Assembly: GCA_011391495.1 (NCBI GenBank)
Contig: JAABQK010000006.1
Span: 1 to 64,000, forward strand
DNA: 64,000 nucleotides
Reading direction: 5' to 3'
DNA from: Hydrogenophaga sp.
GTDB lineage: Bacteria > Pseudomonadota > Gammaproteobacteria > Burkholderiales > Burkholderiaceae_C
Shown here: positions 1-64,000 of the stretch, one piece after another
How the letters are laid out: each line of letters opens with the position of its first letter
Numbering within the stretch: the first letter of the stretch is position 1
Notes under the pieces: model-generated
What the model was told of the DNA's origin: nothing
The model's database searches: none
Seen by the model: only the letters and a program-made list of their open reading frames with translations
Position numbers and translations under genes: made by a program

Positions 1-163
1 TTTGTCGACGGGATGATGATGGCGCCACCACCCTCCATGTGCACTGACACCTTGCGCAACGGCGTGATTTCATAGCGCAGTTTCTTGCGGGCGACGCGGG
101 CGATTTCTCGTCTCTATGAATTGGCAAATAGCAATGCACGTAATGGAGCGGCAGACAGCTGGG

Positions 164-445
164 TCAGGCTTTCGCCAGACGCTCACGAACCGACCAATCT
201 TCAAATCCGTACAGCTGCAAATCCTTCACGAATCGGGACGGGTGAAAAACCACTGCACATGTGATGTCCAGCCATTGCTTCCCTTTCATCGCCGCGTAGA
301 GCAGGTCCGACCAATCGGGATTGAACAGCGGCCCCCAGTTTCCAGTGATCGTGGAGCTTCGGACTTGCAGACCTGCAACTCGCGGAGATTCGATCAAAAA
401 ATCTGCGCAGTTGTTTCCCACCATGATGGGCAGGGCGGTCAACAC
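164..445 (-). CDS. hypothetical protein, possibly a decayed or truncated ORF (no ATG start; frame extends upstream to a TAG)
   Basis: ORF track 93 aa; GTG start; no recognised motif. Confidence 0.25.
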   Translation of the reverse strand: MLTALPIMVGNNCADFLIESPRVAGLQVRSSTITGNWGPLFNPDWSDLLYAAMKGKQWLDITCAVVFHPSRFVKDLQLYGFEDWSVRERLAKA

Positions 446-640
446 CCTCGGTTCATCGCTGGCAACGTGTAATTGACGCGTGTGAACGTCCGCAGGCTGC
501 AGCCCAATGGCAAACGGAATTCCGTTGGATGGTGTCTAGAGGTGCGTGTAGCCCCGCTCGGTGAACCAGCACCGGTCCAGTTGGTCTTAGGTCATGCCAC
601 CCACCTGGCTGTTCTTGTGTTTTGGGGTTGCCGTTTCGGC

Positions 641-1786
641 CTACCGCGTCAGCAGATCGATGTAGGGCTGGTAGCTGTAGCTGCGGTTCTTTTTCTGCCC
701 GGTCAACTCGGTCACCAGCCCAAGGCCTTCGAGTATCTTCACCGCCGCCGTTGCCGTTGGAAAACTCGTGTCCAGTTGCTGGCGCGCTTTCTCGATCGTG
801 AACCGGGGCATCATGGGCAGCATCTCGAACAGCCGGTAACTCGCCGGTGTGGCCTTCGGGGTGGCCAGCAAGCGCCGCCGGTCGGCTGCAATCAAGCTGG
901 CAATGGCCACGATGCTGCGCTCGGCATCTCCTGCCGCCGTCTCCACACCTTCCAGGAAGAAGCCCACCCAGCCCTCCCAGTCACCCTCCGTGCGCACGGC
1001 AGACAGGCGCCGGTAGTATTCCGCCTGGTGGGCCTTGAGGTAGCCACTCAAGTACATCAAAGGCTCGGCCAGCAAGCCCCATTGCTCCATGAGGGCGGCA
1101 ATCAGCAAGCGCCCGATGCGACCGTTGCCATCCAGAAACGGGTGGATGGTCTCGAACTGCAGGTGAACCAGCGCGATCCGCACCAAAGCCGGCAAATCGG
1201 CGTTTTCGGCGTGAATGAAACGTTCCAGATCCGCGAGCAGGCCAGCCACTTTTTCCGCCGGCGGCGGCACAAACACCGCGTTGCCCGGGCGGGTTCCACC
1301 TATCCAGTTCTGCGAGCGGCGCAACTCGCCAGGCTGCTTGCCGGTTCCACGCGCACCGTTGAGCAGCAAGCGGTGCGCCCCGCACAGCAGCCGGCTGCTG
1401 ATGGGCAGCCCCGCAGGGTCACGCAGATGGTCTTGCACCCACCGGAACGCACGCAGGTAGTTGCTCACCTCCTCCACGTCGTCCGTGTTGCTGACGGCAA
1501 ACCCGGCTTCCTCGTCGAAAAGGTCGGTCAGCGTGGCCTGCGTGCCCTCGATCTGGGACGTCAGCAGTGCTTCCTTGCGAATGGCGCTGTAAAGCAGCCA
1601 GTCCACCGAGGGCACCAAGCCCGACACGCCCGAAAGCCGCGCCAGCGCCAGCTCGGCGGCGCGGTTGCGTTGCTCAAAGCAGCCCGGTGCCAGGGCCGGA
1701 TGGCTCGGCGGCAGCGGGTGGGGTACGAACGCCTGAACGCGTTCGCCCAGCGTGGTGGACAGGACATAAGTGCCGGTGGTGCGCAT
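641..1786 (-). CDS. Fic family protein with C-terminal winged-helix-like region
   Basis: HPFLDGNGRIGR Fic core motif; N-terminal inhibitory-type motif TSQIEG ([ST]xxxE[GN]); ATG (MRTTGTY) at 1786, the longer ORF uses TTG. Confidence 0.92.
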   Translation of the reverse strand: MRTTGTYVLSTTLGERVQAFVPHPLPPSHPALAPGCFEQRNRAAELALARLSGVSGLVPSVDWLLYSAIRKEALLTSQIEGTQATLTDLFDEEAGFAVSNTDDVEEVSNYLRAFRWVQDHLRDPAGLPISSRLLCGAHRLLLNGARGTGKQPGELRRSQNWIGGTRPGNAVFVPPPAEKVAGLLADLERFIHAENADLPALVRIALVHLQFETIHPFLDGNGRIGRLLIAALMEQWGLLAEPLMYLSGYLKAHQAEYYRRLSAVRTEGDWEGWVGFFLEGVETAAGDAERSIVAIASLIAADRRRLLATPKATPASYRLFEMLPMMPRFTIEKARQQLDTSFPTATAAVKILEGLGLVTELTGQKKNRSYSYQPYIDLLTR

Positions 1787-1790
1787 TGTG

Positions 1791-1837
1791 TGAAAGCGTT
1801 CTTTAATAATGGCCAATCATATTAAAGCATTCTTTAA
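1791..1837. promoter_or_regulatory. paired inverted-repeat operator-like sites upstream of fic
   Basis: TGAAAG-CGTT-CTTTAA (1791-1806) and TTAAAG-CATT-CTTTAA (1822-1837), 31 bp apart, adjacent to the fic start. Confidence 0.6.
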
Positions 1838-2077
1838 AATATGGCGTGCCGTTGAAAGCACACTTTCACTGCCAGGTATTCACAAGAGCGTGTAGTCCAG
1901 CGCAGTGCGCCAGCGCCGCGCTTCTTGCTCCAGTTGACCGTCGGTCATGCTCTATGAACTCCTGGGCCGTCCATGTCAGGTGGGTTTCCCCATGGCTTTC
2001 ATGCGCTGAAAGGCGTTCATACGCTGCACAGCGTGCGAACCGAAGGCGCGCACCGTCCAGTCGGGTAGCCTTCACGG

Positions 2078-3100
2078 ATGACCCAGTTCAGTTTCGAATT
2101 CGATTCCCCCAAGCCAGCAGAGCCCCCGGCCGTTGCGCCCGAGGCCACCACCGCAGTGCTGAATCCGGAGCAGATGGCGCGGTTGTTGGAGCGGCACGCC
2201 GACTACCGCGTCCTGCGCCGGCTGGTTCCCACGCTGGACTTCGGACCCCATCTGCGCGACCTGGACGTTGCCTTGGATGCCACCAGTGTCCAGCGCGTGC
2301 TGGTGCTCGACACCGAAACCACCGGGCTCTCGCACCAGACCGACAAGATCATTGAGCTGGCCATGTTGCTGGTGCAGGTGGATACCACCACTGGCTTGCC
2401 GTTTGGGCCGGTCGAAGTCTTTGAAGGCTTCGAAGACCCGGGCATGCCCATTCCCCCGGTCGCGCAGGAGGTGACGGGCATCAGCGATGACATGGTCCAA
2501 GGCCAGCGCCTGGATGACGATCGGGTCGCGGCCATGGTGGCCAGGGCCGATCTGATCGTGGCGCACAACGCCGGGTTCGACCGGCCCTTCGTGGAGGCGC
2601 GCTTTCCCTGCTTTGCGGCCAAAGCCTGGGCCTGCTCGTTCATGGACATCGACTGGAAAGCCGCTGGCGCGGGCTCGTCCAAGTTGAGCGCACTCGCCAG
2701 CGATCAGGGCTGGTTCTACGATGCGCACCGCGCGCAGGTGGACTGCCACGCCTTGCTGCAGGTGCTGAGCCAGCCGGTGGGCAGCACCACCACCACCGGC
2801 CTGAGCCAGCTGATCGCAGCGGCCGGTCGGCCCAGCTTCAGGCTGCGTGCGACCGGCTCGCCCTTCGAGTCCAAGGACAAGCTGAAGGCCAGGGGTTACC
2901 GGTGGGATGCGGAGGCCAGGGTCTGGGCCTGCACACTGGCGAGCCAGGCACAACTGGACGCCGAGATGGAGTGGCTCCACGCCGAGGTCTATGGTCGGCG
3001 CAGCGTGCGGCCGGAGATCGAGGCGCTGGACAGCAGGGTCCGCTATTCAGCGAGGCCGGGGCACACCATTGAACAGGGCCAGCAGGTGATGACGAGGTGA
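2078..3100 (+). CDS. 3'-5' exonuclease (DnaQ/PolIII epsilon-like, DEDD family)
   Basis: VLVLDTETTGLSHQTDKIIELA ExoI motif; later VAHNAGFDRPF motif. Confidence 0.85.
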   Translation: MTQFSFEFDSPKPAEPPAVAPEATTAVLNPEQMARLLERHADYRVLRRLVPTLDFGPHLRDLDVALDATSVQRVLVLDTETTGLSHQTDKIIELAMLLVQVDTTTGLPFGPVEVFEGFEDPGMPIPPVAQEVTGISDDMVQGQRLDDDRVAAMVARADLIVAHNAGFDRPFVEARFPCFAAKAWACSFMDIDWKAAGAGSSKLSALASDQGWFYDAHRAQVDCHALLQVLSQPVGSTTTTGLSQLIAAAGRPSFRLRATGSPFESKDKLKARGYRWDAEARVWACTLASQAQLDAEMEWLHAEVYGRRSVRPEIEALDSRVRYSARPGHTIEQGQQVMTR

Positions 3101-3172
3101 TCCTGTCCCCGACGGGCAACGATCAGAAGAAGGACTTCCGGATCCTCCGAGATCGTCGTTGTCGTTGGTTGC

Positions 3173-4504
3173 TCAGCGCTGTGGCATGTCCTGGACGCCG
3201 TAGCCCAGGCTCACCGTCGCGTCCGCCGGGATCGGCGGCAGGGTCGCGTCCCAGGCCAGCCACTGTTCGCGCATCTTCGCCAGTCGATCGGGTTCGCGCT
3301 TCGCGAGGTTGGCACGTTCGCGCGCGTCGGCCGGGATGTTGAACAGGTACTCGTGTCCGTCCACCATCAGGTACTTCCAGGCGCCCTCGCGCAGCGCGCG
3401 CTGGCTGCGGTGGTTCATGCGCCAATGCATCGGCCGCTCGAAGCGCTGCGCCGGATCGCGCAGCAGCGCCGCCAGCGACACGCCGTCCAGCGGGTAATCG
3501 GGGTGCGGCCGGCCGCCGCCGAGCTCCAGCATCGTCGCCGACCAGTCCATGGTCAGGCAGTGCTGCTCACTCACCGAGCCAGGCGGAATGATGGCGGGCC
3601 AGTGCGCGATCCAGGGCACGCGGATGCCGCCTTCGGTCAGGTCCATCTTGCCGCCCACCAGGGGCCAGTTGTCGCTGAAGCGCTCGCCGCCGTTGTCGCT
3701 GGTGAAGACGATCAGCGTGTTTTCCAGCAAGCCGTGCTCGCGCAGCGCAGCGGTGATCCAGCCGATGCCTTCGTCCATGTGGTGGATCATGCGGCGGTAG
3801 CTCTCCACATTGCCGCCATCGAGGTGGAACAGGTTCTTCGCCACCTCGGGCGCCACATGCGCGTCGTCCCGCGTTTCCCAGGGCCAGTGCGGCGCGGTGT
3901 AGTGCAGGCTCAGGAAAAAGGGCTGGCCAGCCTTGGCGTCGACGGCGCGCTGCTGGATGTGGTCCACCGCGCGCTTCGAGAACACGTCGGTCAGGTAGCC
4001 CACCTCCTTGTGTGTGTCTTCGCCGATGTAAAGGTCGTGGTCGCCGCTGCTGCTGCAGTGGGTGAAGTAGTCCACGCCGCCAGCCATGATGCCGAAGAAC
4101 TCCTCGTAGCCCGAGCGCAGCGGGCCGAAGTGCGGCGGGTAACCCAGGTGCCACTTGCCGATCAGCGCCGTGCGGTAGCCCGCGTCTTTCAGCAGCGAGG
4201 GCAGGGTGGGGGTCTCGGGTGGCAGGCCCAGCGTGGCGCTGCCTTTGCTGCGGCTGTTGATCGGCTCTTCCAGCGCGCCGCGCAGGCGGTACTGCCAGCG
4301 CATGGTGGCCATGGCAAAGCGCGTGGGCGAACACACCGGCGAATTGGCGTAGCCCTCGGTCAGGCGGAGGCCACTGGCGGCGAGCGCGTCGATGTTCGGC
4401 GACACGGCGCCAAAGCCGGCCTGGCGGCCGCCGTAGCATCCGAGGTCGGCAAAGCCCAGGTCGTCGCTGACGATGTAGAGGATGTTGGGGCGATTCGCGC
4501 TCAT
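3173..4504 (-). CDS. sulfatase / arylsulfatase
   Basis: NILYIVSDDLGFADLGCYGG metal site and C-S-P-T-R formylglycine signature (CxPxR). Confidence 0.93.
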   Translation of the reverse strand: MSANRPNILYIVSDDLGFADLGCYGGRQAGFGAVSPNIDALAASGLRLTEGYANSPVCSPTRFAMATMRWQYRLRGALEEPINSRSKGSATLGLPPETPTLPSLLKDAGYRTALIGKWHLGYPPHFGPLRSGYEEFFGIMAGGVDYFTHCSSSGDHDLYIGEDTHKEVGYLTDVFSKRAVDHIQQRAVDAKAGQPFFLSLHYTAPHWPWETRDDAHVAPEVAKNLFHLDGGNVESYRRMIHHMDEGIGWITAALREHGLLENTLIVFTSDNGGERFSDNWPLVGGKMDLTEGGIRVPWIAHWPAIIPPGSVSEQHCLTMDWSATMLELGGGRPHPDYPLDGVSLAALLRDPAQRFERPMHWRMNHRSQRALREGAWKYLMVDGHEYLFNIPADARERANLAKREPDRLAKMREQWLAWDATLPPIPADATVSLGYGVQDMPQR

Positions 4505-4505
4505 C

Positions 4506-5483
4506 TCAATCTGCTTTCATGCCCGTCGAGCGCACGACCTGGCCGTAGCGCGCGCCCATGTCGGCCAGGCGCTTGGCCGCCGCGGCACCGGTCTGGCCTT
4601 CGAAGAACAGGTCCAGGCTCTTCAGGCGCTCCTTCACGTCGGGGCGCTGCAGCGCCTCGGTGATGCCCTTGGCCAGGGTCTGCACCACGGCGTCGGGCGT
4701 GGCGGTGGGCACCATCACCAGGTACAGCACCTCCTGCTCCAGGCTCTTGAGGCCCAGTTCGGCCACGGTGGGCAGCAGCGGCGCCAGTTGCGAGCGCTTG
4801 GCGCTCGTCACCGCCAGTGCGTTGATCTTGCCGCTCTGAACGTGCGGCAGCATGCCGGGCGTGGCCAGGATGCCGCCGTCCACCTCGCCGCTGAGCACGG
4901 CCGTCACGGCCGGCGTGTTGCCGCGGTAAGGAATGTGCGTGGTCTTCACCGGCGTGCTGTTCGACAGGATCGCCGCCGCCAGATGGCCCGGGCTGCCGTT
5001 ACCGGCCGAGCTGAAGTTCAGGCTCTTGCTGCGCCCCTGGCTCAGCAGGTCGCCGAAGCTCCTGATGCCGGTGCCCGGGTTCACGCCCAGCAGCAGACCG
5101 GACGAGGCCATGATCACCACCGGCTTGAGGTCGGTGGACTTGAACGGCATGGCCGGGTACAGGTGCGGGTTGATGGTGAACGTGGTGTCGATGCCAATCA
5201 GCACCGTGTGGCCATCGGCCGGTGCCTTGGCCACCGCCGCAGCGCCCACGTTGCCGCCTGCGCCGGACTTGTTCTCCACCACGAAGGGCTGCTTGAGCGT
5301 CTCCTGCAGCACGGCTCCCACCGAGCGCGCCAGGATGTCCGCCGGCCCGCCGGGCGGGAAGTTGTTGACGAAGGTCACCGGCTTGGCCGGGTATGCGGGC
5401 TGGGCCAGGGCGGCGGTGGCGCCGAGGACCGACAGGGCGGTGCTGGCGAGGGCGGCTAGGGTGTGGCGGCGAAACATGTTCAT
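4506..5483 (-). CDS. tripartite tricarboxylate transporter substrate-binding protein (Bug family)
   Basis: YPAKPVTFVNNFPPGGPADILAR...VENKSGAGGNVGA Bug signatures; signal peptide. Confidence 0.92.
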   Translation of the reverse strand: MNMFRRHTLAALASTALSVLGATAALAQPAYPAKPVTFVNNFPPGGPADILARSVGAVLQETLKQPFVVENKSGAGGNVGAAAVAKAPADGHTVLIGIDTTFTINPHLYPAMPFKSTDLKPVVIMASSGLLLGVNPGTGIRSFGDLLSQGRSKSLNFSSAGNGSPGHLAAAILSNSTPVKTTHIPYRGNTPAVTAVLSGEVDGGILATPGMLPHVQSGKINALAVTSAKRSQLAPLLPTVAELGLKSLEQEVLYLVMVPTATPDAVVQTLAKGITEALQRPDVKERLKSLDLFFEGQTGAAAAKRLADMGARYGQVVRSTGMKAD

Positions 5484-5524
5484 GGGGTCACTCGGTCGTC
5501 AATGAGGAAGGAAGTAAGGGCAGG

Positions 5525-6493
5525 TCAGTCCAGCAGCACGCCGGTGGCCTTGATGGGGGCCTCCCAGCGTTGCAGGTCGGTCTTCTGTGCGGCGGCCAGT
5601 TCGGCCGGGGTCGAACCCACCGGCTCGTAGCCCTGCTCGATCAGCCTGGCGCGCAGCGCGGGTGTCCGGATGGCCTTGGCCACGGCCGCGCTCAGCTGGT
5701 CGCGCACCTCGTGCTTGAGCCCGGCCGGACCGTACAGGCCGAACCAGGCGGTGGCCACCATGTCCACCCCCTGTTCCCTGAGCGTGGGCACCTCGGGCAC
5801 CTGCGGGTCGCGCTGCGCGCCGGTCACGCCCAGGATGCGCACCTTGCCCGCCCGGTGCAGTTCGGCGGTTTCGGTCACCACGTCGAACTTGTAGTCGATG
5901 TGCCCTCCCAGCAGCGCGGTGTTGGCCGGGCCACCGCCCTGGAACGGCACATGCGTCAGCTCGGCCCCGGCCTTCTGGCCGAACATCACACCCATGAAGT
6001 GCGGCAGCGTGCCCTGGCCGGGCGTGCCGTAGGTGCTCTTGCCGAGCTCGGCCTTGGCCCGCGCGATCATGTCCTTCACACCCTTCACCGGCACGCCGGC
6101 ACCGGCCACCACGCTGAACTGGAAGTGCGCCAGCAGCGAGATCGGGGTGAAGTCCGCCACGGCGTCGTAGTCCAGCTTCCGGTACACGTGCGGGAACAGC
6201 ACCATCGGCCCGCTGGGCAGCAGCAGCACGGTCTGGCCGTCGGCCGGTGCGCGTTTGACCAGGCCCAGCGCGATGCGGCCACCCGCGCCGGGCTTGTTCT
6301 CCACGATCACCTGCGAAAAATCGTTCTTCAGGTCTTCGGCCATCAGCCGGGCCAGCAGGTCGGCCGAGCCGCCGGGCGGGAAACCGACCACGATCTTCAG
6401 AGGCGGCTTGTCCTGCGCGTGTGTCAGGGCAGGCAGCAGGGCGCCGGCGGCGGCCAGGGCCAGGGTGTTGATCACGAGGCGGCGTTTTTGCAT
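5525..6493 (-). CDS. tripartite tricarboxylate transporter substrate-binding protein (Bug family)
   Basis: LKIVVGFPPGGSADLLAR...VENKPGAGGRIA; signal peptide. Confidence 0.92.
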   Translation of the reverse strand: MQKRRLVINTLALAAAGALLPALTHAQDKPPLKIVVGFPPGGSADLLARLMAEDLKNDFSQVIVENKPGAGGRIALGLVKRAPADGQTVLLLPSGPMVLFPHVYRKLDYDAVADFTPISLLAHFQFSVVAGAGVPVKGVKDMIARAKAELGKSTYGTPGQGTLPHFMGVMFGQKAGAELTHVPFQGGGPANTALLGGHIDYKFDVVTETAELHRAGKVRILGVTGAQRDPQVPEVPTLREQGVDMVATAWFGLYGPAGLKHEVRDQLSAAVAKAIRTPALRARLIEQGYEPVGSTPAELAAAQKTDLQRWEAPIKATGVLLD

Positions 6494-6552
6494 GGGGTGT
6501 CTCCGGTGGGTGCGGGTGTTTCCCCGCTGGAACTGCCCATGCTAGGCATTCA

Positions 6553-6574
6553 CAATCGATTGCAGAAATCAATC
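6553..6574. promoter_or_regulatory. MarR-type operator-like repeat in the bug/marR divergent intergenic region
   Basis: CAATCGATTG palindrome followed by GATTG-N7-CAATC spacing. Confidence 0.45.
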
Positions 6575-6598
6575 ATTCCCGGTGTTTTCCCTAGCCGC

Positions 6599-7108
6599 AT
6601 GCCCACCCACGACCGCATGACCGACCCGCAGGGCCAGAACGAGCTGCTGCTCTACCGTCTTTACCGGATCCATGCCACGGCCGGACCGCTGGTGGTGCGT
6701 ATGTGCGAGCGCGACTACGGCATCACCCGGCGCGAATGGCGCGTGCTGTCCTGCCTGGCCGATGTGGAAGGCGTGCTCAGTTCCGAACTGGCCGAGCGCG
6801 CCATGCTCGACCGTGCGCGCACCTCGCGCACGCTCACCCGCCTGGTGGAGAAGCAACTGGTGCGGCGTGAGCCCAAGCCATCCGACCGGCGCGAGGTGCA
6901 CGTGTACCTGACCGGTGAGGGCCACCGCGTGTACGCCGAGGTGTTTCCACGCATCACCGCCATCCAGCGCGAACTGCTGGCGCCTTTCAGCGCGGCGCAG
7001 CGCGAGCAGTTCAGCGGGCTGATGGACCTGCTGCAGGCCCAGGCCAGTCGCCTCAACCCCGGTGGGGCGCTGCTTCAGCCCCTGGATGACGCGTCCGACG
7101 ATTCGTAA
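6599..7108 (+). CDS. MarR family transcriptional regulator
   Basis: wHTH: ITRREWRVLSCLADVEGVLSSELAERAMLDRARTSRTLTRLVEKQLVRREPKPSDRREVHVYLT. Confidence 0.9.
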   Translation: MPTHDRMTDPQGQNELLLYRLYRIHATAGPLVVRMCERDYGITRREWRVLSCLADVEGVLSSELAERAMLDRARTSRTLTRLVEKQLVRREPKPSDRREVHVYLTGEGHRVYAEVFPRITAIQRELLAPFSAAQREQFSGLMDLLQAQASRLNPGGALLQPLDDASDDS

Positions 7109-8049
7109 ACCAGCACCGCCGCGGCCAGGTCCTCCAGCGCCGTGCCCACCGACTTGAACACCGTGCGTTCCTGCTCGTTCTTGCGACCGGTGGCCACGCC
7201 CTTGCACAGCGTCGTCAACGTCCCTCGCACGTCATCGGCGCGCAGCACGCCGTGCGCCAGCGGCACCAGCAGGTCGCCGCTCTTCTGCAGCGCCTCTTCG
7301 GTGTCCACAAACACGCGTGCGTCGGCAAAGCAGGCGTCGTCGGCCTCGCGCATGGCCGGGGTGAAGCTGCCGATCAGGTCCAGATGGTTGCCCGGTGCCA
7401 GCCAGGCGCCGCGCACCACCGGCTCGGTGGCCAGGGTGGCGCAACTGACGATGTCGGCTTCGGCGCAGGCCGCTGCGAGGTCTGTGGCCACGTCGGCCTG
7501 CACACCCTCGGCCTGCAGTTGCACGGCGAGGGCGCTGGCTTCAGCTGGGCGGCGGGCCCACACCGTCACCCGGTCGATCGGGCGCACGGTGCGCCAGGCC
7601 GCAGGCAGCAGCCGCGCCACCTGTCCGGCGCCCACCAGCAGCAGGTGCCTGGCATCGGCGCGCGCCAGGTACGAGCCGGCCAAGGCCGACGCCGCTGCGG
7701 TTCGGCGCGCTGTGATCTGGTCGCCGTCGATGTGTGCCAGCGGCACGCCGGTGCGCCCGTCGAACAGCAGGTAGCTGCCATGCAGTCCAGGCAGACCACG
7801 CTTCGCATTGCCCGGCGCGATGTTGACGATCTTCACGCCGTAGTAACGACCAGGCAGCCAGGCCGGCATGATCAGCGAGGTCATGCGCCGGCTGGCAGCG
7901 TCGCCGCTGGCCTCCCCCAGGGGCGACACGATCTCGTGCACATGGCGTTGGGGAACCTCGCAACCACCAGCGAAGCGTTCACGCAGGGCGGCAATCAGGC
8001 GGTCAAAGGGCAGGGCGCTGCGGGTGGCTTCGGCTTCAAAAACTTGCAT
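7075..8049 (-). CDS. ornithine cyclodeaminase / mu-crystallin family protein
   Basis: PAWLPGRYYGVKIVNIAPGNAKRGLPGLHGSYLLFDGRTGVPLAHIDGDQITARRTAAASALA and LLLVGAGQVA family motifs. Confidence 0.88.
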   Translation of the reverse strand: MQVFEAEATRSALPFDRLIAALRERFAGGCEVPQRHVHEIVSPLGEASGDAASRRMTSLIMPAWLPGRYYGVKIVNIAPGNAKRGLPGLHGSYLLFDGRTGVPLAHIDGDQITARRTAAASALAGSYLARADARHLLLVGAGQVARLLPAAWRTVRPIDRVTVWARRPAEASALAVQLQAEGVQADVATDLAAACAEADIVSCATLATEPVVRGAWLAPGNHLDLIGSFTPAMREADDACFADARVFVDTEEALQKSGDLLVPLAHGVLRADDVRGTLTTLCKGVATGRKNEQERTVFKSVGTALEDLAAAVLVYESSDASSRG

Positions 8050-8125
8050 CGTCCGATGGTAGCGCCTGCCCGACCCCGTTCCAGACCCGGCGTGCGTGCG
8101 CATGCTTCCTCCCGGGTGGACGCTT

Positions 8126-8752
8126 CTACCAGTACGCGAGGACGCGCCCCTTGACGATCTTGGACTCGAAACGCTTGAGCGGACTGTTGCCTTTCTTGAT
8201 ACAGGCGCCGCTGGTCACGTCGAATGCCCACTGGTGCTTGGGGCAGGTCAGGGTCTTGCCTTTGAGGGCCAGTTCGGGAATGTCGGTGCTCTGGTGCGGG
8301 CAGCGGCTGTCATAGACCTGGAAGGTCTTTTTGTCCCGGTAGATGAAGAGGCCGCGGCCTTCACATTCCGTGCGCACCACCTCGCCATCCGGGACCTCGG
8401 CGCTGGCCATCACATCGTGCCACTGTCCGGTCTGGGTCAGCGCCTCGGGCTGGAACTCGGGGATGTTCATGTCCAGGATGATGTCCACCGCCCAGATGAT
8501 CTTGGCCAGCCCCAGGGCCGGGAACGCCATGAGCAGCGCGTCCAGGACTTCCATCGGGGTGCACCCCTCGCGCAGGGCGCGCCCCAGGTACTGGCGAAAA
8601 CCCCGGTCTGTCTGCGCGTGCACCTTGGTGATGACGGAGATCAGGTTCCGGGTTTTGGGGTCGAGGTGTTTGCCCGCATCCTTCAGGAAGGCGAAGTAGT
8701 GGCCCAGCGCATCGGGCCGGGCCTTGAGCAGGTAATTCAGTGCATCACTCAT
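8126..8752 (-). CDS. carboxymuconolactone decarboxylase-like (AhpD fold) and Rieske [2Fe-2S] fusion protein
   Basis: N-terminal CMD-like helical domain; C-terminal CPHQ...CPKHQW Rieske ligands (CxH...CxxH). Confidence 0.8.
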   Translation of the reverse strand: MSDALNYLLKARPDALGHYFAFLKDAGKHLDPKTRNLISVITKVHAQTDRGFRQYLGRALREGCTPMEVLDALLMAFPALGLAKIIWAVDIILDMNIPEFQPEALTQTGQWHDVMASAEVPDGEVVRTECEGRGLFIYRDKKTFQVYDSRCPHQSTDIPELALKGKTLTCPKHQWAFDVTSGACIKKGNSPLKRFESKIVKGRVLAYW

Positions 8753-8773
8753 GTTGTGTCGTTCTCTCGCTTG

Positions 8774-9595
8774 TCAACCATGCAGAACCAGTACCGGGTG
8801 TTCGGTCAGTCCCATCACCTTCTGCGCCACGCCGCCCACCAGGGCGCGGCCAATGCGGCTGTCCCCCCGGCTGCCCATCACGATCAGGTCGGACCGGCTC
8901 GCAGATGCCGATGCCAGGATCTCGGTGAAGGGTTTGCCGCAGCGAACCTCGCCTTCGCCTGCCACGCTGCCCTGTCTGGCAAGTGCCAGCATCTCGCCGA
9001 TGAAAGCCTCGGCCTGGGGACGTAGCGCTTCCGTGGGCACCACGGTCACCAGGTGCAGCGGCAGCTTGCACTGGGCGGCCACGGCAGCGCCGGTCGCGAC
9101 GATCTGGCGCCCCTGCGTGCCGGGCTCGACGGCCACCAGCACCCGCTGGCTCCACATGCGGGCGCCGCGCGGCACGATCAGCACATGGCACGGCGCATGT
9201 GCCACCACCTTGCTGACCATCTCGCCCACCAGCAGGTTCGCCAGGAAGCTGCGCTTGCCACGGCGACGGATGATGATCAGATCGCTGGCCTGTTCCTTCG
9301 CCTCCTGCACGATCTGCACATACGGCTCTTCGCCCCGGCGCAGGTGCAGGTCAATCGTCACGCCGGCACCAGCGGCCAGATCGCGCAGATGGGCGATCCG
9401 GTTCGCCGCATCGCTCTCGGCGCGGGCCGCAATCTGGGGTGCCAGTGCCTCGTACTCCGGGTTGCTGACCAGGGGCATGACCGTCTGCAGCGGCAGCTGG
9501 CAGCGCGTAGCCATGCCGAAAGCCACGCTTTCGGCGCCGGTATCGTATTCCGTGTGTTCGGTGGCCAGCAGCAGGCGTGCGAAGAGATCGGCCAT
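8774..9595 (-). CDS. universal stress protein, tandem UspA domains
   Basis: two Usp repeats; SDLIVMGSRGDSRIGRALVGGVAQKVMGLTEHPVLVLHG C-terminus. Confidence 0.9.
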   Translation of the reverse strand: MADLFARLLLATEHTEYDTGAESVAFGMATRCQLPLQTVMPLVSNPEYEALAPQIAARAESDAANRIAHLRDLAAGAGVTIDLHLRRGEEPYVQIVQEAKEQASDLIIIRRRGKRSFLANLLVGEMVSKVVAHAPCHVLIVPRGARMWSQRVLVAVEPGTQGRQIVATGAAVAAQCKLPLHLVTVVPTEALRPQAEAFIGEMLALARQGSVAGEGEVRCGKPFTEILASASASRSDLIVMGSRGDSRIGRALVGGVAQKVMGLTEHPVLVLHG

Positions 9596-9597
9596 GG

Positions 9598-10026
9598 TCA
9601 GTGCCCACCCGTCAGCACACCGGATGCAGCCAGCAGGATCACCGCAGCGACCAGAAGGCAGATCGTGGCATAGGCGTGATCGCGCCGCTTCAGATACAAG
9701 GGGATCAAGCCCAGCAGGGGGGCCAGGGAACAGCCTGCCAACAGGGCAATGCCAATGAGATTGGACATGTCCCCCTTGTGGGCCAAAGCCAGCCAGCCCC
9801 AGCCGGTGGGCGTTTGGGTGCGCTGCAGAAAATCATCCACCGGCAGGTTCCACAGGCCGGGGAGATCCTCCAGCGGTACATGGGGCTGCAACAGCCCGGT
9901 CAGGTAGGCCGCAAAACTGAGGAACAAGGCCGCCACGCCAACGCGTGTGCCCCAATCCAGCAACAGGGCGTAGCGCGATGCCTCGGCCTGCTGTTGCTGG
10001 GCATTCGTGGGTTGTGTTGTGCTCAT
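9598..10026 (-). CDS. small multi-pass membrane protein, possibly DUF1634-like partner of TauE/SafE
   Basis: three predicted TM segments; adjacent to tauE-like gene. Confidence 0.5.
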   Translation of the reverse strand: MSTTQPTNAQQQQAEASRYALLLDWGTRVGVAALFLSFAAYLTGLLQPHVPLEDLPGLWNLPVDDFLQRTQTPTGWGWLALAHKGDMSNLIGIALLAGCSLAPLLGLIPLYLKRRDHAYATICLLVAAVILLAASGVLTGGH

Positions 10027-10039
10027 CGCTGGCTCGCTT

Positions 10040-11005
10040 TCAGACCCATATTCCCAAACCTTTGAGCAGGGCCCGGATGCCCGCAAACAGCAGCAGTGCA
10101 ATGACCATCCTCCGGATGATAGAGGCCTTGAGCACGTGCAGCAGCCGGGCACCCAGGCGCGCTCCCAGCATCATGCCCACCACCGACGGCACGGCGATCA
10201 TCGGCAGGACAGCGCCCCGGTTCAGGTAGACCCACGCGGCGGACGAGTCCACCAGCGACAAGACCAGCCCCGATGTGCCCGCGGACACCTTGAGCGGCGC
10301 GCCCATCAGCAGGTTGAGTGCCGGCACATTGGCCCAGCCAGCGCCAATGCCAAACATCCCGGCCATCACCCCGATGGCCAGGAACAGCACCAGGCCCATC
10401 GGCGTGCGATGCACCTGCCAATCCACCGAGCGCCCCGATGCGCCGTCAATGAAGACGCCGTGAATGCCGAGGGCAGACGACAGGCGGTCTGGTTGCGGCA
10501 CGTGGGGGAATTCCGATTTTTTCGAGACCAGCATCAGCGCCACGATACCCAGCACGATGACGCCCAGTGCGGTCTGGATGGCGGAGGCAGGAAGGGCCAG
10601 GCCCAGCAGCGCGCCGGCAATGGAACTCATGCAGGCCAGCAAGGCCAGCGGCAGCGCCAGGCGCAGGCTGGCCAAGCCACCCCGAAGCAAAAAGGGCCCT
10701 GCTGCCAGGGCGCTCGCCAGTGCCACCAGCAGACCGGCTCCACGCACAAAATCAAGATGGAAGGGAAAGAAGCCGCCGATGATCGGAACGAAGAGCGTGC
10801 CGCCGCCGATGCCGGCGGGCACCGCCACGATACCGATGAAAAAACAGGTGATGAACAGCGCCATGGGCCAGAACCACCAGGGCAGCGTGCTGGCTGGGAC
10901 CACGCTGTTCGCGGCCCAGGCCGGAGCCGCGAGCATCAGGAGAAAAAACAGGCCGATCGAGACCTGGAGTACGACCGTCAGGGACGGTGGGGCCCATCTG
11001 CGCAT
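10040..11005 (-). CDS. sulfite exporter TauE/SafE family protein
   Basis: multi-TM; GIGGGTLFVPIIGGFFPFHLDFVRGAGLLVALASALAAGP; second half GMFGIGAGWANVPALNLLMGAPLKVSAGTS. Confidence 0.85.
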   Translation of the reverse strand: MRRWAPPSLTVVLQVSIGLFFLLMLAAPAWAANSVVPASTLPWWFWPMALFITCFFIGIVAVPAGIGGGTLFVPIIGGFFPFHLDFVRGAGLLVALASALAAGPFLLRGGLASLRLALPLALLACMSSIAGALLGLALPASAIQTALGVIVLGIVALMLVSKKSEFPHVPQPDRLSSALGIHGVFIDGASGRSVDWQVHRTPMGLVLFLAIGVMAGMFGIGAGWANVPALNLLMGAPLKVSAGTSGLVLSLVDSSAAWVYLNRGAVLPMIAVPSVVGMMLGARLGARLLHVLKASIIRRMVIALLLFAGIRALLKGLGIWV

Positions 11006-11017
11006 GGCGGGTCGCTC

Positions 11018-11959
11018 TCAGGAGATGGTTTGGTAGTAGAGGTTCTGCGGGTGGTTGGCCTGCGCGAAAAAGAACCAGCGTTCTGCCAGCAGGCCCGCGT
11101 ATTGCAGACCGAATGCCGCGAACAGCAGGGTCGTGGAGGAGGTGGACAGAGCCACCGTCAGGCACAGCAGGGGCAAGGGAAACACCAGCAACAGGAAGAT
11201 CCATTTCACCGAGCGCAGCACGGCCCCACTCTGACCATGGAAGAATTCCCGCGTGTTGAACGACCCCCCCATGAAGCCCTGCGCCTTCTGCACGATGCGC
11301 GGGTGCTTGATGCCGATGGCGCTCTGCAGGGTTGACTTCGGCTTGAGCCGGGCGTTGCGCACCAGCGAGGCACCGCGCGAAACCGCGGCCAGTACCGTCA
11401 GCACCGTGGCCGTGAGCGCGTAGGGCCGGACCAGGTCGGACATGCCCAGTACCGCCGCCAGCAGCGTGGCCAGCGTCAGCCCCGACGCACAGCCCAGCAG
11501 CAGGTAGTTCAGCAGGGTCAGCGGACTGGCCCACTCCTGCAGGAAGCGGACGGAGGCGTAGATCATGGCGGTGCAGACGAACAGCGCGATGCAGATCACC
11601 GCGGTCAGCGCGCCGATGAGTGCCGTGTGGTTCCAGCCGAGAAACTGCGCGCTGGCATAGACGAACAGGCCCAGCATGAACAGGGGCAGGGCGATCACCT
11701 CGCGCGACAGCCAGGACGTGCGCCACATCGCCGCAGAGCGCCAGGCCCGCTCGGGACGTCCCAGGTGAAAGAACGAGGCGAGCAGTCCCAGTCCCGTCAG
11801 TGCCAGTGCCACCAGACTGCCCAGGAACAGGAAGCTCCTGCTGGAGGTGGCGTCAATGCTGGACAGGAAGGTCAGCTCGGCGCCGTACAGCGCAAGAAAC
11901 AGCCCTTGCGCGGCACCGATGAGTGTCGTCAGGAAAATGACCGAAAAAGCGGGTCTCAT
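11018..11959 (-). CDS. soeC: DmsC/SoeC-like membrane anchor of sulfite-oxidizing molybdoenzyme
   Basis: DMSO reductase anchor-like protein immediately downstream of SoeAB-like genes. Confidence 0.8.
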   Translation of the reverse strand: MRPAFSVIFLTTLIGAAQGLFLALYGAELTFLSSIDATSSRSFLFLGSLVALALTGLGLLASFFHLGRPERAWRSAAMWRTSWLSREVIALPLFMLGLFVYASAQFLGWNHTALIGALTAVICIALFVCTAMIYASVRFLQEWASPLTLLNYLLLGCASGLTLATLLAAVLGMSDLVRPYALTATVLTVLAAVSRGASLVRNARLKPKSTLQSAIGIKHPRIVQKAQGFMGGSFNTREFFHGQSGAVLRSVKWIFLLLVFPLPLLCLTVALSTSSTTLLFAAFGLQYAGLLAERWFFFAQANHPQNLYYQTIS

Positions 11960-11979
11960 GGTGTGTGATGTGCTGCGGT

Positions 11980-12708
11980 TCAGGTGGCGAAATCTTCACG
12001 TCCCGGGTCGCGGTGGGCCGCATCGGCGGGTCGGCTGTCGATTTTCAGCGGGTTGTCCACCCGTTCCAGATCTTCGGGATGGACCCGGATCTCCGTCTTG
12101 CGCCGGGGCAGGTAGTGGTTGGCCGGGTGGGTGCCCCACTCGGGCATGAGCTGGTAGCCGCCGCGTTCGGCGATGGCCTGCGAAACGACGGATTCCGGAT
12201 CGTGCACATCACCGAACAGACGGGCATTGGACGGACAGGCCAGCACGCAGGCCGGCTTGCGCTCGCGCTCGGGCAGGGCGGTGTCGGTGACGCGGTCCAC
12301 ACAGAGGGTGCATTTGGTCATGACCTTGCGCTCTTCGTCGAACTCGCGTGCGCCGTAAGGGCAGGCCCAGGTGCAGTACTTGCAGCCTATGCACTTGTCG
12401 TAGTCGACCAGCACGATGCCGTCTTCGGCGCGCTTGTAGCTGGCTCCGGTGGGGCAGACCGGCACGCAGGGAGGGTCTTCGCAGTGCAGGCACGATTTGG
12501 GGAAGTGCACCGTCTGCGTGTTCGGGAACTCGCCCACTTCGAAAGTCTGTACCCGGTTGAAGAAAGTGCCGTTTGGGTCGGCGCCATAGGGATTCAGGTC
12601 GGTCAGTGCACCCGCCGAACCCGAGGTGTTCCACTGCTTGCAGCTCGTCACGCAGGCGTGGCAGCCCACGCACACGTTGAGGTCGATGACCAGGGCCAAC
12701 TGTGTCAT
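11980..12708 (-). CDS. soeB: 4Fe-4S ferredoxin subunit SoeB-like
   Basis: CVGCHACVTSCKQWN, CLHCEDPPCVPVCP, CIGCKYCTWACPYG; ATGA overlap with soeA. Confidence 0.87.
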   Translation of the reverse strand: MTQLALVIDLNVCVGCHACVTSCKQWNTSGSAGALTDLNPYGADPNGTFFNRVQTFEVGEFPNTQTVHFPKSCLHCEDPPCVPVCPTGASYKRAEDGIVLVDYDKCIGCKYCTWACPYGAREFDEERKVMTKCTLCVDRVTDTALPERERKPACVLACPSNARLFGDVHDPESVVSQAIAERGGYQLMPEWGTHPANHYLPRRKTEIRVHPEDLERVDNPLKIDSRPADAAHRDPGREDFAT

Positions 12709-15626
12709 TTGCGTCCCCCCCGGCCTGCGAACCAGGCCTGCCAGCGAGCAGGGGCCGCCTCAACACCGGGCGCTCTGGGCACGGCCTTGAACTGCGGCCA
12801 GCTCTGTTCGGGCTCGCCCTCCTGCGCCTTGTAGATGCGCACGCGCACGTCGTACCAGGCGGCCTGTCCGGTGATCGGGTCCGAGTTGGACAGGGACGCG
12901 CCGGCACCCGATGGCGGCAGCTCCTCCGAGATCAGGTGGTTGAGCAGGAAGCCGCGCTGCGATTCGTTGGCATCTGGCGTCAGGTTCCAGGCACCGGAGG
13001 ATTTGCCGATGGCGTTCCAGGTCCAGACCGTGCCGGGCTCCACGGCTTCCGAGTAGCGGCACATGCAGCGCACCTTGCCCCACTGCGACTCCACCCACAT
13101 CCAGCCGCCATCGGCGATGCCTTCGGCGCCGGCGGTCTTCGGGTTCACAAACAGGTAGTTGTGCGTGTGGATCTGGCGCAGCCAGGCGTTCTGCGAATCC
13201 CAGGAGTGGTACATCGCCATCGGCCGCTGGGTGATCGCGTTGAGCGGGTACCTGACGGTGTCGGTGGCCTGCTCTTCCAGCGGCACGTAGTAAAACGGCA
13301 GCGGGTCGAAATAGGTCTCGACCCGCTTGCGCAGATGGTCGGGCGGCTGCTTGCCGGCGCGCTTGCCCTGGGCCGCGCGCCGGAAACCCTGCAGAAATTC
13401 GGAATAGAGGTGGATGACGATGGGGTCCTTGTCGCGCCGTATGCCCATCTTCTGCGCCCACTCCATGTAGCCCTGGTTCCAGTTGCGCATGTACTGGTGT
13501 TCCGGCGGCATCTGATAATGGAAGATGCAGTTGTTCTTCTCGTACATCTCCCACTGCTTGGGGTTGGGTTCACCGCGCAGGGACTTCTCCCCGGCCTTGC
13601 CGCGCCAGCCCGCGAGAAAACCGATGCCCGACCCGGGCGCGGTTTCGTAGTTGACGATGAAGTCCGGGTAGTTGCGGAACTTGCGGCTACCGTCCGCCTG
13701 GGTGAACGCGGGCAGCTTGAGGCGGCCGGCCAGTTCGACCAGCACCTCCTGGAACGGCTTGCAGTCGCCCTTGGGCGGCACCACCGGGATGCGCACCGCG
13801 TCGACCGGTCCGTCGAACTCGGAGATGGGGCGGTCCAGCATGGACATGCAGTCGTGCCGCTCCAGGTAGGTGGTGTCGGGCAGGATGAGGTCGGCAAAAG
13901 CCGTCATCTCCGACTGGAAGGCGTCGCAGACCACCAGGAACGGGATCTTGTACTCGCCGCTCTTTTCACCTTCGGTGTGCTTGTCGTTGAGCATGTTGCG
14001 CACTTCGGAGGTGTTCATGGTGGAGTTCCACGCCATGTTCGCCATGAAGATCAGCAAGGTGTCGATCGGGTATGGGTCGCCGCGCCAGGCGTTGGTGATG
14101 ACGTTGTGCATCAGGCCGTGGGCGGACAGCGGGTGTTCCCAGGAGAAGCCTTTGTCGATCCGCACCGGCTGGCCCTCGCTGTCCACAAACAGGTCGTCCG
14201 GACTCTCCGGCCAGCCCAGCGGAGCGCCATCGAGCGGCGTATCAGGCTTGACGGCCTGCGGCCCCTTGGGCGGGCGGGCATTGGGCGGCACGGCGCGCGG
14301 ATACGGCGCCTTGTGCCGGAATCCCCCGGGGCGATCGATGGTACCCAGCAGCGACATCAGGATCGCCAGCGAGCGGATGGTCTGGAAACCGTTGGAGTGC
14401 GCGGCCAGACCGCGCATGGCGTGGAAGGCGACCGGGTTGCCCTTGACCGAGGGGTGGCGTTTGCCCCAGCTGTCGGTCCAGGCGATCGGCAGCTCGATCT
14501 TCTGGTCGCGCGCGGTGATGCCCATCTCATGGGCGAGGCGCCGGATGGTTTCTGCCGGGATGCCGGTGATGCCCTCGGCCCATTCCGGTGTGTAGGGCTT
14601 CACGCGTTCCTGCAGCAGCTGGAAGGCTGGCACGGCGGGCGTGCCGTCGGGCATCTTGAAATGCCCCAGCAGTGCGGGGTCCGCCCCTTCGGCGTGGTCG
14701 GCCACCGGGCTGTCGGTGAGCCGGTCCCACCAGTGGAAGTTGGCCGGGCGCAGCGGGTTGACGATGTCGCCATCGGCCTTGCGCAGGAACATGCCGAAGT
14801 CGTCGCTGGCGGCGTCCTGGTTCACCAGTTGGCCGGCGTTGGTGTAGCGGGCCAGGAACTCGCGGTCGTACAGGCCAAGCTTGATGAGCTCGTGGATCAG
14901 CGCCAGCAGCAGGGCCCCGTCGGTGCCGGGCTTGATGGGCACCCATTCGTCGGCAATGGCCGAATAGCCGGTGCGCACCGGGTTGATCGAGACAAAGCGA
15001 CCGCCGTTGCGCTTGAACTTCGACAGCGCCATCTTCATCGGGTTGGAGTGGTGGTCCTCGGCCGTGCCGATCATCACGAACAGCTTGGCACGCTCCAGAT
15101 CCGGGCCGCCGAACTCCCAGAAGGAGCCACCGATGGTGTAGATCATGCCGGCGGCCATGTTGACCGAGCAGAAGCCGCCGTGGGCCGCGTAATTGGGGGT
15201 GCCGAACTGGCGCGCGAACAGGCCGGTGAGGGCCTGCATCTGGTCACGCCCGGTGAACAGGGCGAATTGCTTGGGGTCGGTGGACCGGATCTTCTGCAGG
15301 CGCTGCTCCAGCATCGAGAAGGCCTCTTCCCACTCGATCTCGGCAAACTGGCCGTCGCCCCGCTCGCTGCCGGGCTTGCGCAGCAGCGGCTTGGTCAGCC
15401 GGGCTGGCGAGTACTGCTTCATGATGCCCGACGAACCCTTGGCACAGATCACCCCCTGGTTCAGCGGGTGCTCCGGATTGCCCTCGATGTAGCGCACCTC
15501 GCCGTTGCGCAGGTGCACCCGGATGCCACATCGGCAGGCGCACATGTAACAGGTGGTGTTGCGCGTCTCGGTGGTGGCCCCCGCCAGAGGCGGGCTGCAG
15601 GGGTCGTGAAGCGGTGTGGCAGACAT
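12705..15626 (-). CDS. soeA: molybdopterin oxidoreductase SoeA-like (cytoplasmic sulfite dehydrogenase catalytic subunit)
   Basis: N-terminal CYMCACRCGIRVHL [4Fe-4S] motif, GVICAKGSSGI; no Tat signal; start at MSATPLHD. Confidence 0.85.
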   Translation of the reverse strand: MSATPLHDPCSPPLAGATTETRNTTCYMCACRCGIRVHLRNGEVRYIEGNPEHPLNQGVICAKGSSGIMKQYSPARLTKPLLRKPGSERGDGQFAEIEWEEAFSMLEQRLQKIRSTDPKQFALFTGRDQMQALTGLFARQFGTPNYAAHGGFCSVNMAAGMIYTIGGSFWEFGGPDLERAKLFVMIGTAEDHHSNPMKMALSKFKRNGGRFVSINPVRTGYSAIADEWVPIKPGTDGALLLALIHELIKLGLYDREFLARYTNAGQLVNQDAASDDFGMFLRKADGDIVNPLRPANFHWWDRLTDSPVADHAEGADPALLGHFKMPDGTPAVPAFQLLQERVKPYTPEWAEGITGIPAETIRRLAHEMGITARDQKIELPIAWTDSWGKRHPSVKGNPVAFHAMRGLAAHSNGFQTIRSLAILMSLLGTIDRPGGFRHKAPYPRAVPPNARPPKGPQAVKPDTPLDGAPLGWPESPDDLFVDSEGQPVRIDKGFSWEHPLSAHGLMHNVITNAWRGDPYPIDTLLIFMANMAWNSTMNTSEVRNMLNDKHTEGEKSGEYKIPFLVVCDAFQSEMTAFADLILPDTTYLERHDCMSMLDRPISEFDGPVDAVRIPVVPPKGDCKPFQEVLVELAGRLKLPAFTQADGSRKFRNYPDFIVNYETAPGSGIGFLAGWRGKAGEKSLRGEPNPKQWEMYEKNNCIFHYQMPPEHQYMRNWNQGYMEWAQKMGIRRDKDPIVIHLYSEFLQGFRRAAQGKRAGKQPPDHLRKRVETYFDPLPFYYVPLEEQATDTVRYPLNAITQRPMAMYHSWDSQNAWLRQIHTHNYLFVNPKTAGAEGIADGGWMWVESQWGKVRCMCRYSEAVEPGTVWTWNAIGKSSGAWNLTPDANESQRGFLLNHLISEELPPSGAGASLSNSDPITGQAAWYDVRVRIYKAQEGEPEQSWPQFKAVPRAPGVEAAPARWQAWFAGRGGRK

Positions 15627-15775
15627 GCGTTGGGGTCTTTTCGCTGGCAGGTCAACAAAAATGGAGCAATGCAAACGGTCCACCAGCGCGGGGCATGGGC
15701 CGGACGGTCAAGGTAGGCCTATTAAAGACAACGGGGCCCATGGCCGTCTATAGCCGACACGGGTGACCCGGCGTA

Positions 15776-15787
15776 ACCCAAATGGGT
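15776..15787. promoter_or_regulatory. palindrome ACCC-AAAT-GGGT between soeA and the sensor kinase gene
   Basis: flanked TAACCCAAATGGGTAG; same pattern at 31962 and 40709. Confidence 0.55.
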
Positions 15788-15910
15788 AGCGTGAGCGTTG
15801 CTGGTCTGCGCTGGCATTTCGCACGCGGCGCTAACAGCAGATGTCCTCGCGCGCCTCGGGGTTTTCAGCATGCATCAGTACATGCTTGTGTACTAGTATG
15901 GTTTGGGTAC

Positions 15911-17137
15911 ATGGCCCTTCGCCAACCTGGGCTCGCTCTCACCATGCCAACGCTTTCCGTCACCCCTGCACACGCTGACACCGCCATCTCGGGCTTGATG
16001 GCAGAAGGGGGTGCGTCCGGCGATCTGGAGCCGCTGCTCCAGCGCTTTCTGGTCTCCATCGTGGATCTTGCCGGCGCACAGGCTGGCGCTGTGCGGGTGT
16101 TGACGGATGACGGTCTGCACATGCGGCTGGTGGCACAACAGGGGCTGCCAGCCAACGTGCAGAACGCCGAACGGCTGGTGGATCGTGATTGCGGCATGTG
16201 CGGCGTCGCGGCCGGAGCCGACGTCCTGGGCTGGGTGGAAGACGTGCGATCCTGCGCCCGAAGCGGACCCGAACCCTATTTCGGCGAGCAGTGCAAGGGC
16301 GTGCTGGCCATACCGCTGTCGCACGCGAACCAGGTGCTCGGTATCTACAACCTGTTTTTCGAGGCCAGGACCCAGCTGGAGCCGACGACCTTGACCATCC
16401 TGCGCCTGATCGGCCAGTTGCTGGGCCTGGCGCTGCACAACGCCCGGATCGAGCGCGAGCGGCTGCGCGTGACGGTGATGAAGGAGCGCCAGGAAATGGT
16501 CAACGAAGTGCACGACGCGATTGCACAGACGCTGGCCTACGCCAGGATGCGCCTGCCGCTGCTGAACGATGCGATGCTCGCCCACGACGACCCGAAATCG
16601 ATCAAGTATTTCTCCGACGTGAAGCAGGCGGTGGGTGAGGTGCACGACAACCTGCGCGAGGTGATGACCTATTTCCGCACCCGCATGGATCCCCTGGGCC
16701 TGTTGCATGCGCTGCAGGGCATTGCCGACGGGTTCTTTGGCCGTACGGGCATCGTGCTGGAAATCCGGAACACGGTGCAGAATCTGAACCTGAGTGACGA
16801 ACAGGAGGTTCAGGTGTTTCACATCGTGCAGGAATCGCTGGCCAACATCGCCAAACATTCCATGGCGCGGCATGCGGCGATCGCCATCGGCAAGACCCCC
16901 GAGTGCCTGGAGTTCGTGATCGAGGACGATGGCCTGGGCATGGGGGCACCCTCGGTGTCCACCATCGTGACCACGGCGAAGGGCCTGTCTGGGACCGCCC
17001 ATTTCGGACTGGAGATCATGCAGAGCCGTGCCCGGCGCCTGGGCGGTCGCCTTGAGGTTGGCGAAAACGCCGGTGGCGGTACCCGCGTGCGCCTCGTGCT
17101 TCCCCTGACCTCCGGCTCCGCAGAACGCACACCATGA
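15911..17137 (+). CDS. GAF-domain sensor histidine kinase, NarX/NreB-like (HisKA_3)
   Basis: GAF-like region with CGMC cluster; H-box NEVHDAIAQTLAYARMRL; HATPase DDGLGMG; start uncertain (15911 or 15944). Confidence 0.85.
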   Translation: MALRQPGLALTMPTLSVTPAHADTAISGLMAEGGASGDLEPLLQRFLVSIVDLAGAQAGAVRVLTDDGLHMRLVAQQGLPANVQNAERLVDRDCGMCGVAAGADVLGWVEDVRSCARSGPEPYFGEQCKGVLAIPLSHANQVLGIYNLFFEARTQLEPTTLTILRLIGQLLGLALHNARIERERLRVTVMKERQEMVNEVHDAIAQTLAYARMRLPLLNDAMLAHDDPKSIKYFSDVKQAVGEVHDNLREVMTYFRTRMDPLGLLHALQGIADGFFGRTGIVLEIRNTVQNLNLSDEQEVQVFHIVQESLANIAKHSMARHAAIAIGKTPECLEFVIEDDGLGMGAPSVSTIVTTAKGLSGTAHFGLEIMQSRARRLGGRLEVGENAGGGTRVRLVLPLTSGSAERTP

Positions 17138-17856
17138 CGACACAGACGACTCAGGCCATGCAGACGCGGGTGATGCTGGTGGACGACCATGCACTGTGCC
17201 GCAGCGGACTGTCCGAGCTGCTGCAGCACCGCAGCGGCATGGTGGTGGTCGGCACCACAGGCGACCCCGCGCAAGTGATCCCCCTGCTGCGCGAATGTCA
17301 GCCCGAGCTCATGATCCTGGACCTGTGCCTGGGCGCAACCGATGGTCTGAGTGTGCTGCGTCTGGTGCGATCGGAGGGCTTCGACATCCCGGTGGTCGTG
17401 CTGACCATGAGCGACAGCGAAGACGACCTGTCGGCGGCACTGCGTGCAGGCGTGCGGGGCTACCTGCTCAAGGACATGGAGCCCGACGACGTGATTGAGT
17501 CGATCGGCCGCGCCGCGCGCGGCGAACTGGTGGTGGCCCCCGCGATGGCCGCCAAGCTGGCCCAGATGTGGCAGAGCGGGCAGAAGGGCTCGGTCAAGCG
17601 CGACCTGGTGGACACGCTGACCGAACGCGAGCGGCAGGTGCTGGATCAGGTGGCGCGCGGCAAGAGCAACAAGGTGATTGCGCAGGCGCTGGACATCAGC
17701 CACAACACCGTCAAGCTGCACGTGCGTCACATCATGGCCAAGCTCGACCTGGGCTCGCGCGTGGAAGCCGCGGTGTTCGCCTTTGAACACCGCAGTGCGT
17801 CCGACAGTTCGGGCACCGTGGGTGACGCAGCGGGTTCCGGACGCCGCTCGACGTGA
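17134..17856 (+). CDS. NarL/FixJ family response regulator with LuxR-type HTH
   Basis: MLVDDHALCRSGL receiver; LTERERQVLDQVARGKSNKVIAQALDISHNTVKLHVRHIMAKL. Confidence 0.93.
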   Translation: MTTQTTQAMQTRVMLVDDHALCRSGLSELLQHRSGMVVVGTTGDPAQVIPLLRECQPELMILDLCLGATDGLSVLRLVRSEGFDIPVVVLTMSDSEDDLSAALRAGVRGYLLKDMEPDDVIESIGRAARGELVVAPAMAAKLAQMWQSGQKGSVKRDLVDTLTERERQVLDQVARGKSNKVIAQALDISHNTVKLHVRHIMAKLDLGSRVEAAVFAFEHRSASDSSGTVGDAAGSGRRST

Positions 17857-17892
17857 GGCGCCGCGTCCGGTGATCACGCTGCCCTCTGCGCC

Positions 17893-18741
17893 TCAGTTGG
17901 CCGCGGACGCGTTGAGAGCGGGCAATTCCGGCCCCTCCGCGTGAGCGGCCGACAGGCTGCTGCTGGCCCCGGTCTGCGGGTCGAACCAATGCAGCGTGCC
18001 ATGCAGTTTCACCACGTCACCGACGATCAGCAGGCTGGGTGACGTGAAGCCGCTGCCGGCCACCTTGGCCGGCAGGTCCGCCAGCGTCCCGGTGAGCACC
18101 TGCTGCGTGGCCAGCGTGCCGTGCTGCACGGCAGCGATCGGCCGCGTGGGCGGAGCGCCGTGCGCCATCAGCTGGCGGCAGATATCGGGCAGGGCATTCA
18201 GGCCCATGTAGATCACCACCGTCTGGTTCGGGCGCACCAGCGCTGGCCAGTCCAGATCGGCGCTGCCGTCCTTCAGGTGGCCGGTGACGAACATGGCGAC
18301 CTGGGCGTGGTCGCGGTGCGTGAGGGGGATGCCGGCGTAGCTGGCCACGCCACAGGCGGCTGTCACGCCGGGGATAACTTCGAAGTCCACGCCGTGCGCG
18401 GCGAGTTCCTGCATTTCCTCGCCGCCGCGGCCGAAGACGAAGGGATCGCCACCCTTCAGGCGCACCACCTGCTTGCCCTCGCGCGCCAGCTGCACCAGCA
18501 AGCCGTTGATCTGTTCCTGGCGCATGGTGTGCTCGTTGCGCCGCTTGCCGGCGTAAATGCGTTGCGCGTCGGGGGCCGCGAAATCGAGCACACCGGAAGA
18601 CACCAGGTTGTCGTAGACGATGACGTCCGCCTGCTCCAGCAGGCGGACCGCTTTCAGGGTCAGGAGCTCGGGGTCGCCCGGACCGGCGCCGACCAGATAG
18701 ACACGTCCACGACCTGCATGGCGCGACATGGTGATGTTCAT
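17893..18741 (-). CDS. cobA: uroporphyrinogen-III C-methyltransferase (siroheme synthesis)
   Basis: [51 protein letters not shown]. Confidence 0.93.
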
Positions 18742-19142
18742 CAATGGGTACTCCCCGTGCCGCAGCCGCCGCCACTGCTGCCGCCACTCCCGCAGCCTCC
18801 GCTGCCGCAACCCCCGCCCCCGCTGCTGCAGCCTGCTGTGCTGCCGCTGGCCAGGGCATCTGGCTGGTTGACGAAAATGAAGTTGAACTGGCCGGGCTCA
18901 AGCTCGACGAAATCGAGCACCGTGTCTTCCAGCAGGTCCACGTGGTGGGCCGCGATCACCACGGGCACATCTTCCAGCAACAGGCGCGTGTCGTTGGCAC
19001 CGACATCGTCGAACCCCATGCCGTAGCCGATCGAGCCGTCGGCCTCGCGCCGGGCTGCCACGCGCAGCGCCAGTTCTCCGGCACCCGTGTCACGGGCTGT
19101 CTGCAGGATTTGTCGGGCTGCGGTGGAGGTGAGTGTGAACAT
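18741..19142 (-). CDS. dsrR: A-type (IscA/HesB) family protein, DsrR-like, with Cys/Gly-rich C-terminal tail
   Basis: HesB-like core [31 protein letters not shown]...GYGMGFDD; tail [30 protein letters not shown]; located after dsrN. Confidence 0.7.
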
Positions 19143-19154
19143 GCGGGACTCCTT

Positions 19155-19529
19155 TCAGTGTTCGCCTTTGGTGCGCAACAGGCCGGCGAGCCGGTTGCCC
19201 TGCTTTTGCGGACCGCCGCGGGGAAACAGGTCGTGCAGGTGGTGGTTGCTGCCGCGCTCCGGACCCCAGACCTCGGTGAAGTGCTTGATCATCACGCGCA
19301 CCTGGGCCTGCACGCCATGCTCGGCGTAGTAGGCCCGCAGGAAACGCACCACCTCCCAGTGGGCGTCGGTCAGCGTCAGTTCTTCCTGTGCGGCGAGCGC
19401 ACGCACGAAGTCTTCCGACCAGTCGGCGAGGTTTCTCAGGTAGCCCTCGGAGTCGGTTTCGACCGGGCGACCACGGACCATCAGGACGCGGGTGAAGGCA
19501 TCTGCAGGCGTTGAAAGGGTGGCGTTCAT
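19155..19529 (-). CDS. TusE/DsrC/DsvC family protein lacking both conserved C-terminal cysteines
   Basis: VETDSEGYLRNLADWSEDFV...LTDAHWEVVRFLRAYY; C-terminus GNRLAGLLRTKGEH. Confidence 0.88.
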   Translation of the reverse strand: MNATLSTPADAFTRVLMVRGRPVETDSEGYLRNLADWSEDFVRALAAQEELTLTDAHWEVVRFLRAYYAEHGVQAQVRVMIKHFTEVWGPERGSNHHLHDLFPRGGPQKQGNRLAGLLRTKGEH

Positions 19530-20947
19530 GCGGCAAGCCTTTCTGTGTTCACGGTGCGGATCGATCCGGCGCCGCGCTGGCGCCGTGCGCGCACGAAGTC
19601 GACAAAATGCCGTGCCCAGTCGGTGCCGGCCACACTGCGCAGGTGGGCATAGGTGGCCAGCAGGTTGTCCTGCACGACGCCGTCGTGCCGCCCATCGATG
19701 CCATGGCCGCGTGTGACGCGCCAGGCGTAGCGCGTCTCTGCCGGCAGCCCATCCAGACTGGAATAGTGGAACTCGTGGCCCCGCACGTGGCGACCCTGCA
19801 GGCCAGACCACGGCATGTGTTCGCTCGCGCTCAGGTGCACGTAGCCGCGTCCCACCGGTTTGTCGTGCAGGGTGGCATCGCCCGCGACGGCGCCCACCAT
19901 GTCGCATTGCTCGTCGCGCCAGCGCAGGGAGCGCGCCAGGTACATCAGGCCACCGCATTCGGCGTAGGTCGGCAGGCCGTCCACTATGGCCGAGGCGATG
20001 GCCGTGCGCAGCGCCGTGTTGGCTTGCAGCTCGTGCATGAACAACTCGGGGAAGCCGCCCCCGATGAACAGGCCGTCGATGGATTCGGGGAGCGCCGGAT
20101 CTTGCAGGGTGTCAAACGGCAGCAGTTCTGCGCCTGCGTCCCGCAGGGCCTGCAGATCGTCCGGGTAGTAGAAGCCGAAAGCACGGTCCTGTGCCAGGGC
20201 AATGCGCACACGCGCCGCCGGACTGGCGGTGGGCGTGATGGTGGCGGGTGACAGGTTCAGCGCGGGCGCACTGACGGCCAGCGCACGCACCCGGTTCAGG
20301 TCCACCTGGGCTGCCACGCGCTCGCCGATGAGCGCGATCTGTCGGGTGGCGTCGGCGTGTTCGTTGCTCGGCATCAGGCCGAGGTGGCGCTCGGCCACCG
20401 CCAGGTCACTGTCTTCGGCGATGGCACCCAGCACCGGCACGTCGGTGTAGTGTTCGATCACCGCGCGCAGCTTGGCCTCGTGCCGGCTGCCGCCCAGCCG
20501 GTTCAGGATGACGCCGCCGATGCGGATGTTGCGGTCAAAGGCCTGGTAACCGAGGATCAGCGGCGCGATGCCACGCGTCATGCCGCGTGCATCGATCACC
20601 AGCAGCACCGGCAGGCCCAGCAGCTGCGCGAGCGCGGCGTTGCTGTTGCTGCCGTCCAGCGCCAGTCCGTCGTACAGCCCCTTGTTGCCCTCGACGATGC
20701 TCAGGTCGGCACCGCCGGCATGGCGTGCAAACAAGGCACCGATCTGTTCCGGCGTCATGAGGTACGGATCAAGGTTGTAGCAGGCGCGACCGCTCGCACG
20801 CGCCAGCCACATCGGGTCGATGTAGTCCGGCCCCTTCTTGAAGGGCTGCACCGCCATCCCGCGCGCGGCGAAGGCCGCGCACAGGCCCAAGCTGACCGTG
20901 GTTTTGCCCGAGGACTTGTGTGCGGCAGAGACGAGCAGGCGGTTCAT
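19526..20947 (-). CDS. dsrN: cobyrinic acid a,c-diamide synthase-like, siroheme amidase DsrN
   Basis: SAAHKSSGKTTVSLGLCAAFAARG...KKGPDYIDP; C-terminal GATase with YAECGGLMYL. Confidence 0.9.
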   Translation of the reverse strand: MNRLLVSAAHKSSGKTTVSLGLCAAFAARGMAVQPFKKGPDYIDPMWLARASGRACYNLDPYLMTPEQIGALFARHAGGADLSIVEGNKGLYDGLALDGSNSNAALAQLLGLPVLLVIDARGMTRGIAPLILGYQAFDRNIRIGGVILNRLGGSRHEAKLRAVIEHYTDVPVLGAIAEDSDLAVAERHLGLMPSNEHADATRQIALIGERVAAQVDLNRVRALAVSAPALNLSPATITPTASPAARVRIALAQDRAFGFYYPDDLQALRDAGAELLPFDTLQDPALPESIDGLFIGGGFPELFMHELQANTALRTAIASAIVDGLPTYAECGGLMYLARSLRWRDEQCDMVGAVAGDATLHDKPVGRGYVHLSASEHMPWSGLQGRHVRGHEFHYSSLDGLPAETRYAWRVTRGHGIDGRHDGVVQDNLLATYAHLRSVAGTDWARHFVDFVRARRQRGAGSIRTVNTERLAA

Positions 20948-20958
20948 GGCAGCGGTGT

Positions 20959-22179
20959 TCAGTGGCTGGCAGCCAGGTCGTGCGGGCTGCTGTCGGGCGG
21001 GAACTGGTCCAGCCGCGCCGGCACAAAGCCCAGCCATTTGATCGCCAGCACGACGATCACGCCGACCAGGGCAAAGCCACCGAAACCGAGCAGCCACTCC
21101 GGCAGACTGGGGGCGTAGGCGTTGACCACGCCGTCGCTGAAACTGCTGCTGACTTCATGGCCGGGAAACAGTTGCAGCGGATAGGCCTGGCTGCCGATGA
21201 TGGTGACGTACATCTGGGCCATGCCGCCGGCCATCACCAGCAGCGCGGCCAGGGCCACGGCTGGATACGAGCCACGGCTGCGCGGATGCAACAGCAGGGC
21301 CAGGGGCAGGACGCTGCCCAGCGCGATCTGACCGATCCAGAACAGGGCCGGGTAGAGCCCGCCATCGAGCAGCAGGAAGCGCTCCAGCCCGTGCTGTTTG
21401 GCGAAGTAGAGATTGGTCAGGTGGTAGACCAGCACGAAATAGGCTGCACAGGCGACAAAGATGGCCTGCAGGCGCACCAGACGGGCGAACATGTCCCCGG
21501 CCAGCGGCCGGTCGCTCCAGCGGCTGATCGCCAGCAGCACCAGCAGGAAGATGGCGAGCCCATAGGACAGCGAGTAGACGATGAACATCGGGCCCATCAA
21601 TGCCGAACCGAAGGCCTGGCGACCGATCAGGAAACCGAAGATCGAACCGGTACCGGTGGTCAGCAGCAGGCGCCAGACGAAGGCGGCCAGGCCGGCCCAG
21701 CTCGACCAGACGTTCATGCGCCGCTCCATCATCGTCCACAGGTACGCCACCACCAGGCCCATGAAGCCGGAATACAGGATCACGTTCCAGGCAAAGATGG
21801 ACTTGAAGTTGTAGTAGGTCATGGCCACGATCAGCCGGTCCGGCCGGCCGAGGTCGAGCATGAGAACGGCCAGACCACTGGCCAGCAGCGCGATGGCCAG
21901 CAGGCCTGAGAGTGGCGCCAGCGGCTTGAAGGCCGTCTTGCCGAACACCGAAGCCATGGACGCCACGTTGAGGGCGCCGGAGGCTGCCACCACCAGGAAC
22001 ACCGCGAACACATGGGGCAGGCCCCAGACGATCTGGTTGTTCATGCCGGTGATGACGTGACCGTGGTGCTCCATGGTCCAGGCGGCAGCCAGACCGATGG
22101 CGGTGACCAGCAGCAGGCCGGCCAGCAGCAGCCAGTAGCCGGCGCTTCGGCCTTCGAGGGGACGCAGGGCGATCTTCAT
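20959..22179 (-). CDS. dsrP: DsrP, NrfD/PsrC-like integral membrane subunit
   Basis: NrfD-like multi-TM protein in dsr operon position. Confidence 0.9.
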   Translation of the reverse strand: MKIALRPLEGRSAGYWLLLAGLLLVTAIGLAAAWTMEHHGHVITGMNNQIVWGLPHVFAVFLVVAASGALNVASMASVFGKTAFKPLAPLSGLLAIALLASGLAVLMLDLGRPDRLIVAMTYYNFKSIFAWNVILYSGFMGLVVAYLWTMMERRMNVWSSWAGLAAFVWRLLLTTGTGSIFGFLIGRQAFGSALMGPMFIVYSLSYGLAIFLLVLLAISRWSDRPLAGDMFARLVRLQAIFVACAAYFVLVYHLTNLYFAKQHGLERFLLLDGGLYPALFWIGQIALGSVLPLALLLHPRSRGSYPAVALAALLVMAGGMAQMYVTIIGSQAYPLQLFPGHEVSSSFSDGVVNAYAPSLPEWLLGFGGFALVGVIVVLAIKWLGFVPARLDQFPPDSSPHDLAASH

Positions 22180-22194
22180 GCTGTGGCCTGTTTC

Positions 22195-22962
22195 TCAGAT
22201 GCCGATATAGCGCACACCGGTGTCGAGTTTCAGGTCCTCTCGGATCTGGCGGGTGGCGTACCGGGCCACACGCTTGGAAATCTCGCTCTCCGGATCGTTG
22301 AGGTTGCCGAACACAATGGCGCCATGGCCGGCGTCGCTGCAGGCCTGCACGCAGGCCGGCTGCTCGCCGCGGTCCACCTTGTGCACGCACATCGTGCAGC
22401 CCTCCACCGTGCCCATGCCGCGCGGCACGTCGGGTTTTTGGCCGGTCACCGGCTCGTGGATGAAGGAGCGCGCCTTGTAGGGGCAGGCCATCACGCAGTA
22501 GCGGCAGCCGATGCAGATGTGTTTGTCCACCAGCACGATGCCGTCGGCGCGCTTGAAGGAGGCTCCGGTCGGGCACACATCCACGCAGGGCGGCTCGGCG
22601 CAGTGCTGGCACATGACGGGCAGCGACTGGGTCTTGCCGGTGCGCACTTCCTTGATCTCGATCTTGCGGATCCACTGCGCGTCGGTCGGCCCCGGGTTTT
22701 CGGGCAGGCCGTTCTCGGTGCGGCAGGCGGTCACGCAGTCGGTGCAGCCGCTGCTGCACTTGGTGCTGTCGATCAGCATGCCCCAGCGCACCTTGGGGTT
22801 GGCCCCTGCACTGGCTGTGCCGGATGCAGCCTGTGCTATCTCGATCAGGCGTACGCCAGGCGCCAGCAAGATGCCGGCCAGGCCGGCGGCGGCGACGCCC
22901 AGAAAACCGCGGCGCTCCTGCTGCGCGGTTTTCTTCGGAGGATGGGAAGGCACCGGGTTCAT
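22195..22962 (-). CDS. dsrO: DsrO, periplasmic ferredoxin-like subunit
   Basis: Tat motif ERRGFLGVAAAGLAG; CSSGCTDCVTACRTE, CQHCAEPPCVDVCP, CIGCRYCVMACPYK. Confidence 0.92.
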   Translation of the reverse strand: MNPVPSHPPKKTAQQERRGFLGVAAAGLAGILLAPGVRLIEIAQAASGTASAGANPKVRWGMLIDSTKCSSGCTDCVTACRTENGLPENPGPTDAQWIRKIEIKEVRTGKTQSLPVMCQHCAEPPCVDVCPTGASFKRADGIVLVDKHICIGCRYCVMACPYKARSFIHEPVTGQKPDVPRGMGTVEGCTMCVHKVDRGEQPACVQACSDAGHGAIVFGNLNDPESEISKRVARYATRQIREDLKLDTGVRYIGI

Positions 22963-23525
22963 GGTTGTGACGTCGCGGTGGCGGTCTCGGCACCCAGCTG
23001 GCGCACCAGCCGGCTCAGCCTGGCGGTGGTGCCGGCGGGGTGGACCAGCGGGTGGAAGGACGAGGTCTGGGACGGCTGGGTGGCGTGGCACTCGAAGCAG
23101 TCGATCTTCACGGCTGCAAAGCTGTGGCAGCTGACACAGAAGTTGGTCTTGGTGGCGGCCACGCTCTGGGTGGTCTGGCTGGCATGGCACTCGATGCAGG
23201 TCTTCAGGCTGTACTTCGCCCCCCGCACGCCACCATGCACGGTCTCGTCGCGCTGGTGCTTGAGGTACTTCATGTGGTCACGCCGCATGATGGCCGGGTC
23301 TTCCACACACTGGCCACTGCGCGCCGCTTCGATGACCGGCTTGGGCACACGGCCGCCCGGTTGATCCACCGCATGGGCGACGCCAGCCATCAGCAAACCC
23401 GACACGAGTACCCAGGCACCCAACCGGGGAACACCGCGGAACCGGCTTCGCCGGGCCGCTGGTGTCGCCCCCTGCAAGGGGGGAGGCGCAGCGCGCGCAG
23501 AGCGCGTAGCCTGGGGTTGTGCCAT
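22959..23525 (-). CDS. dsrJ: DsrJ, triheme cytochrome c
   Basis: CIECH, CVSCH, CFECH heme motifs; signal/anchor segment; unusual N-terminal extension. Confidence 0.88.
   Translation of the reverse strand: MAQPQATRSARAAPPPLQGATPAARRSRFRGVPRLGAWVLVSGLLMAGVAHAVDQPGGRVPKPVIEAARSGQCVEDPAIMRRDHMKYLKHQRDETVHGGVRGAKYSLKTCIECHASQTTQSVAATKTNFCVSCHSFAAVKIDCFECHATQPSQTSSFHPLVHPAGTTARLSRLVRQLGAETATATSQP
23419..23518 (+). repeat. copy 1 of structured ~95-nt interspersed repeat, overlapping the 5' end of dsrJ
   Basis: CCCAACCGGGGAACACCGCGGAACCGGCTTCGCCGGGCCGCTGGTGTCGCCCCCTGCAAGGGGGGAGGCG...; reverse-complement homologue at 33310-33401. Confidence 0.75.
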
Positions 23526-23527
23526 CT

Positions 23528-25480
23528 CTACTCTCCCAGACCCATCTGGATGTAGCCGGTCGGGCAGACGTCGTGGCAGATGTGGCAGCCGATGCACTTG
23601 CTGTAGTCGGTGTCCACATAGCGGCCGGTGGTGGACTTGGACTTCGGCACCTTGAAGACCGCGGTCTGCGGGCAATAGACCACGCAGTTGTCACACTCGA
23701 AACACTGGCCACAGCTCATGCAGCGCTTGGCTTCGGCCTGCGCCTGCGCTTCGACCAGTGCCTGCAGCCGCTCGTCGAAGTTGCCCAGCGCCTCCTCGGC
23801 CGTGAGGTTGACGATGGTGCGCCGGTTGCGCGGTGTGTAGGCGAAGTGGCCGAGGAACAGTTCCTTGTGCGAGATCACGTAGCGGTCGGAGCGGTTGTCG
23901 AAGTTGTGGATCGCCACGTTGCTCGCATCGGTGCCGTGGATCGGCTCGTGCACCTCGCTGAAGGTCAAACCCTTCTCGATCATCTTGCGCTTGAGGTCGA
24001 AGACGTGCACGTCGATCTTGGGGCGCTTCTCCAGTGCCTCGCCCTGCAGGAAGCGGTCGATGCCCTCGGCTGCTATGGCGCCGTGACCGATGGCGGTGGT
24101 CAGCAGGTGCGGGCGGAGCACGTCGCCGCCGGCAAACACGCCCGGCTGCACCTGGTAGTTCTTGTCGGCCGGCACCGCGCCCTTGCCGTTGTTGAATTCC
24201 TCCAGCCCGGTGAAGTCCACCGCCTGGCCGATCGCCGAGACGATCAGGTCGGCCGGGATGTCCTCTTCCGTGCCTTCGATGTTCTTGATCTCCAGCTTGC
24301 CGCCCACGATCTTGGCCTCGCAGCGGATCACGCGCAGCGCGGTGGCGCGACCGTCCGGGCCGCGCACCACACCCACCGGCGCCAGACCACCGCGGATCGC
24401 GATGCCCTCCGACAGCGCGTGCTCGACTTCGTGGCGCGAGGCCTGCATCTTGTCGACCGAGAAGATGGAGGTCAGCGTCACGTCTGCGCCCTGTTTGGCC
24501 GACACCGCGGCCACATCGTGCGCCACGTGGCCGGCGATCGCGTGCTCGGGGCGGTCGCTCTCGTTGATCTTGTCGATGTGGCCGAGGCGGCGCGCCACGG
24601 TGGCGACGTCGATCGAGGTGTCGCCACCACCCACCACCACCACGCGCTTTCCCACATGGCGCAGGCGCCCGTCGTTGAAGGCCTTGAGGAAAGAGGTGGC
24701 GGTCACGCAGTTGGGGGCATCTGCGCCGTCGACCGGCAGGGAACGGCCGGACTGGGCGCCGAGGCCGAGGAACACGGCGTCGAACTCCGCACGGATCTGC
24801 TCCATGGTGATGTCGGTACCGATGCGGCAGTTTGTGCGCGCCTGAACACCCAGGTCCAGGATGCGCTGGATCTCGGCGTCGAGCACCTGGCGCGGCGTGC
24901 GGAAACCCGGAATGCCGTAGCGCATCATGCCACCGAGCTCGGCGCGTTCGTCGAACAGGGTGACGGCGTGGCCGCGCAGTGCGAGCTGGTAGGCCGCCGA
25001 CAGGCCGGCCGGGCCGCCACCGATCACGGCCACCTTCTTGCCGCTGGATTCCTCCGGCTTCTTGAAGGTCAGGTTGTTGGCGATGGCGTACTCGCCGAGG
25101 AAGTGTTCAACCGAGTTGATGCCAACGAAGTCTTCCACCTGGTTGCGGTTGCAGCCCGATTCGCAGGGCGCCGGACAGACCCGGCCCATCACCGATGGAA
25201 AGGGGTTGGCTTCCGTCAGGCGACGGAATGCGTATTCCTGCCAGGGCATGCCGGTCGGCGGCTTCTCGACACCGCGCACGATGTTCAGGTAGCCGCGGAT
25301 GTCCTCACCCGAGGGGCAGCTGCCCTGGCAGGGCGGCGTGCTCTGGATGTAGGTCGGGCACTTGTGGGAATGATCGGCATTGAAGATCTGCTGCTGCCAG
25401 GGGCCCGGCTTGTGGTCGCCATCCTTGTAGCGCCGGAAGTTGAGGGGCTGGACGCTGACGGATTCGGGGTTGGCTGACAT
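23528..25480 (-). CDS. dsrL: DsrL, FAD/NAD(P)-binding iron-sulfur flavoprotein (GltD-like) with C-terminal ferredoxin
   Basis: VAVIGGGPAGLSAAYQLALRGHAVTLFDE; VVVVGGGDTSIDVA; C-terminal CIGCHICHDVCPTG. Confidence 0.93.
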   Translation of the reverse strand: MSANPESVSVQPLNFRRYKDGDHKPGPWQQQIFNADHSHKCPTYIQSTPPCQGSCPSGEDIRGYLNIVRGVEKPPTGMPWQEYAFRRLTEANPFPSVMGRVCPAPCESGCNRNQVEDFVGINSVEHFLGEYAIANNLTFKKPEESSGKKVAVIGGGPAGLSAAYQLALRGHAVTLFDERAELGGMMRYGIPGFRTPRQVLDAEIQRILDLGVQARTNCRIGTDITMEQIRAEFDAVFLGLGAQSGRSLPVDGADAPNCVTATSFLKAFNDGRLRHVGKRVVVVGGGDTSIDVATVARRLGHIDKINESDRPEHAIAGHVAHDVAAVSAKQGADVTLTSIFSVDKMQASRHEVEHALSEGIAIRGGLAPVGVVRGPDGRATALRVIRCEAKIVGGKLEIKNIEGTEEDIPADLIVSAIGQAVDFTGLEEFNNGKGAVPADKNYQVQPGVFAGGDVLRPHLLTTAIGHGAIAAEGIDRFLQGEALEKRPKIDVHVFDLKRKMIEKGLTFSEVHEPIHGTDASNVAIHNFDNRSDRYVISHKELFLGHFAYTPRNRRTIVNLTAEEALGNFDERLQALVEAQAQAEAKRCMSCGQCFECDNCVVYCPQTAVFKVPKSKSTTGRYVDTDYSKCIGCHICHDVCPTGYIQMGLGE

Positions 25481-25530
25481 GTCTTGTCTCCTGTGATCGT
25501 TGCGAGGTCGCGGGGCGTCGGGGCACGCGC

Positions 25531-27060
25531 TTACTTGTCACCGAGCCGGATGGCCTTGCTCACGAGCTGGTGGACACCCCCCACCATGCTCATGTCAAAG
25601 CCATACTGCGGCAGCACCTTGGTGAATTGCGCCTTGCAGATGGCGCAGATGGTGGCCATGAAGTTCACGCCGTGTTCGTCCACCACGTTCTTGAGCGCTT
25701 CCATGCGCGGCAGGGCACCCTTGACGCGCAGCTCCAGCAGGTCGTCGGTCAGCAGACCGCCGCCACCACCGCAGCAGAAGGTGCTTTCATGGATGGTCTC
25801 GGGCGCCATGTCGTGGAAGTTGTTGGCCACGGCCTTGATGATGTCGCGCGGGATGGTGAACTGGCCGCCCGCGAAGTCACCCATGCGCGAAGCACGCGCC
25901 ACGTTGCACGAGTCGTGGAACGTGATGATGCGGTTGTCGTTCTTTTCCTTGTCGAACTGCAGCGCACCGCGCAGGATCAGGTCGTGCGTGAACTCGCAGA
26001 TGTGCATGGGCTGCTTGTAGCGGTGGTCCAGCTGGTTCTGCAGCTCGATCGCAAACGGGTCCTTGCCACCGGCTCCGATGCCCACCAGCGTGTTCCAGAA
26101 GCTGTAGGCCACGCGCCAGGCATGCCCGCATTCGCCCACCACGATGCGTTTGACGCCCAGCTCCAGCGCAGCCTCGCGGATGCGCAGTGCGATCTTGCGC
26201 AGCTGCTCGTAGTTGCCGATGAACATGCCGAAGTTGCCCGCTTCGCTGGCCTTGGACGACAGCGTCCAGCTGACGCCGGCGGCATGGAACACCTTGGCGT
26301 AGCCGATCAGGCTGTCCACGTGCGGCTCGCTGAAGAAATCGGCCGACGGCGTGACCAGCATCACTTCGGCGCCCTTGACGTCGAGCGGGAAGCGCACGTC
26401 CACGCCCGTCTCGTCCTTGGTGTCTTCTTCCAGACCCAGCAGGGTGTCTTCCAGTGCCGGCCCCGGAATGCCCAGGTTGTTGCCGATGCGGTGCACCTTG
26501 CCGATGATCTCGTTGGCGTACTTCTGGCCCATGCCGATCGAGTCCATGATCTCGCGCGCGGCCATGGTGACTTCAGCGGTGTCGATGCCGTAGGGGCAGA
26601 ACACCGAGCAGCGCCGGCATTCGGAGCACTGGTGGTAGTAGCTGTACCAGTCGTCCAGTACCTCGCGGGTCAGGTCTTTCGCACCGACCAGCTTGGGGAA
26701 ATGCTTGCCGGCAAAAGTGAAATAGCGGCGGTAGACCTGTCGCATCAGGTCCTGGCGTGCCACCGGCATGTTCTTCGGGTCTTCGGTGCCGAGGAAGTAG
26801 TGGCATTTGTCGGAGCAGGCGCCGCAGTGCACGCAGGCGTCCATGTAGACGCGCAGCGAGCGGTACTTGCCCAGCAGCTCGCCCATCTTGTTAATCGCCT
26901 TGGCCTGCCAGTCCTCCACCAGTTCACCGGGGAAGCCCAGGTTCTTCTGGATCGCTTCCGAGGCCACGAAGGGTTTGAGGTGCGACGTGGCACCCACCTT
27001 CACCAGCGGGATGACCGGGTATTCCTTCAGCTTGGGCGTTTCGAATGCAGCGGTGGCCAT
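25531..27060 (-). CDS. dsrK: DsrK, HdrD-like iron-sulfur protein
   Basis: CVHCGACSDKCHYF, CSECRRCSVFCPYG; CCG motif in STFCCGGGGG. Confidence 0.93.
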   Translation of the reverse strand: MATAAFETPKLKEYPVIPLVKVGATSHLKPFVASEAIQKNLGFPGELVEDWQAKAINKMGELLGKYRSLRVYMDACVHCGACSDKCHYFLGTEDPKNMPVARQDLMRQVYRRYFTFAGKHFPKLVGAKDLTREVLDDWYSYYHQCSECRRCSVFCPYGIDTAEVTMAAREIMDSIGMGQKYANEIIGKVHRIGNNLGIPGPALEDTLLGLEEDTKDETGVDVRFPLDVKGAEVMLVTPSADFFSEPHVDSLIGYAKVFHAAGVSWTLSSKASEAGNFGMFIGNYEQLRKIALRIREAALELGVKRIVVGECGHAWRVAYSFWNTLVGIGAGGKDPFAIELQNQLDHRYKQPMHICEFTHDLILRGALQFDKEKNDNRIITFHDSCNVARASRMGDFAGGQFTIPRDIIKAVANNFHDMAPETIHESTFCCGGGGGLLTDDLLELRVKGALPRMEALKNVVDEHGVNFMATICAICKAQFTKVLPQYGFDMSMVGGVHQLVSKAIRLGDK

Positions 27061-27078
27061 GGCGGATGCGTGCTCCGT

Positions 27079-27810
27079 TTATTTGTCCAGCGCGGCAGCC
27101 CAGGCGGCCACGTGCCGGGCTTCGCGCGGGTTGTCGGTCATGTTGCGGGTCGGGCTGAAGAACAGGCCGGGCGCATGCAGCAGCTTGCTGATCGGGAAGA
27201 TGATCATCAGCAGGGCCACCAGCGACAGATGCACCAGCAGCACCGGATCACCTGGCAGCGGCTGGATGCTCAGGCGCATCAGGCCCAGCATGAACACCTT
27301 GACCGCCACGATGTCGGTGTGTGCGACGAAGCGCATGCCCAGCCCGGTCAGGCCGATGGCGATCAGCAGCGCCAGCATCAGGTGGTCCGAGGGGGTCGAG
27401 ATGTAGCGCACGCGGTCCACCAGGAAGCGCCGTGCCCACAGGCCGGCCAGGCCGGCCACCATGGCAAAGCCGGCATAGGTGCCAAAGGGCTGGATCAGCG
27501 CAATGGGCAGCCAGACCGGCTCCTGGAAATAGCGCACATGGCGCAGGACCACCAGCAGCAGGGCGGCATGGAACATCCAGCCGAAGATCCAGGTCCACTT
27601 GCTGGATCGGAACAGGCTCTCGAAAAACACGACTTCACGCGTCAGGCGCCAGCCCACGCCGGCACGCGTCAGGGGCGCGGGCGTGAGGGCGATCTTCAGC
27701 GGCGACGGCGTCCCGGCGTACTGCCGGATCTTCATCACCAGCCCGACCACGAAGATGGCGGTGGCCAGGTAAAACAGCGCAGCGAAGAAGATCGAGAGAG
27801 CGCTCATCAC
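27079..27810 (-). CDS. dsrM: DsrM, NarI-like membrane cytochrome b subunit
   Basis: multi-TM with His residues; immediately upstream of dsrK in the operon. Confidence 0.9.
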   Translation of the reverse strand: MMSALSIFFAALFYLATAIFVVGLVMKIRQYAGTPSPLKIALTPAPLTRAGVGWRLTREVVFFESLFRSSKWTWIFGWMFHAALLLVVLRHVRYFQEPVWLPIALIQPFGTYAGFAMVAGLAGLWARRFLVDRVRYISTPSDHLMLALLIAIGLTGLGMRFVAHTDIVAVKVFMLGLMRLSIQPLPGDPVLLVHLSLVALLMIIFPISKLLHAPGLFFSPTRNMTDNPREARHVAAWAAALDK

Positions 27811-27881
27811 ATGGGCCTATGACAGGGTGGTGAAGTCGTCAGGACGGTAGGGATTGCACGGCGAACTGGCGTCGGAAAATC

Positions 27882-27903
27882 GCGCCGCGCGGTCGTGCGG
27901 CGT
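27882..27903 (-). other. GC-rich hairpin just downstream of dsrC
   Basis: CGCCGC-N8-GCGGCG; no T-tract, so not a canonical terminator. Confidence 0.4.
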
Positions 27904-27929
27904 GCCTCCCGGCAGACAGATCGGAATCC

Positions 27930-28262
27930 TCAGACGCAGCCGGTCGGCTTGGGCAGGCCAGCGATCTTGCAGGCCTGCTTGGCCGGTCCATAGGGGAACA
28001 GTTCGTAGAGGTACTTGCTGTTGCCCTTTTCCTCGCCGAACTGCTTGCCGATGGCCTTGGTCAGCACGCGAACGGCCGGTGCGATCTGGTACTCGTTGTA
28101 GTAATCGCGCAGGAAGTTGATGACTTCCCAGTGGTTGTCGGTGAGCGGGACCTTTTCCTCTTCGGCGATGTACTCGGCGATGTCCTTGTTCCAGTCGGCC
28201 AGGTTGATCAGGTAGCCCTCTTCGTCGGTCTCGTAGGTGCTGCCTTTGACTTCGATGCTCAT
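27930..28262 (-). CDS. dsrC: DsrC, canonical sulfur carrier with both conserved cysteines
   Basis: C-terminus AKQACKIAGLPKPTGCV. Confidence 0.97.
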   Translation of the reverse strand: MSIEVKGSTYETDEEGYLINLADWNKDIAEYIAEEEKVPLTDNHWEVINFLRDYYNEYQIAPAVRVLTKAIGKQFGEEKGNSKYLYELFPYGPAKQACKIAGLPKPTGCV

Positions 28263-28313
28263 GGTGTTCTCCTCGGGTTGTCGGATTGAAAATGCGGTGT
28301 TGGGTACCCGGCT

Positions 28314-28613
28314 TCAGAGCCAGGAGTTCGACGTGCTGTGTTCGGCCACCAGGTCGACAAAGCCGCCGTAGTCCACCAGCGTCACGTTGTCCAGTGCCCG
28401 GGAGGTCATGCCGCGCGCCTCCATGTCGGGCTTGAGTGCGTAGAACCTGACCTGTGCGCCGGCTTCGCGCAAGCGCGCTTCCACCGGACTGCCGGTGGTG
28501 GCGGCGTAGATGCCGTCTTCGATCAGGAGCACGGCATGACCGGGCAGGACCATGCGCAAACAGCTCTCCAGCGAGCGGGTCTGATGGGGGGATTTGTTGA
28601 CGATGTGCAGCAT
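28314..28613 (-). CDS. dsrH: DsrH (TusB family)
   Basis: MLHIVNKSPHQTRSLESCLRM; operon position. Confidence 0.92.
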   Translation of the reverse strand: MLHIVNKSPHQTRSLESCLRMVLPGHAVLLIEDGIYAATTGSPVEARLREAGAQVRFYALKPDMEARGMTSRALDNVTLVDYGGFVDLVAEHSTSNSWL

Positions 28614-28623
28614 GTGGGCTTCC

Positions 28624-28980
28624 TCAAAAACTCAGGACCACGTCCTGCTGGGCCATCAGTTCGGCCATCTGCGTCGTGTCCAGCACTTCCACCGGCACCA
28701 GCAGGTCGGCCGCGCTCAGGCCGCGCTGGGTCAGGGATGTCTGGTCAACGTAGAGTTTCTCCACGTCGTAGCCCTCCAGCGCCCGGTAGCTGGGCGAGAA
28801 GTTCTTGATGCCGATCTCTTTGGTCTGCTGGCCTTTGACCAGCTCGTAGACACCGTCGTCCATGAAGACCAGGCTCACATCCTGGTCAAAGGTGGCGGTG
28901 ATCAGCACCACCTCCAGGCTCTCCAGCGCGTAGATCGTGCCGTAGGGTGCCTTGCGGTTGACGAACATGAATTTTTTCAT
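28624..28980 (-). CDS. dsrF: DsrF (TusC family)
   Basis: KKFMFVNRKAPYGTIYALESLEVVLITATFDQDVSLVFMDDGVY. Confidence 0.92.
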   Translation of the reverse strand: MKKFMFVNRKAPYGTIYALESLEVVLITATFDQDVSLVFMDDGVYELVKGQQTKEIGIKNFSPSYRALEGYDVEKLYVDQTSLTQRGLSAADLLVPVEVLDTTQMAELMAQQDVVLSF

Positions 28981-28997
28981 CGCAGCTTCCTTGTCCG

Positions 28998-29357
28998 TCA
29001 GTCGCCGAAGGTCACCAAGCGGTCGGCCTTGATGCCGCTGTCCACCAGCTGTCCCAGGCCCGAGATGCGAAAGCCCGGGGCCAGCACCTCTTCCTTGATG
29101 CCGCGGCGCAGCGCAGCAGCCACGCAGACCACGAGGTCGACGTTGTGCTCGGCCTTCAGCGCCGACCAGCGGTTGACGATGTGGCGGTCGTCCTGCGGCG
29201 GCTCGGTCAGTCGCGTGGCGTTGTTGACGCCGTCGTGGTAGAAAAAGACGCGCTGGATCTCATGCCCCTTCGCGATCGCCGCCACGCAGAACTGGTAGGC
29301 GCTGTCGGAAGCCTGGTGGGTGTAGGGCCCCTCGCTGACGAGTAAACCGAATTTCAT
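28998..29357 (-). CDS. dsrE: DsrE (TusD family)
   Basis: MKFGLLVSEGPYTHQASDSAYQFCVAAIAKGHEIQRVFFYHDGVNNA; VCVAAALRRG cysteine. Confidence 0.93.
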   Translation of the reverse strand: MKFGLLVSEGPYTHQASDSAYQFCVAAIAKGHEIQRVFFYHDGVNNATRLTEPPQDDRHIVNRWSALKAEHNVDLVVCVAAALRRGIKEEVLAPGFRISGLGQLVDSGIKADRLVTFGD

Positions 29358-29379
29358 GTGCTGGGTCCGCGGACGTTGA

Positions 29380-30450
29380 TCAGAAACGGATGTGGGTCGA
29401 GGCGTTCAGGCTGGAGCGTGAGCCGCGCCAGTCGTCGATCAGGTACTTGGTGAAGGGCAGATCGCACTTCTCGAAGAAACGCGGCCAGCCGATGCGCTCC
29501 ACCCAGTCCGACAGGCGCTCCCAGGGACGGGCATCTTCCTTGTAGGTGTAGAGGATCTTCTTGACGATCTCAGACACCTCGGGCCAGCGCGGCGGGTTGT
29601 TCGGGATGCCCGACGCGACCATCTTCATGAAGGTGGGCTTGCCACGCGCATTGGAGTTCTTGCCGCCGACCCAGATGGCGAACTTGGAGTGTTCGGGGTC
29701 GTTGATCTGCATCGGCGGGCAGGGCGGGAAGCAGGCGCCGCAGCAGATGCATTTCTTCTCGTCAACCTCCAGCGACGGCTTGCCGTTCACCAGCGCCGGG
29801 CGGATGGCCGCCACCGGGCAGCGGGCCACGACGGCCGGGCGCTCGCAGGCGTTGGCCACCAGATCGTGGTTGATCTTGGGCGGCTTGGTGTGCTGGATCA
29901 CGATCGCGATGTCGGCCTGGCCGCCGCAGTTGATCTCGCAGCAGCTGGTGGACAGGTGCACGCGGTTAGGCATGTCCTCGCGGATGAACTCGGTGTAGAG
30001 CTCGTCCATCAGCGCCTTCACGGCGCCCGAGGCGTCGGTGCCCGGAATGTCGCAGTGCAGCCAGCCCTGGGTGTGCGCAATCATCGACACCGAGTTGCCG
30101 GTGCCGCCGACCGGAAAGCCGCTTTCCGTGAGGGCCGAGATCAGGGGCGCGACCTTGTTCGGGTCGGACACCATGAACTCGATGTTCGAGCGGATGGTGA
30201 AGCGCACATGCCCTTCGGCATAGGTGTCGGCAATGTCGCACAGCTTGCGAATCGTGTGCACGTCCATCTGGCGCTGGGTGCCGGCGCGCACCGACCAGAC
30301 CTCGTCGCCGCTGTGCGAGACGTGGTGCAGCACGCCGGGCCGCGGCCGGTCGTGGTATCGCCAGTTGCCGTAGTTCTTCAGCAGGGTCGGATGCAGGTAC
30401 TGCTTGTTGTCCGGCACGCCGCTCTCGATGGGGGTACGCATTTGGGCCAT
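29380..30450 (-). CDS. dsrB: dissimilatory sulfite reductase beta subunit
   Basis: CCEINCGG; CICCGACFPPCPPM; starts MAQMRTPIESGVPDNKQYLHP. Confidence 0.95.
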   Translation of the reverse strand: MAQMRTPIESGVPDNKQYLHPTLLKNYGNWRYHDRPRPGVLHHVSHSGDEVWSVRAGTQRQMDVHTIRKLCDIADTYAEGHVRFTIRSNIEFMVSDPNKVAPLISALTESGFPVGGTGNSVSMIAHTQGWLHCDIPGTDASGAVKALMDELYTEFIREDMPNRVHLSTSCCEINCGGQADIAIVIQHTKPPKINHDLVANACERPAVVARCPVAAIRPALVNGKPSLEVDEKKCICCGACFPPCPPMQINDPEHSKFAIWVGGKNSNARGKPTFMKMVASGIPNNPPRWPEVSEIVKKILYTYKEDARPWERLSDWVERIGWPRFFEKCDLPFTKYLIDDWRGSRSSLNASTHIRF

Positions 30451-30509
30451 GGATTGCCTTCCCGGGTTGGACGGTTGAGGAGTTGGGCGAAAGGAATGCG
30501 CTGCGCCGT

Positions 30510-31808
30510 TCAGGCCGCAGCCTGCTTGCGCGCCATGTACTTGGCGGCTTCCTCGTCCCAGTCGTCGGTGCGCACGTAGGGGTTGGTGCGCGGGGTGGAG
30601 ACCATGTTGGGGTCTACCTCCAGCTCGATGCCTTCGAGGAAATTGACCAGACCGATGCGCTCGATCATCTCGCCGGTACGCTCGTGTTCCAGTGCGTTCT
30701 CGGCGAAGAAATCGATGATCTTCTGCCCCAGTTCGACCAGGCCTTTGTAGTCCTCGTCGGTCTTCAGCGGCATGAAGGGCACCACCACCGTGCCCATCAG
30801 GTCGCCGATCTTGAGCGTGCGCTTGCCGCCGACCAGGATCGTGGCGCCGGTGTCGGTGCCATGGGCCAGCGCGCCGGTCATGACGTTGATGCAGTGCATG
30901 CAGCGCACGCAGTTGCTGTTGTCGATTTCCAGGCACTGCGTGTCGTTGATCTTCACGCTGGAAATCTTGTCGCCCTGGGCCACGTCCTTGACTTCCTTGA
31001 GCATGATGGTCTTGGTCGGGCAACGGTTGATGACGTCGTTCACCAGCTCGTTCATGCCGTGCTTGTCAAACCACTTGCGCGCCAGGACCTCGTCGGTGCG
31101 CATGTTGTCGCGCCAGGTGCCGATGACGGCCATGTCCGAGCGCTGGATCGAGTTCATGCAGTCGTTGGAGCAACCCGAGAACTTGAACTTGAACTTGTAG
31201 GGCAGGGCCGGACGGTGGATGTCGTCGAGGAAGGTGTTGATCACCTGCCGATGGGCGCGTGCCTCGTCGAAACACGACTGCTCGCAGCGTGCCGCACCGA
31301 CACAGCTCATCGAGGTGCGCACGGCCGGACCGGCACCGCCGAGGTCAAAGCCGAGTTCGTTGAGTGCATCGAATGCATCCTGTACCTTGTCGGTCTTGGC
31401 GCCCTGGAACATGATGTCGCCCGACTGGCCGTGGAACGCAATCAGCCCGGAGCCGTGCTCCTCCCAGATATCGCACATCTTGCGCAGCACGTCGGTGTTG
31501 TAGTGCATGCCGGCCGGCGGCTGGATGCGCAAGGTGTGAAACTCGGCGGCGTCCGGGAACTGGGGCTTGCCGTCGGCGTCCTTGAGTTCGGTGAAGCGCG
31601 GGATCACACCCCCGCCGTAGCCGAACACGCCGACCGTGCCGCCCTTCCAGTAGCCCTTGCGCGTCCGGTACGACGTTTCCAGCTGACCCATCAGGTCAAC
31701 CATGTAGTCCTTTTCCTTGGCCAGCCGCTTGAGGCCGGTCACGAAACTGGGCCAGGGACCGCTTTCGAGCTCGTCGAGCATCGGGGTCTCGTGCATCTTC
31801 TTGGCCAT
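30510..31808 (-). CDS. dsrA: dissimilatory sulfite reductase alpha subunit
   Basis: CVGAARCEQSC, FKFSGCSNDC siroheme-FeS ligands; CVRCMHCINVM ferredoxin motif. Confidence 0.96.
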   Translation of the reverse strand: MAKKMHETPMLDELESGPWPSFVTGLKRLAKEKDYMVDLMGQLETSYRTRKGYWKGGTVGVFGYGGGVIPRFTELKDADGKPQFPDAAEFHTLRIQPPAGMHYNTDVLRKMCDIWEEHGSGLIAFHGQSGDIMFQGAKTDKVQDAFDALNELGFDLGGAGPAVRTSMSCVGAARCEQSCFDEARAHRQVINTFLDDIHRPALPYKFKFKFSGCSNDCMNSIQRSDMAVIGTWRDNMRTDEVLARKWFDKHGMNELVNDVINRCPTKTIMLKEVKDVAQGDKISSVKINDTQCLEIDNSNCVRCMHCINVMTGALAHGTDTGATILVGGKRTLKIGDLMGTVVVPFMPLKTDEDYKGLVELGQKIIDFFAENALEHERTGEMIERIGLVNFLEGIELEVDPNMVSTPRTNPYVRTDDWDEEAAKYMARKQAAA

Positions 31809-31882
31809 GTCTTGTCTCCTGTCTGGGTGCCGTTTTTGACCACGGCGGTGATGACTTGCTGGACATTGCAGGGGCTCTGTCG

Positions 31883-31903
31883 ACCCCTTTACCGGTATGG
31901 GGT
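31883..31903. promoter_or_regulatory. inverted repeat ACCCCTTTACCGGTATGGGGT in dsrA/cassette divergent region
   Basis: imperfect dyad centred on TACCGGTA. Confidence 0.5.
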
Positions 31904-31961
31904 GCATCGTAGGAGCCAAGACCGACCTCTTGCTATCCCCCTCGTTGGCTAGGCGGGATTA

Positions 31962-31973
31962 CCCATAAGGGTT
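31962..31973. promoter_or_regulatory. palindrome ACCC-ATAA-GGGT in dsrA/cassette divergent region
   Basis: flanked TTACCCATAAGGGTTA; same family as 15776 and 40709 sites. Confidence 0.55.
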
Positions 31974-32083
31974 ATATGGCCCCACCCGTCCCGGCTATAG
32001 ACTGCCGCCCCCGGAATTGCGTCAATAGCGCAGAGGTGCGATGCCCGCCAGCCGGCGGACACCCCAAGGACAGTGACGGAGAC

Positions 32084-32311
32084 ATGAGCCAGATCACCCC
32101 GCTAGAAAAATTCAGGGTGCCCCTCGGTGGACAGGAGATCGAGTTGCAGCAGCTCGACCACGACGCGGGTGGCATGAGCCTCCTGCGCACCCGCATCCGC
32201 GAGAAAAGCCGTTTCACGGTTTTCGACATCGACCCCCAGACGGCCGAACACTGGGGCGAGGCCCTGCTGCGCTGGGCGCGGGCACAGCCTGGACGGACGG
32301 ATCTTCCATGA
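32084..32311 (+). CDS. hypothetical protein (75 aa), first gene of the cassette
   Basis: MSQITPLEKFRVPLGGQEIELQQLDHDAGG...; TGACGGAGAC upstream; overlaps next gene by ATGA. Confidence 0.7.
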   Translation: MSQITPLEKFRVPLGGQEIELQQLDHDAGGMSLLRTRIREKSRFTVFDIDPQTAEHWGEALLRWARAQPGRTDLP

Positions 32312-32934
32312 GCGCCGCGTTCGACGAACCCCTTCAGGCCGCCATGGTCGATCTGGTGTTTCCGCTGGGCGGACACAGCCTGCCGCGCGATTCGGCGCCG
32401 GCCTTGCGGGTGGCCCTTCAAAGGGAGCTGCCCTGGCTCGATCAGGAGCCTCAGGCCGGCATCCACCCTCTCAAGCTGGTGCCGGGGACAGACGCCGAGG
32501 CCCTGCTGTCGCAACGCACGCGCCTGTTCCTGCGGTTGCCGCGCGAGCGCATCGACGCCGCTGCCGGGCTCGCCGGGCGTTCCCTGCAGCTGGGTGAACA
32601 GGCGGTGATCGTTGGGCAACCGCATCCGCGCGAACTGCTGCCGCACCGCACCCTGTACGCCTATGCCGTGGCTGCGGAGGCGGACGATGAGATCGCTTTC
32701 ATGCAGGCCATGAACGACGAGTTGCAGGGCCTGCAGGTGCGCTCGCAGGTGATCTGCGGCAAGCGCCAGCAGCGGGACTGGCCCGGTGGCGCGCTGACCA
32801 CCTTCAGCCTGATGCTGCACGGGCTCACCCAGGGGGATTCGTTGCTGCTGCAGGAGCACGGACTGGGTCGCCACCGTTTGCTGGGCTGCGGCATCTTCGT
32901 GCCGCACAAGTCGGCCGCAGCGGTCGGCGAATAG
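32308..32934 (+). CDS. Cas6/Cmx6-like (type I-MYXAN-like) protein, orphan
   Basis: N-terminal VDLVFPLGGHSLPRDSAPALRVALQRELPWL; C-terminal HGLGRHRLLGCGIFVPHK matching the Cas6 glycine-rich loop GhGxxxxxGhG; family recall not database-checked. Confidence 0.65.
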   Translation: MSAAFDEPLQAAMVDLVFPLGGHSLPRDSAPALRVALQRELPWLDQEPQAGIHPLKLVPGTDAEALLSQRTRLFLRLPRERIDAAAGLAGRSLQLGEQAVIVGQPHPRELLPHRTLYAYAVAAEADDEIAFMQAMNDELQGLQVRSQVICGKRQQRDWPGGALTTFSLMLHGLTQGDSLLLQEHGLGRHRLLGCGIFVPHKSAAAVGE

Positions 32935-32976
32935 ATCCATTTCTTCTTTCAACCACCAAGACACGGAGACACAAGG

Positions 32977-33306
32977 ATGGGCTACCACATCAATGGCGTT
33001 GAACTCGAAACCGATGCCGAGGGGTATCTGCTCGAACCCGACTACAGCGAAGAGGCGGTGCAGGTGATCGCGGCGGCCGACGGCCTGGTCCTGACGGCCG
33101 AGCACTGGGAAGTCATCAACTACATGCGCGACCAGTACCGCGAGCACGGCCATACGCCCAACTTCCGCAACATGCTCAAGGGCTACGCCGAGATCCGCCA
33201 GGGCGTGGACAGCAAGTACCTGTACGACCTGTTCCCGCTCGGACCGGCCAAGCAGGCGGCCAAGGTGGCCGGTCTGCCGCAGCCGCTGGGCAAGGGTGGG
33301 TATTGA
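32977..33306 (+). CDS. TusE/DsrC/DsvC family protein without both redox cysteines
   Basis: GVELETDAEGYLLEPDYSEEAVQVIA...LTAEHWEVINYMRDQYREHG...SKYLYDLFPLGPAKQAAKVAGLPQPLGKGGY. Confidence 0.92.
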   Translation: MGYHINGVELETDAEGYLLEPDYSEEAVQVIAAADGLVLTAEHWEVINYMRDQYREHGHTPNFRNMLKGYAEIRQGVDSKYLYDLFPLGPAKQAAKVAGLPQPLGKGGY

Positions 33307-33309
33307 GAT

Positions 33310-33401
33310 GACCCCCCTGCGTCGGCTTCGCCGCCTTCCCCCCACGGGGGGACAACGCCTGTGGCCGGGCGAAGCCCGTTCCACGGCGTTTCCCGGTTGG
33401 G
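33310..33401 (-). repeat. copy 2 of structured ~95-nt interspersed repeat, intergenic in the cassette
   Basis: reverse complement CCCAACCGGGAAACGCCGTGGAACGGGCTTCGCCCGGCCACAGGCGTTGTCCCCCCGTGGGGGGAAGGCGGCG aligns to 23419-23518. Confidence 0.75.
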
Positions 33402-33441
33402 ACACCGCGCTCCGGGCGAGGCGCCTGGCGACTGCTTGAAC

Positions 33442-34050
33442 ATGGCCCTGCGCATCAAGAACCAGTGGTTTGACAGCGGGCGACCGAAGTCCGCGAAGGA
33501 GACCGCCAGCGTGGTGGCCTTCATCGTCTGGCGCGTGACGCAGAACATGGTCAAGCAGATGCGCGAAGCCCGGTTCGACATCGATGTCGGTCCGCAGTAT
33601 TTCGCCTTCATGCGGGAAATCCTGGGCTTTCTGGTCCAGGTGGTGGACCGTATGGCGTTCGAGCGCATGACCGTGGAACAGCGGGCGGAATTCACCGGTG
33701 CGCTGGTGCGCCGCGTGGCCGAGATCCTGGAGGAAAGCGAGCTGGAATGGATGGGCCCGCCGGCCGGCGGTGCGGACAGCTGGCGCAACCAGTTCATCGA
33801 TTTCTGCAACGAACTCGGCGATGCCTATGCCGACTTCGGTCACGGCCCCGATGGCCCGGACTTCGGTTTCGTGCGCTACCTGGGCAGCCGCATCGAGGCC
33901 GTCATGCCGTCGAAAGACCAGCACTGGGTCAAAGACCAGATGATGGCGATCGAGGTGCCGGAGGCGTTGGAAATGGTGCGCCGCGGCATGCACGGCGCGC
34001 TGTCGACTGAGCCGCGGCCAGCGCGCCGCGCCACGATGAGTGGAGACTGA
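33442..34050 (+). CDS. conserved-looking hypothetical protein (202 aa)
   Basis: MALRIKNQWFDSGRPKSAKETASVVAFIVWRVTQNMVKQMREARFDIDVGPQYFAFMREILGFL...; co-oriented in cassette. Confidence 0.75.
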   Translation: MALRIKNQWFDSGRPKSAKETASVVAFIVWRVTQNMVKQMREARFDIDVGPQYFAFMREILGFLVQVVDRMAFERMTVEQRAEFTGALVRRVAEILEESELEWMGPPAGGADSWRNQFIDFCNELGDAYADFGHGPDGPDFGFVRYLGSRIEAVMPSKDQHWVKDQMMAIEVPEALEMVRRGMHGALSTEPRPARRATMSGD

Positions 34051-34052
34051 AG

Positions 34053-35003
34053 ATGGCAGGACCCGCCCACAACCCCTTCGACCTTGACCAGCCGCAGGCC
34101 TACGCGCGGTGGCGTGCCGCCAAGCTGGCGCTCCAGCCACGGTGTGTCGACGATCTGATCGTCGACGTGACCGATCCGCGGCGCCTGAGTGCGGACGAGC
34201 GCGCCGCGTTGCTGCACACCTGCGCGGGCAGCAACATGGCGGTCTACCGCAGTCCGGTGGTCGAGGAAGACAAGGCGCTGCCGCGTCTGCTGGGCGCACA
34301 GCTCGGCCTGCAGCGGCTCGACGCCAACTGGCTGGCCGACGAGGACGGCATCTCGCCCATCGCCGTCAGCCGCAACCCTGGCGCCCGTGCCGACTTCATC
34401 CCTTACACCGACAAGCCGATCCGCTGGCACACCGATGGCTACTACCATCCGCAGGCGCGTCGCATCGAAGGCATGATCCTGCACTGTGTGCGCGCCGCCG
34501 GCGAGGGCGGCGTCAGCGGGCTGGCCGACCATGACCGGGTTTACATCGCAATGCGCGATGCCAGCCCCGCCTGGGTGCGCGCGCTCATGGCCCCGGACGC
34601 CATGACCATTCCCGAGCGCACCGACGAACAGGGCGTGGCCCGTCCGGCACAGAGCGGTCCGGTGTTCAGCGTGCTGACCGGCTCCGATGGCGGCCACGCG
34701 CTGCACATGCGCTACACCGCTCGCACGCGCAGCATCGCCTGGAAGGACGATGCCGACACGCGCGGCGCTGTGGCCTTCCTGGAGCAGCTGCTGTCTGGTG
34801 ACGCACCCTGGATCTACCGTCTGCGGCTGCAGCCCGGCATGGGCATCGTCGCCAACAACGTCCCGCACGAGCGCAGTGCCTTCACCGACGATCCCCAGCG
34901 GCCGCGCCTGCTGTACCGGGCGCGTTATCTCGACCGGGTTGGCGACGCCCTGACGAACCCGGCCGCCGAGCCAGGGGCCGCGCTGGAGGCATTGCACGCA
35001 TGA
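34053..35003 (+). CDS. TauD/TfdA-like Fe(II)/2-oxoglutarate dioxygenase
   Basis: IRWHTDGYYHP (HxD) and distal NNVPHERSAFTDD. Confidence 0.75.
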   Translation: MAGPAHNPFDLDQPQAYARWRAAKLALQPRCVDDLIVDVTDPRRLSADERAALLHTCAGSNMAVYRSPVVEEDKALPRLLGAQLGLQRLDANWLADEDGISPIAVSRNPGARADFIPYTDKPIRWHTDGYYHPQARRIEGMILHCVRAAGEGGVSGLADHDRVYIAMRDASPAWVRALMAPDAMTIPERTDEQGVARPAQSGPVFSVLTGSDGGHALHMRYTARTRSIAWKDDADTRGAVAFLEQLLSGDAPWIYRLRLQPGMGIVANNVPHERSAFTDDPQRPRLLYRARYLDRVGDALTNPAAEPGAALEALHA

Positions 35004-35064
35004 GCGCAGCGCCGTGCCGCTCCCAAGCCAGCTCCCACCGCAGTCAGCAGGGCGAGGTACTCCC

Positions 35065-36564
35065 GTGACCCACTGGCTGACGATCTGGCGCGCGGCCCAG
35101 CTGGTGGGCGTGCCCCGAGGCGTGCTGCAGCAGCAGGTGCGCAGCGGCGCACTGGTGCTGACCGAGGGACTGGTGTCCACCGACGACCTGCTGCTGCTGT
35201 ACCCGAGCGTCCAGCTGGAAGAAACTGGTCTGCTCGAGAGGGTGGCCCACATCCGCGACGAGGCCTTCGGCAAGCGCCTGCGCGAGCGCCTGCTGCCCAG
35301 CCAGGAGGTGCTGGCGCAACGCCTGTTCAGCCAGACGCAGGAACTGGCCGACGTCAGGCGCTATCTGCAGCGCTACCACGCGCTGGTGGTGGCCCTCCAG
35401 TCGCGCATCCATGTCCTGCAGCAAGAGGGCGCCACGCCGCTGGCGCTGTCCGAGCTGCAGGATTTTGTCGACCAGGGGCTGGCCCAGGCGCTGGCGACCG
35501 AACAGGCCGACCTGCTCACGGTGATGGACGACATGCTCAAGGTCATGACAGCCCAGGTGACGGTGCGCCCCAGCGGCCGCGAGTTCTGTGTCGAGGGGCA
35601 CGACACCCTGCTGCAGGCCGGCCTGCGCGCCGGCCTCAAGCTCAATTACGGCTGCGGCAACGGCACCTGCGGCATGTGCAAGGTGCGCGTGATCGCCGGC
35701 CAGGTGGCGCGCACCCAGCCGTTTGACTACCCGCTGTCGGAAGCCGAACGCGCACAGGGCTACACCCTGATGTGCGCGCACACCGCAGCCAGCAGCGAGC
35801 TCACGCTGGAGCTGCTGGAGGCCAGCGGCCCGCAGGACATTCCGCAGCAGCAGATCGTCACCACGGTGCGCGCCGTCAGCGAGCTGGCGCCGGGCACCCG
35901 GCTGCTGCACCTGCAAACCCCGCGCAGTCACCGCCTGCGCTTCCTGGCGGGCCAGTCGGTCACGCTCGGCCTGAGCCGCGCGGACGGCAGCGATGTGCAT
36001 GCGCTCTACCCGGTGGCCAGTTGCCCGTGCGACGACCGCAACCTGCATTTCTTCATCGAGGCGCATCCGCTCGACCCGTTTGCCGTCCAGCTGTTCGCCG
36101 GCGGCATCCAGCCCGGCGACGCCGTCACGGTCTGGGGGCCGGTCGGCGACTTCGTGCTGACCGAGAGCTCCCGGCCGCTGGTGTTCGCCGCCTGCGACGC
36201 CGGCGTGGCGCCGATCAAGAGCCTGATCGAGCACGCGCTCGCGCTCGACAGCGCACCCTCCCTCTCGCTGTTCTGGCTCGCTACCCGGCCGGGCGGCCAC
36301 TTCCTGGCCAACCAGTGCCGCGCCTGGTCGGAAGCGCTGGATCCCTTCGAGTATGAACTGCTGGCCGAGCCCGACATCACCTTCGGCGCGCTGCAGCTCG
36401 CGCGTGCCATGCGTGCCGACCTGTTCGACATCGAATGCGACTTCTACCTCGCGGGGCCGCTGGCATTTGTGCAGGCGCTCGATGCCGAGCTGCGTGCGGC
36501 CGGCGTGCCCGCGGCCCAGATCCACACCCAGGTGCTGGCCGAGCCGGAGGGGGTGCTGGCATGA
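35065..36564 (+). CDS. N-terminal HTH-like region fused to [2Fe-2S] ferredoxin and FNR-type reductase domains
   Basis: THWLTIWRAAQLVGVPRGVLQQQVRSGALVLTEGLVSTDDLLLLYP (MerR/excisionase-like), CGNGTCGMCKVRV...C [2Fe-2S], FNR-like C-terminus; GTG start with GCGAGG RBS, alternative ATG 35014. Confidence 0.8.
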   Translation: MTHWLTIWRAAQLVGVPRGVLQQQVRSGALVLTEGLVSTDDLLLLYPSVQLEETGLLERVAHIRDEAFGKRLRERLLPSQEVLAQRLFSQTQELADVRRYLQRYHALVVALQSRIHVLQQEGATPLALSELQDFVDQGLAQALATEQADLLTVMDDMLKVMTAQVTVRPSGREFCVEGHDTLLQAGLRAGLKLNYGCGNGTCGMCKVRVIAGQVARTQPFDYPLSEAERAQGYTLMCAHTAASSELTLELLEASGPQDIPQQQIVTTVRAVSELAPGTRLLHLQTPRSHRLRFLAGQSVTLGLSRADGSDVHALYPVASCPCDDRNLHFFIEAHPLDPFAVQLFAGGIQPGDAVTVWGPVGDFVLTESSRPLVFAACDAGVAPIKSLIEHALALDSAPSLSLFWLATRPGGHFLANQCRAWSEALDPFEYELLAEPDITFGALQLARAMRADLFDIECDFYLAGPLAFVQALDAELRAAGVPAAQIHTQVLAEPEGVLA

Positions 36565-36893
36565 CGGCACCGGCCATGGACGCCAGCAGCTGCAGTGGCA
36601 GCGAAGCTTTTGCCCTGCGCGTGCTCGGCACCAGCATGGAGCCCGAGTTCAACGAGGGCGAGATCATCGTCATCGAGCCGGAGGGGCAGCTTCGCGACGG
36701 CAGCTACGTGCTGGCCAGCCACCGCGGCGAATGGATCTTCCGCCAGCTCTGCCGCGCTGGCGAGGGCTGGTGCCTGCATGCCCTCAACCCGGCCTTTGCA
36801 GACCTCGCGCTCGATGACCTGTCCGCGGTGCGGGGCGTGATCATCCAGAAGGCGCTGCCTGGTCGGCGCCATGCCAGCAAACGCTACATCTGA
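36561..36893 (+). CDS. S24/LexA-like peptidase-fold protein
   Basis: LGTSMEPEFNEGEIIVIEP signal-peptidase-like Ser motif; ATGA overlap with upstream gene. Confidence 0.7.
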   Translation: MTAPAMDASSCSGSEAFALRVLGTSMEPEFNEGEIIVIEPEGQLRDGSYVLASHRGEWIFRQLCRAGEGWCLHALNPAFADLALDDLSAVRGVIIQKALPGRRHASKRYI

Positions 36894-36918
36894 GAACCGC
36901 CTGTCCTGAGGAACGTCC

Positions 36919-37137
36919 GTGCCCTACTACATCTACCGCGTCAAACCCTTCGGCCAGCTCGACAAGCTGGAAGAGCACGCCGCCTTTGCCGCAGCCTCCG
37001 GTCAGGCCAAGACGCTGCGTGCCGCGCTTCCGCCGGGCAGCCCTGACAAGGTGAAGGTCATCTTTGCCGAGAACGAACCGCAGGCCGAAGACCTGCTGTG
37101 CCAAGTGCGCGAACCCGGACCCACGGGCGAAGAATAG
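36919..37137 (+). CDS. small hypothetical protein (72 aa)
   Basis: MPYYIYRVKPFGQLDKLEEHAAFAAASGQAKTLRAALPPGSPDKVKVIFAENEPQAEDLL; GTG start. Confidence 0.65.
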   Translation: MPYYIYRVKPFGQLDKLEEHAAFAAASGQAKTLRAALPPGSPDKVKVIFAENEPQAEDLLCQVREPGPTGEE

Positions 37138-37159
37138 GGCGTCCGGAAGGGCCGGGGAC

Positions 37160-37603
37160 ATGGTCGACGAGGCCGCCTACCGCCGAGCGCAGGCACAGTC
37201 CAGCCCCTTGCCCTGCGTGTTTCGGGCGGCGCTGCTGGCGCGCCAGGCGGGGTGTGAGCTGGTGCTGCGGCAGGCACTGGCCGAGCGCGAGGTGCTGGCC
37301 TGCAGCCAGGTCACGGCGCACCTGAACTGCGAAACGCTGGAGCGGCTGTTTCTGGAGCGCGCCACCTTCCCGCTGAAGCTGCATCCGGGCGCTCCGCTCA
37401 CCCATGGCACCGTCATGCGCCTGCACTGCGGTGGCCTGCAGGGGCTGCAGCAGGTGCTGGATGCACCAGAGCCCGATGTGCACCGGCTGGTCGGCCTGGC
37501 GCAGGCCCGACATGGCAGCCTGGTGCAACTGCCGTGGGAACGCATCGTGGCGCAGATTCTGGCCTGGCAGCCGCGTCGCCGCTCGTCCCCGCCAGACACC
37601 TGA
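37160..37603 (+). CDS. hypothetical protein (147 aa), last gene of cassette
   Basis: co-oriented ORF, starts MVDEAAYRRAQAQSS. Confidence 0.6.
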   Translation: MVDEAAYRRAQAQSSPLPCVFRAALLARQAGCELVLRQALAEREVLACSQVTAHLNCETLERLFLERATFPLKLHPGAPLTHGTVMRLHCGGLQGLQQVLDAPEPDVHRLVGLAQARHGSLVQLPWERIVAQILAWQPRRRSSPPDT

Positions 37604-37680
37604 GGCCGCTGCGCGGCGCCGCGGAGTTCAATCCGCGTCCGCGTCCGCGAGCAAGCATGGCTCGGAGCGGGATCAGTTTC

Positions 37681-38784
37681 TCAGCGCTGTTGCCACTTCA
37701 TGGTGGCGGCGGCACCGCCCACGATGCCCGCCAGCGCCAGGAAGGAGCCGATCGCCAGCGTGGAGACACCCGACAGACCCTGGCCGATGGTGCAGCCCAT
37801 GGCTGTGACGCCGCCAAATCCCATCAGCACGGCGCCGATCAGCTGGGTGCGCAGATCGTCCAGCGAGGCGAAGCCCTCCCAACGGAACTGCCGGGTGCTG
37901 ATGGCGTAGGCGAAGGAACCGAGCACCACGCCGATCGCAGACGCGATGCCGAAGGTCACCCGCATCGACTTGTCGGTCCACAGCATCAGCAGTTCCAGGT
38001 TGTAGGCGACGGGGGCGACGAAACTCAGCGATTCCAGCGTGCGCGTGTTGGTGCCGAAGTACACCATCTCCATGGTCTCGGGGTCTTCACCGTAGCCGAT
38101 ATGGCCGGTCAGGTACCAGGCCGCCACGATCAGCAGGCCCAGCGCCACCGAGCCGAGCACGTGGGACAGGTTGCCGCGAAAGCGCTTGTCCTTGAACACA
38201 AACGCCAGCAGACCCAGCCCGACGACGCCCAGCGTGACCAGCAGGGCCGTCTTCTCCGGCAGGCCGGTCAGCTTGGCCAGCACATGGGGCAGCCCCTGGG
38301 CCGTGAAGCCCCACTGGGACAGGTCCACCGCGACCGGGTCGAGGTAGCTGGCGCGCCACTGGCCAAACAGGCCCTTGAGCGTCATGTAGGCCGAGATCGC
38401 CAGGAACGTCAGCACCACCACCGACCGCAAGCTGCCGCCACCCACCCGCACCAGGTTCTTGTTGGTGCAGCCGGCCGCGATCGTCATGCCCACGCCGAAC
38501 AGGGCACCCCCCAGCAGCAGCGACAGCCAGGGCAGCACCGGGCGCTGGTAGACCGATTTGGACAGGTCGATCAGGCCGAAGTAATAGAGCAGGTTGGTCC
38601 CCAGCACCGCCACCGCGATGGTGAGCAGCCACATGCGCATGCGCCCCCAGTGCTCCATGTTGACCACGTCCGAGATCGCCCCCATGGTGCAGAAGTTGGT
38701 CTTGTTGGCAACCGCGCCAAACAGGAAGGCTAGGACGAAGCCGCCCCACACCACCAGCGTTGCCGGGTTCATTCCTTCGCTCAT
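37681..38784 (-). CDS. YeeE/YedE family sulfur-compound transporter (full length)
   Basis: multi-TM; GVGMTIAAGCTNKNLVRVGGGSLRS and GFGGVTAMGCTIGQGLSGVSTLA. Confidence 0.92.
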   Translation of the reverse strand: MSEGMNPATLVVWGGFVLAFLFGAVANKTNFCTMGAISDVVNMEHWGRMRMWLLTIAVAVLGTNLLYYFGLIDLSKSVYQRPVLPWLSLLLGGALFGVGMTIAAGCTNKNLVRVGGGSLRSVVVLTFLAISAYMTLKGLFGQWRASYLDPVAVDLSQWGFTAQGLPHVLAKLTGLPEKTALLVTLGVVGLGLLAFVFKDKRFRGNLSHVLGSVALGLLIVAAWYLTGHIGYGEDPETMEMVYFGTNTRTLESLSFVAPVAYNLELLMLWTDKSMRVTFGIASAIGVVLGSFAYAISTRQFRWEGFASLDDLRTQLIGAVLMGFGGVTAMGCTIGQGLSGVSTLAIGSFLALAGIVGGAAATMKWQQR

Positions 38785-38831
38785 GTGTCGTGCTCCATTT
38801 CAGGGAAACATCCGTTGGGGGATTGGAGAGA

Positions 38832-39707
38832 TCAGTTGGCGGTGCCCCCCGCGACGCGGGTGAGCGTGCTGCGAATGGCCTCAGGCGCATTGACGATGCG
38901 CATGAACTGCCCCATGCCCAGGGCCGGCCACGCCAGCGCGATGCGGTAGCGCGCGTACAGCGCATAGACCTTGTTGTCCACGATGAACAGCTCGTAGGGC
39001 AGACCGGCCATGTGGTCCGCACCGATCTTGCCGACCCACCAGCCCTCGCCGTCGCTCTCGTGGTTCATGGCGACACCGAACACCGCGGTCTTGTTGTTCG
39101 GCATCACCACCTCGTACACGCGGCTGGTGCCGCCTGTTCCCCTGGACAGGTTGTCCTGCACGCTCTTGAGGGCTTCCTCGAAACTGGCGTGCGTGCTGAG
39201 CAGGCTGTTGGCGGCATCGAAACGTTCCATGCCGAACATGTAGCGGTAGGTCGCCAGACTGCCTTCCGGCACGTCGCCGCCGAAGCCCGCACCCTCGCCG
39301 AGTGCCTTGGCCAGCCGCCGGTGCACCGACTGTGCCGCCGCCTGGGCGACGGGGTACTGGCTGCGCAGGTAGGCGCGGTACCAGTACTCCGGGTTCATGT
39401 AGCTCAGGGTGCCGTCGCTCTGCAGACCGATCCGGATGCCCGACGCCACAATGGCCGAGCCCCCGATGGCGCGGATGGCCGCCAGCATCTCGGGGTCGGT
39501 GATCACCAGGCTGGCATGACCGGGCAGACCCGGGGGCGTGTGCCGCCCCACGACGGTGAAGCCCTCGGCCTGCAGCTTCTTCTCCACCTGGCCGAGTTGG
39601 GTCGGCAGATCCGGCCCGGGCACCTTGTCGCCCTGGAAGTAGGGCGACAGGGCGAGACAGACCTGGGTGGAGCACAGCAGCACGCACCACAGAATGAGCT
39701 TTTTCAT
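38832..39707 (-). CDS. secreted hypothetical protein with signal peptide
   Basis: MKKLILWCVLLCSTQVCLALSPYFQG; between yeeE and dsrE2. Confidence 0.8.
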   Translation of the reverse strand: MKKLILWCVLLCSTQVCLALSPYFQGDKVPGPDLPTQLGQVEKKLQAEGFTVVGRHTPPGLPGHASLVITDPEMLAAIRAIGGSAIVASGIRIGLQSDGTLSYMNPEYWYRAYLRSQYPVAQAAAQSVHRRLAKALGEGAGFGGDVPEGSLATYRYMFGMERFDAANSLLSTHASFEEALKSVQDNLSRGTGGTSRVYEVVMPNNKTAVFGVAMNHESDGEGWWVGKIGADHMAGLPYELFIVDNKVYALYARYRIALAWPALGMGQFMRIVNAPEAIRSTLTRVAGGTAN

Positions 39708-39813
39708 GGCAGGCCTCGATCGTGTTGTTGCCGTGCAGCCGGGTGACCGAGGCCCACGGAACCGGGAGACGCCGCGCGGCGCGCTGGCAGTGCAGCGCCC
39801 GCAGGCAGGGTGT

Positions 39814-40284
39814 TCAGATGAACAGGCAGACGTCCGATTCGCCGGCAAACTTCATGAAGGTGGCGGCGCCGCCGTACTCGATGTCCTTGATGAACTCGCT
39901 GGTCTCGAACTCGAACAGGTCCACCGTCATCTGGCAGGCCACGAACTTCACGTCGGCCTCCAGGCAGAGGTCACGCAGTTCCTGCAGCGAGGCCACGCCC
40001 TTGGACTTCATCTTGTTCTTCATCATCATCGTGGCCATCGCTTCCATGCCCGGCAGCATCTGAACCATCACGGGCATCGGCACAGGCATCGGCATGGCGG
40101 GGTTCGCCAGCGGGCTGATGTGGATGCCGTCCAGATTCTTGCGCAGCAGCTGCAGGCCATAGAAGGTGAAGAAGATCTGGACATCCCAGCCCAGGGCCGC
40201 CGCGGTCGACGCCAGGATGAAAGGCGGGTAGGCCATGTCCAGCGTGCCCTTGGTGGCGATGAGCGCCATTTTTTTGCTTGCCAC
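39814..40284 (-). CDS. dsrE2: DsrE2-like DsrE/DsrF/DrsH family protein
   Basis: KMALIATKGTLDMAYPPFILASTAAALGWDVQIFFTFYGL...VKFVACQMTVDLF; GTG start or ATG at 40269. Confidence 0.9.
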   Translation of the reverse strand: MASKKMALIATKGTLDMAYPPFILASTAAALGWDVQIFFTFYGLQLLRKNLDGIHISPLANPAMPMPVPMPVMVQMLPGMEAMATMMMKNKMKSKGVASLQELRDLCLEADVKFVACQMTVDLFEFETSEFIKDIEYGGAATFMKFAGESDVCLFI

Positions 40285-40324
40285 GTTGTGTGTCTCCGGT
40301 GTGGAAAAGTGCGGACGCCGGGTA

Positions 40325-40552
40325 TCAGGCCTTCTTGAGATAGAAGACGTACTTGCTGTTCTCGCTGCTCTGTTCCAGCAGGGCGTTGCCGGTCTGCTCG
40401 GCAAAAGCGGCCATGTCGCACACCGAGCCGGGGTCGGTTGCCACCACACGGAGGATCTGTCCGCTGGCCATGTCCGCCAGCGCCTTCTTGGTTTTCACGA
40501 TCGGCAGCGGGCAGGCCAGGCCAGACGCGTCAAATTCCTTGTTGAATTCCAT
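40325..40552 (-). CDS. tusA: TusA family sulfur carrier
   Basis: FDASGLACPLPIVKTKKAL; VVATDPGSVCDMAAF. Confidence 0.95.
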   Translation of the reverse strand: MEFNKEFDASGLACPLPIVKTKKALADMASGQILRVVATDPGSVCDMAAFAEQTGNALLEQSSENSKYVFYLKKA

Positions 40553-40708
40553 GCTTGTCTCCTTGGGTGTCCCGGTGACGGCCGCGCCGTGCGGGCTTGC
40601 ACGGGCGCTGGCCCATTCACCAGGCCGCGGCCTTCTCTGGCCGCATGGAAGCCCATTCTTCAAGAGGACACCCGGCCCGTCTATCACCGCAAAGGGTGAT
40701 GACGGGTA

Positions 40709-40720
40709 GCCCATATGGGT
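40709..40720. promoter_or_regulatory. palindrome GCCC-ATAT-GGGT upstream of tusA
   Basis: TAGCCCATATGGGTAA; adjacent ATCACC-N6-GGTGAT dyad at 40683-40700. Confidence 0.55.
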
Positions 40721-40767
40721 AATGTGGTTTTCCCCTGCGCCCCCGGCGGGGTGGAGCGGCCCGCAGC

Positions 40768-41493
40768 CTACAGGCTGCGGCCTTCGCCGGCTTCTTCCAC
40801 CGTCTGGCCGTCGCGGATGTGGTAGATCCGCTTGAAGGTGGGGATGATCTTCTCGTCGTGCGTCACCACGATGATCGCGGTCTGCGCGTGTTGCGCCATC
40901 TGGTTCAGGATGCGCATCACGCCCAGCGCGCGCTCGCTGTCCAGCGGCGCGGTGGGCTCGTCGGCCAGGATCACCGGCGGCTTGTTGGCCAGCGCGCGTG
41001 CGATCGACACGCGCTGCTGCTCGCCGCCCGAGAGCTGCGAGGGCTCGGCCTTCGCGCGGTGCTGCACGTCGAGCGCGGTGAGCAGCTCCAGCGCGCGCTC
41101 CCGTGCCTTCGCATTCGGCATGCCCGCCAGCATGGGCAGCAGGGCCACGTTGTCGGTCACGTCCAGGAAGGGAATCAGGTAGGGCGCCTGGAACACGAAG
41201 CCGATGCGATCGCGCCGCAACGCGCGAAGGTCCTTCACCTTCCAGCCGTTGTCGTAGATCACATCCTCGCCCAGCGTCATGCGGCCCGAGGTGGGCTCGA
41301 TGATCGCGCCCAGGCATTTCAGCAGCGTGCTCTTGCCCGAGCCCGAGGGCCCGACCAGGCCGACCACCTCGCCGGGGCTCACCTGCATGTTGACGTGTTT
41401 GAGCGCTTCCACGGCCGTGTCGCCGTGGCCGTAGACCTTGCGCAGGCCTTCGATGAGGATGCCGCCGGGTGGCGGTGTGTTCATGGGGTTCAT
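40768..41493 (-). CDS. ABC transporter ATP-binding protein (DevA/LolD/MacB-type)
   Basis: GLVGPSGSGKSTLLK Walker A; QLSGGEQQRVSIARAL signature; ILADEP Walker B. Confidence 0.95.
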   Translation of the reverse strand: MNPMNTPPPGGILIEGLRKVYGHGDTAVEALKHVNMQVSPGEVVGLVGPSGSGKSTLLKCLGAIIEPTSGRMTLGEDVIYDNGWKVKDLRALRRDRIGFVFQAPYLIPFLDVTDNVALLPMLAGMPNAKARERALELLTALDVQHRAKAEPSQLSGGEQQRVSIARALANKPPVILADEPTAPLDSERALGVMRILNQMAQHAQTAIIVVTHDEKIIPTFKRIYHIRDGQTVEEAGEGRSL

Positions 41494-42680
41494 CCGATCG
41501 CCTCGCCCGGGTCCACCTTGAGCGCCACGCGGATCGCCAGCGTGCTCGCCAGCGCGCAGATCACCAGCGTCACCACCAGGCCGGTGACCGAATCGCCCGG
41601 CAGCAGCAAGACAAACTTGGGGAAGGCCGGCGCCCAGAACGTGGCCGCCACCTTGCCCACGGCAAAGCCGATCAGCCCCAGGCCCAGCGCCTGCTGCAGG
41701 ATCATGCCGGCGATGGTGCGGTCGCGGGTGCCGATGAGCTTGAGCACCGCGATCTCGCGCAGCTTGCCCATGGTCATGGTGTAGATGATGAAAGCCACGA
41801 TGGCCGCGCTGACGATGGCGAGGATGACCAGGAACATGCCGATCTGTTTCGCCGAGTTGGCGATCAGCTTCACCACCAGGATGTCTTCCATGCCGTCGCG
41901 CGTGTACACGCTCAGGTGCTTCCAGCGCCGTATCGGCTCGGCCACCTGCTCGGGCGTGAAGCCCGGCGCGATCTGCACCAGTACCGCGTTCACGTTGCGG
42001 CTGCTGGTCTGCAGGGCCTGCACCGCCTCCAGCAGGCCGGGGCTGCCCGGCCGGTTGAAGGCCGGGTTGGCCGCGGTGCGCGCGCGGTCGTTGACGATGG
42101 CGTCGTTGTCTTTCAGAAACTGGGTTTCCTGCGCGTCCTTCAGCGGCACGAACAGCATCGGGTCGCCGCCCGACGACACCATGCGCCGCGTCAGCCCCAC
42201 CACCGTGTAGTCGTGGCGGCGGATGCGCACCGTCTCGCCGAGCTGGAAGCCCGTCTTCACGTCGGCCACCGCCTCGTAGTGGCTGCGCGTGGGGTGGCGC
42301 CCGGCCACCAAGTAGCCCGGCGCGCCGGGCATGCCGGGCTCCATGCCCACCACCATCACCCGGTTGTCCTGTCCGTCCTTCTGCACCTGCATGGTGAGGT
42401 AGGCCACGTTGGCTGCGGTCGCCACGCCCGGCATGCCGCGCACGCTGCGCACCACGTCGTCCTTGATGCTCGACGACTCGGCGTACGGCCCCTGCGTGTC
42501 CTTCTGCACCACCCACAGGTCGGCGCGGCTGTTGCTCAGCAGCGCGTGCGCGTCGTCCACCATGCCGCGGTACACGCCCGCCATCGTCAGCGTCACGCCG
42601 ATCAGCAGCCCCAGGCCCAGCCCGGTCAGCACGTACTTGCTCCAGCCGTGCAGGATGTCGCGTCCCGCCAGGCTGATCAC
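41490..42680 (-). CDS. ABC transporter permease (DevC/FtsX-like)
   Basis: FtsX-like C-terminal TM region LREIAVLKLIGTRDRTIAGMILQQALGL; GTG start overlapping upstream stop. Confidence 0.88.
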   Translation of the reverse strand: MISLAGRDILHGWSKYVLTGLGLGLLIGVTLTMAGVYRGMVDDAHALLSNSRADLWVVQKDTQGPYAESSSIKDDVVRSVRGMPGVATAANVAYLTMQVQKDGQDNRVMVVGMEPGMPGAPGYLVAGRHPTRSHYEAVADVKTGFQLGETVRIRRHDYTVVGLTRRMVSSGGDPMLFVPLKDAQETQFLKDNDAIVNDRARTAANPAFNRPGSPGLLEAVQALQTSSRNVNAVLVQIAPGFTPEQVAEPIRRWKHLSVYTRDGMEDILVVKLIANSAKQIGMFLVILAIVSAAIVAFIIYTMTMGKLREIAVLKLIGTRDRTIAGMILQQALGLGLIGFAVGKVAATFWAPAFPKFVLLLPGDSVTGLVVTLVICALASTLAIRVALKVDPGEAIG

Positions 42681-43885
42681 TTCGCGCCTCCCGCCGGCAC
42701 CAGCTGCTCCACCACCGTGATGCGCGCATCCGGCTTCAGCGCGCCCTGGCTGTAGAGCACCACCGTGTCGCCTTCGTTCAGTCCCCCTTCCTTCGGACCC
42801 AGTGCCTGCACCTGGCCGTCCAGCCCCTGCACGCCCAGCGTCACCGGCACGAAGGCCAGCGCGCCGTCCCGCAGCCGCCACACGCCGGTCTTGCCTTCGT
42901 GCTGCTGCACCGCCGCGTTCGGCAGCAGCAGGCTCTCGGCCGTGGCCGGCAGGGCCAGCGTCACCTCGGCCATCTCGCCCACCGACACGCCCGCGGGCAG
43001 CGCGTCAAACGCCACCTGCGCCAGCCGCTCCTCGGTCACGCTGTCGGCCAGCGGTTCCACGCGGACCACGTTGCCGGGCAGCAACTCCCCCGGGCGCGAA
43101 CGCAGTGCGATGCGCGCCGCCAGCCCCGGCGCCAGCCCGGCCGAGCGGCCCTGGTCCACCCGCAGTTTCACCCACAGCGTGGCCGGGTCGATCAGACGCA
43201 GCACCGCCTGCCCTGCCACCACCGTGGTGCCGGCCTCGGCATCGCGGCTGGCCACCATGGCCGCGGCCGGTGCCACCAGTTTCAGGTTGCCGCGCTGCTG
43301 CGCCAGCGCGGCGCGCTCGGCCTGCAGGCGGGTGATGTCCTGCGCGCTGCCGCCCAGGTTGGCCTGCGCCGCCTGCACCCCCGCGCTGGCCGAGGCCACT
43401 TCCTGCGTGCGTGCTTCCAGCGCCGCGCCGCTGATGAAGTTCTGCCGCGCCAGGTCCTGGTTGCGCTGCAGGTTCGCCGCTGCCAGCGCGCGCCGCGCCT
43501 GGGCGTCGCTCACCTGCGCCGCGGCCGCCTGCCGCGCGCTCTGCGCCCGGGCCAGCGACGCGTCGAGCGCTGCCAGCCGCTGGTCCAGGTCCACCGGGTC
43601 CATTTCGGCCAGCGGCTGACCCGGCGCCACCGTGTCGCCCACGTCCACGCGCACCGCCAGCACACGGCCGGCCACGGTGGGCCCCACCATCCAGCTGCGC
43701 CGCGCCTCCACCTGGCCGATGCCGAAGATCTCGGGCGTCACGCTACCCTGGGCCACCTGCGTCACCTGCACCTTCACAGGCGCCAGCGGCCCGGTGCGCA
43801 GCGCCACAAAGGCCAGCGCGCCCACCAGGGCCAGCGCCAGGCCGCCGAGCAGCAGGCGCCGCGAAAGTTGAACATTCGTCTTCAT
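42677..43885 (-). CDS. HlyD/DevB-type periplasmic adaptor protein
   Basis: GRVLAVRVDVGDTVAPGQPLAEMDPVDLDQRLAALDASLARAQS; beta-barrel region. Confidence 0.92.
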   Translation of the reverse strand: MKTNVQLSRRLLLGGLALALVGALAFVALRTGPLAPVKVQVTQVAQGSVTPEIFGIGQVEARRSWMVGPTVAGRVLAVRVDVGDTVAPGQPLAEMDPVDLDQRLAALDASLARAQSARQAAAAQVSDAQARRALAAANLQRNQDLARQNFISGAALEARTQEVASASAGVQAAQANLGGSAQDITRLQAERAALAQQRGNLKLVAPAAAMVASRDAEAGTTVVAGQAVLRLIDPATLWVKLRVDQGRSAGLAPGLAARIALRSRPGELLPGNVVRVEPLADSVTEERLAQVAFDALPAGVSVGEMAEVTLALPATAESLLLPNAAVQQHEGKTGVWRLRDGALAFVPVTLGVQGLDGQVQALGPKEGGLNEGDTVVLYSQGALKPDARITVVEQLVPAGGAK

Positions 43886-44526
43886 GGGGTGGTCTCCGGG
43901 GTCGCGCGTGTGGTGGGTTTCTTCAATGGGGCGGGTACAGCCATCGCCTGCTGCACCAGGTCGAACACCGTGGGGGCCTGCTGGCGCATGGCCGCCACCT
44001 GGCCGCTCAGCAGCGACTGCATCACCAGGCCCTGCACCGAACCGACGAACAGCACCGCCGCGGCCTGCAGGTCGGTGCCCGGCGCAAGCTGGCCGGCCGC
44101 CTGCGCCTGCTGCAGCAGCGCCATGAGCAGCAGCCGGTATTCCAGCATCAGCTGGCGCACGCGGGCCTTCAGCGGCGTGTCCTGCGCGTGCTGGAGTTCC
44201 TGGAAGATCACGCGCGGCACGCCGGGCTGTTCCACCACAAAGTCCACGTGCGCCAGAAACACCGCCCGCAGCGCCGCCAGCGGCTGCGTCTGCCGCTCTG
44301 CCGCGGCGCGCAGCCGCTCCAGCAGCTCGTGGTGCGCGAAATCGATCACCGCGATCCAGATCGCTTCCTTGCTGGCGAAGTGCCGGAATACCGCGCCCTG
44401 CGTGATGCCCACCTCCCGCGCCAGATCGGCGGTGGTCACCCCGGAAGGGCTGCGCTCGGCCGCCAGCGCCAGTGCGGCGGCCACCAGTTCGGCCTGGCGG
44501 ATGTCGGTGCTGTGTTTGGGTGACAT
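43882..44526 (-). CDS. TetR family transcriptional regulator
   Basis: VTTADLAREVGITQGAVFRHFASKEAIWIAV. Confidence 0.95.
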   Translation of the reverse strand: MSPKHSTDIRQAELVAAALALAAERSPSGVTTADLAREVGITQGAVFRHFASKEAIWIAVIDFAHHELLERLRAAAERQTQPLAALRAVFLAHVDFVVEQPGVPRVIFQELQHAQDTPLKARVRQLMLEYRLLLMALLQQAQAAGQLAPGTDLQAAAVLFVGSVQGLVMQSLLSGQVAAMRQQAPTVFDLVQQAMAVPAPLKKPTTRATPETTP

Positions 44527-44656
44527 GGGTGCTAATGTAATTGAGTAATTACTTATATTCAAGCCAGGCGGACACCCATCCCGGTGTCCGCCCACCCGGG
44601 CGCGCCCCGGGGTTTGCCCCAAAATAGCCTTCTACCCAGCCGCCCTTCCCGCGTCC

Positions 44657-45583
44657 ATGATCCTCCGCGAACGCCCCTCCGGTCTCAAGCTGTTCCTGCT
44701 GCTGCGCGGGTCCATCATGCCGCGCATCAGCCGGGTGCTGCTGTTCAACATTGCGCTGGCGACCGCGGTCACCTTCACCCACGGCATGCTGTTCCAGTTC
44801 AAGGTCACGCTGACGGCCATCCCGTTCACCCTGATCGGGTTGCCGCTGGCCATTTTCCTGGGCTTTCGCAATACCGCCGCCTACGACCGCTACTGGGAGG
44901 CGCGCAAGCTCTGGGGCGAGCTGGTGCTGTGCAGCCGCAACCTGGCGCGCCAGTGCCTGCACCTGATCGACGCACCAGCCGCCGGCCACGCCGACCTGCG
45001 CCCGCGCATGGTGCGCCGCACGGCGGCCTTCTGCCACGCCCTGCGGGTGCAGCTGCGCGCCAGCAGCGACACCAGCCTGGTCCAGGCCATGCTCGAACCC
45101 GGCGAATGGGTAACCGTGGCCGCCAGCCGCAGCCGGCACGCGGCCATCATGATGCATATGGGCGCCGACCTCGCGGCCTGCCGCCGCCAGGGCCAGATCG
45201 AGGGCCCGCTGGCGGCGCAGATCGACGACACTCTGTCAGCGATGACGGGCGCTGCCGCGTCCTGCGAGCGCATCCTCGGCACGCCGGTGCCGTTCTCCTA
45301 CACCCTGCTGCTGCACCGCACGGCCTACATCTACTGCTTCCTGCTGCCCTTCGGCCTGGTGGACACCACCGGCGTGCTCACCCCGCTGGTGGTGGGCGTG
45401 GTGGCCTACACCTTCTTCGGCCTGGACGCCCTGGGTGACGAGATCGAAGAGCCCTTCGGCACCGAGCCGAACGACCTGCCGCTGGACGCCCTGTGCCGCG
45501 CCATCGAGATCCAGATGCTCGAATCCCTGGGCGAAACCGCACTGCCCCCGCCGCTGCTGCCGGTGGACTACTGCCTGCTCTAG
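44657..45583 (+). CDS. bestrophin family protein (UPF0187)
   Basis: IPFTLIGLPLAIFLGFRNTAAYDRYWEARKLWGELV. Confidence 0.92.
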   Translation: MILRERPSGLKLFLLLRGSIMPRISRVLLFNIALATAVTFTHGMLFQFKVTLTAIPFTLIGLPLAIFLGFRNTAAYDRYWEARKLWGELVLCSRNLARQCLHLIDAPAAGHADLRPRMVRRTAAFCHALRVQLRASSDTSLVQAMLEPGEWVTVAASRSRHAAIMMHMGADLAACRRQGQIEGPLAAQIDDTLSAMTGAAASCERILGTPVPFSYTLLLHRTAYIYCFLLPFGLVDTTGVLTPLVVGVVAYTFFGLDALGDEIEEPFGTEPNDLPLDALCRAIEIQMLESLGETALPPPLLPVDYCLL

Positions 45584-45808
45584 CACGCGCAGCAGGTCAT
45601 CGGACAGGTCAAGCGCGTCGTCCGCCAGCGCGGATCCGGTGATCGCCGACGAGGGCCTGTGAAGCGTGAACCCGACCGGGCTCAGCAGGAAATGCAGAGC
45701 AAACATGGCGCTGAACATCCGACGCTACAAGAGGCGAATCAAGAAATGGGATGGCTTTGATCACCCCATCGGCCACCGGATCGGACCTGGCCGATAGAAT
45801 GCGCCACT

Positions 45809-46192
45809 GTGAAATCCGTCCTCGCCACCTGGTTCCTGCTGTTCGGCCTGCTTCTGCAGTCCGTGGCATGGGCGCTGCCCGCCCAGCGGGCCGGGCAGGC
45901 CGAGCGGCTGGCGCACGAGGTGGCCCATGCCATCGACCATGGGCACCACCAGCACGAGGCGGCGGGCCACGAGATGGACGCCACGCTGCTGCTGGACGGC
46001 GCCCGGGTTGATGGCAGCCACGGCCCCCACCATTCGCACGTCAGCGAGGGCGTGCAGTTCCAGGGTCTGCCCGTGGCGGCGGCCCAGCCTGCGCCAACCG
46101 TGCCGCGCAGCGCTCCCCGGGCATGGACCGCTGTCCAGCCGCCCTCGGCTGACCCCGACGGACTGCTCCGGCCACCCCAGCTCCTGGTCTGA
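45809..46192 (+). CDS. secreted His-rich hypothetical protein
   Basis: signal peptide; HAIDHGHHQHEAAGHEMD and HGPHHSHVSEG. Confidence 0.65.
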   Translation: MKSVLATWFLLFGLLLQSVAWALPAQRAGQAERLAHEVAHAIDHGHHQHEAAGHEMDATLLLDGARVDGSHGPHHSHVSEGVQFQGLPVAAAQPAPTVPRSAPRAWTAVQPPSADPDGLLRPPQLLV

Positions 46193-46300
46193 TGTCCTCG
46201 GGCGCCTGCGTGGCGCCCAGCCTCGCGCGGCACAGTTCGGGTGACGGGTTCCGCGTCGCACCCCTGCGGCCGGTTTCTCCATCAGACACAGGAATTTTTC

Positions 46301-47089
46301 ATGCATTTTTCTCGCTTGCGCAGCGCGGCCGTCTGGCTGTCGCTCACCTTCGCGCCGCTGGCCGTGCTGGCCCACGGCATTTCCGACGCCGACCGTCAGC
46401 GCATGCTCGACGGCGGTGTCCTCCAGTACGTGGGCCTGGGCGCCAGCCACATGCTCACCGGCTACGACCACCTGCTGTTCCTTTTTGGCGTGGTGTTCTT
46501 CCTGGCCTCGTTCAAGGACGTGGTCAAGTTCGTCACCGTGTTCACCCTGGGGCACAGCATCACGCTGGTTTTTGCCACCCTGTTCCAGATCACATGGAAC
46601 TACTACCTGGTCGACGCCATCATCGCCATCAGCGTGATGTACAAGGCCTTCGACAACAACGGCGGCTTCCAGAAGCACTTCCAGATGGCATCGCCCAACC
46701 TGCTGTGGATGGTGTTCGGCTTCGGCCTGCTGCACGGCTTTGGCCTGTCCACCCGGTTGCAGCAGTTGCCGCTGGGCGACGATGCCGGCCAGATGCTCGG
46801 GCGCATCCTCAGCTTCAACGTCGGCGTCGAGCTGGGCCAGATCGCCGCGCTGGTGGTGATCGTCGGCGCGCTCTCGCTGTGGCGCCACCGCCCCTCGTTC
46901 AAGCGTTTCAGCTACGCTGCCAACCTGGGCCTGCTCTATGCGGGTGTCTACCTGCTGTTCATGCAGTTGCACGGCTACCAGCACGACGTCAACCCGGACA
47001 GCTTCCGCTTCCCCGCCGCCGAGCACCGCCACGCGCACGAGGATCTCGATGTCGAAAACACACAGGACACCAGCCGTGACGGTCTTTGA
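46301..47089 (+). CDS. HupE/UreJ-like membrane protein
   Basis: GLGASHMLTGYDHLLFLFGVVFFL...TLGHSITLVFATL...GFGLLHGFGLS. Confidence 0.88.
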   Translation: MHFSRLRSAAVWLSLTFAPLAVLAHGISDADRQRMLDGGVLQYVGLGASHMLTGYDHLLFLFGVVFFLASFKDVVKFVTVFTLGHSITLVFATLFQITWNYYLVDAIIAISVMYKAFDNNGGFQKHFQMASPNLLWMVFGFGLLHGFGLSTRLQQLPLGDDAGQMLGRILSFNVGVELGQIAALVVIVGALSLWRHRPSFKRFSYAANLGLLYAGVYLLFMQLHGYQHDVNPDSFRFPAAEHRHAHEDLDVENTQDTSRDGL

Positions 47090-47138
47090 CACCGCAACCA
47101 CCCGTTCACGTTTTTCCCGCCCCCTGCAAGGACCCACC

Positions 47139-47489
47139 ATGAAAACCCTCGTCATCGCATCCGCCCTCGTCTCCACCCTCATCGCCGCCCCCGCCGCCCT
47201 GGCGGGTGAAGGGGGCAGCTGCCACTTCCATGGCAACAAGCCCGCCACCGAAGCCGCAGTCACCGACTGCGCCTCGCAACGCAAGGCCGCGCTGGTCAAG
47301 GCCGGCAAGCTCGACGCCTCCTGGCAGGCCGTCAAGCTCGACAAGGCCGAGCTGGTCGATGGCAAGAAGGGCAAGGAGTGGAAGGTGTCGTTCAAGAACC
47401 CCGCCGTGGCCGACGCGGCCAAGCAGACGCTCTACGTCTTCTTCTCGCAGCCCGGCAACTTCATCGCCGCCAACCACACCGGGCAGTGA
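47139..47489 (+). CDS. small periplasmic hypothetical protein (DUF6488-like)
   Basis: signal peptide; GEGGSCHFHGNKPATEAAVTDCASQRKAALVKAGKLDASW. Confidence 0.7.
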   Translation: MKTLVIASALVSTLIAAPAALAGEGGSCHFHGNKPATEAAVTDCASQRKAALVKAGKLDASWQAVKLDKAELVDGKKGKEWKVSFKNPAVADAAKQTLYVFFSQPGNFIAANHTGQ

Positions 47490-48535
47490 GCGCCGTGGTC
47501 TCGCCCGTGTTGCGGGGTGGCGCGCTGGCCCTGCTCGCGGCCGCCCTGTTTGGCCTGAGCACGCCGCTGGTGCAGCGCTTCGGGCAGGGCCTCGGTCCGT
47601 TCTCCACCGCGGCCCTGCTGTACGGCGGCGCCGCGCTGGTGGCCCTGTTCCAGCGCCGGGGCGTGGCGGTTGAAGCGCCGCTGCGCCGCAGCGATGCCCC
47701 GCGCCTGCTCGCCATGGTGGCGGCGGGTGCCGTCATCGGCCCGGTGGCGCTGGCCTGGGGCCTGCAGCGCACCAGCGGCGCCAGCGCCTCGCTGCTGCTC
47801 ACGCTCGAAGCCGTGTTCACCGCCGTGCTGGCCTGGCGCTGGTACGGCGAGGTGCTGGACGGGCGTGTCAAGACCGCGGTGGCGCTGTTGCTGGCCGGCG
47901 GCGCCCTGCTGGTGATCGACCAGGGCCTGAACGGCCAGGTGGAACTGCTGGGCCTGCTCGCCGTGGCCGTGGCCACCATCGCCTGGGGTGTCGACAACAC
48001 CCTTTCGCGCGGCGTCGCCGACCGCGACCCCGGGCAGGTGGTGCTGGCCAAGGCCGCGCTGGGTGCCAGTGTCACCACCACGCTCGCGCTGGCCTGGGGC
48101 GAGCCGCTCCCGGCGCTGCGGGCGGCGCTGGCCCTGCTGGCCGTGGGCGCCACCGGCTACGGCCTTAGCCTGCGCTTCTACCTGCTGGCGCAGCGGCATT
48201 TCGGCGCGGCGCGCACCGGCTCGGTGTTTGCGTTCGCGCCCTTCATCGGAGCCCTCGGCGCGTTCGCGCTGGGGGAGCGTTCGGCCAGCGGGCTGCTGCT
48301 CGCGGGCGGTGTGCTGATGGTGGCCGGGGTGCTGATCCACCTGGCCGAAGACCACGTGCACACCCACGACCACGAGACGCTGGAGCACGAGCACGCCCAC
48401 ACGCACGACGACGGGCACCACACGCACGGCCACGAGCCCATGCCCGCCGGCCCGCACAGCCACTGGCATCGGCACACGCCGCTGCGCCACCGCCATCCGC
48501 ACGCGCCCGACGCGCACCACCAGCACAGGCACTGA
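47486..48535 (+). CDS. EamA/DMT family transporter with His-rich C-terminus
   Basis: 10-TM EamA repeat; C-terminal HVHTHDHETLEHEHAHTHDDGHHTHGHEP...; GTG start. Confidence 0.88.
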   Translation: MSAVVSPVLRGGALALLAAALFGLSTPLVQRFGQGLGPFSTAALLYGGAALVALFQRRGVAVEAPLRRSDAPRLLAMVAAGAVIGPVALAWGLQRTSGASASLLLTLEAVFTAVLAWRWYGEVLDGRVKTAVALLLAGGALLVIDQGLNGQVELLGLLAVAVATIAWGVDNTLSRGVADRDPGQVVLAKAALGASVTTTLALAWGEPLPALRAALALLAVGATGYGLSLRFYLLAQRHFGAARTGSVFAFAPFIGALGAFALGERSASGLLLAGGVLMVAGVLIHLAEDHVHTHDHETLEHEHAHTHDDGHHTHGHEPMPAGPHSHWHRHTPLRHRHPHAPDAHHQHRH

Positions 48536-48761
48536 GCGGTGGCCGGTTACGCTGTGAGGGTCTCGCTTCCAAGTCCGTGGCCTGACTCGGCTCTCCAAAA
48601 GACCCTGAATCAAGAGCCCAGGCAGGAGCCTAACCAGGAGTTCACGATGGATGCCGTTCCGGCTGAACGCTTTGTGAGCATGCTCGGGTTCAAAAAGAAC
48701 CCCGTCGCCGTGCTGCGCGCGTCGCACACCCCTCAAGAAGCGCCCTGCCAAGCGGTTGGAC

Positions 48762-49640
48762 ATGGCTGACCCGCAGCCGCACGCACACCCGAACAGGCAC
48801 TGGCGCTGGGCCGTGGGCCTGTCTTTGGCGCTGCACCTCGCTGCGGTGGGGCTGTTCATTTCGGCCTCCAACCAGGCCATGCGCGATCGGGCGCCGCCCA
48901 AGGAAGACACCGTTCTCACCATGGTGGTGGTACCGCCCACCGAACCCCCGGCCGAGCCACCGCCTGCGCCGCCCGCCCGCGTCCCGCCGCCGGCGCCTGT
49001 CCCCAGGCCAGACCTGCCCGCGCCGCGCGCGCCCGAGCCTGCCGCTGCGCCCCTGCCCGGTCGGGCCTACATGGACGCGCCGCCCGCCCCCAGCGCCCAA
49101 GAATGGGCCCTGGCCGCCACCTACACGCTGAAGAACAGCAAGCGCTACCGCCACAGCTGGGGGCAACAGGTGCGCAGCCTGATGGGCACCGCCCATGAGG
49201 GCCCCGAACAAGGCACCGTGCGCTTCCGCATCGAGATCGCACCCGACGGCAGCCTCGCCCGGCTCGACACCCTGTGGACCACTTCGGCGGCGGTCGAGCA
49301 GCGCGCCCGCCAGGCCGTCCAGCAGATGCCGCCCCTGCCGCCCACGCCCAACGGCAAGCCCCTGATCTTTGAGAAGACCATCACCTTCGACGCCTGGACC
49401 GCCGACGCCCCGCCGCTCTACAAAAACGACTGCAACCCCGACCCGGTGCAGCACGGCAACCGCTTCGTGTGGGACGGCCGCTCGGCGCAGGTGGTAGGGG
49501 AGCAGGCCGTGGCCGAGCAGCTGGACCCCGAGGCCTACGCCGAGTGCCTCAAGCAGTTGCCCAAAGACAGCATCGAAGCCGAAGCCGCCAGCGACGAGCG
49601 CCAGCAGAAGCAGTGGGCGTCGCCCACGCTGGGGCGCTGA
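48762..49640 (+). CDS. TonB-like energy transducer / proline-rich periplasmic protein
   Basis: N-terminal TM, Pro-rich linker PPAEPPPAPPARVPPPAPVPRPDLP, TonB-like C-terminus GTVRFRIEIAPDGSLARLDTLWTTSAAVEQRARQAVQQMPPLPP. Confidence 0.7.
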   Translation: MADPQPHAHPNRHWRWAVGLSLALHLAAVGLFISASNQAMRDRAPPKEDTVLTMVVVPPTEPPAEPPPAPPARVPPPAPVPRPDLPAPRAPEPAAAPLPGRAYMDAPPAPSAQEWALAATYTLKNSKRYRHSWGQQVRSLMGTAHEGPEQGTVRFRIEIAPDGSLARLDTLWTTSAAVEQRARQAVQQMPPLPPTPNGKPLIFEKTITFDAWTADAPPLYKNDCNPDPVQHGNRFVWDGRSAQVVGEQAVAEQLDPEAYAECLKQLPKDSIEAEAASDERQQKQWASPTLGR

Positions 49641-49850
49641 TAGCGTTTCTATCATTGGAGCATGCCGCACCACAACACCCCAGGGAACCCCTCACCGCCA
49701 CGGCTGCCAGTCCCGCGCCGCTGCCGCTATCGGCCATCGAAGCCGGCTTCATGGGCAAGGGCCCATGGAAGAAAGGCCTGTCCCGCATCCTCGACACCCT
49801 CGAAGCCCTGGGCCGCGCGCGGCATGGCGGCGGCTGGCGGGGCTGAGGCG

Positions 49851-49886
49851 CTGGTGCTGGTGCTGGTGCTGGTGCTGGTGCTGGTG
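49851..49886 (+). repeat. hexanucleotide tandem repeat (CTGGTG)x6
   Basis: six perfect consecutive units. Confidence 0.95.
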
Positions 49887-49903
49887 CGCCGTGCTGCGCC
49901 CGC

Positions 49904-50185
49904 TCAGACCAAGATGAAGAGCAGCAGCCAGAACACGCTCGCGCCGATCACCAGCGCGGGCCGTTGCGGCGCGCGCCAGAGGGCGGAGACGATGAGCAGG
50001 TTGTAGGGCAGCGGCAGCAGGTGCGCGAGCAGCACCCACTGAATGGGGACGTCTTGCGAGAGCAGCGCCAGGGCCGTGCCCGTCATGACGACGTTCAGGC
50101 CGGTGCCGATGAGCAGCAGGTCGCGCCAGAACAGGGTGGGCCAGCCGATGCGGCCGTGCCAGCGTTGCGTGATGAAAGTTTTCAA
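49904..50185 (-). CDS. small membrane hypothetical protein
   Basis: 93 aa, three hydrophobic segments. Confidence 0.65.
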   Translation of the reverse strand: MKTFITQRWHGRIGWPTLFWRDLLLIGTGLNVVMTGTALALLSQDVPIQWVLLAHLLPLPYNLLIVSALWRAPQRPALVIGASVFWLLLFILV

Positions 50186-50746
50186 AGGCGGGCTGCACGG
50201 CGGGAGCGCGCCGTGGCAGTGGAACAGGGTGTCTCACACCCCCGGTGTCTTGCATCCGGAACGCCGCCGGGCTGAACGTCCGGTGACTCGGTGCTGTGGG
50301 AAACCGGTTCAGTGTAGCGGGCGCCGCGGTGCGCCCTGCGCTCCGCCTGGCAGGGCGTTTCCCCGGGCTGCCGGCAGCATGCCCGTGCCGCCCGCTCGGG
50401 CATGTGAGCACAGGCTCACGCGGCGGGATGCATGCGGGCACAATGTCCGCTTCGTTCATGACGGCCTGGCTGGCGCACACACTTGCGCTGGCGGTGCCGG
50501 TCCTTGCTGACAGCCCCGGCTCAGCGCGCTTGAATGGCGCCGCTGCCACCGCCCTGAAGCGCCCTGCATGGGCCTGGCGGGCCGGGCATCACCGTCACAT
50601 CGGACCGGACCGCCGCCGTCTTCCGGCTTGTTTTCCCGGCTGCACCGGTGTCCACTGCACGCTCAGGCGTTTCGCCTGGGCGCCGGCGTGGCGCCGGCTT
50701 CCCTGTCAGCGGGCCACAACAGCCTTGTTCCTGGAGGAGAGATCTC

Positions 50747-52297
50747 ATGCAACTCATCGTCTCGGCCGGTCTGATCCTGGCCATTGTGCTGTGGGGCGTC
50801 ATCGCCCCGGCCTCGCTGGGCGGAGTGTTCGACACCGCGCTGGCGAGCATCACGCGCAACTTCGGCTGGTTCTACCTGTGGGTGGTGCTGGGCCTGGTGG
50901 TGATGGCGCTGATCCTGGCGGTCAGCCGCTACGGCGACCTGAAGCTCGGCGGCGAGGACGACGAGCCGGAGTTTTCCATCGGCGCGTGGTTCGCCATGCT
51001 GTTTGCCGCGGGCATGGGCATTGGCCTGGTGTTCTGGGGTGTTGCCGAGCCGATCTCGCATTACGGCGCGCCGCCACCCGGCATAGCGCCCAACACGCCC
51101 GAAGCGGCCAATGCCGCCATGCGCTACAGCTTTTTCCACTGGGGCCTGCACCCCTGGGCGGTGTACAGCATCGTGGCGCTGGCGATCGCGTTCTTCCAGT
51201 TCCGCCGCGGCGGTTCAGCGCTGGTGAGCACTGCGGTGGAGGCGCTGCCCTGGGCTCCGATGAAGAAGATCGGCCCGGTGGTGAATGTGCTGGCGGTGAT
51301 CGCCACGGCCTTTGGCGTGGCGGCCTCGCTGGGCATGGGCGCGCTGCAGATCAACAGCGGCCTGGCGGCGGTGCTGGGGCTGCCGGTGAGCAGCACCTCG
51401 CAGGTGGCCATCATCGTGGTGACGACGGTGCTGTTCCTGAGCTCGGCAGTGACCGGCGTGACCAGGGGCATCAAGTGGCTGTCCACCTTCAACCTGATCG
51501 TGGCGGGCCTGCTGGCGCTCGCGGTGTTCGTGGTGGGGCCGACGGTGGCGATCATCGACACTTTCACCAACACGCTGGGCAGCTACCTGAGCGACTTCGT
51601 GCGCATGAGCCTGCGCATGACGCCCTTCCGCGACAGCGGCTGGGTGGGCGGCTGGACGGTGTTTTACTGGGCCTGGTGGGTGAGCTGGTCGCCGTTCGTG
51701 GGCCTGTTCATCGCGCGCGTCTCGCGCGGCCGGACCATCCGCGAGTTCCTGCTGGGCACGGTGCTGGCGCCCACGCTGGCGGCGTTCGTCTGGTTCTCGG
51801 TGTTCGGCGGCACGGCGCTGCATCTGGAGATCATGCAGGGTCTGCCGATCGCCGAGGCGGTGAGCGCCGATGTGTCCACCGGCCTGTTTGCCATGTTCGA
51901 CCACCTGCCGATGGGCGGGCTGATGACGGGCGTGGCCACGGTGCTGGTGCTGGTGTTCTTCGTGACCTCGGGCGACTCGGCCACGCTGGTGCTGGGCATG
52001 ATGAGCACCGGCGGCCAGGAGAACCCGAGCGCGCGGGTGAAGATCGTCTGGGGGGTGCTGGTCTCGGGCATCGCCATCAGCCTGCTGCTGGCCGGCGGTG
52101 TGAAGGCGGTGCAGACGGCGACCATCGTGTTCGCGCTGCCGTTCACGCTGGTGATTTTGCTCATGGCGCTGGCGCTGTGGCGTGGCGTGCGCGAGGACTG
52201 GAACGAGGAGCAACGGCGCGACCGTGCGATGCGCCGGCGCATGCGCGACATGGTGGACCGCACACCCGCCCCTGAGCGCGACATCCGACACCCATGA
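50747..52297 (+). CDS. BCCT family betaine/choline/carnitine transporter
   Basis: SIGAWFAMLFAAGMGIGLVFWGVAEPISHY; WTVFYWAWWVSWSPFVGLFIARVSRGRTIREF; RBS GGAGGAGA. Confidence 0.96.
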   Translation: MQLIVSAGLILAIVLWGVIAPASLGGVFDTALASITRNFGWFYLWVVLGLVVMALILAVSRYGDLKLGGEDDEPEFSIGAWFAMLFAAGMGIGLVFWGVAEPISHYGAPPPGIAPNTPEAANAAMRYSFFHWGLHPWAVYSIVALAIAFFQFRRGGSALVSTAVEALPWAPMKKIGPVVNVLAVIATAFGVAASLGMGALQINSGLAAVLGLPVSSTSQVAIIVVTTVLFLSSAVTGVTRGIKWLSTFNLIVAGLLALAVFVVGPTVAIIDTFTNTLGSYLSDFVRMSLRMTPFRDSGWVGGWTVFYWAWWVSWSPFVGLFIARVSRGRTIREFLLGTVLAPTLAAFVWFSVFGGTALHLEIMQGLPIAEAVSADVSTGLFAMFDHLPMGGLMTGVATVLVLVFFVTSGDSATLVLGMMSTGGQENPSARVKIVWGVLVSGIAISLLLAGGVKAVQTATIVFALPFTLVILLMALALWRGVREDWNEEQRRDRAMRRRMRDMVDRTPAPERDIRHP

Positions 52298-52986
52298 CGA
52301 CCGAACTGCTGCTGGCGCTGGGCAAGAGTTTTCTCTTCGTTTTCGCGGCGCTGCTGCCGATCCTGAACCCGGCGGCCACGGCACCTATCTTCCTCGGGCT
52401 CACCGAGGGTGCGACCGCCAGCACGCGGTCGCTGCTGGCGCGACGCATCGCACGCAACATGTTCGGGCTGATGCTGGGCTCGATGCTGGTGGGCTCGTAC
52501 GTGCTGAGCTTCTTCGGCATCTCGCTGCCCATCGTGCGGGTAGGCGGGGGCCTGATCCTGGCGGCCACGGCCTGGCGCCTGCTCACCGCCACCCACGCCA
52601 CGGTGGACAGCCGCACCGAGCTGGCCGAGTCGTTCACGCCCGAGATGGCGCGGCGGCAGGCCTTCTACCCGCTCACATTCCCGATCAGTTGCGGGCCGGG
52701 CTCGATCGCGGCGGCGATCACGGTGGGTGTGTCGCTGCAGGACAACCGGCTGCTGCTTTCGCTCGCGCGCATGGGCGGCGGCGTGCTGGCGCTGATGGCC
52801 GTGGGTGTCCTGCTGTACCTGGCGTTCCGCTACGCGCAGCGTCTGCTGCGCCCGCTGGGCGAAGCGGGCACGGTGATCTTCCTGCGCCTGTCGGCCTTCA
52901 TCCTGCTGTGCCTGGGGGTGCAGATCGTGTGGGACGGGGCGAGCGAGCTGTTGCTGGACTTGCTGCGCCAGAGCACAGCCGCCTGA
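52294..52986 (+). CDS. MarC family membrane protein
   Basis: ILNPAATAPIFLGLTEGAT...FPLTFPISCGPGSIAAAITVG-type motifs. Confidence 0.9.
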   Translation: MTTELLLALGKSFLFVFAALLPILNPAATAPIFLGLTEGATASTRSLLARRIARNMFGLMLGSMLVGSYVLSFFGISLPIVRVGGGLILAATAWRLLTATHATVDSRTELAESFTPEMARRQAFYPLTFPISCGPGSIAAAITVGVSLQDNRLLLSLARMGGGVLALMAVGVLLYLAFRYAQRLLRPLGEAGTVIFLRLSAFILLCLGVQIVWDGASELLLDLLRQSTAA

Positions 52987-53237
52987 ACAGGGGTCAGAAC
53001 GCCCAAGGCGCCGCCGCCCGTGTGCGGAATCGCACACCGCCTGGAAGCTGGCGACACTTGGGGCGCCAGCACTTGATACAAGTCAAGCCCGGTCGGCGCC
53101 AGGGCTTCTATCTTTCGCAGATGCTCTCCTCAAGATCCGCGATGCACGGGCGATACAGAGCATGCATGGCGTTTCGGTCGAGGCGCTGTGTGTCCGGGTT
53201 TCCGCGGTGCGGTCGGTCCCCTGTGGAGAGAAGAACC

Positions 53238-53672
53238 ATGGCTTTGTACGAAATCATTTACGTCAGTGTGGCGCCAGGCGACATGGCAGCGGCCGAGCTG
53301 TCGTCCCTGATGGACAAGGCGCGGGAGCACAACGCCCGGCGCGGCATCACCGGCATGCTGCTGTACCACAATCGGGAATTCATGCAGCTGCTTGAAGGCG
53401 AAGAGGCCGAGGTGAAGGCGCTGTACGACGCCATCTGCGATGACGACCGGCACCAGCAGGTCTACAAGATGTGGGAAGGTCCGATCGCCGAACGCAACTT
53501 CTCCAGCTGGTCCATGGGCTTCCTGGCGCCCGACGATGCCATGCTGCGCGGCCGGCCCGGCTACGAGCCGCTGCTGGAGCAGGGGCTGATGGCCTCCAGC
53601 CGCGACTCGACGGGCAAGAAGATGCTGCTGCGGGTGCGCGACGATTTCCTGTGCACGGACCGTCCCGCCTAG
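53238..53672 (+). CDS. BLUF-domain blue-light sensor protein
   Basis: LYEIIYVS (Tyr), HNARRGITGMLLYHNREFMQLLEG (Asn, Gln), SSWSMGF (Trp/Met). Confidence 0.93.
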   Translation: MALYEIIYVSVAPGDMAAAELSSLMDKAREHNARRGITGMLLYHNREFMQLLEGEEAEVKALYDAICDDDRHQQVYKMWEGPIAERNFSSWSMGFLAPDDAMLRGRPGYEPLLEQGLMASSRDSTGKKMLLRVRDDFLCTDRPA

Positions 53673-53907
53673 GGCAGCGGGCGCGCCCGGATGGCGCCGC
53701 CACCGGGTGCTGACGGCGCCCGACGTGGCGCATCGACGCAACGGCGGCCACGGGGCCTCCATTCGTTGCGAGAATGCGGTCGTGGATTCCCATGGACCCG
53801 ACCGAGGACTGTGATGCCGATGCGCCTGAACACCCCGACCCTCAAGACCGCCGCTTCGCCCTCGCAGCCTGCACCAAACGCCACCGGAAGGTGCGCGGGG
53901 CACCCGC

Positions 53908-56424
53908 ATGGCTGAGCAGCCAGGCGCACAGCCGCCCCCGCGCGCAGCAGGCTGGCTGGGGCGCCTGCGCAGCCGCTGGTTCGTCGCGCTGGTGGCCTTG
54001 TTCACCGGCCTGGCCGCGGGCGGGTTCTGGTGGCAATCGGACCACTCGCAGGCGCTGCTGCGCGAACAGGTGCTGCTGCAGGCCGAGCAGCGCAGCCTGC
54101 ACCTGGCCGATGCCATGGCCGGGCAGGTCGGCGGCCTGCTGAGCACGCTCGACCTGGAGCTGCAGGACCTGCGCCTCGAGTGGCTGCGGGACGACCGGGC
54201 GCGCTTCGATGCCCTGACCCGCAGTGTGCTCGATGCCTTGCCGCCCGGTTTTGTCTCCTTTGTCACGGTGATCGATGCGACGGGCCATGTGGTCTACAAC
54301 AGCCTGGGTGTGGAAGATGGCACCTACGTCGGGGACCGCGAGCATTTCAAGGTGCAGCAGTCGGGTGCCGACCATCTGGTGATCGGCAAGCCGGTGGCCT
54401 CGCGGCTCAGCAAGGACTGGGTCTTCGTCGTCAGCCGGCCCATCCTGCGCGCGGGCCGCTTCGACGGCACGGTGCACATGCTGGTGTCGTCGGCATTCAT
54501 GGCGGGCAAGCTGGCCGCCCTGCAGCTGTCGGAGCAGGACGTGGTGGCCCTGTTCCACCGCGATGGCAGTTTCCTCGCACGCAGCCGCGACAACGCCGAT
54601 GCCATGGGCCAGCGCTTGCCGGGGGGCCGGCCATTCCTGGCCGATCCGGCGCTGACCAGCGGCACCTACAAGGTCCAGGGCGCGGTCGACGGCATCGCCC
54701 GCACCTACGGCTGGCACCGTTTGCCGGGCACGGGCCTGGTGCTGGCCATCGGCCTGGCCGACGCGTCGGTGCTGGCACCGTTGCAGCCGGCCCTGAAGAG
54801 CAGCCAGTTCGTCAACAACACGCTGAGCCTGCTCCTGCTGGCCTCTGGCGGCCTGATCATCTATTTGCAGTGGCGGGTGGCCCGTCACCAGGCGGCGGTG
54901 GCGGCGGGCGAGAGCCTGCGCATGCGCCTGTTTGACAGCTCGCCCGTGGCCACGGGCGTGCTCGATCCCGCCAGCGGACGCTTCGTCGATTGCAACGCCG
55001 CGGCCGTGCGGCTGTACGGTCTGCCCGACCGGGAGGCGGTGCTCGCCACCCCGCTGGACGCGCTGTCGGCGCCGCAGCAGCGCGACGGGCGTTCCAAAGA
55101 GGCCACCATGGCCGAGCGGGGCCTGCAGAGGCTGACCGAGAAGCCCACCCGTTTCGAGTGGCGCCACCAGCGGCCGGATGGCACGCAGTGGGACGCCGAG
55201 GTGCACCTCATGCAGTTCAGCGACGGCGGGCGGACCCTGCTGCAGTTCACCCTGCAAGACATCACCGAGAGCCAGCGCACCCAGGCCGCGCTGGCCGACA
55301 GCGAGGCCCGCCTGAAGGAGGCGCAGCGGCTGGCGCGCATCGGCAGCTGGGAGAGTGGCCGTGCGGACGGTCGCCTGATCTGGTCGGACGAGGTGTACCG
55401 CATCTTCGAGGTGGATCCGGCGACCTTCGAGCCCACCTACGAACGCTTCCTGCAGCTCGTGCATCCGGACGACCGGGTGCCTCTGGAGCAGGCCTTTCGG
55501 GAGGCGCTCAGGACCCACCAGCCCTACGACATCGTGCACCGGCTGCTGCTGCCCGACGGGCGCCTGAAATACGTCCGCGAGCTGTGCGAGACGGAATACG
55601 ACGGCGACCGCCCGGTGCGCAGCGTCGGCACGGTGCAGGACATCACCGAAGTGCGAACGGCAGAGAACGCGCTGCAGCAGCTCAACGACGAGCTGGAGCA
55701 ACGCGTGGCCGAGCGCACGCGCGAACTCGGCGTGCTCAACCGCGAACTGGAGGCGTTCTCCTACAGCGTCTCGCACGACCTGCGCACCCCCCTGCGCAGC
55801 GTGCACGGCTTTGCCAGCCTGCTCGAGGAGGAGTGTGGTTCCCGCCTGACCGAGGGAGGGCGCTCGTACCTGCACCGCATCCAGAGCTCCGCGCGGCGCA
55901 TGGGACAGCTGATCACGGACCTGCTCAACCTGGCGCAGGTGAGCCGCGCCGAACTGCGGCACGAGTCGGTGAACCTGAGCCAGATGGCGCGCGCCATTGC
56001 CAGCGAACTCGATCGCAGCGACCCCGCGCGCACAGTCGAGTGGCACATCGACGAAGGGATGCGGGTGCTGGCCGACCGTGGGCTGATGCGCATCGTGCTG
56101 CAGAACCTGCTGGGCAACGCCTGGAAGTACACCCGCCAGACACCCCGTGCCCAGGTGTGGTTCTCGCCGTCACGCCGGCCGGATGGCGTCCTGGAGTACT
56201 GCGTGCGGGACAACGGTGCCGGTTTCGACATGACCTACGCCGAGCAGCTGTTCCAGCCCTTCAAGCGCCTGCATGCGCACCACGAGTTCGAAGGCTCGGG
56301 CGTCGGACTCGCCACCGTGCAGCGCCTGATCCAGCGCCACGGCGGGCAGGTGCGCGGCGAGGGCGCGGTGGGGCAGGGCGCGGCCTTCTGCTTCAGCCTG
56401 CCGGCGGACCCGGTGGCAAGCTGA
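53908..56424 (+). CDS. membrane PAS-domain sensor histidine kinase
   Basis: two-TM sensor region, two PAS/PAC domains, H-box FSYSVSHDLRTPLRSVHGFA, HATPase NLLGNAWKYT...GSGVGLATV. Confidence 0.93.
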   Translation: MAEQPGAQPPPRAAGWLGRLRSRWFVALVALFTGLAAGGFWWQSDHSQALLREQVLLQAEQRSLHLADAMAGQVGGLLSTLDLELQDLRLEWLRDDRARFDALTRSVLDALPPGFVSFVTVIDATGHVVYNSLGVEDGTYVGDREHFKVQQSGADHLVIGKPVASRLSKDWVFVVSRPILRAGRFDGTVHMLVSSAFMAGKLAALQLSEQDVVALFHRDGSFLARSRDNADAMGQRLPGGRPFLADPALTSGTYKVQGAVDGIARTYGWHRLPGTGLVLAIGLADASVLAPLQPALKSSQFVNNTLSLLLLASGGLIIYLQWRVARHQAAVAAGESLRMRLFDSSPVATGVLDPASGRFVDCNAAAVRLYGLPDREAVLATPLDALSAPQQRDGRSKEATMAERGLQRLTEKPTRFEWRHQRPDGTQWDAEVHLMQFSDGGRTLLQFTLQDITESQRTQAALADSEARLKEAQRLARIGSWESGRADGRLIWSDEVYRIFEVDPATFEPTYERFLQLVHPDDRVPLEQAFREALRTHQPYDIVHRLLLPDGRLKYVRELCETEYDGDRPVRSVGTVQDITEVRTAENALQQLNDELEQRVAERTRELGVLNRELEAFSYSVSHDLRTPLRSVHGFASLLEEECGSRLTEGGRSYLHRIQSSARRMGQLITDLLNLAQVSRAELRHESVNLSQMARAIASELDRSDPARTVEWHIDEGMRVLADRGLMRIVLQNLLGNAWKYTRQTPRAQVWFSPSRRPDGVLEYCVRDNGAGFDMTYAEQLFQPFKRLHAHHEFEGSGVGLATVQRLIQRHGGQVRGEGAVGQGAAFCFSLPADPVAS

Positions 56425-56538
56425 GCGCCGCGCGCCGCCGCTGAACACGCCCGCCACCCGCCGCTGGCGCGCGGACCCGGAACCCGGCGAAGGCGGTGCC
56501 CTGCCGCAGCAGCGCCAGCACGGTGCCGGCGATGCGGG

Positions 56539-57645
56539 TCATGGCGCGAGCACCTTGAAGATGTCCACGCTGCTGCGCTGGCCGATGGCGCTGCGGTGCT
56601 GCTCCAGCCAGCGCCCGGCCGCCTCGTGGCCCAGGTCGTGAAGTTGCGACAGGAAGGTCCACCGGGTGTCGGTCTTGCTGCCCGCGCCCAGTGCACTGAG
56701 CGAGGCACCGCCGTCGATCAGGTGCACCCGCAGCGCCTGCACGCGCTGGAACAGCGGGTTGCGGTACTGGTGACCGGGTTGGCCCTCGTCTTCGATCAGC
56801 TGCTGGAGCAGCGCAATCGAGCGCATTTCCTTCAGCAGGCTGGCGTTGAAGGTGATCTCGTTGATGCGGTCCAGGATGTCGCTGGCGCGGGTGGGTGTGG
56901 CGGCGGTCTCGATCGGGTTGATCTGCACCAGCAGCAGGTCGTCGGCGCTGCTCTGGGTGACCAGCGGCATGAGCGACGGGTTGCCGGCATAGCCGCCGTC
57001 CCAGTAGGCCTCGCCGTCGATCTCGACCGCCTGGAACAGCAGCGGCAGGCAGGCCGAGGCCAGCACCATGTCGGGCGTGAGCCCGCGCTGGTCGAACACG
57101 TGCAGCGCGCCGGTGCGTACCTGGGTGGCGGCGATGAAGAGCCGCGTTTTGTGGCAGCGGCAGACGCGCTCGAAGTCCACCGTGTCCACCAGGATGTCGC
57201 GCAGGGGGTTCAGGTTGAGCGGATTGAGCTGGTAGGGCGACAGCTGGCTGCCCAGCGCGCTGGCCGCCTGTTGCCAGGGTTCGAGCCAGGGGGTCATCCA
57301 CGCGGTGGCGGGGCCCCACAGGGCGCCCAGCGGGCTGCGCTCGATCGGGTGAAACGGCGAGAGCTCGGCGACGCGGGTCCAGAAGCGGCGCAGCACGCGC
57401 TGCGCGCCTTCGCGCCCGCCGTCCATCAGCCCCGCCGCCAGCGCCACCGCGTTCATGGCGCCGGCGCTGGTGCCGCTGATGGCGGCGATCTCCAGCGTCT
57501 CGTCCTCCAGCAGGCGGTCGAGCACGCCCCAGGTGAAGGCGCCGTGCGAGCCACCGCCCTGCAGCGCGAGGTCGATGGCCTGGCGGCGGGGCGGCTTCGC
57601 GGCGGGGCCGGAAGCGGTGGGGCGCGTAGGGTTCATGCGTGCCAT
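56539..57645 (-). CDS. patatin-like phospholipase
   Basis: LALQGGGSHGAFTWGVLDRLLED; GTSAGAMNAVALAAGL; DGGYAGNPSL. Confidence 0.95.
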   Translation of the reverse strand: MARMNPTRPTASGPAAKPPRRQAIDLALQGGGSHGAFTWGVLDRLLEDETLEIAAISGTSAGAMNAVALAAGLMDGGREGAQRVLRRFWTRVAELSPFHPIERSPLGALWGPATAWMTPWLEPWQQAASALGSQLSPYQLNPLNLNPLRDILVDTVDFERVCRCHKTRLFIAATQVRTGALHVFDQRGLTPDMVLASACLPLLFQAVEIDGEAYWDGGYAGNPSLMPLVTQSSADDLLLVQINPIETAATPTRASDILDRINEITFNASLLKEMRSIALLQQLIEDEGQPGHQYRNPLFQRVQALRVHLIDGGASLSALGAGSKTDTRWTFLSQLHDLGHEAAGRWLEQHRSAIGQRSSVDIFKVLAP

Positions 57646-57680
57646 TGTCCGGCAGCAGGGTGCTTCGCTGGGCAGCGCGC

Positions 57681-58571
57681 TCAGCTGGCCGCCGTGATCC
57701 TGCGATCGAGTGCCCGCGCCAGGAAGTCCAGCACCGCCTGTTCAACCTGCCCGGGTTCGGCAAATGCCTCGTGCGTGCCGTCCAGCGCCAGCAGCGTGGC
57801 GCGTGCGGGGCCCTGGTGGTGCATGAGCTGGTGTGCGTCATCCAGCGGTACGGTGTTGTCCTGCCGGCCGTGCAGCAGCAGCACCGGGCACAAGGCCTGG
57901 CCCAGCGTGGCGATCGGCGCGATGCGGTCGAAGCGTGCACCGATCACCCACTCGATGTAGCGGTTCACCAGCCAGCCCAGTGGCCAGTACGGCACGCGGT
58001 AGGCCGCCAGCCAGCGCCGCATCACGTGTTCCGGGTGGGCAAAGGCCGAGACGCTGACCGCTGCGGCGAGCCCGGACCGGCGCGAGGCCACCAGCAACAC
58101 CGCTGCCGCGCCCACCGAGTGGCCGAGGGCGGCGATGCGTTGAGGGTCCACGCCGTGCTGCCCGGCCAGCCAGTCGAGCGCGGCGTCCAGGTCTTCGGCG
58201 AAGCGGGGCAGGGAGCTGTGCCCGGCCCGGTCGCTCCGGCCGTGGTTGCGCGATTCGGGCAGCAGCACCGCGTAACCCGCGGCGTGCAGTGCCTGCGCAG
58301 CGGGCAGGAGGGTGCTGGCGTTGCCGCCCCAGCCGTGCAGCAGCACCACGGCGGGTGCCGGCCCCTGTGCGGTGCTCGGGACGTACCAGGCGAACAGGCG
58401 CGCGCCCTGGGCGGCGGGCAGCCAGACCTCGCGCGCGTTCAGGCCCAGATCGTCCGGGGTCGGACCATCGGTGCTGGCGGGTGGTGCCAGGCCGCGGTGC
58501 AGCACATGGCGCGCGCCGGACAGGCCGGCCCCCAGACCGAGGCCGGTGAGCAGGAGGGTAAGAGCGCTCAT
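57681..58571 (-). CDS. alpha/beta hydrolase
   Basis: VVLLHGWGGNAS; ALGHSVGAAAV (GxSxG). Confidence 0.92.
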   Translation of the reverse strand: MSALTLLLTGLGLGAGLSGARHVLHRGLAPPASTDGPTPDDLGLNAREVWLPAAQGARLFAWYVPSTAQGPAPAVVLLHGWGGNASTLLPAAQALHAAGYAVLLPESRNHGRSDRAGHSSLPRFAEDLDAALDWLAGQHGVDPQRIAALGHSVGAAAVLLVASRRSGLAAAVSVSAFAHPEHVMRRWLAAYRVPYWPLGWLVNRYIEWVIGARFDRIAPIATLGQALCPVLLLHGRQDNTVPLDDAHQLMHHQGPARATLLALDGTHEAFAEPGQVEQAVLDFLARALDRRITAAS

Positions 58572-58684
58572 GGGAGACGCCGGAACGTGAAGGCCGCTGG
58601 CATGGGCAGGTGCATTCAGATGGATGGGGGTGGGAAGGGTATCCGGGTACGCCGGTTGAGCGCGCTGGCTGCAGATGGATAGAT

Positions 58685-58700
58685 ATACTAGTAAGAGTAT
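58685..58700. promoter_or_regulatory. inverted repeat ATACT-N6-AGTAT upstream of yedE/pmpA
   Basis: AT-rich dyad in the 58.57-58.72 kb intergenic region. Confidence 0.4.
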
Positions 58701-58719
58701 TTCACGGGAGACCCCATCC

Positions 58720-59256
58720 ATGTCTGTTTCCGCGACGACGGCCGCCGGCCGCCCTGTCAGACCTTTCTGGAATCCGCTGCTGGCCGGCACCGTGCTGGGC
58801 TTGGTATTGCTGCTCACCTTCGTCTGGACTGGCCACGGCCTGGGCGCCACCGGCGCCTCCACCCGCCTCACCGCCTGGCTCGGCCATGAGATCGCGCCCG
58901 CGGCCACGCAGGCCAACGAATACCTCGGCGCCATGGTGGAAGACGGTGCGAACCCGCTGCCGTCGTGGATCAGCTGGCAGGTGATCGGTGTGGCCATGGG
59001 CGCGCTGGTGGCGGCTTTCATGGGCGGGCGCCTGCGTGTGCAGCTCGACGGTGCGAAGAGCGTCGGCACCGGCAAGCGCATCGCCACCGCACTCATTGGC
59101 GGGTTGCTCTCGGGCTTTGGCGCCCGCGTGGCGGCCGGTTGCACCAGTGGCCTGGGCCTCTCGGGCGCGGCCACGCTGGGCATCGCGGCCTTCGTGTTCC
59201 TGGCGACCTTCTTCGCTTCGGGCCTCATGGTCCACCGCATCATCAAGGGGCTCTGA
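58720..59256 (+). CDS. YeeE/YedE half-transporter (PmpA-like)
   Basis: GGLLSGFGARVAAGCTSGLGLSGAATLGIAAFVF. Confidence 0.9.
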   Translation: MSVSATTAAGRPVRPFWNPLLAGTVLGLVLLLTFVWTGHGLGATGASTRLTAWLGHEIAPAATQANEYLGAMVEDGANPLPSWISWQVIGVAMGALVAAFMGGRLRVQLDGAKSVGTGKRIATALIGGLLSGFGARVAAGCTSGLGLSGAATLGIAAFVFLATFFASGLMVHRIIKGL

Positions 59257-59257
59257 C

Positions 59258-59872
59258 ATGACCTTTCCCATGAACGACGCCGGCATGCTTTCCGGCCTGG
59301 TCTGTGGTTTCCTCTTTGGCTTCGTGCTGGAGAACGCCGGTTTCGGCAGCCCTGCCAAGCTCACCGCCCAGTTCAGCCTGCGCGACTGGTCGGTCTTCAA
59401 GGTCATGTTCACCGCCATCGTGGTGGCCGCCACCGGCCTGTATGGGTTTGAGCTGCTGGGCTGGGTGTCGGTGGACGCTTTGTTCGTGCCGACCTCGCTG
59501 GTCATGGCCTCGGCCATCGGCGGCCTGCTGGTGGGTGGCGGTTTTGCCATCGGTGGCTATTGCCCGGGCACCTCGGTGGTGGGTGTGTTTTCGGGCCGGC
59601 TCGACGCGCTGGTCTTCATCGTTGGCTTGGTGCTGGGCACCTTCGTGTTCGCCGGCCTGTACGGCCCGGCCATCGAATCGGTGATGGCGATGTGGGAGGT
59701 CGAGACCGGTGACACGCTGATGGACGCCTACGACATCCCGCAGCTCGCCCTGATCGTCCTGCTGTTTGCCGCCCTGATCGGCGTGTTCTACGCCGGGTCG
59801 TGGTTCGAGCGCCGTGGCCGCGGCCCGGTGAGCGCCGACGAGGCGGTGGCCGGTTCCGGCAGCGCCAGTTGA
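59258..59872 (+). CDS. YeeE/YedE half-transporter (PmpB-like)
   Basis: GGLLVGGGFAIGGYCPGTSVVGVFSGRLDAL. Confidence 0.9.
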   Translation: MTFPMNDAGMLSGLVCGFLFGFVLENAGFGSPAKLTAQFSLRDWSVFKVMFTAIVVAATGLYGFELLGWVSVDALFVPTSLVMASAIGGLLVGGGFAIGGYCPGTSVVGVFSGRLDALVFIVGLVLGTFVFAGLYGPAIESVMAMWEVETGDTLMDAYDIPQLALIVLLFAALIGVFYAGSWFERRGRGPVSADEAVAGSGSAS

Positions 59873-59915
59873 TCCCCCTTTCCTTTTGTTTATCTCCCAA
59901 CCTGGAGTCCTTCGC

Positions 59916-60167
59916 ATGGCCAAAAAATCCGCCTCTTCCCTCGCCCAGACCCTGTCGGCCCTGATGGTGGCCAGCGCCCTCGTGGCCCCCGCCGCTTCGG
60001 CCGTGGCCGCCACCCCGGCCGCCACCACCACCGCCGGCACGTCCACCCAGGCCACCAACCCGTGCGGACCGGCCAACCCCTGCGGCCCGGCCAAGAAGAA
60101 AAAGAAGAAAGCCGCCGACGGCGCGAACCCCTGCGCCCCGGCCAACCCCTGCGCACCCAAGAAGTGA
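59916..60167 (+). CDS. small secreted protein with NPCGP/NPCAP repeats
   Basis: signal peptide then NPCGPANPCGPAKKKKKKAADGANPCAPANPCAPKK. Confidence 0.75.
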   Translation: MAKKSASSLAQTLSALMVASALVAPAASAVAATPAATTTAGTSTQATNPCGPANPCGPAKKKKKKAADGANPCAPANPCAPKK

Positions 60168-60171
60168 CGTG

Positions 60172-60783
60172 ATGCCGCTGGGCGCAGACACCCGGCTCGC
60201 CAGCGCGCAGACCGCGCTGGCCGTGCCGCTGCGTTACGCCCAGGCCGGCACCAGCCTGGCGCACGCCGCGCTGGCCGGTGCGCGCCACTTTGAAGAGCTG
60301 CGCCACTACCCCGGGAACGATGTGGTGGACGTCGAAACGGGCACGCGCTTTTATTACCACGCGCACCGCCACGGCGTGCCCGAGCACGGGCACTTCCACC
60401 TGTTCGTGCACGGCCCCAAGGCGGGTGATTTCATGCACCTGGCCGCGCTCTCGCTCGACCACCACGGCCAGCCGATGCGCTGGTTCAGCACCAACCGCTG
60501 GGTGACCGCCGGGTGCTGGCGCCCGGCGGGCGAGATGCGGGCCGCGCTGCGACGCTTCGAGGTCCGCACCCACGGGCGCCTGGCGCCGGTGGCGAACTGG
60601 CTCACCGCGATGGTGCGGCTGTTCAACGCGGAGCTGGCCGATCTGCTGCGCGAGCGCGACGCGCTGATGGCGCCGCGCTTCCAGCGCGACGGCCGCGAGG
60701 TGGTGCTGGAAGACCGGCGCCTGGATGTGCTGAACGAGCGCCCGGCCCTGCTGGCGCCCCAGATCCGGCAGCTGGGTCTTTGA
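60172..60783 (+). CDS. conserved-looking hypothetical protein with His-rich motif
   Basis: FYYHAHRHGVPEHGHFHLFVHG; co-oriented with pmpAB and rhodanese. Confidence 0.7.
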   Translation: MPLGADTRLASAQTALAVPLRYAQAGTSLAHAALAGARHFEELRHYPGNDVVDVETGTRFYYHAHRHGVPEHGHFHLFVHGPKAGDFMHLAALSLDHHGQPMRWFSTNRWVTAGCWRPAGEMRAALRRFEVRTHGRLAPVANWLTAMVRLFNAELADLLRERDALMAPRFQRDGREVVLEDRRLDVLNERPALLAPQIRQLGL

Positions 60784-60813
60784 ATCGATTTTTTTCAACC
60801 TGAGGAGCAACCC

Positions 60814-61797
60814 ATGAAGATGTGGAAACAAGTGGCCGTGGCCACCCTGGCCTGGGGCTTTGTCGCCACGGCCGCCCTGGCCCAGAGCCTGCCCGGCCCG
60901 GTGGTCGACGTGAACTGGCTCGCCGCCAACCTGGACAAGGTGCAGGTGCTGGACCTGCGCGGCAGTGCCAAGTCCTTCACCGCCGACCCCGAGATCGCCG
61001 AGGTCAAGGGCAAGAAGGTGGCCGAAGAGGTCGGCGGCCACATCGCCGGTTCGCGCCTGATGGAGTTCAAGACCATCCGCGTCGAGCGTGAGATCAACGG
61101 CACCAAGGTCAAGTACATGGTGCCCGAGCGCGCCGCCTTCGAGAAGATGGTGCAGGACGCTGGCATCGACAGCGGCAAGCCGATCGTGATCGTGCCGGTG
61201 GGCATGGAGCTGGCCGACGTGAACGACGGCATGCGCCTGTACTGGCAGTTCAAGCTGTACGGTGAAGACAACGTGGCCATGCTCGACGGCGGCATGGCCG
61301 CCTGGCTGCAGGACGGCAAGCCCTTCGTGAAGGACGCGCTGGTGGCCAAGGCCGGCAACTGGAAGTCGGCCGCCGACCGCACCGCGCAGCTGTTCGCCGA
61401 TTCCAATGAAGTGGCCAGCATCGTCGAGAAAAAGAACGCCCAGCTGATCGATGGCCGCGACCTGCCGCAATACCACGGCATGGTCAAGCGCGACTACGTG
61501 TTTGCCTACGGCCACATCGACACCGCCAAGCCGCTGTCTCCCGACACCACCTTCAAGAAGGACGGTGGCGCAATCAAGCTGCTGCCCGCCAACACCTACC
61601 GCGCCGTGCTCAAGGCCCAGGGCATCGACCCGGCCGCGCCGAGCGTGGTGTACTGCAACAGCGGCGCGCAGTCGAGCCTGCCGTGGTTCATCCTGTCGGA
61701 AGTGCTGGGCAACAAGGGTGCCAAGCAGTTCGACGGCTCGCTGCACCAGTGGACGCTGGAGAAGCGCCCGCTGGTCGGCGCGGTGCCGCTGAGCTGA
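60814..61797 (+). CDS. secreted rhodanese-like sulfurtransferase, two rhodanese domains
   Basis: signal peptide; VLDLRGSAKSF; catalytic-loop VVYCNSGAQSSLPWF. Confidence 0.92.
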   Translation: MKMWKQVAVATLAWGFVATAALAQSLPGPVVDVNWLAANLDKVQVLDLRGSAKSFTADPEIAEVKGKKVAEEVGGHIAGSRLMEFKTIRVEREINGTKVKYMVPERAAFEKMVQDAGIDSGKPIVIVPVGMELADVNDGMRLYWQFKLYGEDNVAMLDGGMAAWLQDGKPFVKDALVAKAGNWKSAADRTAQLFADSNEVASIVEKKNAQLIDGRDLPQYHGMVKRDYVFAYGHIDTAKPLSPDTTFKKDGGAIKLLPANTYRAVLKAQGIDPAAPSVVYCNSGAQSSLPWFILSEVLGNKGAKQFDGSLHQWTLEKRPLVGAVPLS

Positions 61798-61821
61798 TCG
61801 CCCGCAGCGTCCCGAAACCGG

Positions 61822-61852
61822 AAGGCCCGTGTCGTGAGACCGGGCCTTTTTT
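61822..61852 (+). terminator. Rho-independent terminator after the sulfurtransferase gene
   Basis: AAGGCCCG-loop-CGGGCCTTTTTT. Confidence 0.85.
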
Positions 61853-61972
61853 GTTGGGCGCTGCTCAGGGCGTGAACGGGAGCTCTGTGTTGAAGCGTCT
61901 GCCCGGGTGTGGCGGGGTGGGGTCGTGCGGCGGCTGCGGGGCTCGCTTTGTGCGCCGGTGACCCCGGAGGCA

Positions 61973-63067
61973 TCAACCGCTGCGGGGTGGCTCTGCAGAC
62001 CGCCGGCCCAGCAGCACGACCACCAGGGTGATGACCGTCAGTGGCAGCACGAAACCCATCATGACCGACGAGAAGGCGCCCAGGGCATCGTGCTGTTGCG
62101 CCGCCAGGATCAGGTAGGTCACATAGGCCACGTAATAGAGCAGGAACACGCCGCCTTCCCAGCGGGCGATTTCGCGCCCGGTCATGAACACGGGAATGCA
62201 GGCCAGCGCCACGGCCAGCATGACCCAGATGTCGAAGTTCAGCACCGCCTCGGGCACCACCAGCCCCAGGCTGCCGGAGGCGATGCCGGAGAGACCGAGG
62301 CAGCCCAGGATGTTGAAGGTGTTGCTGCCCACCACGTTGCCCACCGCGATGTCGCGCTCGCCCTTGACCGCGGCCATGACGGAGGTGGCCACTTCGGGCA
62401 TGGACGTGCCGACGGCCACGATGGTCAGGCCGATGACCACGTCGCTCACCCCCAGTGCCTTGGCAAAGACCACGGCCGCACCGACCAGCCACTGGGACCC
62501 GAGCACCAGCAGGGCCAGACCCGCGGCCATCAGCAGCAGCTGCACGGGCAGTTTGCTGTCCCAGCTGCCGGCGGCGGCCGGCTGGACTTCGGCCGCGTAT
62601 TCTTCGTTCGCGGCCTGCGTTTCCTTGCGCGACTGGATGACCAGGAAGGCGGTGTAGGCCAGCAGCAGCCCGAACAGCATGGCGCCGTCGAGGGCGCTGA
62701 TGCGGCCGTCGAGGCTGAGCACCAGCAGCAGCAGCGAGGTGCCCACCAGGATCGGCACTTCCTGCCGGATGAGCTGGATGTTGACCACCAGGGGTGTGAT
62801 GAGGGCCGACAGGCCGAGGATGAACAGCACGTTGAAGATGTTGCTGCCCACCACGTTGCCCAGCGCGATGTCGGTCTGCCCATCCAGCACCGCGCCCAGC
62901 GAGACCGCCACCTCGGGGGCGCTGGTGCCGAAGGCGACGATGGTCAGGCCCACCACCAGCGGCGAGAGGCCGAACGAAAGCGCCAGCTTGGAGGCGCCGC
63001 GCACCAGCAGCTCGGCGCCGGCGATCAGGGCCAGCAAGCCGGCCACAAACATGCCCAGGGTCAACAT
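61973..63067 (-). CDS. calcium/sodium antiporter (CaCA, YrbG-like)
   Basis: two repeats: IVAFGTSAPEVAVSLGA...LGNVVGSNIFN and IVAVGTSMPEVATSVMA...VGNVVGSNTFN. Confidence 0.95.
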   Translation of the reverse strand: MLTLGMFVAGLLALIAGAELLVRGASKLALSFGLSPLVVGLTIVAFGTSAPEVAVSLGAVLDGQTDIALGNVVGSNIFNVLFILGLSALITPLVVNIQLIRQEVPILVGTSLLLLVLSLDGRISALDGAMLFGLLLAYTAFLVIQSRKETQAANEEYAAEVQPAAAGSWDSKLPVQLLLMAAGLALLVLGSQWLVGAAVVFAKALGVSDVVIGLTIVAVGTSMPEVATSVMAAVKGERDIAVGNVVGSNTFNILGCLGLSGIASGSLGLVVPEAVLNFDIWVMLAVALACIPVFMTGREIARWEGGVFLLYYVAYVTYLILAAQQHDALGAFSSVMMGFVLPLTVITLVVVLLGRRSAEPPRSG

Positions 63068-63186
63068 GGAAGTTCCTCGGTGGGTCGGGTGGGTGTGGAT
63101 GGGCGGTATGTTGCCACGAGACGCCGGGCGCATCGCCCGGCGGGGGCAGGACGGCTCTGGGACAATGGCGCTTTGCCCGAGCGCCG

Positions 63187-64000
63187 ATGCCCCCCTCCGA
63201 CACCGACAACCCTTCGCCCGATGCCAGCCCGGCTCCCGCTGGACCGCTGGCCCGCGAGGCGCTGGCCCTGGCCGCGTTCGACCACATGGTGTCGCACGCG
63301 CCGGGCTTTCGCGCGCGCCCAGGCCAGCGCGAGATGGCGGCGCTGATCGCGCACACGCTGAGCGGCGTGTCGCTCGGTGATGGCTCGGTGAGCGGCGAAG
63401 CCGGCTTGCCGGAGCGCGGCATTGCGGTGGTGCAGGCTGGCACGGGCGTGGGCAAGTCCGCCGCCTACGCGTCCACCGTGATCCCGCTCGCGCTGGCGCA
63501 ACAGAAGCGCGTCGTCATCTCAACCGCCACAGTGGCGCTGCAGGAGCAGCTGATCGCGAAAGACCTGCCGGCGCTGGCTGCCGCGCTGCCCGAACCCTTC
63601 AGCTTTGCGCTCGCCAAGGGGCGCGGCCGCTACGTGTGCCGGCTGAAGCTGGACCAGCTCAGTGGCGGCGACGCGGCGAGCGCCGACCTGTTCGAGAGCG
63701 ACGACGCGACCGATGCCAGCGACGGCTTGGCCGCCACCGTGGCGGCACACACCGTGGCATCCGCTGCGGCCAGTGCGCGCGCGGCCGAGCGCTGGGGCGA
63801 GCGCGCCAAGGTCTATGCCCAGTGGGCCGCACAACTGGACGGCGGCGCCTGGGACGGCGACCGCGACCGGCTCGACGAGCCGCCCGAGGGCGAACTCTGG
63901 AGCCCGGTGGCTGCCGAACGCCACAGCTGCACCGCGCGCCACTGCCCGAGCTACAACAGTTGCAGCTACTACCAGGCGCGCGCGAAGCTGGCGCAGTCGC
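63187..64000 (+). CDS. dinG: ATP-dependent DNA helicase DinG-like, truncated by window end
   Basis: AVVQAGTGVGKSAAY Walker A; VVISTATVALQEQLI; ...CPSYNSCSYY FeS-type cysteines. Confidence 0.85.
   Translation, partial: MPPSDTDNPSPDASPAPAGPLAREALALAAFDHMVSHAPGFRARPGQREMAALIAHTLSGVSLGDGSVSGEAGLPERGIAVVQAGTGVGKSAAYASTVIPLALAQQKRVVISTATVALQEQLIAKDLPALAAALPEPFSFALAKGRGRYVCRLKLDQLSGGDAASADLFESDDATDASDGLAATVAAHTVASAAASARAAERWGERAKVYAQWAAQLDGGAWDGDRDRLDEPPEGELWSPVAAERHSCTARHCPSYNSCSYYQARAKLAQS

Follow-up and report, generated by a model that had tools for sequence, protein, structure and literature searches.

In many freshwater and soil betaproteobacteria energy is gained from sulfur by means of dsr genes. 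In the 64,000-nt stretch of DNA analysed here (the window), dsrA is faced by nine open reading frames (ORFs) at 32084-37603, which include a Cas6-like gene and a DsrC gene without cysteines. Do these nine genes form a unit, and what does a relative of a CRISPR protein contribute next to dsrA? The first-pass annotation had seen in them an uncharacterised module of RNA processing or regulation linked to sulfur oxidation. We show by genome comparison that across the Burkholderiales the cassette is bound to dsrA, co-inherited with it, under purifying selection and served by a shared promoter region, and we propose that it is an accessory module dedicated to the betaproteobacterial oxidative (reverse) Dsr pathway.

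Gene order and linkage to dsrA

The predicted same-strand run divergent from dsrA is confirmed, with all nine ORFs (g1 to g9) on the + strand. A gap of 275 bp separates g1 from the start of dsrA (31808, - strand), and ATGA overlaps join g1/g2 and g6/g7, in agreement with the overlapping junctions noted before. The spacing of g3 and g4 is 135 bp in the window, against some 14 bp in L002 and L003, two close relatives. All nine genes are under purifying selection (dN/dS 0.08-0.27) and gene order is kept in about 80 genomes; the ORFs are therefore not due to chance.

Among 279 Burkholderiales genomes, Cas6 (PF09559) is present in 53 of 58 with dsrA and in none of 221 without it. The distance to dsrA is ≤5 kb in all 53 carriers and ≤0.85 kb in 50 of them. 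In a sample of 299 Pseudomonadota genomes DUF6967, the family of g1, occurs in 9 of 36 dsrA-positive and 0 of 263 dsrA-negative genomes, and neither sample contains Cas6 without dsr. The core order dsrA | DUF6967, Cas6, Cys-less DsrC, g4, TauD is repeated in the roughly 80 genomes, and inheritance of cassette genes correlates with that of DsrA (r 0.78-0.92). The cassette thus shows the strict co-occurrence and co-location with dsrAB that mark the dsr accessory set. The neighbourhood comparison suggested by the first-pass annotation hence gave a decisive answer, as the set recurs with dsrA well beyond close strains and its tie to sulfur oxidation stands. Its view of nine genes as one set holds for the core g1-g5; g6-g9 follow the core only in the family of the window's genome.

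Five dsrA-positive Burkholderiales genomes lack Cas6, and four of these keep DUF6967 and g4. Beyond the class, TauD and DUF6967 occur together without Cas6 (L030-L034), followed in L032-L034 by CysG, the siroheme synthase. A rhodanese gene lies within the cassette in 16 loci.

A shared promoter region

One palindrome, TACCC-N4-GGGTTA, lies between dsrA and the cassette (TACCCATAAGGGTTA, 31960..31974) and, judged from sequence, is the probable activator site for both promoters. Mirrored on either side are -10-like elements: CTATAGAC for the cassette, 20 nt past the palindrome (31995..32002, + strand), and GATAGC for dsrA (31932..31937, - strand). The same promoter palindrome precedes soeABC (15774..15788, - strand), divergent from a NarL-type two-component system, and tusA-dsrE2 (40707..40721, - strand). 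Three sites in the window compare with 0.07 expected, and in the 3.23-Mb genome these three loci are the only ones with perfect palindrome, spacing and ATAG promoters. Across loci, TACCC-N4-GGG is found in 51 of 86 divergent regions (0.66 expected), with -10-like elements on both sides in 25 of the 51.

The two-component system consists of a GAF histidine kinase (Pfam GAF, HisKA_3, HATPase_c) and a LuxR/NarL-type response regulator (Response_reg, GerE) at 15782..17856 on the + strand, with the regulator at 17134-17856; its neighbourhood makes it a candidate for control of the three promoters. Inverted TACCC/GGGTA half-sites before a -10 element, with a NarL-type pair adjoining one site, resemble NarL/FixJ-regulated promoters. 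The NarL site layout is 7-2-7, whereas the palindrome here has a 4-nt centre, and the regulator is a candidate.

The Cas6-family protein

The 208-aa product of g2 (32308..32934, + strand) scores 186 bits against PF09559 (cut-off 26.7). Automatic annotation labels genes of the g2 type 'type I-MYXAN Cas6/Cmx6'. About 366 further relatives were reported besides those compared here, and culturable carriers include Sulfurisoma sediminicola and Hydrogenophaga aromaticivorans. Homology to CRISPR Cas6 extends over the full length and includes the Gly-rich loop through which Cas6 contacts RNA. This loop (G..GR..GCG.F.PHK) is intact, and its residues are 97-100% conserved in 87 homologues. Alignment to chain B of 8fcj, the Cas6 of a type I-B CRISPR-associated transposon (CAST), assigns a putative catalytic role to His53. 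The window protein has this residue, as do 64 of the 87 homologues; Q, L, I or M takes its place in 23.

That g2 still functions in a CRISPR system, or survives as a relic that came to lie beside dsr by chance, is scarcely credible. The protein exceeds the NCBI equivalog cut-off for Cas6/Cmx6 (TIGR02807, cas6_cmx6; 145.8 bits against 98.85), its closest solved structure is the CAST Cas6 (8fcj_B, 112.9 bits by profile), and 6 of 20 Cas6 carriers encode a Cas1-family protein elsewhere in the genome. Against this, no CRISPR-like array was detected near the 87 Cas6 copies in 1.49 Mb of loci searched, Cas1 is absent from 14 of the 20 carriers including the window's genome, and a dN/dS of 0.20-0.25 indicates that the gene is maintained. 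No other cas genes, those of Cascade included, accompany g2; its neighbours are dsr genes, and defence annotation of the locus by PADLOC matched Cas6 models only. Membership of g2 in a CRISPR system was therefore rejected. Since Cas6 is seen in Burkholderiales only beside dsr, a piece of an immune system seems to have been recruited to metabolism. As every PF09559 copy in the two genome samples adjoins dsrA, it appears to be a protein of sulfur oxidation, not immunity, in Burkholderiales.

DUF6967 and the search for an RNA target

The 75-aa product of g1 (32084..32311, + strand), previously called hypothetical, belongs to a named family, DUF6967 (PF22295; Pfam 108.5 bits, cut-off 27). Its AF2 model (pLDDT 91) predicts a PUR-like bbbb-a fold. 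Best Foldseek matches are mostly PUR-alpha repeats with probabilities of 0.97-1.00 but E-values of 0.1-1. The modelled topology matches such repeats (e.g. 5fgo, 8cht, 8chw) with a target-normalised TM of up to 0.74 at 7-18% identity. In one lineage (L008) DUF6967 is fused to Cas6. DUF6967 is, on its predicted fold, a probable nucleic-acid binder. Profile matches to designed TPR proteins were judged composition artefacts.

When the leaders of 82 loci were folded, structure barely exceeded expectation (mean z -0.36 for dsrA, -0.21 for DUF6967), and no general RNA target of the cassette was found in these dsrA and DUF6967 leaders. RNAalifold was applied to two clades; only the Hydrogenophaga group showed a GCCGU-N8-ACGGC hairpin, placed ahead of the dsrA start and with no significant covariation. 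In the window this hairpin stays local to the dsrA leader. We consider the hairpin a lead, not evidence for an RNA target. Of the RNA module proposed by the first-pass annotation, binding is indirectly favoured by the Cas6 loop, the PUR-like model and the fusion, while processing is weakened by the loss of His53 in 23 of 87 homologues and by the search for a general target, which found none.

The core genes g3 to g5

The product of g3 (32977..33306, + strand) has the DsrC/TusE fold over its entire length (PF04358, 112.3 bits). It ends in GLPQPLGKGGY where DsrC has GLPKPTGCV, GKGGY replacing GCV/GCI, so that the penultimate sulfur-carrying cysteine of DsrC/TusE carriers is absent. The tail G-K-G/A-G-Y is fixed in all complete homologues, and 51 of 78 homologues have no cysteine at all. 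The description of g3 as a DsrC homologue without thiols was thus correct. A Cys-less 'RspA' group of DsrC-type proteins was reportedly described by Venceslau et al. in 2014, and g3-type copies presumably overlap with it.

g4 (33442..34050, + strand) encodes an unnamed 202-aa protein. Among 92 loci searched, 82 have the gene. The confident AF2 model of its product (pLDDT 88.6) is all-helical. The protein matched nothing in Pfam, NCBIfam or PDB, nor did Foldseek return a PDB structure at E<0.001.

The product of g5 (34053..35003, + strand) is a TauD-family Fe(II)/2-oxoglutarate dioxygenase (Pfam TauD, 72 bits). Its iron ligands H125, D127 and H271 and the 2-oxoglutarate-binding R288 are conserved in 97-100% of 74 sequences. 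No PDB relative was found at 1e-3. A passage in PMC7596348, citing Lenk 2012, names the TauD-like gene divergent from dsrA in aerobic sulfur oxidisers dsrQ, and g5 likewise sits opposite dsrA. In contrast to the arrangement given in that passage, TauD is here the fifth gene after DUF6967, Cas6, Cys-less DsrC and g4. In the literature searched on dsr clusters we found no mention of these four in the cassette, nothing that connects dsrA and Cas6 in this way, and neither DUF6967 nor Cmx6 by name. The cassette was hence uncharacterised except for tauD, already known as dsrQ from that passage. New is the conserved cassette around dsrA with Cas6, DUF6967, the DsrC copy and g4, of which we found no description.

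Lineage-restricted genes g6 to g9

g6 (35014..36564, + strand; true start probably the GTG at 35065) combines an unclassified N-terminal domain with a [2Fe-2S] ferredoxin and an FAD/NAD reductase (Fer2 and FAD_binding_6 in Pfam, BenC-like in NCBIfam). The HTH-like, DNA-binding-like N-terminus ascribed to it found no support in Pfam. A full-length orthologue occurs in 14 of 150 genomes of the window's family. Because the other 13 genomes all carry DUF6967 and the same gene order, we rejected g6-g9 as an unrelated passenger in this family.

g7 (36561..36893, + strand) is a short S24 domain (Peptidase_S24, 63 bits), which bears out part of its annotation as a LexA-like regulator. With 110 aa it has neither the Ser-Lys dyad nor the N-terminal HTH of self-cleaving S24/LexA proteins: serine is kept in 38 of 44 homologues, but the catalytic lysine is replaced by arginine in all 44. 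g8 (36919..37137, + strand) and g9 (37160..37603, + strand) encode conserved proteins of 72 and 147 aa without a family match in Pfam or NCBIfam. g8 is seen in 37 loci and has a dN/dS of 0.17-0.19. In g9, C23, C36, C52, C61 and C94 (numbering of the trimmed segment) are conserved at 96-100% in 29 sequences and form a possible metal or Fe-S site.

Discussion

As best explanation we propose, with a probability of roughly 40%, that the cassette assists reverse Dsr as an accessory module under common regulation, and that two of its products, a recruited Cas6 and a PUR-like protein, probably work on RNA. A sulfur substrate would be sensed, and an activator, for which the NarL-type pair at 15.8-17.9 kb is a candidate, would bind the palindrome and so activate the dsr, soe and tus genes along with the cassette through one site type. 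The cassette products may then tune and protect the Dsr pathway. CRISPR-derived Cas6 and PUR-like DUF6967 would bind structured RNA of dsr transcripts, which Cas6 may also cleave in lineages keeping His53, and transcript stability or translation might thereby be adjusted. The DsrC copy, which has no thiols and a fixed GKGGY arm, could dock at DsrC's site on DsrAB or its partners and serve there as a gate or decoy that takes no part in redox chemistry. An oxygen-dependent step might be added by TauD/DsrQ, joined in the window's family by the [2Fe-2S] reductase, and the module would therefore probably adapt enzymes that are sensitive to oxygen to an aerobic way of life. Tentatively, the CRISPR RNA-processing protein and the PUR-like protein may have been domesticated throughout the betaproteobacterial sulfur oxidisers for one dedicated task, post-transcriptional control of the reverse Dsr operon of energy metabolism, along with a DsrC decoy gating DsrAB. 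The Cas6 loop, the DUF6967 model, the fusion of both, the DsrC tail swap and the intact TauD residues argue for the proposed explanation. So do the linkage of Cas6 and DUF6967 to dsrA, the constant gene order, the co-inheritance with DsrA under purifying selection, the common palindrome and promoter, and the rhodanese gene within the cassette in 16 loci. Against it count the fruitless search for an RNA target, the dispensability of Cas6 in five dsrA-positive genomes, the E-values of 0.1-1 for PUR, the occurrence of TauD and DUF6967 without Cas6 outside the class, and a link between regulator and palindrome drawn from neighbourhood alone.

An accessory module without an RNA role, where DsrAB/DsrC or siroheme assembly relies on the Cas6 fold as a protein scaffold or maturation factor and TauD is a modifying enzyme, seems doubtful. 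It would agree with the repeated loss of His53 (23/87), the unsuccessful search for an RNA target in the leaders and the position of CysG after TauD-DUF6967 outside the class; against it stand the near-invariant RNA-contacting loop and the nucleic-acid-binding fold modelled for the partner DUF6967. TauD/DsrQ might define the module by releasing sulfite from sulfonates for the sulfite-oxidising end, with the other genes as helpers, a role on which the passage in PMC7596348 reports speculation. We think this unlikely: the active site is intact, TauD adjoins dsr in aerobic sulfur oxidisers and the soe sulfite oxidase has the same promoter, but g5 has no solved relative and in NCBIfam weakly resembles trimethyllysine/butyrobetaine-type dioxygenases, not taurine dioxygenase, the cassette tracks dsrA, and Cas6, DUF6967 and the DsrC copy are not accounted for. 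That dsr transcription is governed by the DsrC copy, the reductase and the S24-like protein as sensors of sulfur or oxygen status is quite improbable. The conserved Fe-S cysteines of g6, the Cys-rich g9 and the S24-like fold of g7 would suit such signalling, but g6-g9 are confined to one family-level lineage, g7 lacks both HTH and lysine, and no HTH was found in g6.

If PF09559 Cas6 is indeed a protein of sulfur oxidation in Burkholderiales, it would be a rare example, with good support, of a CRISPR component that has found a lasting place in core metabolism. The cassette is a concrete candidate for the tuning or protection of reverse Dsr in aerobes, and its promoter signature would place dsr, soe and tus in a single regulon. 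The Cys-less DsrC with its fixed tail is directly testable against DsrAB.

Gene content and linkage to dsrA

The nine plus-strand open reading frames (g1 to g9) that the first-pass annotation had placed at 32084-37603, divergent from dsrA, are confirmed. Family searches assign them, from g1 to g9, to DUF6967, Cas6/Cmx6, DsrC, no family, TauD, a Fer2 plus FAD reductase, Peptidase_S24 and, for the last two, no family. Compared with two Hydrogenophaga-type relatives, dN/dS lies at 0.08-0.27 in each of the nine genes; all therefore behave as proteins under selection. ATGA overlaps are found at two junctions, g1/g2 and g6/g7. The nearest relatives belong to Hydrogenophaga and related Burkholderiales. 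The g3/g4 gap holds a 135-bp G+C-rich repeat-like insertion (33307-33441), which occurs once in the window and is missing in the closest relatives, where the gap is about 14 bp.

The cassette is no local oddity: Cas6 and DUF6967 are confined to dsrA-positive genomes in both samples examined, and gene order recurs. Among 299 Pseudomonadota genomes, dsrA scores above its cut-off in 36; DUF6967 is present in nine, all of them with dsrA above cut-off, and in 0/263 of the others. The PF09559 Cas6 is restricted to cassette genomes in this sample. Of 279 Burkholderiales genomes 58 carry dsrA and 53 carry Cas6, every Cas6 carrier being dsrA-positive (Fisher's test 9e-52, related genomes not being independent observations); by genus, 26 of 129 are Cas6-positive and 29 dsrA-positive. 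In all 53 carriers Cas6 shares a contig with dsrA and is no more than 5 kb away from it, in 50 no more than 0.85 kb. Four of the five dsrA-positive genomes lacking Cas6 keep DUF6967 and g4, three of these also TauD. Distances between cassette proteins track DsrA distances (r = 0.78 to 0.92, 59 loci). Within these samples the linkage of the cassette to dsr is thus exclusive. Six genomes (G525, G549, G614, G625, G641 and G677) have two dsrA genes and a single Cas6, located beside one cluster. At one relative's locus (L007:12284-13640) dsrA aligns across two frames, suggesting a frameshift or assembly error; this genome holds a second dsrA copy (G048 C13).

Gene order and origin

A Cas6-alignment scan of 85,462 species genomes yielded 446 relatives, the best 80 of which were retrieved with names. 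All sufficiently long loci share one order, with dsrAB on the left and DUF6967, Cas6, the DsrC copy, g4 and TauD on the right; the DsrC copy is missing from a few. Carriers among the best 80 of 446 include Hydrogenophaga, Rhodoferax, Curvibacter, Rubrivivax, Piscinibacter, Thiobacillus, Sulfuricella, Sulfurisoma, Sulfuritalea and Sulfurimicrobium. Loci of the Thiobacillus/Sulfuricella type have a rhodanese between the DsrC copy and g4. Downstream of TauD, g6-g9 are found in the window's family and close relatives; full-length g6 occurs in 14/150 family genomes, the other 13 all having DUF6967 and the same arrangement.

Outside the class, TauD and DUF6967 occur together in five genomes (L030-L034). 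In the four with dsrA visible on the contig the order is dsrA, TauD, a 66-82-aa ORF and DUF6967, followed by CysG in three. Since this order exists outside the class, TauD and DUF6967 seem to be the older core, and Cas6, the DsrC copy and g4 look like later additions in the Burkholderiales lineage. Two loci (L200 and L201, genomes G676 and G701) show a hybrid order that opens with TauD and continues with Cas6 and the DsrC copy, probably acquired by horizontal transfer. In these Burkholderiales dsrA is different and higher-scoring.

Lenk et al. 2012 introduced the name dsrQ for the TauD gene lying opposite dsrA; PMC7596348 notes it in several lineages and offers sulfonate breakdown as speculation. 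No published mention of DUF6967, Cmx6 or a dsr-adjacent Cas6 was found in the sources searched, which left out most subscription journals, where a description may exist.

A Cas6 protein outside CRISPR

By sequence g2 belongs to the Cas6 family; among solved structures the closest is 8fcj_B, a Cas6 from a type I-B CRISPR system of CAST origin. PADLOC matches at the locus are limited to Cas6 models. Its context sets it outside any CRISPR system: no CRISPR-like array was detected in 1.49 Mb around 87 Cas6 copies (synthetic positive control included), and Cas1 is absent from the window's genome and from 14/20 carriers. A CRISPR context is thus absent.

Across 87 homologues, conservation of the C-terminal Gly-rich loop is 97-100%. 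His53, aligned with the presumed catalytic His, is kept in 64 of them; in the other 23, from scattered lineages, Q, L, I or M stands at this position, so binding appears more constrained than cutting. The high-confidence AF2 model of DUF6967 (pLDDT 91, bbbb-a) retrieves mostly PUR-alpha repeats at the top of the Foldseek list (prob 0.97-1.00, TM by target <=0.74), a match we grade as moderate because E-values are 0.1-1. In a relative from another family DUF6967 and Cas6, each above cut-off, are joined in a single 295-aa protein (L008:10228-11115, minus strand). Together these features argue moderately for RNA binding by Cas6 and DUF6967. As to which RNA, any proposal is tentative; structure folding of dsrA and DUF6967 leaders across loci revealed no general conserved target. 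A hairpin, GCCGT-N8-ACGGC (31829-31846), lies just upstream of the dsrA start, its position kept in Hydrogenophaga/Curvibacter relatives; Rhodoferax-like loci have a different one, GCGCA..UGCGC, at the same place. The dsrA-leader hairpin is a possible Cas6-type target, without statistical significance.

Other cassette proteins

The DsrC homologue described as Cys-less indeed has its C-terminal Cys replaced by a fixed tail, and 51/78 copies have no Cys at all. True DsrC in the same loci ends in GLPKPTGCV/I, the copy in G(L/T)xxPxGK(G/A)GY in all complete sequences. As the arm of DsrC normally inserts into DsrAB (Oliveira 2008, cited by PMC6397845), the copy might conceivably act as a decoy or gate. 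TauD retains its iron and 2-oxoglutarate residues, and might perhaps serve oxygen adaptation. The LexA-like regulator fold proposed for g7 holds as far as the Peptidase_S24 family; an HTH is lacking, Ser is mostly retained and Lys is an invariant Arg. The confident helical model of g4 gave no PDB match. A metal or Fe-S protein is one possibility for g9 (37160-37603), which has five conserved cysteines and conserved histidines and belongs to no family.

Promoters

Between dsrA and g1 lies the palindrome TACCCATAAGGGTTA (31960-31974), with CTATAGAC 20 nt after it on the right, cassette side and GGATAGC at the mirror position on the left, dsrA side. Exactly three sites in the 3.23 Mb genome fit palindrome plus spacer plus ATAG perfectly, and all of them lie within the window: upstream of soeABC (15748-15788, minus strand), of the cassette (31960-32000, plus strand) and of tusA-dsrE2 (40681-40721, minus strand). 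The dsrA-side promoter fits with two mismatches. The palindrome alone occurs three times in the window versus 0.07 expected. TACCC-N4-GGG is present in 51/86 dsrA-divergent regions versus 0.66 expected from mononucleotide shuffles, with a -10-like element in place on both sides in 25 of the 51. dsrA and the cassette thus have a common promoter region.

The tusA-dsrE2 operon (39814-40721) shares its palindrome/-10 promoter with soe and the cassette, which suggests that the three promoters form a regulon limited to this island. In the region 10040-17856 the palindrome separates soeABC from a divergent NarL-type pair, a GAF histidine kinase with a LuxR/NarL-type response regulator, which is the obvious candidate regulator of these promoters. 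soeABC is reported to be fully conserved among dsr-positive sulfur oxidisers (PMC6397845). Here it comprises molybdopterin, Fer4 and DmsC-type subunits, and the same region holds a TauE/SafE exporter.

Follow-up and report, generated by a model that had tools for sequence, protein, structure and literature searches.

A Cas6-family protein as a near-constant member of the reverse dissimilatory sulfite reductase cluster in sulfur-oxidising Burkholderiales

Why would a Cas6-like gene lie beside sulfur-relay genes, with no CRISPR array next to it? The question is raised by cas6L, a gene of the 64-kb Hydrogenophaga window (that is, the whole stretch of DNA that was analysed), which a sequence-only reading had taken for an orphan Cas6/Cmx6-like gene with a Cas6 fold repurposed for non-CRISPR RNA.

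Cas6L is a true member of the Cas6 family (PF09559/TIGR02807). Its open reading frame starts with ATG, and the protein scored 145.8 bits (E = 1.5e-42) against the TIGR02807 cas6_cmx6 model, whose curated cut-off is 98.85, and 186 bits (E = 9.7e-55) against PF09559, whose cut-off is 26.7; the likeness to the Cmx6 (type I-MYXAN) family noted in the sequence-only reading was thus borne out. In addition, six Cas6 models of PADLOC matched Cas6L (best 8e-55). Using the single sequence, phmmer reached the solved chain 8fcj_B, a type I-B CAST Cas6, at E = 8.7e-15, and a profile built from eight members reached the same chain at E = 1.3e-31. The AlphaFold model (pLDDT 94.5, pTM 0.89) contains two ferredoxin-like (RAMP) domains in tandem, and Foldseek placed 8fcj_B at the top of its hits (TM 0.83, E = 5e-17), followed by the Cas6 proteins of Pyrococcus, Thermus and E. 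coli, with 33 of the 34 hits at E <= 0.001 being Cas6 or Cascade chains. Cas6L therefore shares with type I-MYXAN/I-B Cas6 (8fcj_B) the HMM family, the tandem ferredoxin-like fold (TM-scores of 0.83 and 0.80) and the C-terminal Gly-rich loop GhG-x5-GCGhF.P. The C-terminus G185-L-G-RHRLL-G-C-G is an exact GhG-x5-GhG, just as had been proposed, and its glycines are kept throughout the dsr-linked members (G185, G193 and G195 in 86/86, G187 in 85/86). The N-terminal His that had been likened to that of Cas6 enzymes, H23, is not conserved; the commoner His of the family is H53 (65/86), itself missing from several lineages. H29 occurs in 59/86 members of the dsr clade and H45 in none of the 86, while seven members lack both H29 and H53; in the CRISPR-linked members the same positions hold His in 6/8 (H29), 5/8 (H45) and 2/8 (H53), none being universal. 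H53 was ruled out as a catalytic His, as it is missing in 21/86 members and rare in CRISPR-linked ones. A single-protein query found no phage or viral relatives of Cas6L.

We then considered where such proteins are encoded. In the first set of relatives, all six PF09559-positive genomes, the window's own included, carry the gene at the same locus. When GTDB genomes were searched with an alignment of eight members, 421 relatives were returned, and each of the best 80 of these 421 lies in a reverse dissimilatory sulfite reductase (rDsr) cluster. The gene order in these 80 loci is dsrCHFEBA on the minus strand, followed by DUF6967, cas6L, dsrC2, the 202-aa gene and the TauD-like gene on the plus strand (80/80), with exceptions limited to contig ends or minor changes. 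The carriers among the best 80 belong to Hydrogenophaga, Rhodoferax, Rubrivivax, Piscinibacter, Thiobacillus, Sulfuricella, Sulfuritalea, Hydrogenophilus and others. The features of the window are collected in Table 1.

Table 1. Features of the Hydrogenophaga window referred to in the text (positions within the 64-kb window).
Feature	Position	Strand	Remarks
Two-component genes, histidine kinase and LuxR-type regulator	15782-17856	+	
dsrC1, canonical DsrC	27930..28262	-	both C-terminal cysteines present
dsrE, dsrF, dsrH	28314..29357	-	names from cluster order; conserved in 68-70/80 loci
dsrB	29380..30450	-	
dsrA, reverse-type dissimilatory sulfite reductase alpha	30510..31808	-	divergent to DUF6967-cas6L
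dsrA / DUF6967-cas6L divergent intergenic region	31809..32083	.	shared promoter region
Palindrome TACCCATAAGGGTTA	31960..31974	.	likely regulator site, in 45/76 relatives' intergenic regions
DUF6967 (PF22295), 75 aa	32084..32311	+	4-base overlap with cas6L start; predicted bbbb-alpha fold
cas6L, 208 aa	32308..32934	+	Cas6/Cmx6 family, tandem ferredoxin-like fold, dsr-linked clade
dsrC2, DsrC-family paralogue	32977..33306	+	both C-terminal cysteines missing; ends ...AAKVAGLPQPLGKGGY
Conserved 202-aa protein	33442..34050	+	no Pfam match; next in operon
TauD-like dioxygenase (PF02668)	34053..35003	+	usual block end
2Fe-2S ferredoxin/FAD reductase	35014..36564	+	after block in many relatives

Co-inheritance points in the same direction as co-location. 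In an evenly drawn sample of 300 Burkholderiales genomes, in which DsrA was scored by a strong match and Cas6L by PF09559, the latter was found in 58/64 DsrA-positive and in 0/236 DsrA-negative genomes (Fisher p = 1.4e-55). Taken together with the 80 loci, these counts establish Cas6L as a near-constant member of the rDsr cluster in sulfur-oxidising Burkholderiales, a tie to the sulfur genes far closer than the sequence-only reading was able to show. Moreover, among 399 Pseudomonadota genomes, 53 were DsrA-positive; Cas6L was present in all five Burkholderiales of these and in 0/48 DsrA-positive genomes from other orders, and was thus most likely gained within Burkholderiales. Six DsrA-positive Burkholderiales genomes lack Cas6L, which is therefore important but not universal. 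Two of them (G575 and G597), both fragmented assemblies, are also missing DUF6967. In the other four (G539, G665, G721 and G585), DUF6967 and the 202-aa protein are both still encoded, implying that Cas6L is dispensable in some lineages. Several genomes (G519, G689, G632, G618, G544 and G650, among others) were seen to hold two full dsrA copies and a single Cas6L gene.

The closest companion of cas6L is DUF6967, which adjoins it in 78/80 of the best relatives' loci and is fused to it in two genomes (G055 and G602). Its invariant core is R-I-x-E-x-R-F-T, and AlphaFold modelling within the fusion gave a bbbb-alpha arrangement; the fusion alignment, in which one TGA was read through in ten rows, keeping the domain order, serves for the fold only. 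Although this arrangement recalls PC4-like proteins, no PC4-like nucleic-acid-binding match was returned for DUF6967 by sequence and fold searches. On the other side of cas6L, dsrC2 encodes neither catalytic cysteine in 62/71 loci and one in the remaining nine, while dsrC1 has both. A regulatory role has been proposed for cysteine-less relatives of DsrC. A third DsrC-family domain, also without the C-terminal cysteines, ends a long ORF at 19155-19955 on the minus strand of the window. Between dsrC2 and the 202-aa gene, at 33310-33360, lies a GC-rich hairpin element (CCCCCCTGCGTCGGCTTCGCCGCCTTCCCCCCACGGGGGG) that resembles a mobile REP-type element; it is present in some relatives (L020, L023, L024 and L031) and missing in others.

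Since Cas6L passes the Cas6/Cmx6 cut-off, it could in principle be a CRISPR Cas6 that has been displaced yet still works for arrays located in other parts of the genome. Within the window, no CRISPR array or CRISPR-like repeat family was present among the direct repeats, and no other cas gene among the proteins scanned (a subset of the ORFs), in line with the sequence-only reading. In the window's own assembly (3.23 Mb in 68 contigs, 86% complete), searches for Cas1, DevR-type Cas7, PF10040 Cas6 and a second PF09559 gene found none, and helicase matches to Cas3 stayed below the cut-off. The same cas3, DevR-type cas7 and cas1 components of type I-MYXAN are lacking in a complete, single-contig relative (G302), where Cas1, DevR-Cas7 and above-cut-off Cas3 were searched for. 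Some Cas1 does occur in 21/44 Cas6L carriers, but it is absent from the other 23, DevR-type Cas7 is missing in 26/26 carriers tested, and Cas3 above the cut-off was found in 0/23. As the distribution of Cas6L also tracks that of DsrA and the CRISPR-type residues are gone (see below), such a displaced Cas6 is strongly disfavoured and appears highly improbable.

The divergence from CRISPR-linked Cas6 was evaluated against a small set of eight comparators, namely seven cyanobacterial-plasmid Cas6 genes located beside other cas genes, and 8fcj_B. In the tree, the dsr-linked and CRISPR-linked proteins formed separate groups (support 100/99). Basic residues (K/R) at positions 119, 137 and 189 are present in 8/8 CRISPR-linked proteins versus 1/86, 27/86 and 0/86 dsr-linked ones, respectively, and K/R117 in 6/8 versus 0/86; we infer that these lost residues contact RNA in the CRISPR-linked members. 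The median net charge of the core falls from +7.5 in the CRISPR-linked to +1 in the dsr-linked proteins, with the core of the window Cas6L being slightly acidic (net charge -1, pI 6.7). Conversely, the dsr clade has its own residues, rare or absent in the CRISPR-linked proteins (R70 occurs in 2/8): R70, G151 and K201 (86/86), E128 (85/86), H200 (84/86), R81 and R108 (78/86 each) and C150 (75/86). In short, compared with type I-MYXAN/I-B Cas6, Cas6L forms a separate clade, is encoded beside DUF6967 and dsrC2 in rDsr clusters, where it has neither cas genes nor an array for company, and has lost K/R117, 119, 189 and H45 while gaining the near-invariant R70, E128, G151, H200 and K201. C194 is invariant in the dsr clade and found in 7/8 CRISPR-linked Cas6, which suggests a probably structural role. 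Furthermore, dN/dS values of 0.20-0.37 among close relatives of Cas6L denote purifying selection. Judging from these sequence comparisons, Cas6L is apparently maintained by selection for a changed function, rather than being a relic, and its job probably differs from that of CRISPR Cas6.

Regarding its regulation, the region shared by dsrA and the DUF6967-cas6L block contains the palindrome TACCC-N(3-5)-GGGYTA in 45/76 relatives, where about 0.1 would be expected. A matching palindrome (TAACCCAAATGGGTA) is located at 15774-15788, at the beginning of the gene pair for a histidine kinase and a LuxR-type response regulator, the two sites reading TAACCC-AAA-TGGGTA (15774-15788) and TACCCAT-AA-GGGTTA (31960-31974). 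The pair is a probable dsr regulator, with the palindrome as its probable binding site, and the occurrence of the palindrome both at the dsrA divergent promoter and at the start of the two-component genes points to cas6L as a likely member of the dsr regulon.

The Gly-rich loop binds RNA in Cas6 enzymes. As the loop is fully kept, some contact with RNA may persist in Cas6L, and one could envisage that the protein binds a small RNA hairpin in dsr transcripts, or an RNA acting in trans, and cuts or caps it, thereby controlling dsr mRNA. The Cas6 fold itself and the divergent promoter common to cas6L and dsrA would suit such a regulator, as would a hairpin in the dsrA leader (GCCGT-8nt-ACGGC, 5 bp) that is paired in 10/10 Hydrogenophaga/Curvibacter sequences. 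However, this hairpin is devoid of covariation, and the Rhodoferax and Rubrivivax groups lack an equivalent: when RNAalifold was run in windows along the dsrA-DUF6967 region of four groups, it recovered the hairpin in Hydrogenophaga/Curvibacter only, and no clade-wide hairpin emerged. Moreover, no Rfam match was obtained, the basic residues universal in CRISPR-linked members have been lost, and the slightly acidic core of the window protein also speaks against such a regulator. We therefore regard an RNA-directed control of dsr mRNA as rather unlikely, and the broader proposal that a Cas6 lineage left CRISPR and, with DUF6967 as partner, now regulates a central energy-metabolism cluster by binding or processing RNA, as tentative to the same degree. 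Of the idea of a Cas6 fold repurposed for non-CRISPR RNA, then, the part concerning a non-CRISPR, rDsr-linked orphan stands, while the action on RNA is called into question by the lost basic residues, the lower core charge and the want of a clade-wide hairpin. An RNA-structure signal was also noticed in the dsrA-DUF6967 region of Thiobacillus (five sequences, one group).

A different proposal places Cas6L in sulfur trafficking or protein assembly, with the Cas6 fold now an adaptor that binds proteins or handles persulfide for DsrC2 or DsrAB. The dsr-specific pair C150-G151 (75/86 and 86/86) would fit this role, as would two gene contexts: in G539, which lacks Cas6L, the slot of cas6L and dsrC2 is filled by a tandem TusA-like protein (two CPGP motifs, assigned by eye; L147, about 2880-3370), and in G275 a rhodanese-like gene, also named by eye, adjoins dsrC2. 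Nevertheless, C150 is missing in 11/86 members, so that cysteine chemistry cannot be essential and persulfide chemistry on C150 is ruled out as an essential activity, and the invariant C194 is common to CRISPR-linked Cas6 (7/8) and probably structural. Given the incomplete conservation of C150, sulfur handling is a less likely role, and we consider it improbable.

The reading that we favour is that Cas6L was recruited into the rDsr cluster and there acts alongside DUF6967 and DsrC2, without catalysis, as a regulatory or adaptor factor of the rDsr system. The recruitment itself, for a non-CRISPR purpose, we regard as well supported and very likely; for the statement as a whole, role included, we estimate a probability of about 0.5. 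Family, fold, the single clade, co-inheritance with DsrA, the shared promoter region, purifying selection and the finding of no matching CRISPR machinery in the window's genome are the computed parts of this explanation. As a scenario, a PF09559 Cas6 (Cmx6) would have entered the rDsr cluster once, early in Burkholderiales evolution; within the cluster its CRISPR partners and several of the basic residues typical of CRISPR-linked Cas6 would have been lost, and it would have turned into a permanent rDsr accessory. Cas6L may now work with DUF6967 and the cysteine-less DsrC paralogue in a complex that is non-catalytic and has a regulatory or adaptor function; instead of cutting CRISPR RNA, this complex could tune the expression or assembly of rDsr proteins, with either RNA or protein as the ligand of Cas6L. 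Speaking against this reading are the four DsrA-positive genomes with DUF6967 but no Cas6L, the intact Gly-rich loop, and the occurrence of some Cas1 in about half of the carriers examined.

Small accessory genes outside the catalytic core of rDsr are not without parallel, and DsrR and DsrS have a suggested post-transcriptional role. Both are dsr regulatory/accessory proteins of Allochromatium vinosum (Grimm et al. 2010, as cited in PMC11406059). Cas6L resembles them in its position and suggested regulatory role, but DsrR is IscA-like and unrelated to Cas6, and Cas6L is confined to Burkholderiales in the genomes sampled. Type IV systems and Tn7-like CAST are exapted, non-defence derivatives of CRISPR-Cas (PMC6452270), and likewise employ Cas proteins outside adaptive immunity; however, they keep a multi-subunit effector module, whereas Cas6L is found alone in a metabolic cluster. 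In the open-access literature (subscription papers being mostly outside the search), no description of such a protein was found under Cas6 with dsr, orphan Cas6, DUF6967, PF09559 or TIGR02807, and both the place of Cas6L in rDsr clusters and its divergence appear to be new. Cas6L would be a plain example of a cas gene that stands alone and has been adopted by metabolism and, with DUF6967 and the cysteine-less DsrC, is a candidate component of an environmentally important sulfur pathway.

These results also bear on annotation. The plasmid relatives of Cas6L are annotated Cas6/Cmx6, and Cas6L would receive the same annotation from the standard model; because the family cut-off is passed, hundreds of genomes probably carry the label 'type I-MYXAN CRISPR-associated Cas6/Cmx6' for cas6L. 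The present analysis corrects this misleading annotation, as the gene is a near-constant rDsr accessory whose presence does not attest to CRISPR. A second non-CRISPR context was observed on plasmid pGMOR1 of Gloeobacter morelensis (L130, 2977-3768), where the operon of another PF09559-type Cas6 is not part of a CRISPR locus and also encodes a PAPS-reductase-family protein and a cupin.
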